Of a stretch of 64,000 nucleotides of DNA, positions 1 through 64,000 are shown piece after piece. A program made the position numbers and the translations under genes. The DNA comes from Candidatus Altimarinota bacterium (GTDB taxonomy: Bacteria > Patescibacteriota > Gracilibacteria > BD1-5 > UBA6164). The notes under the pieces were generated by a model. The model ran no database searches. It was not told the DNA's origin and saw nothing but the letters and a program-made list of their open reading frames with translations. Position 1 is the first letter of the stretch. Each line of letters opens with the position of its first letter. Location of the stretch: NCBI GenBank assembly GCA_025210615.1, contig JAOARJ010000002.1:310001-374000 (forward strand). The letters run 5' to 3'.

Positions 1-414
1 TCACTTTATGTTTACATATCTTGTCCAACCTCATCAATCAGTAGTCATATCACAATACACCTTAAAAGGGCTTCCAGCATATCAATCAGGTTTTATATAA
101 TACTCTTTATCTACATCTACTCACTTACCTTTTAAATCTAAACAAGATTTTCATGGGTTAGTAATAGTTCATTCAATATTATCTCATAAGCAAAGTCAAG
201 AGCTATCACAAATTTTTCAAGTTACATATAATTTTCAATTTAATTTTATATCATTAGAACTAACGTCTATTTTATTAGTTAAACTAGAAATACTAGTCCA
301 TGTTGTATTATCTAATACTTCTCAAGAATTTTTGGTCAAACTTATAGCACCAATAAAATTAGCTAAATATATTCAGCCTAAAATTAAACTTAAAAACAAT
401 ATAATTTTCTTCAT
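1..414 (-). CDS. Secreted fibrinogen-like domain protein, paralog 1 (3' end outside window)
   Basis: Read from ATG at 414 to the window edge (138 codons, still open). It starts with a signal peptide (MKKIILFLSLILGG, about residues 1-24). A module shared with three other genes in this window follows (NSGEVLDNTTW ... SLTNKIDV ... IKLNGKLYVTG, residues 29-70). Then comes the start of a fibrinogen C-terminal-like domain with KVYCDMTTDGGGWT near residues 117-130. In known proteins this fold binds sugars or proteins at cell surfaces; the ligand here is unknown. Most glycines are TGA. Nucleotide identity to the copy at 52689-53525 is very high, so the two are recent duplicates or undergo gene conversion. 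Confidence 0.8.
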
Positions 415-469
415 AAATTTTATAAATTTAAATCTTAATTAGCCTGATTATAATGTTTTTTATCTAAAA

Positions 470-504
470 AAGCAAATAAAAAACTCACTATTTCTAGTAA
501 GTTT
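470..504 (-). terminator. Terminator of pilT
   Basis: AAACTYACTA and TAGTRAGTTT arms pair around a 4-nt loop. On the minus strand the hairpin is followed by a T-rich run, just past the pilT stop at 517. Confidence 0.65.
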
Positions 505-516
505 TATAATTTTTTA

Positions 517-1563
517 TTAATAATCTTCTTCAAAATAATTTATATAATCTTCTTCATTTATTAGTCAATCTTCTGCTTTTTTATCAGCATAATTTTTCAT
601 TCTTATCATTCAATCTTGACTTCACATTTCAATATTATTATTAATTTGATTAAACTCTCCAGTTCTTATTAAATTCTTTATTCAACTCGTCATAAACATA
701 AGTTCAAAGATACCAGTTCTTCCCTTTCAATCAGCAGTCTTTATAAGCCTTTGAGATAAAACTCCTGTTAAAATATCAGCTAATTTATACCTCACTGAAT
801 TTTGAATATCTGGTGGAAAAAAGTTTACAAGTCTTGTGATAGTTTGTACACTTCAAGAAGTATGCATAGTCGAAATAACCAAGTGACCAGTTTCAGCTAA
901 TTCCATAGCGGCTTCCACAGTTTCTCTATCTCTCATTTCTCATACTACAATAATATCTGGATCCTCTCTCATTGCTGCTCTTAGAGCTGATTCAAAAGTT
1001 TTACTATCTCTTCAAATTTCTCTTTGTGAAAAAATTGATTTATTATCTTTAAATACAAATTCAACAGGATCTTCTACTGTAAGAATATGTTCATTTCTAG
1101 TTTTATTTATTTCATCTAAAATCGACACCATAGAAGTAGATTTACCTGAACCTGTTGGACCAGTAATCAAAATTAAACCTTGTTTTGCCTTAGTAAATTT
1201 ACTTACTGATTCAGGGAGTCACAATTCTTCAATAGTTTTTGGGTCTCATGCAATTCTTCTCATTACCACTCAAATTTTTCATAATTTAAAAAATGCATTC
1301 ACCCTGAAAGGAGTTCAGTCTGTATGAATATAAGCAAAATCTGCATCTTTATTTTTCATATATTCTCCATAATCTTCTTTATTTCAAGAGAATAATTCTA
1401 AAACCATTTGTTTTATTTTATCACTATCTAATTTACCAGCTTTTTCTACTTTACTTAATGTTCAATTTATTCTAAATCATACACTATCCCCTTCTGTAAG
1501 ATGAATATCTGATGCTTCAGATTTTATTGCATAATCCAAAATAGGAGAAATAAAACTTGCCAT
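517..1563 (-). CDS. pilT: PilT-type twitching motility ATPase
   Basis: A 348-aa secretion-superfamily hexameric ATPase that drives type IV pilus retraction from the cytoplasmic face of the inner membrane. An N-terminal PAS-like region carries the family signature SDIHL (residues 18-22). Walker A GPTGSGKS is at about 135-142, the Asp box TVEDPVEF at about 162-169, Walker B DIIVVGEMRD at about 203-212 and the His box STMHTSG at about 231-237, so the core looks active. Length matches PilT (about 345 aa) and no PilB-type N-terminal domain is present. A second, divergent PilT lies at 11822-12871, and a large pilin at 55966. The C-terminus is lysine- and acid-rich (DKKAEDGLINEEDYINYFEEDY). Confidence 0.93.
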
Positions 1564-1583
1564 ATTTTCTATAATTAAAAACT

Positions 1584-1606
1584 AAAAAGGGACAAAAATC
1601 CCCTTT
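1584..1606 (-). terminator. Hairpin after the acidic protein gene
   Basis: AAAGGGGA and TCCCTTTTT arms with a 6-nt loop. On the minus strand a T-rich run follows. It lies between the acidic gene and pilT, so pilT may need its own promoter or read-through. Confidence 0.5.
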
Positions 1607-1657
1607 ATTCTATTCTATTTTTACTGCAAAATCAAATTTATTTTTAAGTTTTATAAA

Positions 1658-2260
1658 TTATTTTGCTTTTTTCATATCTTCTAAAGATTTTAGATTAACT
1701 TTTATTTTCTTTTCTTCTTCATCAACTTCTTTAATTTCTCATTTAATTGTAGAAATTCTATCATTAAGTTCTTTAACTTGAGCGCTCAATGCATCTACTT
1801 TAGCATTTTTCTTAGTTTTAATAGAATTAATTTCTTCTACTCTTTTTTCTAATTTAGTAGCAGCCTCACTTAAAATAGAAACCATATCTGATCCAGCTGC
1901 GCTAGAATTATCTTCATCATCCCCCCCAAATGAGAAACTACTTTCTTCTTCCATAACTTCTACTTCTTCTGCTTTTTCTTCTTTTTTATCTTCAGCAGAT
2001 TCTCCTCCAAAAGAAAAATCTAAAGTATCTTCCTTTTTTTCTTCATCATCAGAAGAACCTAAATCAAAACTTACTTCTTTAATTTCTTCCTCCTCTTTTT
2101 CTTCAGCTTTTTTATCAGAAGATTCATCATCAAAAGAAATAATTCCAGATTCTTCACTAGAGTCATCATCAAAAGAAATATTTAATTCTTCAGAAGAATT
2201 GTCATCATCTGCGTTTAAAATAAGTAATTCTTCTTCTTTTGTATCATTAGTTTTTGCCAT
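1658..2260 (-). CDS. Acidic low-complexity protein with repeated SFDD/SFGG motifs
   Basis: 200 aa, read from ATG at 2260 through one TGA-Gly to TAA. Residues 25-115 are Asp/Glu/Ser-rich and repeat a short hydrophobic-aromatic unit in an acidic background (ISFDDDSS, ISFDDESS, VSFDLGSS, DFSFGGES, SFSFGGDD). Residues 125-200 are lysine-rich and predicted alpha-helical or coiled coil. No signal peptide or membrane segment is seen, so it is probably cytoplasmic. It lies 94 bp upstream of pilT on the same strand. The repeats resemble short linear docking motifs, but no family is recognised and the function is unknown. Confidence 0.8.
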
Positions 2261-2317
2261 ATCTTGATAATTATTTTTAAAATATTATATAACAAGTATA
2301 ACATAAAAAATTTTTAT

Positions 2318-2345
2318 TTGCAAAAAATTGAACTTTTCATATAAT
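2318..2345 (+). promoter_or_regulatory. Sigma-70-like promoter upstream of ybaB
   Basis: TTGCAA, 16-nt spacer, TATAAT, ending 44 bp before the ybaB start codon. Confidence 0.55.
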
Positions 2346-2389
2346 TTAGTAGCTTGAAAAATAAAATTTAATTATTAAATAAGAAAATT

Positions 2390-2698
2390 ATGGATTATTC
2401 AAAAATGTGAGAATTAATGAAAATGCAACAAGAAATGGCAAAAATTCAAAAAGAATTAGAAAATACTTTAGTTGAATCAGAAGTTGATGGATTAGTAATC
2501 ACTTTTAACTGAAAAATGGAAGTAGAAAAAGTTGAATTTGAAGATACTTCAATTATTGGAAACAAAGAGGCTCTAGAAAAAGCAATATTAGAAGCAACTA
2601 ATAAATGATTAAAAGAATCTCAAAGAATCGCTGGAGAAAGAATGCAAGGAGTTATGCAAGGAATGTGAATTGACCCAAATGCTCTTCCACCTATGTAA
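2390..2698 (+). CDS. ybaB: YbaB/EbfC nucleoid-associated protein
   Basis: 102 aa, the usual length of this family of small dimeric DNA-binding proteins. The N-terminal amphipathic helix (MDYSKMGELMKMQQEMAKIQ) and the central strand/helix core (VDGLVITFNGKMEVEKVEF) match the family. The C-terminal Met- and Gly-rich tail (RMQGVMQGMGIDPNALPPM) is also typical. Several glycines are TGA. In many bacteria the gene sits with recR/dnaX; here it precedes pth. Confidence 0.88.
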
Positions 2699-2724
2699 TA
2701 AAATTAAAGCAATAAATTTAAAAT

Positions 2725-2752
2725 AAAGGAGAAAATAATCACTCCTTTTTTG
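2725..2752 (+). terminator. Terminator between ybaB and pth
   Basis: AAAGGAG and CTCCTTT arms around a 10-nt loop, followed by a T-run. Confidence 0.6.
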
Positions 2753-2790
2753 TATCTAAAAAATTTAATTTTATATCTAAAATTTTTAAT

Positions 2791-3318
2791 ATGAGAATAA
2801 TAATTTGACTTTGAAATCCTGGAACGCAATATGAAAACACTCGTCATAATATTTGATTTATGTTTCTTGATTATTTAGCTGATTATATGGATTTTTCTGA
2901 ATTTAAATATGACAAAAAATTCAACGCTCAAATCGCAACCAGAAACTGCATCTGAAAAAAAACTATTCTAGTAAAACCAGAAACATATATGAATCTAAGT
3001 GGAGAAAGCGCTTTAGCTATCATAAATTTCTATAAACTAGATCCAAAAAATGAGATATTAGTTGTTTATGATGATGTTAGTATGGATTTTTGAAAAATTA
3101 GATTTAGAGAAAAATGAAGCGCTTGATGACATAACTGAATAAAGCATATAAACAAACTTATTTGAGAAGAATATAAGAGAATAAAAATTTGAGTTTGATA
3201 TAATGAAAGATACGAAATGTCTGACTGGGTTTTATCAAAATTTAAAGCGGAAGAAACAAATAAATTAGACGATATTTTTAGTGAAACTATGAAAAAAGTC
3301 TGAGAAGCATTTGAATAA
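2791..3318 (+). CDS. pth: Peptidyl-tRNA hydrolase
   Basis: 175 aa. It hydrolyses peptidyl-tRNA that drops off ribosomes, recycling tRNA. The N-terminal signature GLGNPGTQYENTRHN contains the catalytic His (residue 19). KPETYMNLSG (about 68-77), the YDD Asp near 93-94 and GSAGGHNGIKHI are all at family positions. Several of these conserved glycines are encoded by TGA, which supports code 25. Translation starts at ATG 2791 without a clear Shine-Dalgarno site. It is followed 24 bp later by the nucleosidase gene. Confidence 0.95.
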
Positions 3319-3342
3319 AAAAATTAATAATAATTATAAAAA

Positions 3343-4014
3343 ATGAAAAATATAGCAATAGTAACAGCTATGGAAAGTGAAGCAAATTATATTATAGAAA
3401 AATATAATTTAAAATTAACTCATAAAAAAACTTGAATTTCAATTTTTGAGTGAGAATATAAAAATCATAAAATTATTCTAGCTTTATGTGGTATTTGAAA
3501 AATTTTTGCTACAATTTGAACAACTTATTTATTTGAAAATTATATTTTTGATAAGTTAGTTAATATTTGACTTGCTGGTGGAATTTCCAAAGATAAAAAA
3601 ATAAATATTTGAGATGTATTTTTGCCAAATATTTTTCATCAACACGATTTTTATATACCATTTGATTGAAGCGAAGCTGAAAAGTTACATAATGAAATTA
3701 TATTAAAGCAAATTATTAAATTTGAAGACGATAATTTTAATATTTTTAATAACTGAACTTGTCTTACCTGAGATCAATTTATAGATTCTCCTGAAAAAGT
3801 TTCTCATTTTCAAGAAAAATATAATTGAGATTTAGTTGAAATGGAAGCATATTCTATAGCATCTGTCGCTAGAGAATACCATGCTTTAGATAAACTTATA
3901 ATGATAAAATGAATTTGCGATAATGGAACAGAATCAGCTGATACAGATTTGAAAACAAATTTAGATTTAGCAATGAAAAATAGTTTATTAGTATTAGAAA
4001 AAGTCTTTAGTTAG
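3343..4014 (+). CDS. MTA/SAH nucleosidase-like purine nucleoside phosphorylase family protein
   Basis: 223 aa of the PNP/UDP family. These enzymes cleave methylthioadenosine or S-adenosylhomocysteine in methyl-donor salvage. Seen: N-terminal IAIVTAMESEA with the usual catalytic Glu region, CGIGK (substrate loop), NIGLAGGI, TGDQFI, and VEMEAYSIASVA where the Met-Glu binds ribose. KGICDNG replaces the usual RxxSD segment, so the exact substrate is uncertain. It ends in TAG. It probably forms one transcription unit with pth. Confidence 0.8.
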
Positions 4015-4022
4015 ACTTTTTT
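3998..4022 (+). terminator. Terminator of the nucleosidase gene
   Basis: AAAAGTCT and AGACTTTT arms surround the TAG stop and are followed by T-rich sequence. Confidence 0.65.
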
Positions 4023-4042
4023 ATTTTATTTAGAAATAAATT

Positions 4043-4070
4043 TTGTGTTTTAAAAAAAATTATATATAAT
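4043..4070 (+). promoter_or_regulatory. Promoter of tRNA-Arg
   Basis: TTGTGT, 16-nt spacer, TATAAT, ending 20 bp before the tRNA. Confidence 0.55.
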
Positions 4071-4090
4071 ACTTTAGCTAAATATTTTAT

Positions 4091-4167
4091 AAGGGCTTAG
4101 CTTAATTGAAAGAGTGTCTGGTTTCCGAAGCTAGAAAGCGTAGGTTCAATTCCTACAGCCCTTGCCA
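4091..4167 (+). tRNA. tRNA-Arg, anticodon CCG (likely)
   Basis: A full cloverleaf. The acceptor AAGGGCT pairs with AGCCCTT, followed by G and an encoded CCA. The T arm is GTAGG-TTCAATT-CCTAC. The anticodon stem CTGGT/GCTAG (two wobble pairs) encloses loop TTCCGAA, giving CCG at 4125-4127. The D arm is weak, with one extra base before the anticodon stem. The last 7 nt belong to a 53-bp repeat that recurs at 11534, so this tRNA is an integration site. Confidence 0.75.
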
Positions 4168-4213
4168 AAAAGAAATTAATAGCACAGACCATCGTCAAGA
4201 TGGTCTTATTTTT
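4161..4213 (+). repeat. Left direct repeat (putative attL) in the tRNA-Arg 3' end
   Basis: 53 bp starting with CTTGCCA of the tRNA and including its terminator hairpin (AGACCATC / GATGGTCT plus T-run). It is identical to 11534-11586. Weaker similarity continues for about 20 bp (TTAATAAT..GGAAA). Confidence 0.85.
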
Positions 4214-4259
4214 AGTTTAATAATCAGGAAAATCAATTTTTAACTTTTACAGATTTTCT

Positions 4260-4649
4260 TTATATTTTTAACTTTTTTCATAAAAAAGTAGTAATTCCTG
4301 ACTCCCTATTTCTAATTTTTCTCAAACTTTTTTTTATTTTCACCTTTGTTATCAATAAAATTAAAGGTTCAATTCCTATCTCCCCTATTCAAAATAATTG
4401 AATTTTTATAAAAGGAAATAAATAAACATCTCATAATTTTAATTCATCTTTATATCAATCATAATAATCAGATATATTTAAAATCATATTATCAGGAATA
4501 TTTTCTTCTTTAAACATCTTTTGTAAAAAAGTGTTTATAACCTGCCTTCCATTTTTTTCTCAAGTTTGTGTTCTTAAAATAAAAAAAGAAGCATAAACTT
4601 TAGATAGACAAATCTCCAATATTTCTTTTTTATTCTCTTCATTTACCAC
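4260..4649 (-). CDS. Hypothetical protein of the integrated element
   Basis: 129 aa from GTG at 4649. The first 85 residues look coding, with TGA-Gly at plausible sites (QTGEKNGRQ, YYDGYKDELKLGDVYLFPF). The C-terminal third runs through AT-rich sequence that carries a tRNA T-arm fragment at 4365, so the natural end may have been lost or replaced at the integration junction. No family is recognised. It lies downstream of the broken terminase gene on the same strand. Confidence 0.4.
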
Positions 4650-4856
4650 TTAACTTTAAATAAGATTTTTTAACCATATAAAAAAATTTAGAAAATAATA
4701 TATAACAAGTATATACTATATCCCTAAAAACCAAGAGGTTAAAATTTAATTTTTTATATATACGAAAATTAAATTAATTAAATATTTTTTTACTCCCCTA
4801 AACTTCCTCAATCAAGAATATAAGCCGCAAATTCATCCAATAATTTTAAATTATCT

Positions 4857-5755
4857 CTACTCCCATCCTGCTAAATAAGAACACAATTTATCAAATTCTT
4901 CTGGATTTTTTTCCAAATATTTTATCCATTCATCTTGTTCTTTCTTCTCTTTTTTAGTCATAGTTTCAACCTCTTCATCCCTATCTACAAGCAAAAATTC
5001 TTGTTTCCAAGTATTCAAATCTGTAGAATTTTGTAGATTTTCAACTTGAGTTTTGTTATATTTTTGTATCCACAAAATTTTATTTTTATTATCTAAAAGC
5101 GGAAATTTTAATGTACTAAATTTTTTTTCTTTGGTTAAAAAATCTTGATAAGAGAAAATTTTTCCATAAAATCACTGTAACAAAATAATTGCGTTTTTTG
5201 CTTTAAAAAAGGCAATAAATATAGTTTCAAATTCTGCAAATATTTATGCGTTTCATTCAAATTATTTTGAAAATTTGTGCAGAAAATAGCATCATAGTTT
5301 CCTCTCAAATAAGCTAAATTATCAAAGTTTTCAATATCTATTTTTTGTTTTTTAATTATTTTTATTTCTTCATCAAAATCTTTATTTAAGAATTCATTTT
5401 TTTTTAATTCTTCTGCGATATTTTTTATGATTTTTTTACTATATTTTATGGTTTTTGATAGAAAAATTATTTTCTTATTATTTAAAAGTAACCATATTGG
5501 ATAAGCTAAAAGTAAAATTTTATAGATATCATTTCAAGAAAATGAAATTATATTTAGTGGTTTTTTGGCTTTTTGTAATCGTTTTATTAATTTATAATGA
5601 AAATCATTAAATTCATGGTAAGAGTTTTGAGTGAAATACAACTCAAAAAATAAGTAAAAACTTTCTTTAGTTAAGGCTTTTCTAAGCGGTAAATCAGTGG
5701 ATATTTTTTTTATTTCATCTTTCGTAAAAAGTTTTTTGTTTTGTCTTTTTTTCAA
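4857..5755 (-). pseudogene. Terminase large subunit, frameshifted and with degenerate Walker A
   Basis: Two overlapping frames together give one terminase. The first runs from ATG 5755 to TAA at 5135 (206 aa; AYPIWLLLNNKKIIFLSKT resembles the post-Walker A segment of phage terminase ATPases). The second covers roughly 5240-4857 and ends in TAG (FPLLDNKNKILWIQKYN, then WKQEFLLVD, typical of the end of the ATPase domain). In intact enzymes a GSGKS-type P-loop precedes the AYPIW-like segment; here it reads ISFSGNDIYK, so ATP binding is probably lost. The nuclease domain is short or absent. Frameshift plus lost P-loop argues for decay rather than a sequencing error. Confidence 0.7.
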
Positions 5756-5777
5756 TATTTTTAATTAATTTTTTAAA

Positions 5778-6167
5778 TTATTTTGTCAGTTTTGTTAATA
5801 TTTTTTGGTACAAATTTTCATCTTTAGTATTTGGCTTCTTTGCTGGCTTTTCAAGTCATTTTTTATGTCAATATCACTCGTGATTATTATTCAGCCAATA
5901 ATAAATTGCTCATGGATTTTTAGCTTGTACAAGTCAAAGTAAATTCGTTTCAGCGATGTCATTTATAAACTTTTTTCCTCTATATATAGCCATTTTCGTA
6001 TCATATTTAAAATCTTCATCATCTTCTCTCCGACGGTAAAAAGTGCTTCTTGCAAGTCCACATTTTTGGCATGCAACCTGGATTATTGGATATTTATGTA
6101 AAGTTTCAATTATGTCATTTTTTTTATCTTGCATCCGTTTGTCGTTTCAAGTTAATTTTTTTATCAT
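5778..6167 (-). CDS. Terminase small subunit-like / phBC6A51-type HTH protein
   Basis: 129 aa, directly upstream of the large-subunit remnant. An N-terminal helix-turn-helix (IIQVACQKCGLARSTFYRRR, residues 28-47) is followed by the region found in small terminases (IYRGKKFINDIAETNLLG, then NPGAIYYWLNNNH), which recognises phage DNA for packaging. Five glycines are TGA. Gene order TerS-TerL is the standard packaging order. It appears intact although its partner is broken. Confidence 0.7.
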
Positions 6168-6470
6168 TAATTTTTGTTATTTTTTTATCTTATAAAATTT
6201 TATTTTCTCTTCTTATTGTTTATTAAAAATTAAAATATTTTTAGTTTACTTTTTGATTTCGTTTAGCCTTATTTTATCCTTTTATTATCTTCTTTTTATA
6301 ATTTCATTAGACTACAAAATACCCTTGTGTATATATCTTATTTAGGTAGTTTTACTTGTCAAGTTTTTTTGTGGTTTTAAGAAAAATTTAATTTTTTATT
6401 TTTTCTTGCAATATTTTCTGTATAATTAGAGTATTAATTATCAGATAAAATATTATTTAATTTTTAATTG
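6168..6470. other. Intergenic region between divergent terminase and sigma-factor genes
   Basis: 303 bp, very AT-rich, with no supported ORF. Its last 65 bp hold the putative ECF promoter of the sigma gene (6407-6436). Nothing else is recognised. Confidence 0.6.
6407..6436 (+). promoter_or_regulatory. Putative ECF-sigma promoter (autoregulatory)
   Basis: TGCAATATTTT, exactly 10 nt, then AGAGTATTA, 34 bp before the sigma start. The same two blocks with the same 10-nt gap occur at 7950-7979 before the secreted coiled-coil gene. Shared by two genes of one cluster, this fits -35 and -10 elements of the sigma factor encoded here. Confidence 0.6.
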
Positions 6471-7037
6471 ATGTTTAAAATATTATTTTGACAGCAGCAA
6501 TCATTTGAAATAATGATTGAAAAAGCTCAAAATTATGATAAAAAATGACTTGAATATATCTATGATAATTTTTCAGATAAAATCTATAAATATATTTTTA
6601 GAAGAGTAAATAACCTAGAAGATGCTGAAAATATAACAAGTATTGTTTGGGAGAGAATTTGTAAATATATTACTAAATTTAACTGAAATAGTAAAGAAAG
6701 ATTCGAAGCTTGGATTATTACCATTTCAAAAAATCAAATTAGCTCATATTATTCAAAAAATAGGATACAAAGTGAATGATTAGAGGAATATCAAGATTTC
6801 AAAGATGAGAATTTAACTCCTGATAAAGTTGCAATAAATAATTCATCACAAGAGTATTTATTAAAAATATTAAATAAACTTCCTGAAAAACAAAGTGAAT
6901 GTATAAAGCTTAAATATTTTGACTGATATAAGAATAAAGAAATTGCAAATATTTTATGAATAAAAGAGCCTTCAGTGGCTTCAAACCTTAATAGAGGATT
7001 AGAAAAAATCAAACTTATTTTAGAAAATAATTATTAA
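6471..7037 (+). CDS. ECF-type RNA polymerase sigma factor (pair 1)
   Basis: 188 aa. The sigma-70 region 2 helix (YIYDNFSDKIYKYIFRRVNNLEDAENIT, residues about 30-57) and region 4 helix-turn-helix (LPEKQSECIKLK ... GYKNKEIANILGIKEPSVASNLNRGLEKIK, about 137-180) are present, while regions 1 and 3 are missing, as in ECF sigmas. Four bases separate it from a membrane protein that is the likely anti-sigma factor. A matching motif precedes both this gene and the 8022 gene. It lies inside the prophage-like segment, so it could be cargo. Confidence 0.85.
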
Positions 7038-7040
7038 ATT

Positions 7041-7919
7041 ATGACAAAAAATATTAAAAAAAATCTCAAAGAAATATGAGATAATACTCCAAAAATGAGT
7101 AAACATTATAACACATATTTGAAAAATAAAGTTCTTAGTTACGCTAATAAAGAAGAGAAAAAAAATATATTTGATATTAATATTTTATTTAAATTATCAT
7201 CTGTTGCACTTGTATTTTTAATTGTATTTAATGTCTTTTTTATGGGATTTTCTAGTGATGATTTTATCGCTAAGGCTTATGAATATCACAAAGAAAAATC
7301 TCAAAATAGTATTACTTACCAATATATAAAAGAGATTTATAAGAGAAACGAAAATAGCAAGCCTCAAGTAACAAAAACGAAAGAATATTTCTTAAATCAG
7401 AAAAATTTATACATCAAAGAATTTGATTTTTGATGAGATATTACTCAAATGTTTGACTGAGAATTATTTTATTCAAATAATCAATATCTAGATAATAAAT
7501 TTTATGAAATAGAAAATATTGAAGAAATTAAAAGAAAAAATAGAGAATCTAAAGTGGAAGAAAAAAGAGCTCTTAGTATCTATGATGCAGTTCTAGATTT
7601 ATCAAAAACAACTTGAGAAACAGCTTTAGATTATTTAGAAACAAGTGATAAACTTACTTTTGATAAAAAAGTAGATAATATTGCAATTTATAAAATAACA
7701 AGTTGAATCAATGTTGAAGAAATTCATTTTGATACAAAAACTTATAAAATAATAAAAATTTTAAGCTATTATTATAATTGAAATTGAGAAAGAGAAAATA
7801 TTTTAGAAAAACAAATTCAAACTGAATACATCAATAAAACAGAAGAAGAAAAAATATTTGATTATCAAAAATATAATTTAAAACCAACAAATATTATCTA
7901 TAAGAAAAGAGCTAAATAA
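7041..7919 (+). CDS. Putative anti-sigma factor, single-pass membrane protein
   Basis: 292 aa, starting 4 bp after the sigma stop. Residues 1-48 are cytoplasmic and charged, about 49-72 form one membrane helix (LSSVALVFLIVFNVFFMG), and the rest is predicted outside. That topology (cytosolic sigma-binding part, one helix, extracytoplasmic sensor) and its position are the only grounds for the anti-sigma call; no zinc-binding HxxxCxxC motif is present. The outer part has alternating strand/helix character (YIKEFDFGGDITQMFDGELFY), reminiscent of LolA-like sensor domains, but this is weak. Confidence 0.55.
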
Positions 7920-7931
7920 AGCTCTTTTTTT
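7906..7931 (+). terminator. Terminator of the sigma/anti-sigma operon
   Basis: AAGAGCT and AGCTCTT arms across the stop codon, followed by seven Ts. Confidence 0.75.
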
Positions 7932-7949
7932 GTTATTTCTTAATTTTTA

Positions 7950-7979
7950 TGCAATATTTTTTAAGCTATCAGAGTATTA
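7950..7979 (+). promoter_or_regulatory. Second copy of the putative ECF promoter
   Basis: TGCAATATTTT-N10-AGAGTATTA, matching 6407-6436 in both blocks and in spacing while the spacer itself differs. It lies 42 bp before the start of the secreted protein gene. Confidence 0.6.
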
Positions 7980-8021
7980 GCTAATGTAACTTATTTTAAT
8001 TTATTATTAATTTTTTATCTT

Positions 8022-8894
8022 ATGAAAAATACAAAAAAAGTTATAGCTAGTGTTTTATTATCTAGCATGTTATTAACAACATCTTCTGCATTAGCCAATA
8101 GTACAAATACTACTACTGAAAATGACAATAGTGTAATAGAAAGTGTTCAAGTTCAAGTTTGGGCAGGACAATTTAGAGAAACTTTAGAAAAAGTAAATCT
8201 TTGGATTGAAAATAATGAAAGAAAATATAATCTTGATTATAGTGATGTAAAAGACAGCTTAAGAGATGTATCTTCTAGAACTCACAATGTTCAAACTGAA
8301 GCTGATTTAAAAGATTTATATGGTGAAGCAAATAGATTATTCGTCCCTATTTATAAAAAAGTTCGTTCTTTAGGATGATATAACTATTATCAAACAAAAA
8401 AACCAAAAGTTAATACTTTTAAGCAAGAAAAAACTAAATTTATTAACAAAATAAAATCTGCTATAAATTGGGGCAGAGAAGAAGGTGAAAAAGAAAATAA
8501 AAACTTTTCAAGTGAAATTTCTAAATTAGAAAGAACTTTAAAAAAAGCTGAAAATTCTAAAAAAGTGGATGATTTAAAATCATTACAACAAGATTTGGAT
8601 AATGTTTATAAAGCTATTACTGGTAGAGAAGTAAAAAGAAATCAAGTTAAAACTCAAACTAGTAAAAATAATACTAAAAAAGAAAATAAACAATCATATT
8701 TATCAAAAAGAATATCTAATTTAAAAACAAATATCAAATCTACAATTGAATATTTTGAATGATTAGATAGAGATTTATCAAATGAAATAGCGAAATTAAA
8801 TGATTTGTATAATAAAGCAGATAAAACAAATAATGATAACGATGTAAAATCAATTTATCAAGAATTAGCAACAATTCAAGATTCTATTAAGTAA
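8022..8894 (+). CDS. Secreted helical coiled-coil protein, likely ECF-sigma target
   Basis: 290 aa. A clear signal peptide (MKNTKKVIASVLLSSMLLTTSSALA, cleavage after about residue 25) precedes a mature protein that is almost entirely charged alpha helix with heptad character (FRETLEKVNLWIENNERKYN; KISNLKTNIKSTIEYFEGLD). No catalytic motif is seen. Most glycines are GGN rather than TGA, as in the highly expressed genes of the window, suggesting high expression. With the shared promoter motif upstream, it is probably an abundant envelope or stress-response protein. It is transcribed alone and ends in a strong terminator. Confidence 0.8.
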
Positions 8895-8931
8895 AAAAGA
8901 CATTGAAAATTACCATTTTTAAGTCATCATT

Positions 8932-8970
8932 TAAAGTAATATTTTAAAACAATATTACTTTATTTTTTAA
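8932..8970 (+). terminator. Terminator of the secreted coiled-coil gene
   Basis: AAAGTAATATT and AATATTACTTT arms (11 bp) with a short loop and T-rich tail, ending 10 bp before the next start codon. Confidence 0.75.
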
Positions 8971-8979
8971 TTAAATTTT

Positions 8980-10529
8980 ATGTTAAACAACAAATTACAA
9001 AATGATTTTATATCAGATTTTCATAATTTAACTCAGCAAAACGCTGAAAAAATATTTGAAAAAATTAAATTTGGAGATGATGATTTTTTTGATAATGAAA
9101 CTAAAAATAGTTTTATTTTATGGCTTAATTCGCATTTGGATGAGATTAAAAATAATTGAGAATATTCTCTGAAAAATGATTGATTTATAATAACTCCTGA
9201 TTTTTGAAAAAAATATTGAGGAGATTTAAATTCTTGAATTTGGGAAAACAATTTTCCATATTATAATGTCCCTAAAAGAAAATTATTACCCTATATTGTA
9301 GAATATGATGAAAATGGTGATATTATTGACCTGAAATGAAGCTTTTACCTTCTACTCCTGAAACTCAAAAAAATATAAAATATAATTTACTTTCAAGTGA
9401 TTCAAGAAAAATAGCTAGTAATATTTACGATGAGCAAGTTGATTATTTTAAAAAAGTAGCAGAAAAATATAAAAACGAAGATAATTTTTTGGATAAGATT
9501 TGAAAAGAATTTGAAAAAATAACTGATTTAGATAGGATAAAAAATTATGGAGAATGTTTAGTTGATACGATTTTTCAAAATAATAAAAACTCTTGTTTTA
9601 ACGCTTATTTAGAAGATAAAAAAATAAAATGATACAAAAAACGGGTTACTGAAAGCGATGATAGAGTAAGTGATATTTGTCGTCATAATGCGAGTCAAGG
9701 ATTTATTCCATTTGAAGATAATTTCATTAGTTGACATAATGCACCTCCTTGACATTACTGATGCAGATGCCATTTGGAGTTTAAAACTGAAGAAAATCTT
9801 GACTTTAATATAAAAAATTATATACTTAAAAGTAAGCAGATTGCTGATTTAATGGAAGAAGAGAGAATTCAAAAAGAGCAAGAAAAGCGTGAAAAAGAAG
9901 CAAAGAAGGAGAGGAAGAAGAAAGAAAGAGAAGAAAAAAATATCAAAAATCATGATATAACAGAATTATTTGAAGAAAAATTAAAAGAAGCGGACAATGA
10001 GACAAATATTTTTAATTATGTTCCAAATAATAAAACTAATTGAAAATTTGACGTAAAAAATAATGAAAATTTTAAAAAATGTGTAGATGAAGATTGATTT
10101 GTTAATTTATATTGAGAAAAAGTAAGGTTAGATGAAGTATGAAACTTTTTTGTTTGATATAACTGAGATAAAAATTGAATAAATATACATTTCATTAATC
10201 TTTGATGAGAAATGTATGAACGCGTAAAAAAATGAACAAAAGATTTAACGGATGAGTTTAGAGATAGGAGATTTTACAAAGCTTGAGCAGTTTATTGTCA
10301 ATTAAAACCCAATTTAAAAACAAAAACGGAAAATAAAAATGTTTTTAAGGAATTAATGAAACAAGCTAAAAATGAAAACATTAATATTGACGATATTTGA
10401 AAAGACTATTTTAACCAACCTAGTAAAACAGAAAAAGAATTTAAAGAAGAAATGAAAAAAGATTTAAATAAAGAAGCAATAAAATTTTTTAATCCCAAAG
10501 TTTATGAAAAAATTAATCCCCCAAAATAA
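8980..10529 (+). pseudogene. MuF-type phage head morphogenesis protein, frameshifted
   Basis: Frame 1 runs 8980-9378 (132 aa). Frame 2 continues from about 9334 to TAA at 10529 (397 aa from ATG 9336). Joining them at GACCTGAAATG (one base short of GAC CCT GAA ATG) restores one protein of about 516 aa. The joined protein has the MuF/SPP1 gp7 core: DDRVSDICRHNASQGFIPF, then GHNAPPGHYGCRCH, with the conserved Cys and His. A Lys/Glu-rich helix and a distinct C-terminal domain (from about 10035; GGEMYERVKKG, FYKAGAVYCQLKPN) follow, as in MuF proteins that carry toxin or effector tails. Glycines are often TGA. Confidence 0.7.
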
Positions 10530-10782
10530 ATATGTAAATTTTATTGTAGTTTGGATAATTATTTGAATTATATTTTTGTTATTATGAGAAAGTTTTTCTT
10601 TTTTATTTACTGTAATATTATTTTATATAGTTTATTATTGATGGATTATTCCTATCTTAGTTATTCTATATTTTCCTTTATTTGGAAAACCTTTCAATAA
10701 AAAATTTTTTTTATATACTGTATTATTTTATTTTTTAAATATAATTTATTTGCTTATTTTTTATAGTATCCTTATTTTTTAA
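10504..10782 (+). CDS. Small membrane protein
   Basis: 92 aa. ATG at 10504 overlaps the last 26 bp of the MuF gene. Three hydrophobic helices (about residues 12-30, 33-52, 65-90) occupy nearly the whole chain, with a few basic residues at the N-terminus and in loops. No family is recognised. Tight overlap with a gene that ends in a variable domain would suit an immunity or holin-like role, but nothing in the sequence proves it. Confidence 0.6.
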
Positions 10783-10796
10783 TTTAAAATTAATAT

Positions 10797-10982
10797 TTGG
10801 AAAGATTAGAAAAAAATAACAAAAAAGACTGAGAAACAAGTCCTAAAACATTTGAAGAGCAAAAAACTGAAATTAGAAAAATAATTGAAAAACCTGAAAA
10901 AATATGAGAAAAATACCAAAAGGCAGAAGATGATTTATTAAAGAAATTTTATCCTGATATTTATAATACTTACTTTAAATAA
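10797..10982 (+). CDS. Short charged protein
   Basis: 61 aa from TTG at 10797. Very Lys/Glu-rich and helical (KTEIRKIIEKPEKIGEKYQKAEDDLLKKF), with two TGA-Gly codons. Its stop abuts the next gene (TAA 10980-10982, next ATG 10984), suggesting co-transcription. Function unknown; the non-ATG start is uncertain. Confidence 0.4.
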
Positions 10983-10983
10983 T

Positions 10984-11442
10984 ATGAAAGATATTTTGTG
11001 ATTTATTTTTTACTATATATTTTACTTTATTATAAGTTTTCTGTTTTGGATACATCCAATAACACCACAAGAATATTGAAATATGGAAATTTTTGAACCA
11101 AAAATTTTTGAGGCTTTATTTTTTTCTATTTTAATATTTATATTCTTACATATTAAGCATCATTTTTGATTATATAAAAATTTTTTCTTTATATTATTTG
11201 ATGATTTTATAATATTTTTATGGCTAACATACTTGCTTTTTTATATAGGAAATATGTTTAATGATTTTAATTATTTTCTATATATATTTCTAGCAATTTT
11301 TATTTTTTGATTACAAATAACATTATTTTTTCTTTGATTAAAAAGTATGTTTAATAAAATTAAATTATCACTTTTTTTAATATTTTTATTGATATTATCA
11401 CTTCCTTATTTTTGATTATTTTTCATATTATTTCAACAATAA
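10984..11442 (+). CDS. Polytopic membrane protein
   Basis: 152 aa with four or five hydrophobic helices (for example GFIFYYIFYFIISFLFWI, FFSILIFIFLHI, YFLYIFLAIFIFGLQITLFF). It is the last gene of the element, about 90 bp before the right repeat. No conserved family motif is seen. Its codons match the surrounding code-25 genes. Confidence 0.6.
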
Positions 11443-11821
11443 AGAATAGGATATTTATCCATATTATCAACACCCCTATATACCACTGTCCCATTTGTCT
11501 CATTTTGGACAAAAAGTAGATAGACAACTTTGGCTTGCCAAAAAGAAATTAATAGCACAGACCATCGTCAAGATGGTCTTATTTTTCGCTTAATAATAAG
11601 GAAAGTTAACTATCAAGATTTTAAATAAATACGGACTATAAGACATAATTTTTATATCCCCTATTTTTCTAAAAATCAAGCCTTTTTTCTTTTATTATGA
11701 GTAAAATCAGAGGTTCAATTCCTACAACCCCTAAAAAATATAGAGTTTTATGCTTTATTACGATAAAGATTATATTTTCACCCTTAAAAATTATCTCTTA
11801 TTCTAGTATTTAGAGATTCTT
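11443..11821. other. Right integration junction, no gene
   Basis: 379 bp with no supported ORF. It holds the 53-bp repeat (11534-11586), including the tRNA-type terminator hairpin, and a tRNA T-arm-like fragment AGGTTCAATTCCTACAACCC at 11711-11730. The rest is AT-rich filler. Confidence 0.7.
11534..11586 (+). repeat. Right direct repeat (putative attR)
   Basis: Identical over 53 bp to 4161-4213, from the last 7 nt of tRNA-Arg through its terminator. Upstream sequence differs (AACTTTGG against CTACAGCC), so no second full tRNA exists here. Confidence 0.85.
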
Positions 11822-12871
11822 TTATAGCATAAACTCTGATGTAAGTTGCCTTAGGGATGTTTCATAAGTTTCTTCACCTATTAATCCCCTTCCATATAAA
11901 CTTTCTAAAGATTTTTTCATAGTGAGCATTCCATTCTCAGCTCAAGTTTCTATCGCATTATTTATTTGATGTGTCGCATCTTTTCTTATCATATTAGCCA
12001 CCTCAGTATTGTTTACTAAAATTTCATGAGCAGCAACTCTACCATTTTCTTCCTTATTTTTAAGAAGAATTTGCCAAATAACTCACCTTAAAGATTCTGA
12101 TAATTGTTGTCTAATTTGATTTTTTTCATCTCATGGGAACATATCAATAATTCTTGAAACTGTTCTAGCTGCCCCTGAAGTATGAAGTGTAGCAAAAACT
12201 AAATTTCAAGTTTCAGCAGCCCTAAGAGCTAACCTAAAGGTTTCCAAATCTCTCATTTCTCATACCATAATTATATCAGGCGCTTGTCTTAAGGCATATT
12301 TAAGACCATTATCAAAACTTAATGTAGAAGCTCATACTTCCCTTTGCTCTATAATTGATTTTTCATTTTTAAATACAAATTCTATCGGATCTTCAACAGT
12401 TATAATATGTCTTGAAGAAGTTTTATTTATCTGGTTTAACATAGAAGCTAATGTCGTAGATTTACCAGAACCAACGGCTCAAGTAACCAAAACTAATCAA
12501 GTTTTATGTCAGATAAAATTTTGAACTTGCTCAGGTAATCCTAATTCATCCATTGTTTTAATTTTATCAGTAATCGGTCTAAATACAACTCAATAACCAT
12601 CTTTTTGTTTAAAAGCATTCACTCTAAATCTAGAATAACCTTGCAAATCAATACTAAAATCTATTTCTAAATCTCTCAAAAAAGCCTCTTTTTGTCTTTC
12701 ACTCATTATAGATAACAGCTCTTTTTTTATTAATTCAGGATTAATAATTCAATGCTCTTCTAAAGAAACAACATCTCAATTTACTTTTAAAGCTGGATAA
12801 TGCCCAGCAGTTAGAATAACATCAGAAGCAGCTTTTTCAAGCCCTATTTTTAGAATATCACTTATTAACAT
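11822..12871 (-). CDS. PilT-like ATPase, second paralog
   Basis: 349 aa, same fold and length as the PilT at 517-1563 but clearly divergent. [11 protein letters not shown] (residues 16-26) matches the PilT N-domain, Walker A is GAVGSGKS (131-138, replacing GPTGSGKS), and the Asp box TVEDPIEF, Walker B DIIMVGEMRD and His box ATLHTSG are intact. Many CPR genomes carry more than one PilT/PilU-like retraction ATPase. It stands alone; pilM/N/O/Q genes are not in the window. Whether it acts as PilT or PilU cannot be told from sequence. Confidence 0.88.
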
Positions 12872-12960
12872 ACAATAATAAATTAGTTTTAATAGTTTTA
12901 TTATAACAGTTTTTTCAATTTTATCAAAATTTTATGTAATTTAGCATTATTTTTCAAAAA

Positions 12961-12990
12961 TAAAAACCGCTTTATTTAAGCAGTTTTTTA
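12961..12990 (-). terminator. Terminator of ccdA
   Basis: AAACTGCTT and AAGCGGTTTTT arms (minus strand) overlap the ccdA stop codon, followed by ATTTTT. Confidence 0.6.
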
Positions 12991-13725
12991 TTTAAATGAC
13001 ATTATTGAGAACGCATCATATATTACATAAGCTCATAATAATAGCATTAATAATCAGATAATCAAATGCAAGTTTCTAACATTTCTTGTTCTTAATTTAC
13101 TTAATTTTTCAACTTTTTCATATCCAAGTCAAACCATAAAAGTTATAATTATCATCGGTATTACAAAAATAGTATTATATAATGCTACATAAAATAATGT
13201 TACACCTGTAATAGTATGACCTTCTGAAGCTAAATAAGCCATTACAACCGCATAAGGACCAGAAGTACAAGGCAATAAAAATAATGATAACACTATTCAT
13301 ATAAAGAAGGCTCAAATTGGTGATTGAATCATTCATGCTGTCTTATGCATTGCTGGACGCCAAGCTTTTGGTACTTCCATTACAAAACCTCATCTTCAAT
13401 ACCAAAAGAAATCTTTCAAATTAAATAATCAGATTAATACTCAAATTATTCAGATTATTATTTTAAACCAAAAAGTATATTCTGTTCATTGGCTTGCTAA
13501 TGCTTGTAGTAATCCTAATCCCATTAAAGAATAACTTATAAAGACAGCTAAAGTAAATGCTAGTCCTGAAAAAATTACTCTTTTTACACTTCAATGTTTT
13601 TTCAATATAGAACCTAAAAGAATAAACATTACCGCAAACGCACAAGGATTCACCGCATCAGCTAAAGAAGCTGGGATGATAGCAGCTATCACACTCCAGT
13701 CTATTACACTAAAATCAATATTCAT
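12988..13725 (-). CDS. ccdA: CcdA/DsbD-family thiol-disulfide membrane protein
   Basis: 245 aa with about six membrane helices. The two cysteines that carry electrons across the membrane in this family are present at matching sites in helix 1 and helix 4: DAVNPCAF (Cys28) and LFLLPCTSG (Cys153). It passes reducing power from cytoplasmic thioredoxin to extracytoplasmic thiol proteins. The thioredoxin-fold gene 92 bp upstream is a natural partner. A 20-bp perfect palindrome and a TTGACT/TAATAT promoter lie directly upstream and match those of the ArsR operon at 38.7 kb. Confidence 0.88.
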
Positions 13726-13751
13726 TTTTTATCTTTATTTACAAAAATAAC

Positions 13752-13801
13752 ATATCAATAATTATTGATATAAGAAAATATTATTTACTTTTTTATTTAA
13801 G
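13752..13801 (-). promoter_or_regulatory. Promoter and palindromic operator of ccdA
   Basis: Reading on the minus strand: TTGACT, 16-nt spacer, TAATAT, then the perfect 20-bp palindrome ATATCAATAATTATTGATAT (13752-13771) over the expected transcription start. Promoter and palindrome are repeated almost base for base at 38747-38800 upstream of arsR. That ArsR binds here is inference. Confidence 0.7.
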
Positions 13802-13817
13802 TCAAATTTTATTTTCC

Positions 13818-14453
13818 TTATTTTTTCTTGAATATAATAAATCATCCTCCTCATAATAATACAGCTAATCAAGCGATGATAAAGTATAATAATATCCCTT
13901 GATTTTGATTATCATTATCTGGAACTTCTTTATCTCAAACTTTTGTTATATCATCTTCTAAACTTGTCCCCTCTTTATTATCTTTGTTTGTTTCCTCTGG
14001 ATAAAATTCCTTTAATTTTGCTTCAAATAAAGCTATAATTGTTCTATCACCGTTATCATATTTTAATTCTCAGTTTTCTTTATAAACTAAAAATGGCGTC
14101 TCAATCATATTCACATCTAATCATAATGCTTGTCTAATAGCTAATAACCCTTGGATATTACTATAATCTCAAGTGTCTTTTTTTATTACATTGAATTTTT
14201 CTTCTATTTTATTGTCATCAAAAAATTTTTGAACTTTAGCACAATGCGAGCAAGTTTTTGAATAATAATAAATATATTCTGTAAGGTCTTTATTATCCTC
14301 TATAGCTTGATCTATTTCTTTTATAGTTGAGTTTACTTCGTTATCAATATAGTCTCAGTTATCAACTTGTCCTTCTTTTCCTCAAGCTAAAACATTAGTT
14401 AAACTAACTAAAGATAAAACAGAAATAATTAGTATTTTTTTATAATTTTTCAT
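13818..14453 (-). CDS. Membrane-anchored thioredoxin-fold protein
   Basis: 211 aa. Signal peptide (MKNYKKILIISVLSLVSLTNVLA), then a thioredoxin-like domain with the redox motif YYSKTCSHCAKV (Cys68, Cys71) and a cis-Pro region MIETPFLVY. An acidic linker and a C-terminal membrane anchor follow (GILLYFIIAGLAVLLGGGFIIFKKK). The active site faces outside, where it could oxidise, reduce or isomerise secreted cysteine-rich proteins such as the fibrinogen-like family. It precedes ccdA, which could recycle it. Confidence 0.8.
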
Positions 14454-14528
14454 ACTTAAACTTTTACTTAATAATATTTTATATATAATAATCTAGATTT
14501 ATAAATTTATCTTCACCTAAATTACACT

Positions 14529-15110
14529 ATGAATTATAATCATTTTAAAAATTATGCAATAAAATATTACCTTAAATATTATCCATCTAAAAATAAATTA
14601 TTAGAAAGATTAACTCAAAAATTTAAAATTTCCCTTGAAATAGCTAATAAAATAATATTAGAATTAGAAGAAGATAATATAATTTTAGAAGAAAAAGTCA
14701 TAGAAGAAAAAATAAAACATTTAATTTCAAAATGAAAAAATGTAAACTATATAAAAATAAATTTAATAAAGAAACAGTTTAATCAAAAAATAATTTTAGA
14801 AAAACTAAATAAATATTCACAAAATAAAAGCGTTTTACCAGAAGATTTTATAATAAATAAAATTATTACTTATAAACAAAAAACTAAAAGTAAAAATTAT
14901 ATCAGACAAAAATTAATAGAAAGAAAAGAAGATAAGACGATAATAAATAAATTACTAGAAGAGCATTATTTTAGCGAAGAAGAACAAGAAAATCTAGAAA
15001 TAAATTATAATAAATTAAAGCAAAGAAATAAGACTGAAAAACAAATTTTAGATAATTTAACTAGAGCTGGATTTAATTTTTGAGAAATTTTAAAAATAAT
15101 TAAAAAATAA
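14529..15110 (+). CDS. recX: RecX-like regulatory protein
   Basis: 193 aa, mostly helical, with three-helix repeats of the RecX type (FKNYAIKYYLKYYPSKNKLLERLTQK; KNYIRQKLIERKEDKTIINKLLEEHYF; KQRNKTEKQILDNLTRAGFNF). RecX binds RecA filaments and modulates recombination. recA is not adjacent here. Repeat organisation and length fit the family, but individual motifs are diverged, so the call is moderate. Confidence 0.65.
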
Positions 15111-15234
15111 TAAATATAATATTTTTTTAGATTACTTAAAAATTTATTTTTTTAAATAAATTTGATTTTTTTTGATATTATTTTAAAATCATCTCTCGCG
15201 ACTTTATTTTGATATTTAATATTTAAAAAAAAAA

Positions 15235-15699
15235 ATGACTGGAAATCCAGAAACAAATAGTAAAGATTTAGATACAATAATTCCTCAAATATCTCTTACA
15301 AAAATAACAGAAGAAGAAAGAAATACTTCAAAATTTATCACTTGAATAATTAGTTGAGAATTAAATTATAATAATGATATGCAGTCTCTTGAACAAATGA
15401 ATTTTTTAAAATATATACAAAAATGAAGTATAAAACTATCTCCTGAAAAATATGAAATTTTAACTAAAAAAAATTCAAGAAATTATTTTTTATTATTTTG
15501 TTTAATTTCTTGAGAATCTTGGGATTTTTTAAGTGAAGAAACTAAAAAAAGACTTCGTTCTAGAAAAAATAAATTATTTGAAATGATAATCAAATTTACT
15601 TATAAAGCTGACAAAGGAAAACTTGATTCAGATATTCTAAATAAATTAAAGGAAAGACTAGAATTAACAGATGAAAAATTTAAAGAATACACAAGATAA
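15235..15699 (+). CDS. Hypothetical helical protein
   Basis: 154 aa, cytoplasmic, mainly helical, with a basic stretch (KKRLRSRKNKLFEMIIKF). Five TGA-Gly codons lie at plausible loop positions (FITGIISGELN, LISGESWDFL). No family recognised. It has its own terminator. Confidence 0.6.
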
Positions 15700-15701
15700 T
15701 A

Positions 15702-15736
15702 ACTAATAACTCGAATTGCGAGTTATTTTTTTTGTA
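15702..15736 (+). terminator. Terminator
   Basis: AATAACTCG and CGAGTTATT arms around AATTG, followed by eight Ts. Confidence 0.8.
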
Positions 15737-15808
15737 AGAATTCTTACATTATTCTTACTTATTTTTTTTATACTTAAATTTAGTTAATTTATAATTTAAT
15801 TAAATTTT

Positions 15809-17875
15809 ATGAAAAATAAAAATAGAAAAATTATTTTGTGAAGCGTTATATTTTTAATAATATGATTTTTTATATTACAGCAAAATAATATTATTTTTTG
15901 AAAAAATACTAACGAGCCTTGATCAAATATAAATTTTACAACTATAAAAGCTGAAAAGTGAGATATAAAAAATTCTATTGATGTAGTCTGAGAAGCAGAA
16001 CTTGTTGATGAACAAAGTTTAAGTTTTAATAAAACTGGTACTATTACAAAAATTTATTTTAGCGCTTGAGATAACGTAAAAAAATGAGATATTATAGCCC
16101 AGCTAGATGATAGCGATTGATATGATGCTATTGAAGAAGCTAAATTAAATCTAGAAAACGCTAAAATAAATCTGCAACAACTATATGAAGAAGCTGATGA
16201 AAGCAAAAAATTATCCGCACAAAATGATATTGATAATACACAAAATTCTATTGAAATAACAAAAAAAGAGATAGAAAATTTACAAACGAGCCAAAAAAAT
16301 GATTTAGAAAAACAGTCAAAAGATATAACTAATTTACAAAAAGAATTAGAAAATCTAAATTCTAGCTTGCAAGTAGAAGAAAATGAGCTAGAAACACTAA
16401 AAAAAGAAAAAGAAAATAATTTATCAGATACGCAAACTAATATAAATACAACAGTAAAAACTCTTGAAAGTTCGCTATCTAGTGAGGTTACTAATATTGA
16501 TTGAATAATAGAAGCTGTTGATTATATTTTATGAGTCACAGAAAAAAATAAAGAAGAAAATGATAATTTTCAAGATGAATTATGAGCAAAAAATCCTAGT
16601 GATAAAACAAGTGCTGAAAACAGCTTAAAAGTTTCTATAGAATTGTTTGATAATATAAAAACTAGAACAAATAATTATACTTCTTCTGATACTGAAGAAC
16701 TAAAAAATATTTACAGTGATTTATTAGAATTATATAAAAAATTAGAAGAAACTACTGATAATACTTATAAAACTTTAGAAAATAGTGTTGAATGATGAGA
16801 TTTTACTGAAAGCGTTATAGAAAGTAAAAAATCAAGTATCGCAAATTATAGAAGCAACGCGCAAAATAAAATAACAAACATAACTTCTTCAATAAAAACA
16901 TTAGATACCCTAACAGATTTGGATTTATTATGAGAAAGCAATAATAATAGTATTTTATCAAAACAAGAATCGATAAAATCTACTAAATTGCAAATAGAAA
17001 AGAAAAAATTAGAAATAGATACAGCTGAGAAAAAGTATGCTTTAACAGTTAGTGAATATGAAACTAGTTTAAAATCTAAAGAGCAAAATCTAGAGAAATT
17101 ACAAAAAACTTTAGAAGTTAATAAAGCTACTTTGGAAGAAGTACTTGAATGACCAACTGATGAAAATGTAGCAAAAGCAAAAAATTCTATTTCTCAAGCA
17201 GAGATAAAATTATCAACAGCTTATGAAAATTTAGATGATTATAAATTGGAAGCTCCTTTTGATGGAGTGATTAGGACAATCGATTATATGGTATGAGATA
17301 AAATCAATAATGATACTGATAAATCTGTTTATATTGAAAATCCAAATTTACTTGAAATAAGCGTAATGCTAGACCAAATTGATATTGTAAATGTTGAAAA
17401 ATGAGATGAAGCTATTATAACTTTTGATGCTTATACTACTACTCCTGCAAACGCTAAAATAAATTCTATAGATACAACTCCCGTGCAAAATTCTTGAGTG
17501 GTTTCTTATGAAGTAAAATTAGTATTAGATGATGATAATTTTGATAAAAAAATATTATCTTGAATGACTTCCGACGTTGAAATTATAACAGAAAATAAAA
17601 AAGATGTAATATTAATAAAATCTTCTGCTATAACTGAAAGAGATAATAAAAAATTTGTTATGATAAATAAAGATTGAAAACCTAATAAAGCAGAAGTAAA
17701 AACTGGATTAACTTCGGACTGACAAACAGAAATTATTTCTTGATTATCAGAATGAGATGAGGTTCTTATTACTGAATTTAAAGCTAATTCTAATTTAAAT
17801 AAAATTGAAAATAAATGATTATTATTCGGATGATGAAATAGAAGATGAGGTTGAATGTGAGGACCACCAATGTAA
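15809..17875 (+). CDS. MacA/HlyD-type periplasmic adaptor subunit
   Basis: 688 aa, long for the family. N-terminal membrane anchor (residues 7-24) and first half of a lipoyl domain (GTITKIYFSAGDNVKKGDIIAQLD, about 77-100). A very long coiled coil of about 350 residues follows, then the second lipoyl half (LEAPFDGVIRTIDYMVGDKI) and beta-barrel domains. It ends in a Gly/Arg/Pro tail (NRRGGGMGGPPM). Adaptors join an inner-membrane pump to an outer conduit or the cell wall; the next two genes encode the MacB-type ATPase and permease. The oversized hairpin suggests it spans a thick envelope. Confidence 0.85.
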
Positions 17876-17902
17876 TAAAAATTAATATTTAGTAATAAAA
17901 TT

Positions 17903-18565
17903 ATGATAAAATTAAAAGATATTACAAAAGATTATGTTATGTGAGAAAATGTAATCAATGTATTAAAATGAATAAGTTTAGAAATAAATAAGTGAGATTT
18001 TGTTTCTATAATGTGAGCTAGTTGATGAGGAAAATCTACACTTATGAATATTATATGAATGCTTGATACAGCTAGCAGCTGAGAATATGAATTTTGAGAT
18101 ATAATGATAACTTGAAAAACAGAAGATGAACTCTCATCAGTTAGGTGAAAAAATATATGATTTATTTTTCAAAGTTATAATTTAATACCAAGAATAAGCG
18201 TTATTGAACAAGTTATGTTACCTTTAGTATACGCGAGGATTCCAGATAATGAGAGAAAAGAGCGCGCTAGAAAAGCATTAAAAAAAGTATGATTAGCTGA
18301 TAAAGAGAATCATAATCCAAATGAATTATCTTGAGGGCAACAACAAAGAGTTTCTATTGCTAGAGCACTAGCAGTTAATCCTGCTATAATTTTAGCTGAT
18401 GAACCAACTTGAGCATTGGATACAAAAACTTCAAAAGAAGTTATGGAGCTTTTAGTTGAACTTAATAATGAATGAAAAACAATTGTACTTATTACTCACG
18501 AGGCAGAAATAGACGCTTATGCTAAAAAACACGTTTTTGTAAAAGATTGACTGATAGTTAAATAA
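17903..18565 (+). CDS. MacB/LolD-type ABC transporter ATP-binding protein
   Basis: 220 aa, 28 bp after the adaptor. All ABC motifs are present: Walker A GASGGGKST (residues about 39-47), Q-loop IGFIFQSYNLIP, signature NELSGGQQQR, Walker B IILADEPTGALD and the switch His VLITHE. In Walker A, two of the glycines are TGA, and the first signature glycine is TGA too. This is among the clearest proofs of TGA as glycine in the window. It powers the permease at 18666. Confidence 0.95.
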
Positions 18566-18581
18566 ATGGAAGTACATTGAT

Positions 18582-18635
18582 GCGGAACCTCGCGTTTAGC
18601 GAGGTTCCGCTAGGGGCGAGCCTTCGGCTCGCCCC
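18582..18635. repeat. Paired GC-rich hairpin element, copy 1
   Basis: Two perfect stem-loops in a row: GCGGAACCTCGC / GCGAGGTTCCGC (12 bp, 18582-18610) and GGGGCGAGCC / GGCTCGCCCC (10 bp, 18613-18635), followed by ATCAA. Far richer in GC than its surroundings. It splits the ATPase and permease genes of one operon. The architecture recurs at 42725 and in part at 63631. Confidence 0.75.
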
Positions 18636-18665
18636 ATCAAAAAAATTAAAACTAAAAAATAAACT

Positions 18666-19865
18666 ATGTTAAAAATATTTTTAGAAAATATCCTGAATTC
18701 CCTGCGTAGTATAAAAGCAAATAAACTTCGTTCAGCTTTAAGTATGCTCTGAATAATCATTTGAGTTTCTTCTGTTATTATCCTAATGGCTATATGAACT
18801 TGAGCTCAACAATGAATAACTGAAAAAATAGAAGAAATGTGAACAAATATTTTGACTATTTCAGCTTGATGATGATATTGATGAAGCAGAGATAAAGCTA
18901 CTGCTAAAGATATACTAGACGCTAAAGTTGTAAAACAAATAGAAAATAATATCGATTGACTTGATTGAGTTTTACCTATTATTTCTTGAAACTGACAGGC
19001 TACTTATTCTTGAAATGATATGAGCGTAAGTATGTATTGAATCACTCAAGAATATTTTGGAGTAAAAAATATTAAAATAGAATACTGAAACAATTTTTCT
19101 AATAATAATATGAACAATCTTGATAAAGTAGCGATTATTTGACAAGATATAGCAAGCGAATTATTTGAATCAGAAAATCCTATATGACAAAAAATAAAAG
19201 TTTGAAAAAATGTTTTTGAAATAATTTGAGTTATAGAAGAAAACTCTAGTTTTGATTCTTATATGTTTTTCCCTTTAAATACAGCTTCTATAAGAATAAT
19301 GTGACAAAAATATTATTCTAATATTACCATCGCGGTTACTGATAGTGATAAAGTTGATACAAAAGAAGAAGAAATAGACGCTTTATTACAAGATATTTTA
19401 AATGAAACTGATGAAAATAATTTATCTTATAATATCAGAAACCAAAGCGAAATGCTAGAAAATATGACTTCTATTACTTCAATGTTAACAATGTTATTAT
19501 GATGAATCGCTTGAATTTCTCTTTTAGTATGATGAATTTGAGTTATGAATATAATGCTTGTTTCTGTCACAGAAAGAACAAAAGAAATCTGAATAAGAAA
19601 AGCCATTTGAGCATCAAAAAATGATATAATCATGCAGTTTTTAACAGAGAGTTTGGCGCTAAGCGTTTTATGATGAATCATCTGAATCTGATTTAGTTAC
19701 TTGGCTGTCGCTTTATTAAATTATTTTCAAATAATTTCTGTAATATCTAGTAGCACAATAATAATGAGTTTTTGATTTTCATTATTTATCTGACTTGTTT
19801 TTTGAATCTTGCCAGCTCGTAAAGCCGCTAAACTTAGGCCAATAGACGCTCTTAGATTTGAATAA
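18666..19865 (+). CDS. MacB-type ABC transporter permease
   Basis: 399 aa. Topology is typical of MacB/FtsX permeases: one N-terminal helix (LRSALSMLGIIIGVSSVIILMAIG, about 22-45), a large extracytoplasmic MacB-PCD domain (about 46-270), then three C-terminal helices of the FtsX domain with the family segment SVTERTKEIGIRKAIGAS. It ends in PARKAAKLRPIDALRFE, a standard MacB ending. With the two genes upstream it forms a tripartite efflux or lipoprotein/peptide export system. Very many glycines are TGA. Confidence 0.92.
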
Positions 19866-19882
19866 TAAATTTTTATAAACAA

Positions 19883-19930
19883 CAAAGCCTCAACTTATTA
19901 TTAATTTAATAAGTTGAGGCTTATTTTTTT
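19883..19930 (+). terminator. Strong terminator of the MacAB operon
   Basis: AAGCCTCAACTTATTA and TAATAAGTTGAGGCTT arms (16 bp) followed by ATTTTTTT. It can also serve the convergent gene at 19937. Confidence 0.85.
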
Positions 19931-19936
19931 CTGCTA

Positions 19937-20239
19937 CTACTTAAATACAAGCTTATTATAACTTGCTTTAAATAGTTTTTCAATTCGTTCTGAACATGTT
20001 TCGTCCCCATAAATAAGACGAAACTGTTTGTTAGTTTTTAAATCTCTGACGGCATAACAGCCATCAGGAGTCCTAGCCTCTAAATAATCTTTTGGAGGCT
20101 CGTTATATATTTCAACGGTAGTTCTTCTGACACTACCGTTCTGAGAAAAAAAATTTTCTGTTACAATTGGACTTTTACTACATCCAGCGAAAGCAAGAGT
20201 AAAAGCGACCACTATCAAAAAAAATATTTTAAACTTCAT
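19937..20239 (-). CDS. Small lipoprotein, probably acquired
   Basis: 100 aa, starting at ATG 20239, which is set by a strong GGGAGGAG site (an upstream in-frame ATG at 20311 lacks one). N-terminal signal with lipobox-like FAGC (Cys20). The mature part has two cysteines (DGCYAVRDLK, GDETCSERI) and no family I recognise. It stops at TAG. No glycine is TGA, and the Shine-Dalgarno site is unlike those of neighbouring genes, as for the genes at 24484 and 25158. Likely imported from a standard-code bacterium. Confidence 0.7.
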   Translation of the reverse strand: MKFKIFFLIVVAFTLAFAGCSKSPIVTENFFSQNGSVRRTTVEIYNEPPKDYLEARTPDGCYAVRDLKTNKQFRLIYGDETCSERIEKLFKASYNKLVFK

Positions 20240-20464
20240 ATATATTCTCCTCCCGATTTTTTTTATTTCTTTTTGTTTTGTAGAATAATTTATACTAATT
20301 AAATATCCCAAGTCAATACATTTTAAAAATTCATAAAACCAAATTATATATGGTAATATAATGTAAAAAATAAAATAATTTATTAAAATTCTAGTTTTTT
20401 TTTATTAAATTTTACAAAAAATCAAATTTTTATATAATGAAAATAATATAATTAAAGTTATACA

Positions 20465-22138
20465 ATGAGTATTGTCCAAGAATTAGAAAACGCTGTTGAT
20501 ATCGTAGATTTGGTTAACAGATACACAAATTTAAAAAAAGCATGAGCGAATTATAAAGCAGTCTGTCCTTTCCCATGACATAGCGAAAAAACTCCTTCTT
20601 TTATCGTAAGTCCATCAAAACAACTTGCGTATTGTTTTTGATGCCATAAATGATGAGGACCACTAAAATTTATTATGGATATAGAAAACTGCTCTTTTAA
20701 AGAAGCTGTAGACATTTTATGAAGTATAACTTGAATTGAAACTAATACTTTTAAAGATAAAAGTCAAGATTTTAGAAATATTTTTTCCATTCACAAAGAT
20801 ATCAATAATTATTATACAAAAACTCTGAAAAATTATCCAAAAATGGAGAAATATTTATATGACAGATGAATAACAAGTGATGATATTAAAGCGTTTAATT
20901 TATGATTTGCTGATTCTTGATTAGAACTTTATAATTACCTAAAAAATAAATGATATGATGATAAATTAATCTGAGAAACTTGAGTATTTTTAGACTTAAA
21001 AAGTAAAAAAGACAAGTTTCTAAATAGAATAATTTTCCCTATTGTAAACCAAAGATGAGATTTTGTAGCATTTGCTTGAAGGGTTGTAAATAATCAAATG
21101 CCAAAATATATAAATTCTCCTGCAACAGATTTATATGATAAATCTTCTATTCTTTATGGACTTTATCAAGCTAGAAACGCGATAGTAAAAAAAGATTTTG
21201 TGATAATCACAGAATGATATATGGATACAATTGCGCTCCATAGATATGATTTTAAAAATACTGTCTGCGTGTCTGGGACAGCGCTTACGGAAAAGCATAT
21301 CCCGATAATTAAAAGACTTACAAAAAAGATTTATTTATGTTTTGATGGCGATGAAGCTGGTCAAAAAGCTACAATTTCGTCAATAGAAATGTTAAAAAAT
21401 AAAGACTGTGAAGTAAAAATTATAAGAATAAAATGATGAAAAGACCCTGATGAATTTTTAGCTTCTTGATGAGATTTTAATGAGCTTATTAAAAATGCTT
21501 TTACGCCTATTTGATATTATTTTTCAATACTAGAAAAAAAATATAATTTAGATTCTTTAGATGAGAAAAAAAAGGCTTTAGCAGAACTACTAAACACGCT
21601 AAAAAGTTATAGTAATAATATTGAAGTAGACTTTTATTTAAAGGAAATTTCAAATAAACTAGACATAAAATTAGAAGTTATTTATACCGAATATAGACGT
21701 CTTAGATGAAAAAGAGAAGCAAACCCAAAAAAAATTAAGACAAATAATCCAAATATAGAAGACATAATCTTGGCTTATATAATAGAACAACCAGAGCTAA
21801 TTAATATCTTTGATAAACAAATTTTATTTAAAGAAAATCTATGAGTAGATTTAAAAAATATTTTATCTTCTTGAGTGGAGTATTTTGAAAAATTAGATTT
21901 AGATAAACAAAATTTTATCAAGTGATTAACCATTAATATAAGCGAAAAAATAGCTGAAAGTAATAAAGAAAATATGTGAGAACAAATAAAATTTTTAGTG
22001 AATAAAATAAACTCTGACACTTTCAAAAAAGTCAAACAAAATTTTGTAGAAAAAATGAAAAAAGAGCCTGATAATTTAGAAATTTTAACAAAATATAACG
22101 ATTTTTTACAAATTTCGATAAAAAATTGATTAAAATAA
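20465..22138 (+). CDS. dnaG: DNA primase
   Basis: 557 aa. It makes RNA primers at the replication fork with the DnaB helicase. CHC2 zinc finger at the N-terminus (CPFPGH at 34-39, CFGC at 57-60). Toprim catalytic core with Glu250 (ITEGYMD) and DGDEAGQ (294-300). The C-terminal helicase-binding region (about 370-557) is diverged. Downstream rpoD gives the dnaG-rpoD order of the macromolecular synthesis operon, but rpoD also has its own promoter. Confidence 0.94.
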
Positions 22139-22160
22139 TTAAATTTTATTAAAAATAAAG

Positions 22161-22188
22161 TTGAAAAAAAAATTAAATCATATATAAT
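22161..22188 (+). promoter_or_regulatory. rpoD promoter
   Basis: TTGAAA, 16-nt spacer, TATAAT. The transcribed leader then contains a possible hairpin (CCTACCC 22208-22214 pairing with GGGTGGG near 22230). Confidence 0.55.
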
Positions 22189-22273
22189 ATGAAGCATAAA
22201 CTAAACCTACCCTGTAATTTAAAAGTTATGGGTGGGCTTGTTTGGTTATTTTTTATTATTAAACAAATTCTCA

Positions 22274-23842
22274 ATGGCTAAGAAAGCTAGTGATAATAAA
22301 AAAGTGAAAAAATCGCAAGTAGTTGCGAAAAAGACATCATCTGTTGAAGAGTTAGATTTATCTAGCTTACCTATAACTCCTATTGAGGAGACTAAAAAAA
22401 GCTCTGCAAAAGAGTGAAAAAACATTAAAAAAGAAAATAGTATGGAAGATATAACTTCTGTATTGAAAGAGCAATGATTAGATTTAGACCTAGACTGAGA
22501 AGAACAAAAAGAAGAACCTAATGCGGAAGATTTATTAAAAGAAGAAAAAGAATTTGACTGATTAGATTTAGATTTCAGTGGAAAAGAAGAAGATAAAGAT
22601 GAGGATGATGAAAATCCTTATGACAAAGAGTGAGTTATTAAATCTTTGAAAAAAGAAAAATGACTTGCAAAAATGCCTGTAGATAGAGAAGAAGATAAAA
22701 GAAGAGTTTGAAAATGACTTAAAAAATTTATCGATACGAAGGTACCTGAACATATTTTAGACGGAATGCCTGAAGGTGTTCAAGAGCTTATGAAAAAGTG
22801 AAAACTTTATGGAAAAGTTACTCACGATGAGCTTATGACTGCCATTCCTAATGCTGAAGAAGATTTAGATTTATTAGATGATGTTTATACTAGATTCCTT
22901 GAATTAAAAGTTGACATCGTTGATAATCTTGATAAAGAAAACCTATTTGATAGTAATAAAAAAGACAAATCTAAAGATAAAGAAAAGAAAAATATCAAAG
23001 ACAGTGTTGATTTATCAAAAATTTCTGATGATTCAATTAGAATGTATTTAAATGAAATCTGAAGAGTTGATTTATTGACTCCTGAAGAGGAAATCGACCT
23101 ATGAAAAAGAATTAAAAAATGAGATCAATCAGCTAGAAAAAAGCTTGCTGCTGCCAATCTAAGATTAGTAGTATCAATTGCTAAAAAATATATGTGAAGA
23201 GGGCTTGGATTACTTGATTTAATTCAAGAATGAAATGTTTGATTATTTAGAGCTGTTGATAAATTCGACGCTGATAAATGATTTAAATTCTCAACTTACG
23301 CTACTTGGTGGATAAGACAAGGTGTTACTAGAGCCATTGCTGACCAATCAAGAACTATAAGAGTTCCCGTACATATGATTGAAACAATCAATAAATTTAC
23401 GCACACTTATAGAAGATTGACTCAAGAATTAACTCGTGAGCCTTTAATGGAAGAGTTGGCTCAAGAAATGGATATGGATGTAAGAAAAGTGAGACAAATA
23501 ATGAGAATTTCTCAAGATATTTTATCGCTTGATGCTCCTGTAGGTAGTGAAGAAGATACTTCGCTTTGAGATTTTATTGAAGATGATAAATCACCTACTC
23601 CAGATAAACAAACAAATATGAGCTTACTTAAAGAAAACTTATATGAAATGCTTGATTTTCTGACTCCTCGTGAGAGAAAAATTATCATAATGAGATTTGG
23701 TTTAGATGGTTGAGATATTCATACACTGGAAGAAGTTGGTAAAGAATTTGGTGTAACACGTGAAAGAATTAGGCAAATAGAAGCAAAAACTTTAGAAAAA
23801 TTAAGAGATCATCCAAATGCTGATCAAATAAAATTCTTTTAA
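22274..23842 (+). CDS. rpoD: Primary sigma factor RpoD
   Basis: 522 aa. Housekeeping sigma factor: [21 protein letters not shown] (region 1.2), [25 protein letters not shown] and [17 protein letters not shown] (region 2), region 3, then [17 protein letters not shown] and [19 protein letters not shown] (region 4). The first 240 residues are a Lys/Asp/Glu-rich extension typical of RpoD N-termini. ATG 22274 is preferred over an in-frame ATG at 22232, which lies inside the leader hairpin region. Confidence 0.96.
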
Positions 23843-23852
23843 TTAAAAATTA

Positions 23853-23881
23853 ATAAAGCCTGCAAGTCAGGCTTATTTTTT
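23853..23881 (+). terminator. rpoD terminator
   Basis: AAGCCTG and CAGGCTT arms, then ATTTTTT. Confidence 0.75.
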
Positions 23882-23912
23882 AGCAAACAAATTAAATAAT
23901 TAAAAATAAAAT

Positions 23913-24386
23913 ATGAAAAATATAAATAAAATAATAATATTAATTCTAAATAGTTTAATTTTAGTTAGCTGCTCTGGAAATCCTGAGCAAGAAAAAAGAA
24001 ATACTGACTTTTTAGAAAAATATTCTTGCGTTGATAATGAAAATAATAGTTATACTTGCGAAAAATTAGATGATTTAACAGTAAACAAAACTTTATTTAA
24101 AGTTTATAATAATAACTATTTCAAAGATAAAAATAGCGTTTATAAGATTTGAGAAAATAATAAAGTGAGTATTTTAAATATTGAAATTAGAAAATTTAAT
24201 GATGTTGAAAGCGCTTATGATTTAGATGAAGAAACTTTAGAAATCCTTAGTGATAGCGAAATTCAAGATGAATATATAAAAGATAAAAACGCTGTTTATA
24301 AACTGTATAATTATAAATATGATAATCCAAAAATTGTTGAAGTAACTATAAATAAAGACTGATTAGTAGAGTTAACTCAAAAATAA
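23913..24386 (+). CDS. Lipoprotein with DKN-type repeat
   Basis: 157 aa. Signal peptide with lipobox LVSC (Cys21 lipidated). Two copies of the motif KDKN(S/A)VYK (about residues 71 and 128), each near Tyr/Asn-rich segments, resemble DKNYY-type repeat proteins. Two TGA-Gly codons, so it is native to this code. Function unknown. It is bounded by terminators on both sides. Confidence 0.7.
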
Positions 24387-24390
24387 TTTT

Positions 24391-24426
24391 TATAGCATTC
24401 TTTAATTAGAATGCTTTATTTTTTTA
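24391..24426 (+). terminator. Terminator of the 23913 lipoprotein gene
   Basis: AGCATTCT and AGAATGCT arms, then TTATTTTTT. Confidence 0.8.
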
Positions 24427-24429
24427 TAA

Positions 24430-24467
24430 AACGAAAGCTCCCAGAAACGAGAGCCTCCGGGAGCATA
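24430..24467 (-). terminator. GC-rich hairpin after the 24484 gene
   Basis: GCTCCC and GGGAGC arms with an inner GCTCTC-type loop. It is preceded on the minus strand by AAGGAG and an ATG opening a 16-codon ORF, so it could also be a short reading frame; the hairpin is the simpler call. Confidence 0.5.
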
Positions 24468-24483
24468 ATTCACTCCTTTTTAT

Positions 24484-24930
24484 TTAGTTAAAAAGATGAT
24501 AAAGAGCAGATTCTTTTTTTAACATAGTCAACACTCTCACAATTCCTTCTCCTTTATCAGAGAGTAATAACCTTTCTTCTTGAAATGGATGAAATTCATC
24601 TTTCTGATCTTCCCAATTTTGAAAGAAAAACAAAACTTCTTTATTATATAAATCATAAACAAGGCAAGTTATATCTCCTGTATCTGAGTATGCAACCAAT
24701 TGAGTTTCATCATCTCTAAGATAAATATTAAAATCTTTGGTTTTCAATTGAACTGGCTTATAACCTTTTGCCTGAAAAAAATTTGTTGAGTTTTGATTAA
24801 GAAAAGTAAAAGTGCTTTTTACTTCCTCTATTTTCTGTGTAGCATTTTGTCCATAAAAAACTTCCGCAACAGCATTCTCACAAAAGAAAACACATAAAAT
24901 AGTAAAAATAAGAACAATTTTCTTTATCAT
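24484..24930 (-). CDS. Secreted protein of unknown function, probably acquired
   Basis: 148 aa. Signal peptide (MIKKIVLIFTILCVFFCENAVA), then a compact mature domain (FYGQNATQKIEEVKSTFTFL; DFNIYLRDDETQLVAYSDTG; CLVYDLYNKEVLFFFQNWED). A Shine-Dalgarno GAGGTG lies just before ATG. No TGA-Gly codons in 148 residues, and a standard-code-like composition. No family recognised. It is divergent from the other import-like gene at 25158. Confidence 0.7.
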   Translation of the reverse strand: MIKKIVLIFTILCVFFCENAVAEVFYGQNATQKIEEVKSTFTFLNQNSTNFFQAKGYKPVQLKTKDFNIYLRDDETQLVAYSDTGDITCLVYDLYNKEVLFFFQNWEDQKDEFHPFQEERLLLSDKGEGIVRVLTMLKKESALYHLFN

Positions 24931-25085
24931 CTGTTTTTCACCTCTTTATTTGTATTTGTTTTACTCCTGACTCTTCCCATTTAAAATCAGAAGCAAAAAT
25001 TATATTCTTAAAAAATTTTTTTTCAAATATAAATATTTTTTATTTTTTATAATTTTTAGTTTTGTTGATATTTTCATAAAAAAAC

Positions 25086-25112
25086 TTGACAAATAATATT
25101 TTCTTTTATAAT
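25086..25112 (+). promoter_or_regulatory. Promoter of the 25158 gene
   Basis: TTGACA, 15-nt spacer, TATAAT. A strong AAGGAGG Shine-Dalgarno site follows at 25147-25153. Confidence 0.6.
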
Positions 25113-25157
25113 AAAGGTACTCATAAAAAAATAATGCTCAAAGAGCAAGGAGGAAAT

Positions 25158-25511
25158 ATGAGTAAAAAAAGGAAAATGGCTTATGCTATTATAGCAATTG
25201 TTATTCTGGTCGCATTCGCTATCAGCACTCTGCCCGAAAAAAAAGCAAAGGCTAAAGTCCAGAACGCTACTGGCAACATGACGGCTAGCAACGGCACTTG
25301 GGAGTTCCCATCTAATGGGACTCCGACACCCAAAAAACCGGTCAGAACCATTGTAGTAGAAGATGGGGATATTCTCTCCCGTCTTCTCAGCTACGCCGAA
25401 ATCAATGCCGGCGTAAAAGGCCTTGAACCGCCCTATATCATTAAGAAAGGCGGCAAGTTGCTCCAGTGGAAAGATAAAGGCTGGGAATATATTCCCCCGC
25501 CTGAAAAATAA
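25158..25511 (+). CDS. GC-rich membrane-anchored small protein, likely acquired
   Basis: 117 aa. The start is set by AAGGAGG four bases upstream. An N-terminal membrane anchor (KMAYAIIAIVILVAFAIS, residues 5-22) precedes a Pro/Gly/Thr-rich region and a short domain (EDGDILSRLLSYAEINAG; YIIKKGGKLLQWKDKGWEYI). Codons are strikingly GC-rich (GGC, CCG, GCC) in a genome that otherwise ends codons in A/T, and no glycine is TGA. This looks like recent transfer from a standard-code, higher-GC organism. No function recognised. Confidence 0.7.
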   Translation: MSKKRKMAYAIIAIVILVAFAISTLPEKKAKAKVQNATGNMTASNGTWEFPSNGTPTPKKPVRTIVVEDGDILSRLLSYAEINAGVKGLEPPYIIKKGGKLLQWKDKGWEYIPPPEK

Positions 25512-25540
25512 CTTTTTTCACTGATAGCAATCGGTCATGG

Positions 25541-25578
25541 CAAAAAGCCCCCAGTCTTACGATTGGTGGCTTTTAATT
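25541..25578 (+). terminator. Terminator of the 25158 gene
   Basis: AAAAGCC and GGCTTTT arms with a 15-nt loop, followed by AATTTT. Confidence 0.6.
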
Positions 25579-25587
25579 TTCCTCAAA

Positions 25588-26637
25588 TTATTTTATCACT
25601 TCCCATTCATCAATATTATATTCTTCCCTATTATCAAGCTTGATAATATTATTTTCAAAACTAATAAGTACTCAAAAAACTTCTCTATTATCATAAATAT
25701 TTTTTAATTTTACTTCTTTATTAATATTATTTTTAAGTAGTTCTACCTGACGAGAAATCATATAAATAATCTTGTCAGTATATTTTTGTCAAGCAATCGC
25801 GTTATCTCAAAAATAATCTTTTGTTCATTCTATAATTTTTATAAAATCTTCTTCATTATGAGCTTTAACAAGTGTAGAAAAATCATGTCATACTTCCCTA
25901 TAAATTTTATGAACATTTAAAACTTCATCATTATACATTTGAATATCTCAGTATAATTTCGGATTCTGATGCATATATCTCGCAACAGAACTCAGCATAA
26001 TTTTATAAACTGGCGATACAAACTCCAAAGAATTTTCAATATCAACTCATAATCTCTTTATCGTTTCAGCGAAAACAAACATATTTAAATGCGTAAGTCC
26101 TTGTACCACTGCCATCATTTTATCATGTTCAACTGGCATTGTTTCCATAACTTTTGCTCAAGCATTTTTCAAAAAATTAAATAAAAACTGATATCTTTTA
26201 TCTTGTTTATCTTCTTCATTTAAAGGAGTTAAAACAATAATTTGTCCAGCAATAGAACTCACAAAAGGTCAAAACATCGGATGAGTTGGCACAATTAAAC
26301 AACTTTTATCACAATATTTTTCCATAGTAATACTTGGAAATTTTTTAATACTTGTAACATCCAAAACCATTGCTCAAGGCTTTATATGAGGAGCAACTTC
26401 TTTTATTATCCACTCTGTCGCACTTATAGGCACACTAAAAATAACTACGTCAGCGTCCTTTACCGAAGCGATATTATCAAGAGAATATTTACAATTTAAA
26501 TCTTTTGAAATTTGTTTTAAATTTTCTTCTTCTCTTCAAGTAAGAACTATTTCTATATTCTTAAAATTTTGTTTTGTTATAAAGTTTGCAAGCCATTTTC
26601 AAAATCATCTACTGGCTCAAATGATAACTATTTTCAT
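25588..26637 (-). CDS. Prephenate/arogenate dehydrogenase-like (TyrA family) protein
   Basis: 349 aa. N-terminal Rossmann fold with the dinucleotide motif IIGASRGFGKWLANF (residues 5-19), ADVVIFSVPI (about 62-71), then the TyrA signature THPMFGP near residue 120 and a helical dimer domain (QGLTHLNMFVFAETIKRLG). TyrA enzymes make the tyrosine precursor hydroxyphenylpyruvate. No other aromatic pathway gene is nearby, and CPR bacteria rarely make amino acids, so the substrate may differ. It is the last gene of a minus-strand operon with two U32 proteins (12 bp gap). Confidence 0.75.
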
Positions 26638-26648
26638 TATATTTTTTA

Positions 26649-28007
26649 TTATTTTTCTAAAGATTTCAAAAAATTTCTATACCATAATTTATCACCAAAT
26701 AAATATGCCATATCGTAGTGAGTTCTCTCAATATTATCATACAAACTTATCGCATCTTCAGGTACTTTTTGCTCCTCTACAACTTTCGTAATTAATTGAA
26801 TTTTCTCAGTATACTTTCTTCATCTTGTCGGAAATTTTACGGTATCAAGATTTTTAAATTTTGAGAAAAATAAATATGCGTGAAGGTTTAAGTTTGAATT
26901 TCTATTATATAATAAATCTTTATCTTTGGCTAAAACATTAGTTTTTCAAGCTAAATCTCTAAGAATTTCAGTAAATGCTTTCATTCAAAATTTTATATTA
27001 TTTTCTAGCTCTTCTTTCAAATCTGCATACTCTCAAAATTTATTATTAATTAATTTCACAGCTTTTAGGATTGTAATAATCTTTTTATTACGGCTTTCCA
27101 CAGGAGATTTTAAAGCGTCATAATACAAATATGGATTGTTTTTATTCTTTTCAGCTATTTTTTTAATTTTTTCTAAAATATCATTTTCTTCTTCTTGTGA
27201 AACTAATTCCAATTCGTCAAAATATTTTTCTAACATCTCAAAATCATCTAAATATTCGTCATTTAATAATTCTAATTTTTCAAAATTACTCAAATCTTTT
27301 CTTAAAATAATCTCTTTAAAAGCTGGATTATATCTCTTTTTGATAATTAAATCATTTACAACAACAGTACAAATATCTCTTGCTCAATACTTATGTTCCG
27401 CAAAACAAAGCCCATTGTTATACCTACAAAAATCTCATTCACCGAACACCTCAAATTTCATTTCAGGAAATTCTAATAGAATTTTTTCAATCTCACTCAA
27501 AGCAATTTCTCTACTCAAAATTACTTTATTTATGCAATAATTCTCTATCAAAAATTTTATAGCTTCACAATTATAAACCGCCATAATCGTAGAAATATTC
27601 ATTTTTCATTCGTATCAAACTTCTTTTAGGTATTCCAAAATTCAGATATTTCAACAAATAATTCAATCAACATTAGCCTCTTTAAATTCACCCAACATTC
27701 TTTCTATTAAAGGAAAAGTTTCGTCGGTATAATACCACGCATTTAGGTTTATAAAAACTTCGATATCACTCGAGTGAGCCTCTTCAACGATAATTTTCAA
27801 AGTTTCTAAATCAGTTATTTGTTCATGCTCTGAAAATCTACCATTTGGCGACACTTCAAACCCGAATTTATCCGACCAGTAAGGCGGATTATACCCCGTA
27901 AAAAATTCTGTCGCTCATCAATCTATAAGTTCGCGAACATATTTTCTAGCATCTTTGGCATTTTTTCATTTTGAATTAAAACCTAATCAAACAATTTTTT
28001 TGAACAT
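26649..28007 (-). CDS. Peptidase U32 family protein 1
   Basis: 452 aa. TIM-barrel start (ARKYVRELIDGGATEFFTGYNPP), then VFINLNAWYY, ANVDGIICGNIGILEYLK and the cysteine cluster GDFCRYNNGLCFAEHKYGARDIC (about residues 192-214). U32 relatives (UbiU/UbiV, RlhA, TrhP) bind an Fe-S cluster and hydroxylate RNA or quinones; few are true peptidases. The last 200 residues are a helical extension of unknown role. It is followed by a TyrA-like gene and preceded by a second U32 gene, so the two may form a UbiU-UbiV-like pair. Confidence 0.65.
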
Positions 28008-28042
28008 AATTTATTTTTTATATTAATAATTTTTTATTTTAA

Positions 28043-29113
28043 TTATACTGTAACAAAAGGAGCGAAAACTAATCTATTTTTTTGATGCCTATCAAAACTT
28101 TCTGGCAGGTAATCAAGATTTAATTCACTTCTAAATCAAGCATTTCATCTTTGAATCAATTTATATTGCGTAGTCTTAATTTTATAAAAAACATCATATC
28201 TAAAACAAGTTCTCGGACATATTTCGTCGCTTGCATAATTTCATCTAACAGGATTCTCAATCGCGCTAGTATCACACAATCTCCCTGTCATAACCAAAGC
28301 CCAAGGATAATAAACATCAAGTCATAATTCTCAATATCTCGAATTATCATAAAGAGTTTCTCTATTTTGCATATAATCTAATGCGATTCTTTCTATATTA
28401 TTTTTCTTTAAAAAACTTTGCATAATCGGCAGTGTCGCCTCACTTGATTGATAAAACTTTCTTTGTCACTCTCTCACTTTTTCTTTTTCTATTTCTATTT
28501 CTTGAGAAGTTTTATTTTTTATAAGTTCACCAGCAGGATGCGCGTCAAGTCAATAAGTATCAACAAGAGGTGTCTTTAGTAACTTATGAGTAAGACGACC
28601 ATATACAGGTTTTAAACGCGTAAATTTTTTCTTAAGTAAATTTAAAACTCATAAATCATTTACAACGACTTCAATAGGATTTTTTATTTTTAGATTATTT
28701 AAAAATTCCAAACTTTCCTCTAAATGAGAAAGCATATTATCTCCTACATATGGTGTAACAAAGGTAAAAGTTCTTACCTTATGTGGTGGATATAATTCGT
28801 TAAACTGCTTGAATAATTTTGTTGCTTGTTCTAGTTCTGCTTTATGCGCCATCAAAAATTCACAATTATCACTTCAATAATAAATTCACGAAATTTTCTT
28901 AAAAACTTCATTTCAATATCTCTTTTTTAGTTCACGAATAGCCATAAAATTCACTTCATATTGCGGAGAAATGTCATCTTTTATTTCACCAGAAAAATTT
29001 TTCATAAAAAAAGAGGCTATTTCCCTATCTGTTTTTCAAGTTGATAATAAAAATCACTTGTTTAATAATTTAAAATACTCTAAATTTGTTCAAATATGCA
29101 AAAATAATTCCAT
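28043..29113 (-). CDS. Peptidase U32-like protein 2
   Basis: 356 aa. Resembles UbiV-type U32 proteins: VNFMAIRELKKRYGNEVF, VVNDLGVLNLLKKKF, and near the C-terminus MTGRLCDTSAIENPVRGN with ICPRTCF, giving at least three clustered cysteines for an Fe-S site. It is 36 bp upstream of U32 protein 1. Family assignment rests on overall pattern and partner gene, so moderate. Confidence 0.55.
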
Positions 29114-29269
29114 TTATCTAAAAAATTAACTTATAATTTAACTAACCTAATAATACTCTAAAAAAAAATTTATTCAAATAAAAACACTTGTAATTTTATT
29201 AATTAAAAATTATTTTACAAAACACTAATAAAAAGTATACTGATAAAAATATTTTTTTACTTTCAAAGT

Positions 29270-29746
29270 ATGCCAATTGATAAGTTACCACAAAATAGTT
29301 CTAATAATGATAATACAAGATTTAATACAAACCCTATTAATGCTTGACTTGTACCTTGAGCAAATGTTCCAAAATTAAACCCTAACGAATCTCCTTCTAA
29401 AATCGAAAGAGAAATTTCTGATAAATTGGCCTCTCTAAATATAATTTTTAAAAAAGATAAAGAAGCTCTTAAAGCCTTTAATATTATAACAGACTGATAT
29501 AAAAATCTTTGAAATCAACAAGAAGATATTGCTAAGTTGTTATGAGAAATAAAAAATAAAGCAACTGACAATAATTTTACTATATATATAAATGAAAATT
29601 TCTGAAGATTTGTCATTAGAGCTGAAACTACTTCGTTAGAAAAAATAACTAACAAGCTTAAAAATAATGAATGTTTCAATTTATTACAAAAATATTGAAT
29701 AAATGTACAAATTATTCAATATTGACCAGAAAATTTTTGAAAATAA
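29270..29746 (+). CDS. Hypothetical protein
   Basis: 158 aa, hydrophilic. An Asn/Pro-rich N-terminus (residues 1-42) precedes a mixed alpha/beta domain (ASLNIIFKKDKEALKAFNII; FTIYINENFGRFVIRAETT). Seven TGA-Gly codons. No signal peptide or family recognised. It is followed by another hypothetical gene after 38 bp. Confidence 0.6.
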
Positions 29747-29784
29747 ATTATAATAAAGTAATTTAAAATTAAACACATAATATT

Positions 29785-30327
29785 ATGTGAAAGCAGTCTA
29801 GTGAAATACAATTTGAAAAATATCAAAAGTATAATTCATGAAATAAAATTAATAAAAGTCCTATAAATAGTAATATTTCTTCTGCTTTTGCTGTCTTTAC
29901 TTGAAAATTATGATCAATAAAACAGGCTATTAAACAAAGAAAAAATAGAGAAGAAAAAGAAATAAAACTAAACAACGAAATTATAGATAAACTAAATATA
30001 CTAAAAAAACACTATAAAGAAAATCCTGATATTCCCTATATATTATTTGATAAAAAAGAAACAAAAGGTAGTCAAAAAGCTTTAGATATAATATATAAAA
30101 ATATTGACTCTATTTCAATAAAAAGAAAAAAATTAGTATTAGAAATACTATCTGCCCTTACTGAGATAATCAAAGACCAAAAAATAAAAGTATCCCTAAG
30201 ACCTAGATTTTGACATCTTATAACAAAAATAGAAGAAGATTTAACAATTCTACCAGATCTAATAAAAGAAAAAGATTATGATTTTCTTCCAAAATATTGG
30301 ATAAGTATTATATTTTATGAAGATTAA
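29785..30327 (+). CDS. Hypothetical protein
   Basis: 180 aa, basic and mainly helical (KQAIKQRKNREEKEIKLNN; KRKKLVLEILSALTEIIKD). A low-complexity N-terminus (1-45) resembles that of the preceding gene, suggesting related architecture. No family recognised. Confidence 0.6.
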
Positions 30328-30366
30328 AAAAACTCTCTATATTTAAGAGAGCTCTTTTATTATTTT
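30328..30366. terminator. Terminator between convergent genes
   Basis: CTCTCT and AGAGAG arms with flanking A and T runs; usable from both sides. Confidence 0.65.
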
Positions 30367-31424
30367 AATTCATTTTCATTAACTAAAAGTATGATTTGGT
30401 CTGGTTTAAATGTTTCTCATTTTATCGGATGTTTGCTTGTACTAAACCATAAAGCAGGTACTAAATACTCGCTTTTCATCTTATAAACTCTTTCGTAAGT
30501 AAATACAACTTTATCATAAACTATTTCTTTATATCTATCGCTATCAGCAGGCACAACGCTACTAATCATTCTATCCATATCTAAACTTAGTTTTAAACTT
30601 TCTTCATCTTTTAATTTTTCTATCACAAAATCTTCTACTGTCGTAGTTCACATATTTAGTGTAGTGATTTTATAATATTTATACTGCTTCTTTAAATCAG
30701 GAAACTCTCAAAAAAAACTATATTTATAAAGAGTAGGCGGTTTTCAAGAAATATCTTTTTGCATTAGGTTTTCTCTATCAAACTCTTGAAGTCACATTAT
30801 TTCAGGGATAGCTTCATCACTTTCTGGAGCTTCTCCTTTAAGTATTATACTATCTTTTTCCATATTTTTTGCTTCATCAACAACTTCATTCATAGATTCT
30901 ACTGCGAAACTTTCTATTTCAGCATCTTCAAAGACTATATTATTTTTTTCTTCTGAAAAATTTTCTGGTATAGCTGATTTTGGCACAGATTTTACTCAAA
31001 AATCTGCACTATTATTAGGCATAAAATCATTTTCTGGAGCATCACTCATCATTGTCATAGCTCCTCATCAGCTTCTTAATCAATAGTTTATATTATCTTT
31101 TGTATTATTTAAACTTCCTGAATTAATAATTACAACAGCACTTAATCAAACTACTGCTCATCAAGTTAAAAATCCTGTTAAAATTTGTACAAAGTTTTTT
31201 AAACTAAATTTATTTCTAACTCAATATTTCGCTTCTACATATAATCTTTGTCTCAAATCATTTTTAAACTTTTCACTCATTTTTATTTGAGGTTTTATTT
31301 CCATCATTTTTTCTAATGCTTTTTTAAGCTCTTCTTCTCTCCCCTTTAAAGTCGGGTCTATATCATAGATTTCATTTAAAATTTCTTCTATATTTTGTTT
31401 TATATTATTAATATTTTCATTCAT
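30360..31424 (-). CDS. Putative anti-sigma factor (pair 2)
   Basis: 354 aa, 2 bp after the sigma factor at 31427. The cytosolic N-terminal helical part (about residues 1-72) ends in a basic segment. One membrane helix follows (FVQILTGFLTGGAVVGLSAVVII, about 76-98), then an acidic linker and an extracytoplasmic domain (PPTLYKYSFFGEFPDLKKQYKYYKI; WFSTSKHPIKG). No zinc motif. The anti-sigma role is inferred from position and topology, as for the pair at 6471/7041. Confidence 0.6.
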
Positions 31425-31426
31425 AC

Positions 31427-31990
31427 TTAAAAAAATTTAGCGAGTAATAATAAAGCAAGGACGATATCTCCATTTACTTTTGATAGTGTTCTTGATACGA
31501 TTTTTTTACAATTTGATACGCTTTTTCAGCTTATTTGCGATATTTCTTTATAAGATAATCCATCCCAGATTCTCATAATAAGAATATCTCTTTGCTCTGT
31601 TTTTAATGTATTAAAATACTTAAAAACTTCTTTTAATTTTTGTTTATTATCGAAATTTGCTCAAAAATCTATTTCTTCAACTTTAATATCCAAATAATCT
31701 TCTAGTGTTACATCTTCTTTTTTCTTTCTATAAAAGTCAATTATTTTATTGTGAGCAATTCTATAAATCCACGCTTGAAAAGATGCCTTTTCTCACATTT
31801 TAAAACTTTTTATTTTATCTAAGGCTTTAAAAAAGGTTTCACTTGTCAAATCTTCCGCCATCTCTCTATCAAATGTTTTAGAAAAAATATAGTTATAGAT
31901 TTTTTCGCTATACATATCATAAAGATAAGCAAAATTTTCTTTATTTCATTTTTGACAATCCTCTATAAAAGCGATTTCGCGATTATCCAT
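31427..31990 (-). CDS. ECF-type sigma factor (pair 2)
   Basis: 187 aa. Region 2 (FAYLYDMYSEKIYNYIFSKTFDREMAEDLTSETFFKAL) and region 4 (LKTEQRDILIMRIWDGLSYKEISQISGKSVSNCKKIVSRTL) are intact, with no other sigma regions. It forms a two-gene operon with the membrane protein downstream. More typical in sequence than the sigma factor at 6471. No matching copy of the TGCAATATTTT/AGAGTATTA motif was seen upstream, so its promoter specificity should differ. Confidence 0.88.
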
Positions 31991-32111
31991 ATTTTTAAGT
32001 TATAAATTATTTCCCTAATTGTACTTATTTTAACGAAAAAATAAAATAAAAGTGACAAGAAAACATTTTTTTATATAATCAAATATAATTATAATCTAAT
32101 AAAAATTGATT

Positions 32112-32891
32112 ATGGAGAATTTTTATCTAGAGCTCTTTATTTCTAGAAATTCAGAATCTATAAAGTCAACATTAAATAAAAACATATTATCAAAAATTGA
32201 TGGCACACTGTATAAATTATGACTCCTAATGGACTCTTATAGATTTTTAGAAGAAAAATTAGATTATTGAGAAAAAAAACATTTAATAGATAGTTTACAG
32301 TTTATATGAAGAGGATTAGAACTTTTAAATTCTGCAATGCTAATAACAATAAAAAATCATTTTCCTTCTCAAATGTATCTTTTTAGAAGTTCGCTAAATT
32401 CATTTTGGTTTTCTTACTTATCCATAACAAATAGCAACTTTAAGGAAAAATATAATAATAACTGATTTTTAAGCGGAGAAGAAATAAAGTGAAAAGAATT
32501 TACTAAAATTATCACAAAATGAATTGATAAAGATGATTCTTGATTAATAAAAGAATTTAATAATATATTGCACTTATGACTAGAAAACAATTATCTTTAT
32601 GTGAAAAATACTCCCTATACTTTTGAATTTTCTCCCTATCAAAAAACAAATAAAGATCTAAATGATTGTATTTTAAGCTCTTTAATTCATATAAATTGAA
32701 TGATTGAATTCGCAAGATTAATAATCGATACTATTTATATAAAAAAAGATTTAAATCTCTTATATAAATGATTTAATAAAAAAAATATGAGTTCCAAAAA
32801 TTTTAAAGATTATGAAAAAATGCTAGAATACATTGAAAAACAAACAACTATAAAGATTAATTATAAATCCCCTACAAAATCAGAAAAATAA
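32112..32891 (+). CDS. Hypothetical protein
   Basis: 259 aa, soluble and helix-rich (LLMDSYRFLEEKLDYGEKKHLIDS; LNDCILSSLIHINGMIEFARLIIDTIYI). No catalytic motif or family recognised; reminiscent of HEPN-like or abortive-infection helical proteins only in overall helicity, which is not evidence. It ends in a strong terminator. Confidence 0.6.
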
Positions 32892-32911
32892 TCTGATTTT
32901 ATTTTTTTATT
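32873..32911 (+). terminator. Terminator
   Basis: AAAATCAG and CTGATTTT arms around the stop codon, then ATTTTTTT. Confidence 0.8.
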
Positions 32912-32956
32912 TGACAATTATTATTTTTTTAATATATTACTTTGCAATACAAGGTA
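32911..32956 (+). promoter_or_regulatory. PadR promoter with operator-like palindrome
   Basis: TTGACA (32911), 16-nt spacer, TATATT (32933), then TACTTTG-CAATA-CAAGGTA (32938-32956), an inverted repeat with one mismatch over the expected start of transcription. PadR repressors commonly bind such sites at their own promoters, so autoregulation is likely. Confidence 0.6.
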
Positions 32957-32980
32957 TTATATTTTATAAATTTAACTTTA

Positions 32981-33310
32981 ATGAGTGACCAAATAAACAA
33001 AATCACCACTCAGATGAGAAAATGAATTCTAGAATATATAGTGCTTTCTATAATAAGTAATTGAGAAACTTATGGAGCTGAAATTTTGAAACAGCTCAAA
33101 GAAAATAATTTAATTATTGTAGAATGAACGCTATATCCTATGCTTTCTAGAATGAAAAAAGATGGCCTGATAAATTATAATTGGGTCGAATCTGATAGTG
33201 GTCATCCGAGAAAATATTATAATTTAACGCAAGATTGAGAAAATCTTTTAATTATAATGTGAAAATCTTGGGATACGCTTAACAAAGCCGTTAATAATAT
33301 AACAAAATAA
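32981..33310 (+). CDS. PadR-family transcriptional regulator
   Basis: 109 aa. Winged-helix domain with the family pattern: MRKGILEYIVLSIISNGETYGAEILKQL, then EGTLYPMLSRMKKDGLINYNW and GHPRKYYNLTQDGENLL. PadR proteins repress neighbouring operons and respond to small molecules or membrane stress. The next gene is a HAAS/DUF1700-type membrane protein, the classical partner. It probably represses this two-gene operon through the palindrome at 32938. Confidence 0.92.
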
Positions 33311-33333
33311 TATTAATTTTTAAATTTTTTATA

Positions 33334-34737
33334 ATGAAAAGCGAACTAATAAATTCTTTAAATATCTCTCCTGACGCGAGAAAAATCATAGAAGAATACT
33401 TAGAAGAACTAAATATTTTTATCAAAAAACATAATTTAGATAAAGAATTATACAGTGATTTGGAAGAAAGACTTTATGAAAAACTTAGCGAAGAAAAAAA
33501 TATCACAAAGATAAAAGTTTTAAAAGCTATTTATGAAATTTGAGAACCTAGTGAAATTTTTTGAGTGGAAGATTCTGAAAGTTTACTTGATAAAATAAAT
33601 GCAGATAAAATTACTGAAAATAGTCTTAATATAGCCAAAAAAACTTGAAATAAATTAGCAAGTCTTATAAATTTTTTATATAATTTTGCGTTAAATATTT
33701 TAATAAAAGCAAAAAATATAACATTAAATATTATTAAAAAAATTTGGTGAATAATAGTTAGAATTTGGAATAATTTTATGTCTAGTGATAATGTTTTATT
33801 AAACTTTTTTATCAAAGCTGTAGCTTTTTGTTATTCTAGTTTATGAATTATTATATTTTTGATTTGAATTTTTGGTATTTGATTAATCCCTGTTCAATTT
33901 TTAAATATTACAATTGATAACCTAGTTTATACCGAAAGTATGGATGTATTTTTGAAAATCTGACTTAGCTTTTTAGCTTTTGCAACGACAGCATTATGAG
34001 TCATAGTCTACAAGAGAAAATTATCAAAGGTACCTAGTTTATTAGCAGTTTGATTGTTATTTACTTTTGCCTTTAGTTTAGGCATTGTATGAGGTTTTAA
34101 TACTGTTCAAAACTTTATGTATAAAACTGAGAAAACTCAAGAAATTATTATTCCATTAGAAAAAAATCAAAAAGAATTTATATTAAATAATTTTGAATTA
34201 TATTGAAACGAATATTTTATATTTGATTGAGAATTTGAAAATTATAATATTAATTTTAGAAAGTTAGAAAATAACCAAGAAGAATTAAAAAATTTCATAA
34301 AAATCGAAATAAGTAATACTATTAATACAAAAGATAATATAGCAGCTGAAAATTTTTTTAAAAATCTAAATAATATAAAATATAAATTAAATTGAAATAA
34401 AATAAATTTATACAGAGAGAATAATTCTACTTTTAAAAATCCTATTGCTTTTACTCCTTTAATGAGAAAAGTAACGATATTTTTGCCGGAAGATATATCA
34501 ATAAAAAATGATTTATGGAAATATAACAGTCGGCGGTACGGTCCTAGAATAAACACTTCTTCTACTTGAGATTATGTCAATAAATATTGAAATAATCATT
34601 ATTATAATTCTTGTTCAAATTGAATTATAAAATATAAAAAAGATTATCAAGAATTTGTATGTGATTTAACGGATAAAGATAAAAAATATTTAGAAGAAGA
34701 AAGAGAAAATAATACTGAAAAAGTAGAAGAAGGTTAA
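33334..34737 (+). CDS. HAAS/DUF1700-type membrane protein with extracytoplasmic domain
   Basis: 467 aa, 23 bp after padR. The N-terminal cytoplasmic helical domain (residues 1-75; EEYLEELNIFIKKHNLDKELYSDLEERLYEKL, KVLKAIYEIGEPSEIF) matches the HAAS signalling domain found next to PadR. A basic helical linker precedes three or four membrane helices (about 155-275). The C-terminal outside domain (about 285-467) has repeated short beta strands like the DUF4097 adhesin-like domain. Such proteins are thought to sense envelope state; no enzyme motif is present. Confidence 0.75.
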
Positions 34738-34768
34738 AAAAAGCTAGAAATTAATCTAGCTTTTATTT
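34737..34768. terminator. Bidirectional terminator
   Basis: AAAGCTAGA and TCTAGCTTT arms with A- and T-rich flanks; it also overlaps the stop of the convergent gene. Confidence 0.7.
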
Positions 34769-35779
34769 AATCCAAATTCTTCAATTATATCATCATTCTA
34801 AATCTGGATCTTCATCACAATGTCTTATTAAATAAGGAGAACTTGCATTAAGATTTGCCCAACCATACACACTTCATGAAATAGAATAATATCTATGATA
34901 ATCAGTATGGTAAGGTAAACAATTATTAAGTGTTGTTGACCTATTTGACGAGAAACTTTCATTATTAGCACATTCTATTGTTCCAGAATAACTTCATCAG
35001 ATAATTAAATAACTAGAAAAATTTGATATATTTCTATGATAAAAAGTAAACCGATTTCAATTTAATTTTTTACAAGTAAATTTTAAAATACTAGAATTAT
35101 TAAGTCATAATTTTTTTATTCATACCATATAATTTGAAAACAATGAAGGAGTTCATATTTCAGTATTATATAAATCTGGTTGTAAAATATTTTGTGTTAT
35201 ATTTAAAGCTAAAGTCCAGCCTCATCAACTCATATCACAATAAACTCTAAATTTATCTGTTGTATTTCATCAATTAGGATCTATCCAATAATCTCAATTT
35301 CCTATACTTCATCAATTATCTAGAATATGTTTACATGATTCTCATGGATTATCAATAGTTCATAGTTTAGCCAATTTACAAACTTTTCAATCTACAACAT
35401 ATCAATCAGCGCAAGTTTGAACAGTACATTCTAAGTAATCATCAACTCAATTCCACGTTTTTGTAGCTAAGGTCGCATTATTTTTCTCAGGAGTACAATC
35501 TTGTACACTATTTATACAAGCAGAAGTTATTTTATCCCAGTGTTTATTAACATCACTACATTGTCATAAACAATTTCAATTATTATCGCACAAATTTCAA
35601 GTTACATATAATTTTCAATTTAATTTTATATTATCTCAACTAACATCTATTTTATCAGTTAAACTAGAAATATTTGTCCAGGTTAAATTATCTAAAACTT
35701 CTCAGGAGTTTTTATTTATTCAGTTTAATGCAGAACTTAATCAAAAAATTCACACCAAAAAAACTGATATTCAAAACAA
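34763..35779 (-). CDS. Secreted fibrinogen-like domain protein, paralog 2
   Basis: 338 aa from TTG at 35779. Signal peptide (FGISVFLVGIFGLSSA), the shared N-terminal module (NSGEVLDNLTW ... SLTDKIDV ... IKLNGKLYVTG), a Cys-rich spacer (CSDVNKHWDKITSACINS; CTVQTCADGYVVDGKVC) and a fibrinogen-like C-domain (DYWIDPNGGNTTDKFRVYCD, then MSGGGWTLAL). An AAGGAGG site lies upstream, but the GTG it best positions is in another frame that stops after 25 codons. The start is therefore uncertain and the signal peptide may be frameshifted. Confidence 0.7.
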
Positions 35780-35960
35780 TATCCACCTTAATTTCCTCCT
35801 TACGCCTTTCTTGTGACTAGCCTTTTTTGTGACTCTTTATTCACACTCATAAGCCAATCTTTTACTTATAATATAATAAATACTTATATAAAATATTGTA
35901 GATTTTTTTCTTTTTCTGTCAAGAGTAAAATCTCACTTTTTTTATTTTTTGGTTGACAAA

Positions 35961-35992
35961 ATTAAAACTCTAGTTAATTCTAGAGTTTTTTA
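35961..35992 (-). terminator. Terminator of paralog 3
   Basis: AAAACTCTAG and CTAGAGTTTT arms (10 bp), loop TTAATT. Confidence 0.75.
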
Positions 35993-36622
35993 ATTTCAAC
36001 ATTTTACTTCAGATATACCAACAAATCAAGAATTACTTACCCATTCCCAATTTTCAGAGCAGTTATATATATAAAATCAAGGATCTGAAGAATTTCAAAC
36101 AGTTGCTGTAACTTTTCAATAATTATACCCATATTCTTTACAAATACCTGTTCAAATATTTATGTAATTTTCTTCTCACCAATAATCTCAATGTCAACAA
36201 GTTCAAGTCAATCCTCCTTCTCAACCTCTTCATACAAAAATCCATTTTCAAGAATATCTAGGGCTCGAAACCGTATTTGTATAATTATTGACAACACAAG
36301 TTCATCAAGATACATGATATCATAAACCACAAGTTTTACAAGACAACGAAGCGTTATCCCAGTATTCTCAATCCAAGCAACTTCATAAACATTTTTTTAC
36401 TCATCAAATCACGCTACATAATTCTCAAGTTACATATAGTTTTCAATTTAATTTTATATTACTAGAGCCAACATCTATTTTATTAGTAAGACTAGAAATA
36501 TTTGTCCATGTAGAGTTATCTAATACCTCTCAAGAGTTTTTACTTATGGTAATAGCTCAAATAAAATTCGCTAAGTATATTCAGCTAAAAATTATTGATA
36601 AAAATAGAATAAACTTTTTCAT
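35990..36622 (-). CDS. Secreted Cys/Gly-rich protein sharing the fibrinogen-family N-module, paralog 3
   Basis: 210 aa. Signal peptide (MKKFILFLSIIFSGIYLANF) and shared module (NSGEVLDNSTW ... SLTNKIDV ... IKLNGKLYVTG). The C-terminal half differs from the other paralogs: it has about ten cysteines (CLGSCLDGEYWDNASLSCKTC, then GGTCVVNN) and Gly/Tyr-rich sequence (YGYNYGKVTATVGNSSDPG), and the FRVYCDM fibrinogen core is absent. This suggests modular exchange of C-termini behind a conserved export and anchor module. Glycines are mostly TGA. Confidence 0.75.
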
Positions 36623-36692
36623 AATTACTGAAAAATTATTTAATATTCTGCGAAATTATAATATTTTTTATATAAAATAGCAAATTTTTTTT

Positions 36693-37676
36693 TTATAAAA
36701 CAACATTAAAAAAATATCATAAAATAATTATAAAAATTCAAATTAATCAGAAAAAAATAAGAAGCAATTTAGTTTTCATAACCTTTTTCAATATCAAAAA
36801 TTCTGGAAGACTAAGTCATATCACAGCCATCATAAAAGAAAGCCCTGTACCAAGCGGAACTCCCTTGTCAATCAGTGATTCCATAATCGGAATTATACTC
36901 GTAGCATTCGCGTACATTGGGATTCATAAAACAACGCTTATAGGCACTGCAAAAGGATTATCACTCGTAATATATTTTTCAAAAAATCACTGCGGAACAT
37001 ATCAATGAATAAAAGCTCAAATTCATATTCAAATTAGCACATAAGGCATAATTTTTTTCGTGATATTTAATCATTCCTTTGATGAATTTTTCCATATTTT
37101 TTTCCAGTTTTTCTTCTCTTTTGTAACTTCAGTATTATTTTTACTATTATTTTTTATAATATTTAATACAAAATCTTCCACATATTTTTCAAGTCCTAAT
37201 TTTCATAAAATAAATCATCAAATCATTCATAAAATTATTCAAGAAAATAGATAAATAAGAGTAACTTTTAGTCAAAAAATTCACAAAAACATAGCCAGAG
37301 CTACTTCATTTATGAGCGGTGAAGTTATCAAAAAACTAAAAGTTATTCAAAGTGGGATTCATCATTTTAAAAATCATATAAAAAGTGGTATCGAACTACA
37401 AGAACAAAACGGAGTAATCGCTCAAAATAGAGATGCAAAGAAATATTCTAGTCAATATAATTTTTTAGTATTTAAAAAATATCTTATCTTTTCAACAGGT
37501 AAAATTATATTTATAAAAGTCATTATCTGCGTTATAACAAGTAATAAAATTATAATTTTTATACTATCATAAATAAAGAAATTAACAGCATCTGCAAGGT
37601 GCGTATTAGGTGCAAGCGCAAACATATTATAGCTAACAAAATCAGCAATTTTTTGCGCGAAAAAAAATATATCCAT
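36693..37676 (-). CDS. DUF318/ArsP-type predicted permease
   Basis: 327 aa, about eight to ten membrane helices in two similar halves. The family motif PFCSCSSIPLFIG near residue 97 (Cys-x-Cys) and its second-half counterpart VPISVVLGIPMYANATSIIP are present. These permeases are found with ArsR regulators and small thioredoxins and are linked to export of metalloids or thiol-reactive compounds; the substrate here is unknown. Last gene of a four-gene minus-strand operon starting with arsR. Confidence 0.8.
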
Positions 37677-37721
37677 ATCAATTATATAATATTTAATAAT
37701 AAAATTTTTTTAGTTTTTTAA

Positions 37722-38147
37722 TTAGTTTTTAATTAATTTTTCTCAAGATTTTAACCAAGCAATTATTCATCATTTTAGATCATAAACGCTTGAAAATCAC
37801 ATTTGTTTCATTGTTTTTAAAACACTTCAAGTCCTATTTCAACTCCTACAATAAATCAAATATTTTTCATTTTTATCTAATGCTTCTAATTTATCTTGAA
37901 AATCATAGCTAGAACTATCGATATTTTGGGCTCATGAAATTATCCCTGTTTGCATTAATTCAATAGGCATTCTAATGTCAATTAAAACACTGTTCCCTTC
38001 TTCTATAAGCTTTTTAAACTCTTTTACTGGAATACTTTTTATACCATCGGTTTCTACGGATTTTACATCATTAACAAAAAATTTAAACATAAACGCAAAT
38101 AAAATTACTAAAATAACAATTCCAAAATATAGATATTTTTTGTCCAT
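37722..38147 (-). CDS. Membrane-anchored rhodanese
   Basis: 141 aa. N-terminal anchor (KYLYFGIVILVILFAFMFKFF, residues 4-24), then a single rhodanese domain with VLIDIRMPIELMQTGII and the active-site loop YCRSGNRTG (Cys100). Rhodaneses move sulfane sulfur or handle thiol stress. The domain is predicted outside the membrane. It sits between the small thioredoxin and permease genes, consistent with thiol or metalloid handling. Confidence 0.85.
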
Positions 38148-38154
38148 AATCTTT

Positions 38155-38388
38155 TTATGACTTAATAAAATCGATTATTTCATCAGGAGAATTAATTTTT
38201 CAAGATGATACTACTTTTTCGTCTATTACAAGCGCAGGAGTTCACATTATATCATACATCATAATATCTTCCATATTTGTAACTTTTTGTATCTCTGCTT
38301 GCTTATCTAGCTCCTTTAAAGCCATTTTTACATTTTCTTCTAATATTTTACAATTTGGGCATCAACCTCACAAAACTTTTATAATCAT
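38155..38388 (-). CDS. Small redox-active disulfide protein (thioredoxin fold)
   Basis: 77 aa. Minimal thioredoxin/glutaredoxin-like protein: IKVLGGGCPNCKILEENVK (Cys10, Cys13) and cis-Pro segment IMGTPALVIDEKVV, matching the redox-active disulfide protein 2 family. Cytoplasmic. It lies 10 bp after arsR and 7 bp before the rhodanese, an arrangement widely seen in bacteria with ArsR and DUF318 permease. Confidence 0.88.
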
Positions 38389-38398
38389 AACTATTATA

Positions 38399-38701
38399 TT
38401 AAAAATTAAATACTTCTCAAATTATTTTTTTCAATTTGTCATAAACCTCTTTATTAAGAGAATAATAAATATATTTTCATTTTTTTTCAGATGAAACAAG
38501 ATTAATTTTTTTCAAAACTCATAAATGATGAGAAACGAGGTTTTGTTTTAAACCTAAATCATCAACAATTTCACAAACACATAAATCTTCTTCACTCTTT
38601 CAAAGCATGCAGATAATTCTTATTCTATTTGGCTCTGATAAAACATTAAATGCTTGTTTTAAAAAATCTATATTCCCTTCATCTAAACAAAATTTATTCA
38701 T
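38399..38701 (-). CDS. ArsR-family repressor
   Basis: 100 aa winged-helix regulator: LSEPNRIRIICMLGKSEEDLCVCEIVDDLGLKQNLVSHHLGVLKK. The CVC motif (Cys41, Cys43) in the recognition region is the ArsR/CadC metal or thiol-sensing site. First gene of the operon with thioredoxin, rhodanese and permease. A 20-bp palindrome overlaps its promoter, and a near-identical promoter-palindrome lies before ccdA at 13.75 kb, so it may control both loci. Confidence 0.92.
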
Positions 38702-38746
38702 TTTTTATCTTTTAAATAATATATTATTAACAAATTTTATAAAAAC

Positions 38747-38800
38747 ATATCAATAATCATTGATACAAGAAATATATTTATTTTTTAATTTAAGTCAAAT
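38747..38800 (-). promoter_or_regulatory. Promoter and palindromic operator of arsR
   Basis: Minus strand: TTGACT, 16-nt spacer, TATATT, then the palindrome ATATCAATAATCATTGATAC (38747-38766, one central and one end mismatch). Same layout and near-identical sequence as 13752-13801. Confidence 0.7.
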
Positions 38801-39213
38801 TTTATTTTTACTATTTTTTATCTATTAACTCAAGTTATATATAGTATTTAAATTTTTATACTAATTTTTTATAAAATTAAAATATATTTTTTATTAAATT
38901 ATTATCTATATAAAGGCGAGTATATAAAAAAACAAAAGAAAATATACAAAAAAACTTGCTTTAAATGAAATAATTGATACAATGGCCTCTAGCCAAAAAA
39001 TTATACACCTATTTATATCAAAATCAAAGATGAGTAACTTAATAACACTTTTAATCTTTTCATATTTGATATGAATGGTGTAAGTAAATGTTTTGGCTAA
39101 CATAAAAGAGTGTTTTTTAAGTTGCTCTCCTTTGATAAAAATTAAAAAAATAAAACTTTTTGGCTATTTTTCAAGTATTTTTAATAAAAAATCACTTTTT
39201 TTTGAAAAAAGTT

Positions 39214-39241
39214 TTGACATATTCAATATTTTTTATAATAT
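39214..39241 (+). promoter_or_regulatory. Promoter of the tRNA cluster
   Basis: TTGACA, 16-nt spacer, TAATAT, about 30 bp before the first tRNA. Confidence 0.6.
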
Positions 39242-39271
39242 ACTTCTCGCTAATACTATAAAAAAAGTATT

Positions 39272-39347
39272 GCCACTTTAGCTCAGCTGGTAGAGCGCTC
39301 GCCTTGTAAGCGAATGGTCGTCGGTTCAAGTCCGACAAGTGGCTCCA
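39272..39347 (+). tRNA. tRNA-Thr (anticodon TGT), copy 1
   Basis: Full cloverleaf: acceptor GCCACTT/AAGTGGC, D arm AGCTCAGCTGGTAGAGC, anticodon loop CTTGTAA, T arm GTCGG-TTCAAGT-CCGAC, encoded CCA. Identical to the copy at 39559. Confidence 0.95.
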
Positions 39348-39355
39348 TGTATTAT

Positions 39356-39440
39356 GGGTAGGTTCCAGAGTGGTCAAATGGGGTGGACTGTAAATCCACT
39401 GGCTACGCCTTCGGGGGTTCGACTCCCTCCCTGCCCACCA
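39356..39440 (+). tRNA. tRNA-Tyr (anticodon GTA)
   Basis: Class II tRNA with long variable arm. Acceptor GGGTAGG/CCTGCCC, anticodon loop CTGTAAA in stem TGGA/TCCA, T arm GGGGG-TTCGACT-CCCTC, encoded CCA. Confidence 0.93.
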
Positions 39441-39468
39441 TTTTTCTTTTGAAAAAAATAACATATTT

Positions 39469-39553
39469 GCCGGGGTGGTGGAATTGGTAGACACGTTGGT
39501 CTTAGAAACCAATGCCTCACAGCGTAAGGGTTCAAGTCCCTTCCTCGGCACCA
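39469..39553 (+). tRNA. tRNA-Leu (anticodon TAG)
   Basis: Class II tRNA. Acceptor GCCGGGG/CCTCGGC, anticodon stem TTGGT/ACCAA with loop CTTAGAA, long variable arm, encoded CCA. Confidence 0.93.
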
Positions 39554-39558
39554 TTTAG

Positions 39559-39634
39559 GCCACTTTAGCTCAGCTGGTAGAGCGCTCGCCTTGTAAGCGA
39601 ATGGTCGTCGGTTCAAGTCCGACAAGTGGCTCCA
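39559..39634 (+). tRNA. tRNA-Thr (anticodon TGT), copy 2
   Basis: All 76 nt equal to copy 1. The cluster Thr-Tyr-Leu-Thr thus contains an exact duplicate. Confidence 0.95.
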
Positions 39635-39688
39635 TTATATTATATGTTCACTTCGTATTATAGCGAATGAATAACAAACAATTTTCGT

Positions 39689-39916
39689 ATGAAAAAAGGT
39701 ATACATCCAGAAATGTCTTCTACTAAGTTTGTTTGTTCTTGTGGAAATGTTGTAGAATCTTTAAGTACTCTTAAAGATACTGAATACAGAGTTGAAATCT
39801 GCTCTGCTTGTCATCCTTTCTACACTGGAGAACAAAGAATCCTTAAAACAGGAGCCGTTGATAAATTTTATGCTAGACAAAAGAAATTTGAAGCTATGAA
39901 AAAAGCTCAAAAATAA
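39689..39916 (+). CDS. rpmE: Ribosomal protein L31
   Basis: 75 aa, zinc-type L31: KGIHPEM at the start, CSCGN (Cys17, Cys19) and CSACHPFYTGEQR (Cys38, Cys41) forming the zinc site, then KTGAVDKFYARQKKF. No TGA-Gly codon, as in the other ribosomal protein genes here. It is downstream of the tRNA cluster and possibly co-transcribed with it. Confidence 0.96.
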   Translation: MKKGIHPEMSSTKFVCSCGNVVESLSTLKDTEYRVEICSACHPFYTGEQRILKTGAVDKFYARQKKFEAMKKAQK

Positions 39917-39929
39917 TAGCATAACACAT

Positions 39930-40080
39930 ACATTATACCTGATCGTAGACCGTAGGCATTTAAGTCCTACCGAGATTAAGGCTAATAATTACAATCTTTA
40001 TAAAACATTATAATAAGCGTAATTAATATAGTCCCCTGCGAATCAGAAAACAAGGGATTTATTTTTTTACTAAAAAACAA
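39930..40080 (+). promoter_or_regulatory. Ribosomal protein L10 leader
   Basis: The untranslated leader before rplJ contains GACCGTAGG (39948-39956) pairing with CCTAC (39966-39970) and the conserved CCGAG, the core of the L10-binding leader known from other bacteria. A weaker CCCCTG/CAAGGG hairpin with a T-run (about 40032-40068) could be an attenuator. L10, or L10 with L7/L12, binding here would repress rplJL. Confidence 0.7.
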
Positions 40081-40713
40081 ATGGCTGTAAGTAAACAACA
40101 AAAAGCTGACATATTAGAAAGCTTAAAAACTCAATTTAAAGAAGCTAAGTCTATTGCTTTTACTAGTAATTCTGGTTTAACAGTAGAAGAAGTTACTAAA
40201 TTAAGAAATTCTCTTAGAGAGCAAGATGCTAAATTCTTAATCGCTAAGAAAACTCTTATAAAAATTGCTATGAAAGAAGTATACGATGTTGAAATCGCTG
40301 ATGAACTTCTTGAAGGGCAAGTTGCTATCGTTTTATCAAATGGTGATGCTGTTGCTGGTATGGGTGCTACTAATACTGCAATGAAAGATCTTAAAGATAA
40401 AATTACTTGGGTATCTTCTTACTTTGAAGGTGAAGTTAAAGATGCTGATCAAACTAAAGAAATCGCTGGACTTCCATCAAAAGAAACTTTACTTGGAAGA
40501 TTGGTTGGTTCAATGCAATCACCTATTTCTGCTCTTGCAAGATTCCTTGATGCTGCGGCAAAAGAGGTTGAAGAAAAAGGAGCTGAAAACTTAGGTGGAT
40601 TAGATACTCCTGCTAAAGAAGAAGCTCCTAAAGCTGAAGAAGTTAAAGAAGAAACAAAAGCTGAAGAAGCTCCTGCAAAAGAGGAGGAAAAAACAGAAGA
40701 AGAAGCTAAATAA
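40081..40713 (+). CDS. rplJ: Ribosomal protein L10
   Basis: 210 aa. N-terminal L10 fold (KQQKADILESLKTQFKEAKS; EVTKLRNSLREQDAKFLIAKKTL), then the L7/L12-binding helix. Residues 175-210 form an Ala/Glu/Lys-rich acidic tail, longer than in most bacteria. Every glycine is GGN, none TGA. In an operon with rplL and probably regulated by the upstream leader. Confidence 0.96.
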   Translation: MAVSKQQKADILESLKTQFKEAKSIAFTSNSGLTVEEVTKLRNSLREQDAKFLIAKKTLIKIAMKEVYDVEIADELLEGQVAIVLSNGDAVAGMGATNTAMKDLKDKITWVSSYFEGEVKDADQTKEIAGLPSKETLLGRLVGSMQSPISALARFLDAAAKEVEEKGAENLGGLDTPAKEEAPKAEEVKEETKAEEAPAKEEEKTEEEAK

Positions 40714-40814
40714 TTAAAATTTAGCCTAGTAGACTAATCCTTTTAGTCTGCTAACGCTAGCTTTTAATAAGCTATAAAAAGTTACTAAATATTTTATTAA
40801 TAATTTTTTCGAAA

Positions 40815-41201
40815 ATGTCTGAAGAAGTTAAATTAAGTGCTAACGCTCAAAAAGTTATTGAGTTAGTTGAAGGATTAACTATCGTTGAATTAAACGAATT
40901 AGTTAAAGCTATGGAAGAAAAATTCGGTGTTTCTGCAGCTGCTCCTGTTATGGTTGCTGGTGCTGCTGGTGCTGAAGGAGGTGCTGAAGAAAATGCTGCT
41001 AAAAATGTAGTATTAACTAGTGCAGGTGGTTCTAAAATTGCTGTAATTAAAATCATTAGAGAAATTACAGGTCTAGGATTAAAAGAAGCTAAAGATTTAG
41101 CTGATAATGGTGGTAACATCAAAGAAGGTGCTGAAGCTGCTGAAGCTGAAGAAATCAAAGCTAAATTAGAAGAAGCTGGTGCTACTGTTGAATTAAAATA
41201 A
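40815..41201 (+). CDS. rplL: Ribosomal protein L7/L12
   Basis: 128 aa. N-terminal dimerisation helix ([26 protein letters not shown]), Ala/Gly hinge, and C-terminal factor-binding domain ([28 protein letters not shown]). No TGA-Gly. The 101-bp gap to rplJ contains a hairpin (GTAGACTAA / TTAGTCTGC) that may set the L10:L12 expression ratio. Confidence 0.97.
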
Positions 41202-41221
41202 TTTAAAATTATTTTAAAAAA

Positions 41222-41297
41222 ATAAAAACTGTCTAAATATAGGCAGTTTTTTTGTTATTTTAAAAAACAAGAGAAATAATCCCTTGTTTTTATTTTT
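41222..41297. terminator. Tandem terminators between rplL and wecB
   Basis: First hairpin AAAAACTG/CAGTTTTTTT (41222-41255) ends rplJL. The second, AAACAAG/CTTGTTT with T-runs (41262-41297), can end either strand. Confidence 0.75.
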
Positions 41298-41304
41298 TGA
41301 TAAA

Positions 41305-42687
41305 CTAAATTTTATAATCAAAATATTTTTCCAAATCTAATCTTTCATCATCAAATCTAAATAGTTTTCAATTTCTTTTTAAAACTTTTAAGACTCAATC
41401 AACTATTCTTTCTGATACGTTTTCTCAATAAATATTCTCTTTTTTCATTTTCTTATTATCAATAGCTCCCTTAACTATATCATAAATAAGACAAGAATTT
41501 ATTGGTGGTGCTATAACATTCGCTCCTGCAAAAACTGTTTCAATTCTATCACTTCAGAATCTTAAAGTCACACAAGGAGTATTTACAATATTCGCTTCTT
41601 CTTGCATACTACCGCTATCAGTCACAACTGCTCAAGCCTTTGAAATCATATCAATAACCTCGTGATGATGAGCTAAAGCTGGTCCATACGCAAAATTATC
41701 TTTATATTTTTTCTTAAGTTCTTCTATATCATCTCTAAGGCCATATCTATCAATAGCCGCTTCACTAGCATATAATCATAAAAAACATACATCTACGCCA
41801 TCCATAATAAGTTTTTTAAGAGCATAATAAAGCGCTAAAAATCTCTCTTTTTTCTCCGTATTTTCCCTTCTATGAATCGTTACAAAAATGAATTTTTTAT
41901 CTTTCATATTTGGATATTGCTCAAATGCTTTTGAAGTTTCTACTTTCCCCTGCGAAATTCTAATCGCATCTACCACTGTATTTCATGTTATTCCCATTAT
42001 ATCACGAGAAAATCATTCTTTAAGCAGGGTCTTTTTATAAAGAGGTACTGGAATAGCAAAAAATCAAGTCGACGCTTCAATACTTCTCGTACAAAATTGC
42101 TCTGGATATGGCTCCATACTAGCTTGTTCATAATGACTTTCATCTTGTAAACTTTCATAATATCTATCCCAATTAAAATCTCATCATTCATAATCTTGGA
42201 ATAAATTCTCAAAAAATTCTTTTTTTGGAGTGAATGTTCTAATACCCGCTTCAACATGAACTACTGCAAATTTATTTAAGAATGCAGCCTTATCCGCAGT
42301 CGCAGCAGTAAGGGTATCTCAGTGTACATAAGGTACTGGAATTTTATTATATTTTTCAGCAATAGTTGTTAAAGTATTTCATAATCTTTCAACTATCAAA
42401 GAATATTTTTTATGAATCGGTCCAAAAATATTAAGATTTATATCAACTTCCATCCCAAATTCTTCCAAAACTCATTTTGATAAATTATAATCATAATGCT
42501 GTCCAGTATGGACTAATAAAACCAGTTCTTCTCTTCTTTTAAGCTCAAGATAAAGAGGAGCTTGTTTAATGATGTCTGGTTTTGTAGCTATCATTATAAT
42601 ATGCGCGTGAGCTTTTGGACTTGTTATTAATTTTTCACTAAATCAAGGTGAAACGAAAACTTTTTTTTCTTCATATTCTGGATTCAT
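41305..42687 (-). CDS. wecB: UDP-N-acetylglucosamine 2-epimerase
   Basis: 460 aa, GT-B fold non-hydrolysing epimerase making UDP-ManNAc for surface glycans. Seen: LVHTGQHYDYNLS, HGDTLTAATAD, VVHVEAGIRTF, TGNTVVDAI, TIHRRENTE, TDSGSMQEEANIV and RFGSDRIE, all family landmarks. It is about 80 residues longer than typical WecB, with a 30-residue N-terminal addition and an insertion after HVEAGIRT. Stop is TAG. No other sugar-nucleotide gene is adjacent. Confidence 0.88.
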
Positions 42688-42724
42688 AATTTTATTTTTT
42701 AAATTTAAATTATACTTTTTTGGC

Positions 42725-42786
42725 GCAGAACTTTTATGTTATAAAAGTTCTGCTAAGGGGAGGCGCGCCCTTCGGGCGCGCCTCCC
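42725..42786. repeat. Paired GC-rich hairpin element, copy 2
   Basis: Two perfect 13-bp stems: GCAGAACTTTTAT / ATAAAAGTTCTGC (42725-42753) and GGGAGGCGCGCCC / GGGCGCGCCTCCC (42758-42786), followed by ATCAA. Same order, spacing (TAAGGGG) and flank as copy 1 at 18582. Confidence 0.75.
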
Positions 42787-42802
42787 ATCAATAATAACTT
42801 CC

Positions 42803-44218
42803 TTATATTTTATTTTTCAATTTATTTAACACATTAAGCGCTTCAAGTGGAGTTAAATTATCTACATCAATTCCACTTAATTCTTGTTCTAATTCACCGT
42901 CTTTTCATCACTGTTTTTCTACTATTTTCTCCACAATTTTTACTTCAACTTTCTCAATAGGATTCACTAAACTTCATAAATTAAGTTGCCCGCCTCATAC
43001 TTCTTGCGCTTCTAATTTTTGAAGCATCTGCTTCGCTCAAGAAATAACTTCTTTTGGAATTCAAGATAACTTCGCAACTTCTAAACCATAACTCTTTTTT
43101 ATAGCTCATTTAATTACTTTTCTCAAAAAAACTATTCAATCATCATTTTCTCAAACTGCAACACTATAATTATCAACGTGTTTTAATTTCTGCGATTCAT
43201 CAACAAGCTCGTGATAATGCGTCGCAAATAGTGTTTTCACGCTATTTTTATTATGAAGTGTTTCTAAAATACTCCACGCAATACTCATTCAATCATAAGT
43301 CGAAGTCCCTCTTCAAATTTCATCAATAATAATAAAAGATTTCTGCGTATAATTATGCAAAATATTCGCCATTTCTTGCATTTCTACCATAAAAGTAGAT
43401 TGCCCTAAAAATAAATTATCACTAGCTCAAACTCTTGAAAAAATCTTATCAGTAAGAGGTATTTTCGCGCTTCTAGCTGGTACATAACTTCAAATATGAC
43501 TCATCAAAATTATAAGAGCATTTTGTCTTAAAAAAGTCGATTTACCTCACATATTCGGTCCAGTGATAATATGAATATGTTTTTTCTTATCAAGCGACAA
43601 ATCATTGCTTATAAAATCATTTTCTATTTGTTCAACTATCGGATGTCTTCCTGATAAAATTTCTAAATCAGTTTTTTTAGTAACTTCTGGTTTACAGTAA
43701 TTATTATCATAAGCATTTTGTGATAAGCTAGCCATCATATCTAATTTAGCTATCTTTTCACTAAGAGTTTTAACTTCACTAAATTTAGATAAAATATCTT
43801 TTCTTACTTCTTCATAAATTTCATATTCTCTTTGAGCTAATTTTCCTTCTCATTCTATAAGTTTTTGCTCAAAATCTTTAAGTTCTGGTGTGATAAATCT
43901 TATTGCATTAACTAAAGTTTGTTTATGTACAAAATAATCTGGCACACTATCTTTAGCGCTTAATGGCAACTCAATAAAATAACCAAAAACATTTGTGAAT
44001 TTTATTTTTAGTTTAGCTGCTCCAGTTTCTTCTATTAATTTATTTTGATAATTTTCTAACCAAATTCTCGAATTTTCTAAAATATCTCTAATCTCATCTA
44101 CCTGCTTGTCATATCAAGATTTTATAATTCCTCATCATGTTATCAAATTATTTGGTTCATCTTTTATTGCACTATTTATTAGTACGATAAGGTCTTTTAT
44201 TGCGTTTAAATTAGACAT
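42803..44218 (-). CDS. N-terminally truncated MutS-like ATPase
   Basis: 471 aa against about 850 in full MutS. It begins inside the lever/core domain ([20 protein letters not shown] ... DEIRDI), continues through the clamp ([14 protein letters not shown]), and keeps the full ATPase: Walker A GPNMGGKST (220-228), [11 protein letters not shown], Walker [24 protein letters not shown], and the C-terminal dimer helix. The mismatch-reading domain I and connector II are missing. An in-frame TAA lies just upstream of ATG 44218, so no longer form is encoded here. Canonical mismatch recognition seems unlikely. Confidence 0.85.
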
Positions 44219-44331
44219 TGAAAAATTTTATTTTCTATTAATAATTCGCTCTACTATTTATATTCAAAAACAAAAAAAAATCAACTTTTAAAAGCATTTA
44301 TTAAAAAACTTAAAAAAAGTTAAATTTTTAT

Positions 44332-44360
44332 TTGACATTAAATATATTTTATGGTTTAAT
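44332..44360 (+). promoter_or_regulatory. Promoter of the 44441 gene
   Basis: TTGACA, 17-nt spacer, TTTAAT. Confidence 0.5.
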
Positions 44361-44440
44361 ATATAAAGTTAAGAAAAAACAATACTTAACTAAAGTAAAA
44401 TTTAAAATAAATATTTTTAAAAGGATAATTTATAAAGCAT

Positions 44441-44722
44441 ATGGCAAGAGAAAAAATAAAAAACTCACATTGAAGAGGATGAAAAAATCCTAATGGAATA
44501 CCAGACTTTAATAGTATGTCTAAAAGTCAAATAACAACGTATTTAAAAAATATGTCTCCTACTCAATTAGATGCAATGCAAAAAGTTATTGCAAGAGAAG
44601 AAACATGAGTAAGACAACCTAGACAAACTTCAAGTAAAGTTATACATATAATCAGAGGATGAAATATAGTAACTAAAAAATTTCAAGACTGAGTTAATAA
44701 TACTTTAAATAATGCAGCTTAA
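44441..44722 (+). CDS. Small basic hypothetical protein
   Basis: 93 aa, Arg/Lys/Asn/Gln-rich (NSHGRGGKNPNGIPDFNSM; REETGVRQPRQTSSKVIHIIRGG). No membrane segment. The basic, Gly-rich N-terminus could bind nucleic acid, but no family is recognised. Confidence 0.6.
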
Positions 44723-44744
44723 TTTTAACGCACATTTATTTTCA

Positions 44745-44782
44745 CAAAATAAAACTAGCAATCTTGCCACTAGTTTTATTTT
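44745..44782. terminator. Bidirectional terminator
   Basis: AAAACTAG and CTAGTTTT arms with flanking A/T runs, shared by the 44441 gene and the convergent dnaJ-like gene. Confidence 0.75.
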
Positions 44783-44791
44783 TTTTTATTT

Positions 44792-45520
44792 TTAATACCC
44801 TATATTATCCTTAATTTGTTCTAATAATTTTTTATCCACCTCTGAAATATTTTTCGGCATTTTAGCCTCTAGTTTTATAATCAAATTTCAAGTTTTTCCA
44901 TTTTTACTAATTCAATAATTTTTTACTCTTTTTTTAATTCCAGGCTTAGTCCCTGCTGGAATTTTTATCTTCACTTTTTTTCATTTTGTATTATCTACCT
45001 CAACGCTTGTCCCAAATAAAAAATCAAAAAAATTAACAAACGCCGTTACTTCTATATCAAGATTTTCTTCCTTTGGTTTTTGCTTAGTTTGACTTTGCGT
45101 ATACTGAGTTTGTCATCACATATTCCCAAAAATATCTGAAAAATCAAATCATGAAGATTGCGTTTTAGTTTTTCTCCCCCCTCATCAAAACGCTGAAAAA
45201 ATATCTTCAAACCCTCACATATTTCATCAAGTTGAAGAATAAGAATAGGTTCTACCTCATCAATCATTAGAAGAATATCATCATTGTCATGCAAAAGGAT
45301 TCCCTTTACTACTACCAAAAGTATCATAATTTTTTCTTTTTTGCTTATTTCAAAGCGTTTCATAAGCTTCATTTATCTCTTTAAATTTGCTTTCAGCATT
45401 TTTATTTCATTTATTTTTATCTGGATGATATTTCATCGCTGCCTTTCTATATGCCTTTTTTATTTCGCTTTCTGAAGCTGATTTATTTACTCATAAGACA
45501 TCATAATAATTTTTTGTCAT
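44792..45520 (-). CDS. DnaJ-type co-chaperone without zinc finger (CbpA-like)
   Basis: 242 aa. J domain at residues 4-70 with HPD (32-34) to stimulate DnaK. A Gly/Phe/Ser-rich linker follows (FSAFGGGGKTKTQSSGFDFSDIF), in which runs of glycine are TGA, then part of a client-binding domain (VEVDNTKGKKVKIKIPAGTKPG; GKTGNLIIKLEAKMP). The four CxxCxGxG zinc repeats of canonical DnaJ are absent and only one C-terminal beta domain is complete, so the protein is shorter than CbpA (about 300 aa). No dnaK or grpE nearby. Confidence 0.88.
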
Positions 45521-45605
45521 ATTTAATTCTTAAATTTTTAATAATAAGTTATTTTAAATATTTTTTTATTTTTTTCAATATAATTTTAAGATTTTTTTAT
45601 AATTT

Positions 45606-46328
45606 TTAACTAAAAATATCGCGTAAAACTTTTAACGCTAAATCTTGGTCTATAAAAAATGGCGAAGTAGAAACTGTTATAATTTTCGCTTTATAACTAG
45701 CGTCTAATATAATCTTTTTCTTTAAATTATAATCAATATAGTCCAAATGTGGTGAGAAAAAATCTAAATCTAAATTCAATATAATATCACTATTTTTATT
45801 CATTTTTTCTAAGTTTTTTGCATAATTTTTCAAATTTTCTTCACTTCTGATTTGCAAAACTTCGCTAATTAATCAGTCCTCAATCGATGGCTGAATATAA
45901 TTTCATACATTACAAATTTTAACTGCAGATTCAAAAGATTCTTCTAACGTAGAAAAGTTAGTTTTACCTTGACAATGCCTCATATCAGAATGTTCATCAA
46001 TATGAATTAATAAATTATTTTTTCAAATTTTTCACTCAAAAAAATGTTTATACCAAAAAAATAACGCAATATTATGATTATCAAAAATATACATCGGCGT
46101 ATTATTAAAGCGAGCTTCTACATAATTTTTTAGTCAAATACTACTTTTTAATTTATGTTCATTTTCAAAAGAAAAATCTTCAAAAACTATTTTATCTCAA
46201 ATTATAGCATCACTAATATCACCTTTTATAAGCGATGGAACATATAATTTTTTATTTTTTCTGTTATTATAACTAAGTGCGTTGTTCCCTGTTTTTTCGG
46301 TTAGATAAAAACTTTTTTCAAAAAACAT
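45606..46328 (-). CDS. UPF0489/arginase-fold protein
   Basis: 240 aa. Metal-binding pattern of the arginase-like UPF0489 family: FDNHN (about 82-86), LLIHIDEHSDMR (106-117) and LNLDLDFFSPH (about 184-194), giving clustered Asp/His ligands for two metal ions. Some UPF0489-type enzymes are peptide arginases converting Arg to ornithine in peptides; others are uncharacterised. No peptide precursor gene is seen next to it. Neighbours are dnaJ-like (same strand) and nth (divergent). Confidence 0.65.
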
Positions 46329-46406
46329 CTAAATAAATTTTAATTTTAAATTTTATGCATATAATAATAAAAAAATATTAAAAATAAACAAAATTTTATA
46401 AAAAAA

Positions 46407-47042
46407 ATGAAAAAAATAACACAAAAATATTTAGCTGATACGCTAGATAAAATGTATCCAAATGCGAAAACTGAACTAAATTATAATACAGAGTTTCAGC
46501 TACTTTGTGCGGTTATGTGGTCTGCTCAAACTACAGATGTTCAAGTTAATAAAGCTACTAGCAAATTTTTTGATAATTATAAAACTCCAGAAGACGCTAT
46601 AAAAATTTGACTAGAAAAACTTACGCAAAATATATCCACTCTTGGCTTTTATAAAACAAAAGCTAGACATGCAATGCAAACTGCTGAAATTTTAATAGAA
46701 AAATATAATTCAAAAGTTCCTAGAGATTTTGATGAGTTGATTTCGCTTCCTTGAGTGTGAATTAAGACAACTAAAGTTGTTTTAGCAGTGCTTGATTGAG
46801 CTCATTTTTTACCTGTGGATACGCATGTGCATAGAGTTTTAAATAGACTTTGATTTGTAGAAACAAAAACACCTGAACAAACTGATAAACTCGCTTCAAA
46901 TATGTTTACTACGCAGAATTTAGCAAAATTACATCACACAATTATTTTATTTTGAAGGTATTTTTGTACAGCTAAAAAACCAAAATGTGAAGAGAATTGC
47001 CCTTTTAAATCTTGATGTAAATATTATAATTCTGATAAATAA
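46407..47042 (+). CDS. nth: Endonuclease III
   Basis: 211 aa, the usual length. Base-excision repair glycosylase/AP lyase for oxidised pyrimidines. Helix-hairpin-helix LPGVGIKTT with catalytic Lys120 and Asp138 (VDTHVHR), the same numbers as in E. coli. C-terminal 4Fe-4S cysteines at 187, 194, 198 and 204: spacing C-x6-C-x3-C-x5-C, one residue more than the canonical x2 in the middle. TGA encodes the hairpin glycines. Confidence 0.95.
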
Positions 47043-47048
47043 AGTTTT

Positions 47049-48089
47049 TTATTTACAAATATGATAAACTTTATCTAAATCTGATTCTCAATTTATCCCT
47101 CAAACAATAGTTATTTCTTCTTTAAAAATTTTTTTATGATAAAGTTTTCTTTCTGGAAGTGCAATATTATCAAAAGTCATTTTTCATCAAATCCAAGGAT
47201 TTCTATACCAAATATCAAAATTATCTACTTTTCATTTATTATTTGTTATGGTTCAGATATGATTATTATTAAAGATCTTTAATTGAAATTCTTCTCATTT
47301 TTTTCATCTATTTCCCTCATCAGCAAAAATAAAATCTTTAAATAAATTAACTATTTTTTCTGAAGGTAAGCAAAATATTTCATAACTTTTATTCAAAAGT
47401 TCTTTTCTAGGTTCAAGATTAATATTATTTTCTAAAGCATGCTCAAAATATCAAATAACTCAATCAAACATTATTTTATGTTTCATTGCTTGCTCTCAAG
47501 TAATTTTTCATCACAAAAAAATGGGTAATAAATTTTCTGTAAATCCAGAAATACTTCAATTATTATAATCTCATAAAATTAATTCTAATCATCAAGCATT
47601 TCTCTTCAAAATTCTAGTTGAAAAAGAATCCATATCTTCTGAAAAATATCATATAACCTCTGGAGAAGATATATCGCAGGTATGCTTTACAAACAATAAA
47701 CTTTGAAAATTAATATCAATATTAATTTGATTCAAAATCTGCTTTAAATATTTATGAGAAGTTCATTTATATCAAATATCTACAATAATATTATTTTTTT
47801 TATTAAAATTTTTTCTCAAATATTTATCTATATTATTTTTTTCTCAATCTAGAAAATTTAAAAGCATTTTTCTACTGAGTAAAATAGGCTTTAAATTACT
47901 AAAATCTATTTTATTATGATTATATATCAATTTTAATAATGGTAAAAAGTTGAGCCCATCTCTAGATGAAAAAAATATATTTTCTGCTTTAGATTTTATT
48001 GTCTCTTCAAAAATAAAATAGCAAAATCAATATAATATTTCTCATAATTTATGATAACCAAAATTATAATATTCTTTATATTTATCCAT
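47049..48089 (-). CDS. HAD-like protein of the COG5610 type
   Basis: 346 aa. ENIFFSSRDGLNFLPLLKLIY (residues about 36-56) and IVDIGYKGTSHKYLKQIL (about 103-120) match large HAD-superfamily proteins found in polysaccharide or cell-surface gene clusters, where the first Asp is often altered as here (SSRDG). The rest is helical and unassigned. It converges with nth and overlaps nothing; its start is 8 bp after the cyclase stop, so the two may be co-transcribed. Confidence 0.5.
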
Positions 48090-48097
48090 AATATTTA

Positions 48098-50284
48098 TTA
48101 TTTTTTATCAAATCTAAATAATCAATTTTCTATAACTATTTCTCACGACAAAGCCTTTTTACATCTATCTATCATAATTTCACTAGGCTTATCTTCTCAC
48201 GAATTTTTTTCAAATTCTACTATAGCGTTTTCATAATTTCAATTATAATATAATTTTAATCACGCTTCATAATTCTGCAAGAAATACATATTTACTGGAG
48301 CATTTTTTTCAGCAAGTAATTCATAAATTTTTATTCATTTTTCTTTCCCTTTTACCGCTATAAAATCAAGTTCTCTAAATATAAAATCATCTTTTACAAC
48401 TTCAAAAACGCTCTCAGAAATACAGATATAAGTTCAATAATATTTATTGATTGCTTCTAGTCTGGAAGCCAAATTTACTCAATCTCAAATAACAGTATAA
48501 TCAAACCTATCTTCTCATCATAAATTTCAATACATTACGCTAGCTGAATTTATTCAGATTCTTGCTTTTATTTCTGGTAAATTTTCTTCTTTCCATTTTT
48601 TATTTAATTTTTTTAATGCTTTTTGTTGCTGAATTGCTGTTAAACAAGCTAAATTAATATGTTTTTCTAATTTTAATGGAGCACCAAAAAATCACATCAC
48701 AGCATCTCAAATAAATTTATCAAGTGTTCATTTATTTTTTGTTAAAATTCTTGTCATTTCTCACAAATATTCATTTAGTAATTTAAATAAATCTTCAGCG
48801 TTTAGTTTTTCAGAAATACTTGTAAATCATTCTATATCTGAGAAAAATATTGTTAGTTTTCCCTTTTGTCATCATAAACTTAGACCATCAGGATTTTTTG
48901 ATAATTCATCTACTACAACTGGTGATAAATAGTGAGAAAAAGCTGTTTTTAAAAATCTTTTATTTTTTTCTTCTATAAAATAATTATAAAGATGATAAAT
49001 AATAAATGTTATCACTAAGCCAGAAACTACTAGAAAACAAGGATAAATTATTCCTGTAAAAAAGAATTTTGCTCACAAAAATATTTGTCAGATTAATAAT
49101 CAAATTAGTAAAATTGATGAAAATAATAAGTTTAATAAAGCGCTACGAGAAAATTTTGAAGTAACCTTTGTTATAAATAAACATAAAATAGCAAATATAA
49201 AAATACTGATAAATAATACTGAATATTGCATATTTTCGTCTAATGGAAGCAAAAAGTTTCAATACAAAAATGTTCTAACTAAATTTGCATGGACTGCTAC
49301 TCACGCCATTTTTTTATAAAAACTTACTGGAGTATGATGAGAATCATGAAAAAGTGTACCTACTTCTCAAATTAAAACAATTTTTCAGGCTAAATTTATC
49401 TCTTGTTTTTTATTTAAAATATCAACTAAACTATAGCTTTCTATTCAAAATAAACTATCACTATCGTCTACATTTTTATCTTTATAAAAGTTAAGATAAA
49501 TATTTTCTTCTTCTTGTTTTTCTTTTAGTTTTTGTTCAAAAGCTAGTAATAATTCTTTATCAAATTTTTCTTGATTAGCGCTTATTTCATCAAATTTTAA
49601 CTGCTTATTTAAATAAGTTTTTGCTAAATTTATTTTTGTAAAAATATCACTTGTTTTTATAAATTTTTTAAAAATTTCTACTGCGAAAATATCTATTCAA
49701 TTTAAATTTTCTGGATTTTGTTTAAACATTTTATTACAATCTGTAGCTGGCTTATAATTCGGATAAAAAACTTGAGCTTTTCTTATCCTAATACTCTCAT
49801 CAACCTCTTTTCATCAAATATTAAAATTCGCTGCTCAATGAGTTGCTATATTATATTTACAAACAGGTAGTACATCAGATTCTCATCTAGAAGCCAAAAC
49901 TACATAGTCACTATATTTTTTTAGCGTATTATATAATTTTAATTCATCTAATAATGAGCTTCTATTAGCTAGAATCACATCTATTCAAATAGCACTTACT
50001 CAATAATTTTCAACTAAATTTTCTATAATTTCAGCATATAATTTTTTTGGAAAAGTAAGATTATTTATATCACTTTTTTGAAGCTCATCTAAAGTTTTAT
50101 CATCTATTTTTAGTATAGCTAATTTATCTTTTGCAAGCTCATAATTATTATTATTGTTATATAAAAAATTATCATTAAAATCTGTTCAAGCTTGAGGAAA
50201 AAATCTATTAAAGCCAATAGTTAGGGCAAAAATAAAGATTATAATAAAAAAACGAGAAAATATACTCTTGTAAATTGACTTCAT
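48098..50284 (-). CDS. CHASE2-domain class III adenylate cyclase
   Basis: 728 aa. N-terminal helix (10-30), extracytoplasmic CHASE2 sensor (about 35-340; ILKIDDKTLDELQ, IGIDVILANRSS), three membrane helices (about 355-445), then a cyclase domain (about 475-640). It has metal Asp in FFSDIEGFTSISE, DKFIGDAVMGFFG, and purine-specifying and transition-state residues in DYTVIGDGVNLASRLEA. It should turn an outside signal into cAMP. It is divergent (51 bp) from a FecR-domain protein, and CHASE2 cyclases often neighbour FecR genes. TGA supplies most domain glycines. Confidence 0.93.
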
Positions 50285-50335
50285 AGTTTAAATATGATAG
50301 AATATTCTAAATTTATAACCATATATTATACACTT

Positions 50336-52423
50336 ATGAGAAAAACAAAAATTTTTTTTAGCCTTATTTCTATTTTTGCTATTTTATTGAGCAGTTTTCA
50401 AAGTGCTTTCGCCGCTGAAAATACTGATTCTAATGAGATAAACGCTTATTTAGATAAAATAAAATGAACAGTTCTTATTTCTAATAAAATTTATAGAGCT
50501 AGAAATAATAAATCAGCTGTAAAACTAAAAACTTGAGATATTTTATGGTCTTTGAAAACAAGTTCTGCTAATGTAGTATTTGAAGATGGAAGTATTTTTA
50601 GATTATCTGGGAATACAAAATTTGTTATTCAAGATTTAAGTAAAGATGAGGCAAATTTAGAAGTAAAAAATTGAAGTGTATGGGCTAGAATCCTTAAACC
50701 AATCGGAAGTTGAACAACTTATAATGTAGAAACAAAATCAGTTAGTGCCTCTGTTAGAGGGACTTCGGTTTCCTTTAAACATGATGAAGAGTCTGGTTTA
50801 GTTTGAATAAAAGTTATTGATTCAATTAATGATGATGAAGCAATTTTGCTAAAAACAAAAAAAGATGATAAAGAAATAAAAATTCCAAAAGAAACTTCTG
50901 TTGTTATTGATGAAAATAAAGATTTCACTCAAACTAAAAAACTAAATATTAAAAAGGAATTAGAAGAAAATCCTGAAATTAAAGAAAATACAAAAAAAGA
51001 TTTATTATATATGAATGAGCTAATAAGCTCTACGATAAAAGAAAAAGTTAATTCTAATAATAGTAATAATACTTCTGAAGAAAATGATGAAGAAGAAATT
51101 TTTACACCTAAAATAAATATAGATTTAAAAAAAGTTTCTGGTGAAATTTCTCAAAGTATACCTGAAGATGAAGAAGAAGCTGAAGCTCTTTTTGATAATA
51201 AAGAAATCGCTGATGCTTTTGTTAAAGAGCAAAAAAAAATTGAAAATCTTGTAGATAATATGGAGGAACAAATCTTATCTGACACTTTGGAGGGATTAAA
51301 TAAAGTAAATAATCTTTTAGTAAAAGATGAGGTTATTTCTGAAATGAGAGAACTTTATAGTGACAATGAAGAAACTTCTTCACAAGAAAAATTAGATAAA
51401 ATGATTAATCTTGTAGTAGAAAACGATTTATCTGACGAAAAAGTCAAAGATATAAAAGAAAATGATTCATTAAATATGGGTGAAGTCTTTGAAACTTATA
51501 AGGATATTGCTAGTGAAAATTGAAATGATTATTTGATTGCTCAATTTGATGATACTATGGATATGTATGGCGAGTTAATCAAGATGGAACAAGAGAGAAT
51601 CACAGAATATGGACAACAAATTGAAAACAACCTAAAAGAGCAAATCAAAAATACAATGGAATATAACGATGAATATGTAAATTATTTAAATCAAGATACA
51701 AAAGAAAAAGAAGATAAAATTATAGAATTAAAAAATAAATTAAAAATCTTAGAAAAAAAATTAGCTATAGCAAAATATGAGTTAGCTAAAGCCAATGCTG
51801 AAAAGAAATGAGATGATGAATATGATGAAGCTTTATATGAATTGGAATATAGAGTTGAAGAATTAGAAGATGAAATAAAATATACTAAAGAAGATATAGA
51901 AGACTTACAAGAAAATATCAAAGATAATAAAAAAGATATATTAGAAGAACAAAAAGAAGAACTTGAAGATATTGAAGAACTAAAGAAAGATTATGAAGAA
52001 GAAGTTAAAGAGTTAAAAGAAGATGCAGAAGACAGCATAAAAGATGTTAAAATAGATATGAAGGAAGATATGGAAGATTTGAAAGAGGATATGCAAGAAG
52101 AAATAGAAGATAAAAAAGAAGAAGAAAAAGAAGCTGAAGAAACTAGACTTGAAGCTGAAAAAGAAGCTAAAGAAGCTAGACTTGAGGCTGAGAAAGAAGC
52201 TGAAGAAAAAATAGAAGAAGCTTTAGAAATTTGAAGGCTTAATATAAAAAATGATGAAGATGAAAGTAGTACTACTTTACCTGAAATTGATTGAGTAAAA
52301 GTTGAATGAAATAAACAAGAAACTAAAAAATCATCAATAAAAGATAGATATAAAGAAGCTAGAAAAAGAATAAAGGAAGCGAAAAAAAGAATTGAAGAAG
52401 CTAGAAAAAAGTATGAAAAATAA
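50336..52423 (+). CDS. Secreted FecR-domain protein with long acidic coiled coil
   Basis: 695 aa. Signal peptide (1-26), FecR domain (about 40-165; TGDILWSLKTSSANVVFEDG, FRLSGNTKFVI, VETKSVSASVRGTSVSF). About 500 residues of charged helix follow, with near-perfect heptads between 460 and 660 (YRVEELEDEIKYTKEDIEDL; EEELEDIEEL-like; repeated RLEAEKEAKEA), ending in a basic KEARKRIKEAKKRIEEARKK tail. A periplasmic or surface rod that could signal to the divergent CHASE2 cyclase. The C-terminal repeats are low complexity. Confidence 0.85.
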
Positions 52424-52427
52424 AATA

Positions 52428-52460
52428 AAAAGATAGGACTTCTCTATCTTTTTTTTGTAA
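52428..52460 (+). terminator. Terminator of the FecR gene
   Basis: AAAGATAG and CTATCTTT arms, then T-run. Confidence 0.8.
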
Positions 52461-52510
52461 AATTTGAAAAATGAATATAATTGTAAATATTAAAAATAAT
52501 TTTTGTGACT

Positions 52511-52687
52511 ATGATTAGATATTTAATTTCTTTCGTTATAATTTTTGTAATTATTGATATGCCTTTAAATATTTTTTGGCAAACAAATAATTTTATGTAT
52601 CCATCTTTTCCTTATGAAGCTGTTAGACTTATTATAAGTGCTTTATTAGCTTTATTTGCTTGTTATGTTATAGAAAAGATTAGTTAA
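52511..52687 (+). CDS. Small two-helix membrane protein
   Basis: 58 aa from ATG 52511 (GTG at 52505 also possible). Two membrane helices (YLISFVIIFVIIDMPLNIF; AVRLIISALLALFACYVI) joined by a short loop. Looks like DUF2177-type small proteins only superficially. Function unknown. Confidence 0.55.
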   Translation: MIRYLISFVIIFVIIDMPLNIFWQTNNFMYPSFPYEAVRLIISALLALFACYVIEKIS

Positions 52688-52688
52688 A

Positions 52689-53525
52689 TTATTTTATAAA
52701 TAATTCTGTTGGTTCAGGACTAGGTTCCCGCACACTTCCATTTGGTCAAAATCAAATATTAGAATAGTTCCGATAACTTCCTGTTCATGAGCGTCAACCA
52801 ACTTGTGCATCATATTTACAATAGTTTAATCAAAACCAATAATAATAGTATGTGTCATTTGTAGGCTCTACAGTATATATCATTTTTATCATATATTCAC
52901 TATGTCATGTACATTTCCGATGAGAACGAGTTGTATCAACATTTTTTTCAACCTGTCAATTTAAAACTTTTTCATAGCTTTGTCATCAAATTTTTAACAT
53001 TATATTATTTGCCGCCATATTAAACTGATTTGGATTAAAACAATCTATGTTAGAATTTTTTACTATAGTTTGTGTTGTAACACAACTTGAAGCATCAGTA
53101 GCACTGTAATTTCAAATTATATTTACATATCTAGTCCGCCCTCATCAATTAGTCGTCATATCACAATACACTTTAAAAGCATTTCCAGTATATCAATCAG
53201 GCTTTATATAATATTCTTTATCTACATCAACTCACTTACCTTTTAAATCTAAACAAGATTTTCAGGGATTAGTAATAGTTCATTCAATACTATCTCCCAA
53301 GCAAAATCAAGAATTATCACAAATTTTTCAAGTTACATATAACTTTCAATTTAGTTTTATATCAGCTCAAGAAACATCTATTTTATTAGTTAAACTAGAT
53401 ATATTTTCCCAAGTAGTATTATCTAAAACTTCTCAAGAGTTTTTATTTATAGTTATAGCGCTAATAAAATTAGCTAAATATATTCAGCTTAATATTAAAC
53501 TTAGAAACAATATAATTTTCTTCAT
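52689..53525 (-). CDS. Secreted fibrinogen-like domain protein, paralog 4
   Basis: 278 aa, complete. Signal peptide (MKKIILFLSLILSGIYLANF), shared module (NSGEVLDNTTW ... SLTNKIDV ... IKLNGKLYVTG), then a fibrinogen-like domain (EYYIKPDGYTGNAFKVYCDM, TTNGGGRTRYVN) with cysteines for disulfides (SSCVTTQ, NIDCFNP, HRKCTGH, LNYCKYD). The first 140 residues are nearly identical to paralog 1 at the window start. Trp to Arg in GGGWT/GGGRT is a small change in the signature. Probably exported and surface-bound. Confidence 0.82.
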
Positions 53526-53607
53526 AATTTTTTATAATTTTAAAATTTTATATATTACAATTGATTTAAAGTATAATATATTTTTTATATAATTCAAATT
53601 TAAAAGA

Positions 53608-53633
53608 AAATAAAAACTTCTAAAAATAGAAGT
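53608..53633 (-). terminator. Terminator of the Cas2-fold gene
   Basis: AAACTTCT and AGAAGTTT arms, then A/T-rich tail. Confidence 0.65.
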
Positions 53634-53640
53634 TTATTTA

Positions 53641-53892
53641 TTAACTATTAAGAAAATCTCCAGCTGATGTATTTAACCAACAATCTCTGTTTTTTGATAT
53701 TTCTGTGATGAAAATATTTTCACTATCTCAAATAAAATCTTTTAATTCATCTCATATAATGCTGGCTGGCTTTTTACTTTCTATAAACCAAACATTATAA
53801 AAAAGATGTAATTTATCATAATCACCTAACGCTTCTACTATTTTTTTCTCCGCAACTTTTCATCATTTAAATGTTATTAAGTATTTGCACAT
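53641..53892 (-). CDS. Small Cas2/SinR-fold-like protein
   Basis: 83 aa. MCKYLITFKG, then helix (KKIVEALGDYDKLHLFYNVWFIES), helix and IFITEIS give a beta-alpha-beta-beta-alpha-beta ferredoxin-like fold, with the Trp-hy-x-S pattern seen in SinR/VapD/Cas2-related proteins. No CRISPR array or other cas gene is in the window, so a Cas role is not supported. A dsDNA/RNA-binding or toxin-related role is possible; low certainty. Confidence 0.45.
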
Positions 53893-54053
53893 AATAAATG
53901 ACAGTTAAAAAATAATATATAAGAATATATTTCCACTGCTAGGGCAAGTATTTTATCATAATAAAATTTTTAGTCAAATCTTTTTTCAAAAAAAAGCTAG
54001 AAATAGTGTATATCCTAGCCATTTATATTTAATTTTAGTTAAATATTTTTTTG

Positions 54054-54884
54054 TTATTTTTTGATATGTTCTAATAATTTTTCAATTTTTAATGGGGTTA
54101 ATGGAATAGCAAATCAAATTCAATTTCATCAATCAACTATCGCAGTATTTACTCAAACAACCTTTCAATTTAGATTCATAAGCGGCCCTCCACTATTTCA
54201 AGGATTTATAGCTGCATCAGTTTGTAATAATCAAGGCAATACATCTCAATTTCAAACTGTTATTTGTCTATGTTCTCAGCTTATTATTCATAAAGTTATA
54301 GTATTTGGAAACTCTGCTAGTGTATTTCAGATAGCTATTGCGAATTGTCATACTGTTGTATCTTTTGCTGAAGAGAATTCAAGTTTTTTATATAATGCTC
54401 TTTTTTCTTCATCTAATCAGCTTAAATCTACTTTTACTAATGCTAAATCATGAGTTTTATCTCTGTATACAACTTCTGCTTCTAGTTCATCTTTTAATGA
54501 CGTAACTACTGTATATTCAGCTTTTTCATCTCAAACTACATGTTTATTTGTCAAAATTATTCAATCATCAGTAACAAAAAATCAAGTTCAGCCTCATACT
54601 TCTTGTTTTACATCTCATACATTATATTCAAAAAACCCAAATGGATCACTTCTATATAATGACATTTTTTTCTTTACAATAATGTTTACAACACTTTTTG
54701 AAATTGTGCTATATGAATTTTTTATTTGTTGTTCTATTGAAGATACTAATTGCGCGTTTCCTTTTTTAACGCTCTCTGGCATAATAAATTTATAAGTGAA
54801 AAAAGCTCATAAAATTCAAGAGAAAAAGGACATTAAAACTGTTAGAAATGCTAAAGTTCTTATTTTTTTTCTATTTTTTCCCAT
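54054..54884 (-). CDS. HtrA/DegP-type membrane-anchored serine protease, no PDZ
   Basis: 276 aa. One N-terminal anchor (LAFLTVLMSFFSGILGAFFT, 11-30). The trypsin-like domain has triad His115 (TNKHVV), Asp146 (THDLALVK) and Ser231 (NPGNSGGPL); glycines of the oxyanion loop are partly TGA. It degrades misfolded envelope proteins. Unlike DegP/DegS it lacks a PDZ domain and ends right after the protease. The next gene upstream (54890) ends 5 bp before this start, so they form an operon. Confidence 0.92.
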
Positions 54885-54889
54885 AATTT

Positions 54890-55804
54890 TTAGTTATTTA
54901 ATATTTTATTAAAATCAAAGTTTTTATCCATATTATATCACCTTAATTTATATTTATTATTTCAAATTAATCAATTTTTTTGTTCAGTTTTATTATTTTG
55001 ATTATTATTTATATATATTCAATATTTATATTCACACTCTCTTGTTAAATCTATTATTTCATCATTATACTTTCATTCTGGATAAAATATAGCACTTGTA
55101 TTATGAATAAAATTCGTATCTAAATAATTTTTACTAGAACATATTTCGTGTTTTAATTTTTCTTTATTTTCTATATTTGTAAGCCTAATTCAAGTTACTC
55201 AATTAGATAAAAAATCAAAATTATTAGTATTTATTATTTCAAGAAGTTCTGGTGTAGTCATAAAATTTTCATACCTTCAAGTTTTTCTTAGATTAGCTGT
55301 ATTTAAAGCTAAATTATATTTTATATTATATTTTTCTATAATAGGAAAAATCTCTGTATAAAAACTTACTTTAGAGTTATTACTTATTAGTAAGACTAAA
55401 TTTTTATTTGGAAAACATCATTCTTCTTCAAAAAATTCTAATTCATTTAGTCAAGCTATATAAATTTTTTGCTCGTCGTTATATTTTTTTAATAATTTTA
55501 TATTTTCTTCAAAACTTTCTAAATTTAAAATGTTTTCTGTATTTATAATATTTTCATCGATAACTCAATCAAGTTCAAAATTATTATACACTAAAATATT
55601 TAAATTTATATCATTTATATTTTCACATTTATTTTCTTGTTTTAATAATCTAGCTTGCTCTCTTAAGCGATTTAATTTATTTATTTTTTCTTCTAAAATT
55701 TGTGTTTCTAACTGCAGATTTTCACTAACTTCTGGTTCTGGGGTTACTACTCAGCAAGAATATAATAAAATAGATAAACATAATGTCAATAAAATTTTTC
55801 TCAT
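54890..55804 (-). CDS. Lipoprotein with polysaccharide-deacetylase-like domain
   Basis: 304 aa. Lipobox LLYSC (Cys17). An acidic helix (30-62) precedes a domain whose C-terminal half resembles NodB-type deacetylases (YIKYNLALNTANLR; MTTPELLEIINTNNFDFLSNG; AIFYPEGKYNDEIIDLTRE). The usual metal-binding His pair (HxxxH) and catalytic Asp are not seen, so enzyme activity is doubtful. Operon with htrA. Confidence 0.5.
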
Positions 55805-55898
55805 ATTTTTTAATTAACTTTTATTAAGTTATTAGCATTATATTCACTTTAATAAAAAATCAAAAATTATATTGACAAAAATTTGTAAGAAAATAAAT

Positions 55899-55927
55899 TT
55901 GACTTAACAAAATTTTAAGTGTATAAT
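55899..55927 (+). promoter_or_regulatory. Strong promoter of the pilin gene
   Basis: TTGACT, 17-nt spacer ending TG, TATAAT (extended -10), 39 bp before the start codon. Confidence 0.7.
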
Positions 55928-55965
55928 GCCCAAAATAGTAATATTTTATACATTATTTTTAACTT

Positions 55966-57753
55966 ATGAAAACAAGAAAACAAAAACAAGCGTTTACGCT
56001 TATAGAACTAATAGTTGTTATTAGTATCTTAGCAATATTATGAACTATTGCATTTATATCTTTGCAAGGATTTTGAAGTCAATCAAGAGATTCTGCTAGG
56101 CTTTCTGACGTTGAAAAATTAAAAACAGCGTTAGAAGTATATTGAGTAGAAACTTGAGCATTTCCTACTCCTGAAAATTGAACAACAAAATATTATGATG
56201 AAGATGGTAATATTGCTAGTACTTGAGATCAATATGGTGTTTGGAAGGAATGAAAATTTGATGATAAAATGTATATGCAAGTTTGAAAACTTAGTAAAAA
56301 ACCTGTTGACCCATTAGATAAAAGTACTGAATATATATACAGTAAAGCAACTAACTTAAATCAATATGAAATTCTAGTAAAATTAGAGGATTCTGATTCA
56401 AAATTAGCTTTTATTGAAAAAGCTAGCGCTTTAGCTGATGAATATAATTCTCAAAGAGTTGACTGAACATATAATGGATATTATGTAAAAGCCATTGGTA
56501 GTACAAAAGTTACTTTATTAGCAACTCCTTCAATTATAACTTGAGATTTAGAGCCTGCAGATTTAAATGATAATATTGTTGGTGAATCAAAAACAACTTC
56601 TGCAACTTGAAAAGAGGTAGATTTAAGAATTTCATGACCTAATGCTCCACGTGCTATAAAAATACAAGTTGTACATGAATCTGATTCAATGCCTGATACT
56701 GATGAAGAAATTAAAGATTTCACAAAAGAATTAAAAAAATCTTTATTAGATCCTGATGAAGGTAACTGAAATATTCTAAAAGATGAACCTAATTATGATT
56801 CACTGGAAGCAATCGCAGACACCGATGCTAATAATAAAATGGTATGAGATGCTATATTAGGAAATTCTTCATCATGAGGAAGTAGTGTTGCATCACTTCC
56901 TCAAAATTCTTGTACTTATGGTTATTGAACTATATGACATTGATGAAATGGGACATTCTATACTTCAAATTCTAATGACGATTGTAGTTCTATATCTAAA
57001 TCATTTACTTGTGATAATGGTACTTGGAAGGACTGAGAAAATGTAAAATCAACTCACAATTATGCTTACTGTACTGCTGCAGCTAAATGTTTCGGACATA
57101 ATTATGAAGATAAAGCTGCTAGCCCTTCTTGGTTAGCTCAAATTCCAATTCCTGAAACAACAAAACCAACAGTTGCAACAAACTATTCAAAAAATTATAC
57201 TTCTACGTGATTAAAAGCTAATTTTACATATTCTGTTGATGCTGAATGTAAAAATATTGCTGATAATCCCTGGGCTTATACTAATAAATCAGTAACCGTA
57301 ACTGGTTGTTTAGATAATGACAATCAACATTTAATAAATGCTGATACCCCTACTCTATGATGTATGGATAATACTGATACTTGTGATATAGATTGAACAA
57401 CTGGTACAAAAACTTGGACTTGATTATGGAATGAAAAAAATAAATGGGGAGCTTGTCAAAAACCTGCTTGAGCAGTTCCGATAGTAACTAAAACAAATAT
57501 TCCTTATACTGCTGGTTACGTAGATGCTGAAGATCCTCTAAATGGTTGAGCTGACAGATCATTGACAAACTTACAAAGTCTTTCTACTGGTGAAAGAACT
57601 TGGGTAGTTGATACATGGAAATATAGTGCAACTTCTTGTGCTTCTGGATACTATGTATTTGATAGTGACTGAGATTGATATAATGAATGTACAAACTATT
57701 GTAAAGTTGCTGATGATGCTCCTATAGGACTTGGTAAATGTACAATAAAATAG
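55966..57753 (+). CDS. Large type IV pilin-like surface protein
   Basis: 595 aa, far larger than a typical pilin (about 150 aa). Prepilin leader with AFTLIELIVVISILAILGTI (residues 9-28); the residue before the mature Phe is Ala, not the usual Gly, and Glu5 is kept. After the N-terminal helix comes a large Cys-rich, Thr/Ser/Asn-rich head ending in FDSDGDGYNECTNYC, a calcium-binding type motif. Probably a surface adhesin pilin retracted by the PilT ATPases. Stop is TAG. A strong promoter and terminator suggest a single-gene, well-expressed unit. Confidence 0.82.
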
Positions 57754-57762
57754 AGTAAAAAT

Positions 57763-57798
57763 AAAACCTTCTTGATAATTTCAGGAAGGTTTTTTAAT
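57763..57798 (+). terminator. Terminator of the pilin gene
   Basis: AACCTTCYTGA and TCAGGAAGGTT arms, then TTTTTT. Confidence 0.75.
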
Positions 57799-57829
57799 AA
57801 TTAAAATTTAGTGAAATAAAAAACAACTT

Positions 57830-58177
57830 TTAAGCTGTTTTTCATAAAATATCTGAAATTTCTTTATTGTCGTTTGCTCCTATAACATTAGCTAAAGCTG
57901 TTATTCTTTCTTGGTGCTTTTTTTGTTCTAAAGCTTCTAAACCCAATTCAAATCTATCAACTTGTAAAGATGCTACTTCTGCAATAGTTTCTTGCGCCTT
58001 ATTATCTCCTTCAGCTATACAAAATAATCCTTCTATTCTTTCTTTAAACTGCTGCGCAACTAATGAACTTAATCACATATTTTCTTGCATATTTTCTAAT
58101 CTTTCTAGCATTTCTTGCTTAGTAGCAGTTACAACATTTGATAAATGTGTAAATTTTTTATCTCATTTTAACGACAT
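57830..58177 (-). CDS. Small helical hypothetical protein
   Basis: 115 aa, all helix by pattern (TATKQEMLERLENMQENMG; LVAQQFKERIEGLFCIAEGD; QVDRFELGLEALEQKKHQER). No family. It lies 37 bp after another small helical gene on the same strand, and a hairpin overlaps its stop. Confidence 0.6.
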
Positions 58178-58214
58178 ATTTTATTTTTGTTTTAATTGTA
58201 AATTAGGTTTTGTT

Positions 58215-58502
58215 TTACATATTGCTTTTTAAAGTTTCAAGTTCATCATGAGTAGTTAGATTTATATCTTTAATTGCAAAATCTATTCACTCTAAAGATT
58301 TTTCCAACAAGATTTCTTGTTCTTTTATAAAATCTTCCTCGATTTGTTTTAGTTTAGATACCAAAGCATCCCAATTGTCTAAAATATTTTGTTTTTGCTC
58401 ATCTGTAACAGCTCAAAATATCGTTCTAATATCATGGACATCTTTTTCATTTAAATTAGATTTTTCTATTAAATCTTCTAAATAACTATTTAGTTTTGTC
58501 AT
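58215..58502 (-). CDS. Small acidic helical hypothetical protein
   Basis: 95 aa, acidic, helical (LNSYLEDLIEKSNLNEKDVHD; KQNILDNWDALVSKLKQIEED). Two TGA-Gly codons. Co-directional with the 57830 gene. No family recognised. Confidence 0.6.
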
Positions 58503-58696
58503 ATTTTTTATTAATTTATTAATTTTTTATAGTATAACAAAATACAGCTTTTTTAGCAAATTTATTTTAAAAAAATCTTGCCTAAACTTTTTTATCTAAT
58601 TTTTTTGTTTAACTTATATTTAAGTTGTAAAGTAATTATATCTTATTTTTTTAGTAAGTTCAAGAAATATTGCTTGACAAATTTTTATTATATAAA

Positions 58697-58724
58697 AAAG
58701 CTCTGTAATAAGAGCTTATTTTAG
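58697..58724 (-). terminator. clpP terminator
   Basis: AAGCTCT and AGAGCTT arms, T-rich tail on the minus strand. Confidence 0.65.
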
Positions 58725-58743
58725 CGGAAATTTAATTTTAAAT

Positions 58744-59322
58744 TTAGTTTTTTATTATTTTATCTATCAATCAGTATTCAAGAGCCTCTTCTGGGCTCAT
58801 AAAGTTATCTCTATCACAATCCTCTTCTACTTTTTTGATATCTTGACCAGTATGTTTAGATAAAATTCCGTATAAAGTTTGTCCTGTTTTATCAATGTGT
58901 TTTGCTGCAATTTTTATATCTGTCGCTTGTCATTCAGCTCAACCTAAAGGTTGGTGTATCATAATTTCACTATGTGGAAGTGCATATCTCTTCCCTTTTG
59001 CTCATCAAGCAAGAATAACAGATCCCATAGACGCGGCTAATCAAACACAAACAGTAATTACATCAGGTTTTATATATTGCATTGTATCATAAATCGCTAG
59101 TCCAGCCGTCACATGTCATCATGGAGAATTCACATACATTGTAATAGGCGCTTTAGCATCTTGTTTTTCTAGAAATAAAAGTTGTGCTATCACAGTATTG
59201 GCGACACTAGAGTCAATTGCATCTCACAAAAAAATCACTCTATCTTCAAGAAGTCTAGAATAAATATCATAAGCTCTTTCGCCACCTGTTGGGCTTTTAT
59301 CAATAACAGTAGGTATCAACAT
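58744..59322 (-). CDS. clpP: ATP-dependent Clp protease proteolytic subunit
   Basis: 192 aa, standard length. Catalytic triad Ser99 (GLAASMGS), His123 (MIHQPLGG), Asp172 (CDRDNFMS). [17 protein letters not shown] matches the family and its glycines are TGA. It forms the barrel that degrades proteins unfolded by ClpX or ClpC; neither is adjacent. No propeptide is evident. Confidence 0.97.
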
Positions 59323-59498
59323 ATTTTTTTATTTAATTTTAAAGTCTTGCTAATTATATGAGTATTTAATTTTTTCGCAAGAGAATTTAGAAAAATATTT
59401 GCCTTTTATATATTTTTAAATAAAATAATATTACAAAAGACATTGAAAAATTATCTAATATATTTTAAATTATTGACCTTACTACTTAATAAACAACT

Positions 59499-60386
59499 AT
59501 GTCAATAATTATAAATTGGGATGATTTATTTATGGAACTTCCTGAGGAACGGATATAAAATATATTAAATAACACATATACTGTAGAAATACAAAATCCT
59601 TGAGGATTTGAAGAAGCCATAAAAAAGGAAGTAAATAACAGAAATATCTTTGAAATAAAAAAAGCTTTTGACTCTGATATGCTAAAGTTTACAACAGACC
59701 ATCGGGAATGATTTAAAAATAGACGGAATACTTTCTAGAAAACTTATAATGAAAAAAATAAATTTCTAGTAAATAAGGATAAATTAGAAAAAAATCTTGA
59801 ATTTCATGCAGAAGCAGTATGGGCTAAAGCAGAATATTTATTTAAAGAAAAATGACAACACTTTTGGAATTTAAAAATTCTTAGTATCACTCGGTACATA
59901 CTCTGGTGTACTGACATTGCGCCTGACTTAAACATAATATTTGCTAATGAAATTGAAAGTTGAGAATCTAATATAAAAATGAACCCTAAATTTTGTAAAC
60001 ATTGAATAAATAAGCCTGCAGATATTAATAATAACTCTAAAAAATATAATTTTAAATGAGATTACCCTTGAGGAGAAATCCATTATAAATGAAATATTAT
60101 ATATTTATCTGATATTTGAAATGTATTGTACTGATATTTATGAGCTTGTATATGATTTTCTTATAAACATATTGAAAATTGCGCTTTAAAAGTAACTCAA
60201 GCAGCAGAAGATGACTGAGCTAAAAAAGAATGAGCCTTACAAAATGAATTAAGAGATCGTCCCTATTATAGAATAGGATATAGTTTAGGGAGATCATATC
60301 CACCAAATAAATTAAGAAAAGACCTTATAATTTCATCTATATTATCGGTTAATCCATATAAATATGAAGAAAAAACAGAAAAATAA
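59499..60386 (+). pseudogene. Polymorphic toxin type 44-like protein with in-frame TAA and TAG
   Basis: One reading frame of 295 codons is interrupted by TAA at 59556 and TAG at 59736; neither is sense in code 25. The part after the TAG carries a domain like bacterial toxin 44 (GDYPGGEIHYKGNIIYL; GNVLYGYLGACIGFSYKHIE; YYRIGYSLGRSYPPNK), with TGA-Gly at the conserved glycines. Such domains sit at the C-terminus of secreted antibacterial effectors. No in-frame start follows the TAG early enough to keep the domain, so the gene is dead. Confidence 0.6.
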
Positions 60387-60510
60387 ATTATATATTATAC
60401 TTAAACTTTTTATAATAATAGAATTTTTAATTTTAATTTTTATAGTAAATCAATTAACACTAAAATTTTATGAAGACAATTTTAAACAAACATTTTATAG
60501 TCAGAAATAA
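60364..60510 (+). CDS. Very small single-helix membrane protein
   Basis: 48 aa. Its ATG overlaps the end of the toxin pseudogene by 23 bp. Basic N-terminus and one membrane helix (LYIILKLFIIIEFLILIFIV). Position right behind a toxin suggests an immunity or anchor role, but this is inference. Confidence 0.45.
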   Translation: MKKKQKNKLYIILKLFIIIEFLILIFIVNQLTLKFYEDNFKQTFYSQK

Positions 60511-60739
60511 ACCTATTTTAATATTACTAATATTACTTAACAATATTATCTTGCTTTTACAATTTAGTATACTAAGTATATTTTTATGGAAAAACAACTA
60601 TTATTTATTGCAAAATATTTCACTAATTATATTTATAGTTTTAATTTTAATAGAAAGTATTTTTGAAAAATCTTTAATTTGACTATTTATTTTAAATTTC
60701 TTCTTTTTAATTATTTTATTATTTATAAATAATCTATAA
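60470..60739 (+). CDS. Small membrane protein behind the toxin remnant
   Basis: 89 aa, three hydrophobic helices (ILILLILLNNIILLLQFSIL; NISLIIFIVLILIE; GLFILNFFFLIILLFI). Overlaps the previous gene by 41 bp in another frame. Small overlapping membrane genes also follow the MuF gene at 10504; both could be immunity proteins. Confidence 0.5.
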
Positions 60740-60762
60740 TTTCCCCTTGATTTTCCTTATAA

Positions 60763-60789
60763 ATCCGTATAATAAAACGGATTTTTTAA
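60763..60789 (+). terminator. Terminator before gltX
   Basis: AAATCCG and CGGATTT arms, then T-run. Confidence 0.75.
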
Positions 60790-60808
60790 TTTTTAAAAAT
60801 AAGATAAA

Positions 60809-62287
60809 ATGAATGTTGTAACTCGCTTTGCACCTAGTCCAACTTGATATTTACATGTATGATGACTTAGAACTTGTTTATATAACTACTTGTATGCAAA
60901 AAATACTGGAGGTAAATTTATGCTTAGAATAGAAGATACTGATAGAAGTAGATATGTAGAATGAGCAATTGAAAATATGGTAGAAATGCTTACAAAATTA
61001 TGATTAAATATTGATGAAGGACCAAATAATCCTTGAAATGCCTGACCCTATTTACAATCTGAGAGATTAGATATTTATAAAAAATATGTTCAAAAATTGC
61101 TTGATGAAGACAAAGCTTATTATTGTTTTTGTTCCTCTGATAGACTTGATAAATTAAGAAAAGAGCAAGAGCAGTTATCTCTTCCAACAAAATATGACAA
61201 AAAATGTAGATATTTAAGTGAAGATGAAATTAAAGAAAAACTAGAAGCTGGTGAGCCTTATACTATAAGACTAAAAGTTCCTGAAAACCAAATTGTAAAA
61301 TTTAAAGATACTGTAAAATGAAAAATTGAAATTAATACGAAAGATATTGATGAACAAGTTTTGATGAAGACTGATGGCTTCCCTACTTATCATTTAGCGA
61401 ATGTCGTTGACGACCATTTGATGGAGATAACTCACGTAATTAGATGAGAAGAATGGGTTCCTTCTACGCCAAAGCATATTTTGTTATACGGGGCTTTTGG
61501 TTGGGAAGCGCCAGAGTTTGTACATCTTCCACTACTTTTATGAATGGATAAGAAAAAATTATCAAAAAGACAATGAGATGTTGCTGTTGAAAAATATATT
61601 GAGAAAGGTTATCTTGTTGATGCGCTTATTAATTATATGGCATTTTTAGGTTGGAATCCTAAATCTACTGAAGAAATTTTTTCTATGGACGAGTTAATAG
61701 CGAATTTTAAACTAGAAAATCTAAATAAATCTGGTGCTGTTTTTGATGTAGAAAAACTAAACTGGTATAACAGTAAATATTTAGTAGCTTGAGATATTAA
61801 TGATATTTATGAAAAATTTATGGCTTGGGCTGAAATTTATGATAATAATTTTTATAAAAACACTTTACTAAAAGCGGATAATGAGTATAATAAGTCTGTT
61901 CTTCTAGAACTAAAAACAAAAATCAAAAAGTTCGATGAATTTAAAGAGCAAACTACATTTTTTTACTCAGATGATATCAAAGTTGATACTGATATTATGC
62001 TGAACGAAAAAATGAAAATTACTAATATGGAAATAGTAAAAAATGGTCTAAATTTAACACTTAATACTCTAAAAAATTTGGAGTGAGAAATAGAAAGTAT
62101 TGATCAAATAAAAACTATTTTTATAGAAGCTATAAAAGAAGCTTGAATGAAAAACTGACAAGTTCTTTGGCCTGTAAGAGTTGCTCTAACTTGAGAAAAA
62201 TTCTCTCCATGAGCTTTAGAGATGATGTATATTTTAGGTAAAGATAAATCGATTAATAGACTTGAAACATTAATGGAGAATCTTTAG
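60809..62287 (+). CDS. gltX: Glutamyl-tRNA synthetase
   Basis: 492 aa. Class I synthetase charging tRNA-Glu (in many bacteria also tRNA-Gln). HIGH motif SPTGYLHVGGLRT (residues 9-21) with three TGA glycines; KMSKS-like [27 protein letters not shown] and [12 protein letters not shown] are intact. The zinc-binding insertion keeps CFCSSDRL with CRYL. The anticodon-binding C-domain is complete. It ends in TAG. Whether it is discriminating cannot be judged from sequence alone. Confidence 0.97.
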
Positions 62288-62305
62288 TTACTAACTATAA
62301 AGATT

Positions 62306-62680
62306 ATGAATTATAAACTGTTGAAGGCTCTTTTAGATAACATTTTGCAAAATTTTGAATGTCAAAATTGTACATCTAAAACAAATGAAGAAAACATTGA
62401 AATTATTTGAATTGCATGAAAAAATGTAACTCTAAATATAAAATGTAAAGCTTGCTGAAAAAATTCTATAATAAAAGCTGAGGCAAACGAAGTAAAACTA
62501 AATGCCGCTGATAAAGAAAAATTAGAATTAATAAAAGCGCAATTAGAAAAAAAATTAGGACGTCAAGCGACTATAAACATAGTAGAAGAAAATGGTCCTA
62601 GTATTGAAGAAAAAGAAATTATAGAATTAAACGAAAAGTTGCAACAAGAAGAAACTTCTATTGAAGATTTATTAAAATAA
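62306..62680 (+). CDS. Small zinc-ribbon-like protein
   Basis: 124 aa. Two CxxC pairs (FECQNC at about 19-22 and IKCKACGKN at about 47-50) could bind one zinc. The C-terminal half is acidic and helical (AADKEKLELIKAQLEKKLG). 18 bp after gltX, probably co-transcribed. No family recognised. Confidence 0.6.
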
Positions 62681-62709
62681 TTAATAATTATAAATTTAAT
62701 TAATATTAT

Positions 62710-63003
62710 ATGATAAAAAAAGTTATTTCTTTAATATTGCTTTTAATTTGAATAGCATTAGTATGAATTTTTGCTTTCCCTAAAGAAACAAAAAGTATCG
62801 CTGATAAATTTTGATTTTGAGAAATATTTAACCAAATAACAAATTTTAAATCTTGATTAGATGAAACTGTTAGAAATAGTGATGAAGTTATAAATAATGT
62901 AACTGACCAGATTACGAATACTGGAGAAGATTTGAAACAAAAAGCACTTGAAATAAAAGAAAGTACTACCCAAAAGGCTACTAATATTTTAAATACTAAA
63001 TAA
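62710..63003 (+). CDS. Small membrane-anchored helical protein
   Basis: 97 aa. One N-terminal membrane helix (VISLILLLIGIALVGIFAF) followed by an amphipathic outside or cytoplasmic helix (DETVRNSDEVINNVTDQITN). YtxH-like in layout. Co-directional with gltX and dcd, 11 bp before dcd. Confidence 0.6.
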
Positions 63004-63014
63004 TATTATTAACA

Positions 63015-63599
63015 ATGATTTTATCTGACAGAGCAATAAAGGAAAGAATTGCTAAATGAGATTTACAAATTAGCTCAAAAGATGGAGCTGACCCATTAAA
63101 ACTTTTATGACCTGCTAGTATAGATTTTAGATTATGAAATACTTTTAAACGGTATAAAAAAGATAATCATGTAGTAATTGATGCTCTAAAATGAGTTGAT
63201 CCTAAACAAGTAAAAACTAAAACTTTAGAAGAATGACAACCATTTATTGTTCATCCTTGAAGTTTTGTACTATGAGTTACAATGGAAAAAATAAAAGTAC
63301 CTCGTGATTTAACTGTCAGATGTGAAGGTAGAAGTAGTCTATGAAGATTAGGAATCATTATACATTCTACTGCTTGATTTATCGACCCATGATTTGAATG
63401 AACTGTAACTTTAGAAATAACAAATATTAATGAAGTTCCTGTTGCATTATATCCAGGTATGAGAATTGGACAATTAGCAGTTGAATCAATGGTATGAGAG
63501 GTAGATATTTCTTATGATGAAAGAAAATGAAGTAAATATATGCACCAAGAACTACCACAAGAAAGTAGAATAGATAGAGATACCGAATACGATGATTAA
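63015..63599 (+). CDS. dcd: dCTP deaminase
   Basis: 194 aa trimeric enzyme making dUTP from dCTP for thymidylate synthesis. Signature [24 protein letters not shown] with the catalytic Glu, SIDFRLG near the start, and GMRIGQLAVE. Several of these glycines are TGA. Whether it is bifunctional (Dcd-Dut) cannot be told. It has its own terminator. Confidence 0.96.
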
Positions 63600-63629
63600 A
63601 AAAATCTTGCTTTAAGCAAGACTTTTTTT
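63600..63629 (+). terminator. dcd terminator
   Basis: AATCTTGCTT and AAGCAAGACTT arms, then TTTTTT. Confidence 0.75.
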
Positions 63630-63630
63630 A

Positions 63631-63704
63631 AGAGCGAAAATTTCTTCTATTTTAAACTATAAGTAAAAATTTTCGCTCTAAAAGTCGGCTCGCATAGCGA
63701 GCCG
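63631..63704. repeat. Paired hairpin element, copy 3 (divergent)
   Basis: AGAGCGAAAATTT / AAATTTTCGCTCT (63631-63679, 23-nt loop) followed by CGGCTCGC / GCGAGCCG (63686-63704). The second stem shares the GCGAGCC core with copy 1 at 18582, but the first stem and the ATCAA flank differ. Confidence 0.55.
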
Positions 63705-63733
63705 CCCTTTATTTTACCTTAATTTAAATAATC

Positions 63734-64000
63734 TTAATTTTTATTTCTTAAAAATGCTGGAACATCTAAATCATCTTGTCCTCCCATAGGATTATTTGGT
63801 CTAGCTGGAGAAGTTGGTCTACTCATAGGAGTAGTTCCTCCTATACTTTTTCTACCAAAAGGAGATTTAGTCGCTACTGCAGCAGTTTCAGAATATTTTT
63901 CATTTGATTCTTCATCAAAACCAGTTGCTACAACAGTAATTTTTATTTCACCAGTATAATTATCATTAATACTAGCACCAAAGATAATATTAGCTTCTGG
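63734..64000 (-). CDS. ftsZ: FtsZ, C-terminal end (gene continues beyond window)
   Basis: 89 codons. The window holds the end of the GTPase C-domain (PEANIIFGASINDNYTGEIKITVVATGF), a Pro/Ser/Gly linker and a terminal peptide (DDLDVPAFLRNKN), the docking site for FtsA and other division partners. No TGA-Gly in this part despite many glycines, fitting the pattern for highly expressed genes. Confidence 0.95.
   Translation of the reverse strand, partial: PEANIIFGASINDNYTGEIKITVVATGFDEESNEKYSETAAVATKSPFGRKSIGGTTPMSRPTSPARPNNPMGGQDDLDVPAFLRNKN

Follow-up and report, generated by a model that had tools for sequence, protein, structure and literature searches.

The window analysed here, i.e. the whole stretch of 64,000 nt from an uncultured Gracilibacteria-type bacterium with a small genome, carries a conserved bipartite promoter that, judging from its sequence and distribution, is real and common to an ECF sigma system, probably autoregulated, and to one secreted target. 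We consider it very probable (roughly 0.85) that this locus is an autoregulated ECF sigma/anti-sigma operon with a single secreted target, read from two promoters. Searches of part of the open literature brought up no work on Gracilibacteria ECF sigma factors, and almost none on alternative sigma factors of these bacteria, which use genetic code 25. The three genes and their promoters (the module) provide a sigma–promoter pair with an unusual recognition code, which can be tested in vitro without culture.

A bipartite motif upstream of two genes

The features of the module are the following:
6407..6436, plus strand: Promoter 1 (sigma operon), exact match, -35 TGCAATATTTT, spacer CTGTATAATT, -10 AGAGTATTA
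6421..6426, plus strand: TATAAT within the Promoter 1 spacer, a possible nested housekeeping -10
6471..7037, plus strand: ECF sigma factor of 188 aa (code 25), from Pfam, NCBIfam and solved relatives
7041..7919, plus strand: presumed membrane anti-sigma factor of 292 aa, from its position 3 nt behind the sigma gene and its sequence layout
7900..7933, plus strand: intrinsic terminator, within which the anti-sigma gene ends; the sole terminator-like site in 6200-9000
7950..7979, plus strand: Promoter 2 (target), exact match, boxes as in Promoter 1, spacer TTAAGCTATC
8022..8894, plus strand: target, a secreted protein of 290 aa, from its reading frame and an N-terminal signal-peptide-like stretch

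The original prediction placed a bipartite motif with identical spacing before the sigma gene and before the secreted gene, and TGCAATATTTT-N10-AGAGTATTA is indeed present at both places without a mismatch (6407-6436 and 7950-7979, both on the plus strand). The distances to the ATG codons at 6471 and 8022 are 34 and 42 nt respectively. The genome to which the window belongs (1.25 Mb, 96% complete) contains these two exact copies and no third, for an expectation of about 7e-5 copies genome-wide under a third-order Markov model; the reversed pattern, used as a control, gave 0 exact copies genome-wide. When up to 3 mismatches are allowed, 3 matches are observed in the window versus a mean of 0.20 in window shuffles, and the same tolerance adds just 4 weak matches in the whole genome, each overlapping another gene.

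The DNA of the window is about 75% AT, and the pair does not stand out there if matching bases are simply counted: an identity of at least 23/30 is reached by 49 of the 1485 upstream pairs. Because such matches are common between upstream regions of this composition, the plain 23/30 test is insufficient. With words weighted by their rarity the motif pair ranks first among the 1485 upstream pairs of the window; in 6000 simulated pairs its score was never reached.

Conservation of the module in a second genus

The decisive support for the motif is G014, a genome of the same family but a different genus (uncultured Candidatus Gracilibacteria, public record CAJXJP010000052.1), in which the two same sites stand ahead of the two same genes. 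G014 carries the whole module, with identities in the alignments of 88% for sigma, 75% for the anti-sigma candidate and 67% for the target. The motif is found at both equivalent places; its copy before the target is unchanged, and that before sigma differs by one base. Among 338 genomes of the class the 19-base motif (the first base of the second box being left free) occurs 4 times, at our two sites and at the two G014 equivalents. A clear homologue of the anti-sigma candidate is present in 2 of 353 genomes (a third match is weak and partial) and a homologue of the target in 2 of 99, in both cases our genome and G014. The claim that the sigma and secreted genes share a promoter is thus supported: the sites are kept across genera, are confined to genomes bearing the module and are spaced like ECF promoters.

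Between the two genomes the target promoters are identical at 20/20 positions of the boxes and at 3/10 of the spacer. Within either genome, the sigma and target promoters are alike in little beyond the boxes. This is what one would expect of two promoters whose two boxes are all recognised by a single protein. In the sigma promoter, conservation in G014 extends over the entire region, so that the boxes do not stand out from it by themselves. The genes flanking the module differ on both sides between the two genomes, and the module therefore stands alone as a unit in this comparison, which rests on two genomes. A phage origin was considered and discarded, as no viral contig bearing the motif or a relative of the sigma factor was found.

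Architecture of the promoters

The element is readable as TGCAAT-N17-AGTATT, a layout that is that of ECF promoters, and at both promoters the -35 TGCAAT is followed by ATTTT. The -35 element of SigW, ATTGAAACCTTT (PMC8103513), resembles TTGCAATATTTT of the present promoters. As first defined, ECF sigma factors had target promoters carrying AAC (-35) and CGT (-10), a trait later dropped as defining (PMC8103513). These triplets are absent from the boxes TGCAAT and AGTATT; the promoter code therefore appears diverged from AAC/CGT.

The spacer with TATAAT is identical in the sigma promoters of the two genomes and absent from both target promoters. In the window, TATAAT is found upstream of genes in 29/55 cases and inside genes in 11/55, and in 20 on the opposite strand upstream. 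A weak housekeeping start may thus be nested in the spacer of the sigma promoter, from which it could seed a feedback loop.

Could both sites be ordinary housekeeping promoters (TTGCAA or ATGCAA, N17, GAGTAT), alike through the AT-richness of the genome? TTGCAA about 17 nt before TATAAT does occur elsewhere in our genome (e.g. C3:3254, C5:102092), and GAGTAT shares with a -10 element its A at position 2 and its T at position 6. But GAGTAT matches TATAAT at just 3/6 positions and is nevertheless identical at all four sites, GAGTATTA with TGCAATATTTT is found nowhere else in 338 genomes, and a scan with the housekeeping consensus lists neither site. We therefore judge this explanation improbable. 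To the same low degree we credit the idea that the boxes are sites of another regulator (a repressor, an activator or a different sigma factor) and not of the neighbouring ECF sigma. Binding of this sigma to the boxes is itself deduced, and the genome holds at least two more ECF sigma genes; yet the motif is confined to the two genomes that hold this sigma, at -35/-10 spacing immediately ahead of the gene starts, the second ECF sigma of the window has its own, different promoter, and the boxes are lacking at the third ECF sigma gene, which follows directly on another gene. A chance match in low-complexity DNA, or copying of the upstream regions by local duplication, could draw on the frequency of plain 23/30 matches but is scarcely credible given the rarity-weighted rank (1/1485, 0/6000 simulations), the retention of both sites in another genus, where the target spacer has changed, and the little similarity outside the boxes that would indicate a copied stretch.

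The three gene products

The genes of the module are read with code 25 (TGA = Gly), and the sigma gene has an alternative start in an in-frame TTG at 6468. In the product of 6471-7037, residues 31-98 match Pfam Sigma70_r2 and residues 128-180 match Sigma70_r4_2, both over cut-off; NCBIfam sigma70-ECF is also over cut-off, an agreement at the level of the superfamily. These assignments bear out the prediction of an ECF sigma factor in a CPR bacterium. Sigma2 and sigma4 are its only domains, as in the ECF group (group IV). The linker between the two Pfam matches is about 30 residues long, i.e. shorter than the 50 residues of the original ECF definition (PMC8103513). SigW is the best full-length match among solved structures. 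With NCBIfam TIGR02952 (BldN family ECF) the score is 113.5 bits, below the curated cut-off of 206.45.

The product of 7041-7919 is presumed to be the anti-sigma factor from its position and layout: a short N-terminal part (about 46 aa) precedes a single hydrophobic segment, at about residues 47-69, and a large part outside the membrane follows. No Pfam or NCBIfam family, known anti-sigma families included, is matched over cut-off, and a predicted structure (mean pLDDT 40) was unusable and was discarded. The terminator after this gene is conserved (z of -4.4 in our genome and -3.9 in G014), therefore the target needs its own promoter.

The target had been described as a secreted coiled-coil protein. 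Secretion agrees with our reading, the coiled coil does not: AlphaFold2 (mean pLDDT 64) predicts three three-helix bundles with loose linkers between them, so that a long coiled coil is improbable. With low-to-moderate confidence the target would thus be a series of tandem three-helix bundles. Its fold has no significant match in the PDB. The G014 form is longer (382 aa) and has an additional repeat.

Extent of the regulon

The original prediction expected the consensus to retrieve a whole regulon. This was not the case: exact and relaxed scans of our genome and of G014 leave only these two sites as convincing ones ahead of genes. A wider regulon under TGCAAT-N18-GTATTA was tried and rejected, with 14 matches in our genome at up to one mismatch versus 10 for the reversed pattern, most of them inside genes; one intergenic site (L064), 34 nt before an ORF of 226 aa, was unconvincing. 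A looser pattern gave 42 matches in our genome versus 17 for its control. Among these matches, which were inspected in part, a single dispersed repeat accounts for seven, and others look like housekeeping TTGCAA/TATAAT promoters. On this evidence two promoters would make up the regulon; the consensus is built from four sites, and further degenerate sites may exist.

We also noted that a 28-base sequence, TACAATATTTTATATAAGTATTTATTAT, recurs identically at C2:83, C2:71012, C4:1715, C4:345873 (window 35873-35900, minus strand), C5:23633 and C10:21079, among others. It is either a dispersed repeat or a shared promoter.

A proposed switch

We propose that the membrane anti-sigma factor would hold the sigma factor until a signal from the envelope or the outside frees it. 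The freed sigma would then take RNA polymerase to the two promoters sharing -35 and -10. One of them would drive the sigma/anti-sigma operon, creating positive feedback together with its own brake, and the other, behind the terminator, would drive one secreted protein of tandem helical bundles. The scheme would be completed by basal initiation of a housekeeping type at the TATAAT in the spacer of the sigma promoter. Binding by sigma, the function of the anti-sigma factor, the signal, autoregulation and a place of the target at the cell surface are all inferred. In relatives, other ECF sigma genes too share a private promoter with a secreted gene behind the anti-sigma gene.

The scheme resembles SigW-RsiW of B. 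subtilis and RpoE-RseA of E. coli, in which the sigma factor likewise has sigma2 and sigma4 only, the anti-sigma gene lies directly behind, and -35/-10 elements with ECF spacing precede the sigma operon and a target. It differs from them by a promoter without AAC and CGT, by a regulon of seemingly two promoters instead of dozens, and by an anti-sigma candidate that matches no known family.

A second ECF sigma factor and its promoter

The window contains a second ECF sigma factor with these features:
31427-31990, minus strand: second ECF sigma gene, about 31% identical to the sigma of 6471-7037
30360-31424: anti-sigma-like gene of the second ECF sigma
32032-32058, minus strand: promoter of the second sigma, TTGTCAC-N16-CGTT

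In 10 related genomes TTGTCAC-N16-CGTT gives 35 matches versus 3 for the reversed pattern. In most cases a gene starts 5-70 nt further on, either the sigma gene itself or one for a protein with a signal-peptide-like N terminus; a PF09826 beta-propeller protein and a SIMPL-domain protein are among the targets. The distribution is that of a putative class-wide ECF regulon of secreted proteins under this promoter. Near-matches also precede other secreted or membrane proteins of our genome. At one mismatch the pattern gives 28 matches there and the control 48; as the count is not above the control, single near-match sites need proof. The PF09826 beta-propeller gene of our genome (L139; G000:C6:61769-64006, minus strand) carries TTGTCAC-N16-TGTT at a distance of 42 nt from its ATG; in relatives, sigma and anti-sigma genes with the same promoter stand immediately ahead of the propeller gene.

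As in the module, the genes for sigma, anti-sigma and a secreted target follow one another in this group, and in several relatives the sigma promoter is repeated before the target. The layout of the promoters is the same but the boxes are different, and the group has a multi-gene secreted set whereas the module sigma seems to have two promoters. The two groups differ in the sigma4 recognition helix, which fits their different -35 words. TTGTCAC-N16-CGTT thus offers a consensus that retrieves sets of secreted proteins genome after genome, making envelope signalling accessible from sequence. Only tentatively, and with the odds somewhat against it, do we extend the reading to a self-contained three-gene ECF cassette of private, non-AAC/CGT specificity, present in two Gracilibacteria genera amid different neighbours and dedicated to one secreted helical protein whose number of repeats varies, alongside this separate class-wide regulon.

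Other loci

The third ECF sigma gene (L047:210-2736; G000:C4:172500-177000) is directly behind the gene of a helical protein of 509 aa, membrane-anchored or secreted, and is followed by a short presumed anti-sigma gene. Kinship between the 509 aa protein and the target of the module was looked for and none was found.

Behind the module in our genome, but not in G014, a gene on the plus strand (window 9336-10529) encodes a possible polymorphic toxin, in which one part is weakly Phage_Mu_F-like and the C-terminal domain matches Ntox44 over cut-off. Further on, three secreted proteins encoded on the minus strand (window 34763-36622 and 52689-53525) have a near-identical N-terminal part (KNSGEVLDN.TW.NISSLT.KIDV...IKLNGKLYVTG) and different C-terminal parts, as would be seen in a family of surface proteins with exchanged tips.

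Follow-up and report, generated by a model that had tools for sequence, protein, structure and literature searches.

Organization of the locus

The window (the whole stretch analysed, 64,000 nucleotides) belongs to a 1.25-Mb genome of 16 contigs that is 96% complete, that of a tiny, probably host-dependent bacterium. Three minus-strand ORFs fill positions 25588-29113 (Table 1). They are intact only when TGA is read as glycine (code 25); the standard-code reading breaks all three genes and was rejected. P0001, P0002 and P0003 contain 14, 15 and 14 in-frame TGA codons, respectively, together with 2 to 8 GGN codons per gene.

Table 1. Genes of the three-gene cluster, with positions in the window
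Gene	Product	Length	Position	Strand	Basis
P0001	Prephenate dehydrogenase (TyrA)	349 aa	25588..26637	-	PDH_N and PDH_C; catalytic residues aligned with E. coli TyrA
P0002	Divergent UbiU-like peptidase U32 protein	452 aa	26649..28007	-	PF01136; hhalign with E. coli UbiU
P0003	Lineage-restricted protein with four invariant Cys, possibly UbiV-like	356 aa	28043..29113	-	Conserved Cys; weak profile score

The intergenic gaps are 11 and 35 bp. For the putative operon of the original prediction, the supporting features are close spacing and the shared strand; promoter-like sites (35 found vs 31.3 expected) and terminator-like sites (2 vs 1.4) occurred at chance level, and the gene arrangement was not conserved. 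Among loci L022-L182, which were compared over limited flanks, two or more of the families occurred together at only two loci, L041 and L069, both in this genome. A conserved TyrA-U32 operon was rejected, since no other genome showed the arrangement at the loci compared. The adjacency of the three genes appears to be recent and private to this genome, with or without selection behind it, and by itself it proves nothing.

P0001 and the aromatic pathway

P0001 matched PDH_N (7.3e-26) and PDH_C (5.4e-17), both above the curated Pfam cut-offs, and its best PDB relative was 2pv7, a bifunctional T-protein. Residues H119, H183 and R220 aligned with H197, H257 and R294 of E. coli TyrA, and the same residues were found in 11/11 strong orthologs. 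We take H197 to be the catalytic histidine of the E. coli enzyme and R294 its prephenate-binding arginine. The position of E. coli R286 is occupied by Lys in P0001. In two weak homologs (L037 and L038) the aligned prephenate-binding Arg is missing. When compared with NCBIfam PRK08655.1-4, P0001 scored 332 bits over residues 1-337 (cut-off 498 bits). It is like TyrA of the PRK08655 group in both domains, the catalytic His and the substrate Arg, but lacks the C-terminal part of these models, the best match ending at 337 of 446.

A search with P0001 as query and no family model, which may miss divergent TyrA, detected strong orthologs (E < 1e-70) in 12 of 60 genomes, including this one, and a match of any strength in 20. 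PheA directly adjoined TyrA in 6 of the 11 strong orthologs outside this genome (those of G006, G012, G013, G025, G027 and G034). Neither P0002 nor P0003 was present in any of the 11 neighbourhoods fetched for these orthologs.

The genome itself encodes a prephenate dehydratase (PheA/PDT; 232 bits, NCBIfam cut-off 219) adjoined by a class I/II aminotransferase on contig C15, and a stand-alone AroQ-type chorismate mutase (CM) on contig C12. Searches of this genome gave no match for chorismate synthase (control 14/14), DHQ synthase (control 11/14) or UbiA (PF01040; control 14/14), the last of which was matched in 5/60 genomes. Across the 60 genomes the search for the shikimate half covered chorismate synthase and DHQ synthase; chorismate synthase was found in 7 genomes, DHQ synthase in 6 and both in 5. 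AroQ-type CM above the cut-off was present in 37 genomes (two weaker ones were left out) and prephenate dehydratase in 35. G031 has a cluster of EPSP synthase, chorismate synthase, CM, PheA and a short TyrA but gave no match for DHQ synthase. The enzyme of the first shikimate step, DAHP synthase, adjoins PheA in G016 and CM in G054, two genomes without chorismate synthase or DHQ synthase; loss of the upper pathway may thus be less complete than supposed.

Because CM, PheA and the aminotransferase are present and no match was obtained for chorismate synthase, DHQ synthase or UbiA, P0001 is best read, judging from sequence, as an ordinary TyrA of a truncated, post-chorismate pathway. It differs from a typical TyrA in that it sits in a genome where chorismate synthase was not found. 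The original prediction had started from the usual lack of aromatic synthesis and quinones in CPR bacteria. As for a full aromatic pathway elsewhere in the genome, which by its account would make this an ordinary TyrA, the post-chorismate half is there, and neither of the two shikimate-half enzymes sought was found. Its suggestion that the dehydrogenase acts outside tyrosine synthesis is not supported, in view of the intact catalytic residues, the PheA genes beside 6/11 strong orthologs and the retained post-chorismate genes; a repurposed enzyme is not favoured.

P0002 is a divergent U32 protein

P0002 matched PF01136 at 1.6e-20 (73.9 bits; cut-off 22.4), over model positions 4-112 of 233 only. 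A P0002-family profile of 23 sequences aligned with E. coli UbiU over residues 25-207 (hhalign 96.5%, E 8e-10). Scores against the equivalog models were low: 56 bits for the NCBIfam UbiU equivalog (cut-off 440) and 49 bits for the TrhP model NF011996, short of a full U32 plus U32_C match. The core E186-x7-C194-x6-C201 was invariant in 23/23 sequences and is spaced as E162/C170/C177 of TrhP, residues reported as essential for ho5U34 formation (PMC6599085). C118 and C213 were also invariant (23/23), giving the conserved pattern C194-X6-C201-X11-C213. P0002 thus keeps E-x7-C-x6-C at the TrhP spacing; however, it differs from TrhP and RlhA in that its U32 match is confined to the first half of the model and in having no clear counterpart of the fourth Cys ligand of the usual U32 motif, for which the invariant C118 is a candidate. 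No Pfam U32 match was obtained after residue 211, and a long stretch precedes the motif KFPTRGR (391-397), which by eye recalls the KIEGR stretch of UbiU. A structure model computed without an alignment was useless (pLDDT 43.7). P0002 had no match in viral contigs, and profiles of the P0002 and P0003 families searched against PDB sequences returned chance-level rows only.

The neighbours of P0002 orthologs, named through family models for YebC, RRF, L10 and RbfA, were rbfA in 13/28 loci, yebC in 10/28, frr in 6/28 and rplJ in 1/28, with at least one of the four in 17/28. RbfA scored 49.9 bits, just below the NCBIfam cut-off (51.15) and above the Pfam cut-off. For comparison, a translation-gene set wider than these four was represented in 0/47 PDT/CS/CM loci. 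The neighbours of P0002 in relatives point to translation. P0002 is UbiU-like in sequence, yet its genomic context in relatives is that of translation. A 66-residue neighbour present in 17/28 loci was bS21-like at E 0.065 only, and a candidate bL33-like protein was encoded in 7/28.

P0003 is a possible UbiV-like partner

Four cysteines of P0003 (C84, C280, C299 and C303) were invariant in 24/24 sequences. No Pfam family was matched at E 1, and the NCBIfam search returned a single chance-level row (E 0.26) and no UbiV score. The 23 relatives gave a best Pfam E of 0.023, and U32 was absent among all 24 members; P0003 had no match in plasmids. UbiV binds a [4Fe-4S] cluster via CXnCX12CX3C (PMC6747719), and the pattern of P0003, CXnCX18CX3C, is similar in order.

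A UbiV profile was built from E. coli UbiV and 11 plasmid relatives, in which the four Cys were invariant (12/12). In a weak local profile alignment, C84 of P0003 fell on C39 of UbiV and NDLGVL on the DLGV stretch. The score of this alignment, 26.5, exceeded 300/300 column shuffles (mean 15.5, sd 2.9, max 26.2) and that of the reversed profile (18.3); hhalign probability was only 4.4%, and 1.6% against E. coli UbiV alone. The predicted structure of P0003 was of moderate quality and barrel-like (pLDDT 71.6, pTM 0.77), with pLDDT < 50 at residues 275-329, which hold three of the four Cys. Foldseek returned nothing at E <= 0.001 for this model. The U32 entry 5d88 came first in the VIA list (Z 10.9); because unrelated barrels tie with it (a phosphodiesterase at 10.9, pyruvate kinases at 10.7), only "barrel-like" was taken from this list.

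In view of the 4.4% probability and the low pLDDT around three of the Cys, "UbiV-like" is a lead for P0003, not family membership: the protein has four invariant Cys in UbiV-like order but lies below every family threshold. The original prediction of a TyrA-like dehydrogenase with two U32 proteins forming a UbiU/UbiV-like pair is accordingly borne out for P0001 and for the UbiU-like P0002; P0003 showed no U32 match and enters only as a possible UbiV counterpart.

It is a serious possibility, though less likely than not, that P0003 is unrelated to UbiV and belongs to a separate Fe-S or zinc family, with P0002 alone as the hydroxylase. The lack of a credible Pfam, NCBIfam or PDB-sequence match and the low profile probability favour this, as do neighbours that differ from those of P0002. 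Near P0003 relatives, which comprised 26 loci from 25 genomes (two copies in G018), translation genes were sought and found in 0/26 loci; an uncharacterised 132-residue protein was present in 15/26 and a secreted-looking protein in 14/26. Against it stand the alignment of C84 and of the NDLG stretch with C39 and DLG of UbiV, a score that none of the 300 shuffles reached, if only by a small distance from the best of them, and co-occurrence with P0002. Glutaredoxin was encoded in 2/26 of these loci and ferredoxin in 1/26.

Distribution of P0002 and P0003

P0002 was found in 29/60 genomes, including fragments in G011, G032 and G054, and P0003 in 26/60. Both were present in 24 genomes, P0002 only in 5, P0003 only in 2 and neither in 29 (p=1.1e-9, phylogeny ignored). 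Within their own family (36 genomes), the corresponding numbers were 24, 4, 2 and 6 (p=0.0024, phylogeny ignored). The sole P0002 outside the family among the 60 genomes was a partial gene at a contig edge in G054. A profile search of 378 other genomes of the phylum detected neither P0002 (E 1e-20) nor P0003 (E 1e-5), and the 21 named loci with P0003 relatives were all assigned to Candidatus Gracilibacteria, Candidatus Altimarinus, Patescibacteria group bacterium or bacterium. In G017, which is a single contig, P0002 and P0003 lie 676 kb apart, so their pairing in the window is probably derived. Since they co-occur though unlinked elsewhere, at least these two proteins look functionally tied. 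The idea that the U32 pair is connected with TGA recoding was not retained, because in G041, whose hits contain many in-frame TGA, the only U32 is of the TrhP type.

Proposed role of the cluster

Known U32 RNA hydroxylases, TrhP and RlhA, are described as prephenate-dependent in a published study, which leaves them unproven as catalysts themselves (PMC6599085); the original prediction did not draw this connection between the U32 proteins and their TyrA-like neighbour. As reported in the same study, prephenate in the medium restored ho5U in E. coli lacking pheA and tyrA (PMC6599085), so scavenging of this metabolite is reasonable. We give about even chances to the proposal that the cluster joins two users of prephenate, a working TyrA and a U32 pair of RNA hydroxylases. 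P0001 would act as a prephenate dehydrogenase and, with the separate CM, PheA and probably the adjacent aminotransferase, would complete the synthesis of tyrosine and phenylalanine, starting from chorismate or prephenate. One or the other of these would apparently be scavenged, given that searches for two key shikimate enzymes gave no match. P0002 and P0003 would be a lineage-restricted pair of probable [4Fe-4S] proteins, presumably forming a complex, that most likely hydroxylates a base of ribosomal or transfer RNA without O2. Prephenate would be their required metabolite, as for RlhA and TrhP. TyrA and the U32 pair would then meet at prephenate, and their neighbourhood is not absurd.

The tRNA/rRNA modification put forward in the original prediction held up as the likeliest role of the U32 pair, because the genome gave no match for UbiA, chorismate synthase or DHQ synthase; the translation neighbours of P0002 agree with it. 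On present sequence evidence, the pair is most likely an RNA-hydroxylating system, of which P0002 is the better-supported half.

That an ordinary TyrA lies by chance beside two functionally unrelated proteins in a shuffled genome is rather unlikely, though not negligible. At the loci checked in other genomes, no two of the families occurred together. TyrA showed no association with U32 genes among the 60 genomes (both in 8, TyrA only in 4; p=0.27), and its association with CM within the family was negative (p=0.04). However, chance does not readily account for the co-occurrence of P0002 and P0003, uncorrected as both its p values are, in genomes where the two genes are unlinked, and known U32 RNA hydroxylation requires the very substrate of TyrA.

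A reading along the lines of the other option in the original prediction, an imported cyclohexadienyl compound, is very improbable; in it a rebuilt UbiU/UbiV would hydroxylate an aromatic or quinone-like compound taken up by the cell, and the substrate of the TyrA relative would be a cyclohexadienyl compound of similar kind, likewise imported. P0002 is UbiU-like and the Cys pattern of P0003 UbiV-like, but UbiA was unmatched in 55/60 genomes, this one included, the neighbours of P0002 are translation genes, and TyrA retains its catalytic His and prephenate-binding Arg and pairs with PheA in 6/11 strong orthologs.

Should the U32 pair indeed hydroxylate RNA, the O2-independent hydroxylases, a small class with chemistry yet to be settled, would gain a new branch. 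Host-dependent bacteria might in that case preserve part of aromatic metabolism for modifying RNA as well as for amino acids. TyrA alone is ordinary. No description of the trio or of the CM-U32 pattern given below was found among the top-ranked titles and abstract openings of the open-licence literature, which is no proof of absence. The published gracilibacterium genome paper presumably describes CP042461. Its main text does not contain chorismate, prephenate, aromatic, shikimate or U32 (PMC6851277).

Within the family, chorismate mutase accompanies U32 genes

This genome also carries a near-full TrhP gene (C4:233473-234774; NF011996 514 bits, cut-off 534; U32_C 8.9e-15). Counting TrhP (E < 1e-70) or P0002 as a U32 gene, CM and U32 agreed in 32 of the 36 family genomes: both were present in 26, CM only in 2, U32 only in 2 and neither in 6 (odds ratio 39, p=0.00036, uncorrected for phylogeny). 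At genus level, p was 0.03. CM and PDT showed no association in the family (odds ratio 0.83). Over all 60 genomes, the odds ratio was 8.7 for CM-U32 (p=0.0026) and 2.7 for CM-PDT (p=0.11). Outside the family (24 genomes), both were present in 8, CM only in 1, U32 only in 11 and neither in 4 (p=0.61).

All 12 genomes that had CM without detected PDT possessed a U32 gene. The same was true for 7/7 genomes with CM in which PDT, TyrA and chorismate synthase all went undetected (G017, G018, G022, G045, G048, G054 and G055). CM above the cut-off was missing from 13 of the 47 U32-bearing genomes, 2 of them in the family. CmoA was considered as another user of prephenate and rejected (no genome of the 60 above the cut-off and weak matches in 4). 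Three genomes of genus g14 (G013, G027 and G034) have TyrA and PheA, with neither CM nor U32 detected; TyrA and PheA without CM are unexplained by the prephenate scheme.

The broader lead is the joint retention of CM and U32 genes in a family where chorismate synthase went undetected in most genomes, which provides a testable genomic handle on prephenate supply and use. A wider reading, which we regard as speculative and distinctly unlikely in its entirety, is that in a Gracilibacteria family reading TGA as Gly a separate RNA hydroxylase of two proteins (P0002/P0003) has evolved, O2-independent and linked with the assembly of ribosomes, and that a stand-alone CM is retained, in most cases with no chorismate synthase detected, to make prephenate from scavenged chorismate for this pair and for TrhP. 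Our confidence in it was lowered slightly because DAHP synthase adjoins CM in G054.

The CM sequences were compared with the E. coli enzyme at individual positions; the CM ORF was not recovered in L214, L225 and L227. In the stand-alone CM, aligned active-site positions depart from the E. coli enzyme at E52 (W), S84 (A) and Q88 (E). All 29 distinct CMs recovered keep R11, R28, K39 and R51 of the E. coli enzyme, 26 have W in place of E52 and 23 have E in place of Q88. The CM of the G031 aro cluster has the same changes, so these alone do not mark loss of function.

Surroundings of prephenate pathway genes in related genomes

The genes for TyrA (prephenate dehydrogenase) and PheA (prephenate dehydratase) adjoined each other in G034 (locus L026), G027 (L027), and G013 (L031) of the comparison set. 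Type II chorismate mutase, chorismate synthase, and a U32 gene (candidate prephenate-dependent RNA hydroxylase) were all undetected in these genomes. DAHP synthase was present in G016 and G054; both genomes were searched for chorismate synthase and DHQ synthase, and neither was found.

Stand-alone chorismate mutase often lay close to a class II aminoacyl-tRNA synthetase and to an HtpX-like protease, the latter recognized by eye (L208, L209, L210, L212, L219, and L222); neither PheA nor TyrA was its neighbour at these loci. The synthetase was assigned to the glycyl type by eye, its domains being confirmed in L208 only.

A conserved 132-residue protein adjoined orthologs of P0003, the four-Cys, possibly UbiV-like protein, in 15 of 26 loci; it was not found in the window itself.

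Other genes in the window

The GC content of the small ORF was 46%, vs. 25% for the window. It contained no TGA codons (read as glycine in this genome) and nine GGN glycines, and a terminator-like hairpin lies downstream of it at 25551-25566. The ORF matched neither a Pfam family nor phage DNA. It looks as if it had been inserted recently from a donor with the standard code.

Coordinates of features in the window and at related loci
Feature	Location	Strand	Pfam, E-value	Remark
Small ORF	window 25158-25511	+		foreign-looking by composition and codon use
Protein with a fibrillar collagen C-terminal domain match	window 34763-35779	-	PF01410, 3.2e-12	
Ntox44 protein	window 9336-10529	+	PF15607, 1.2e-6	domain at C-terminal end
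CHASE2-adenylate/guanylate cyclase and FecR-domain proteins	window 48098-52423			divergent pair
Chorismate mutase locus L208	G017:C1:770000-780000			with class II aminoacyl-tRNA synthetase
DAHP synthase (G016)	L115:416-1477		PF00793, 9.8e-84	adjoins PheA
DAHP synthase (G054)	L213:5128-6207		PF00793, 2.1e-82	adjoins chorismate mutase
132-residue protein, example	L042:2724-3119	-		relatives at further P0003 loci

The product of the Ntox44 gene is possibly a polymorphic toxin. The gene of the collagen-domain protein contained 32 in-frame TGA codons.
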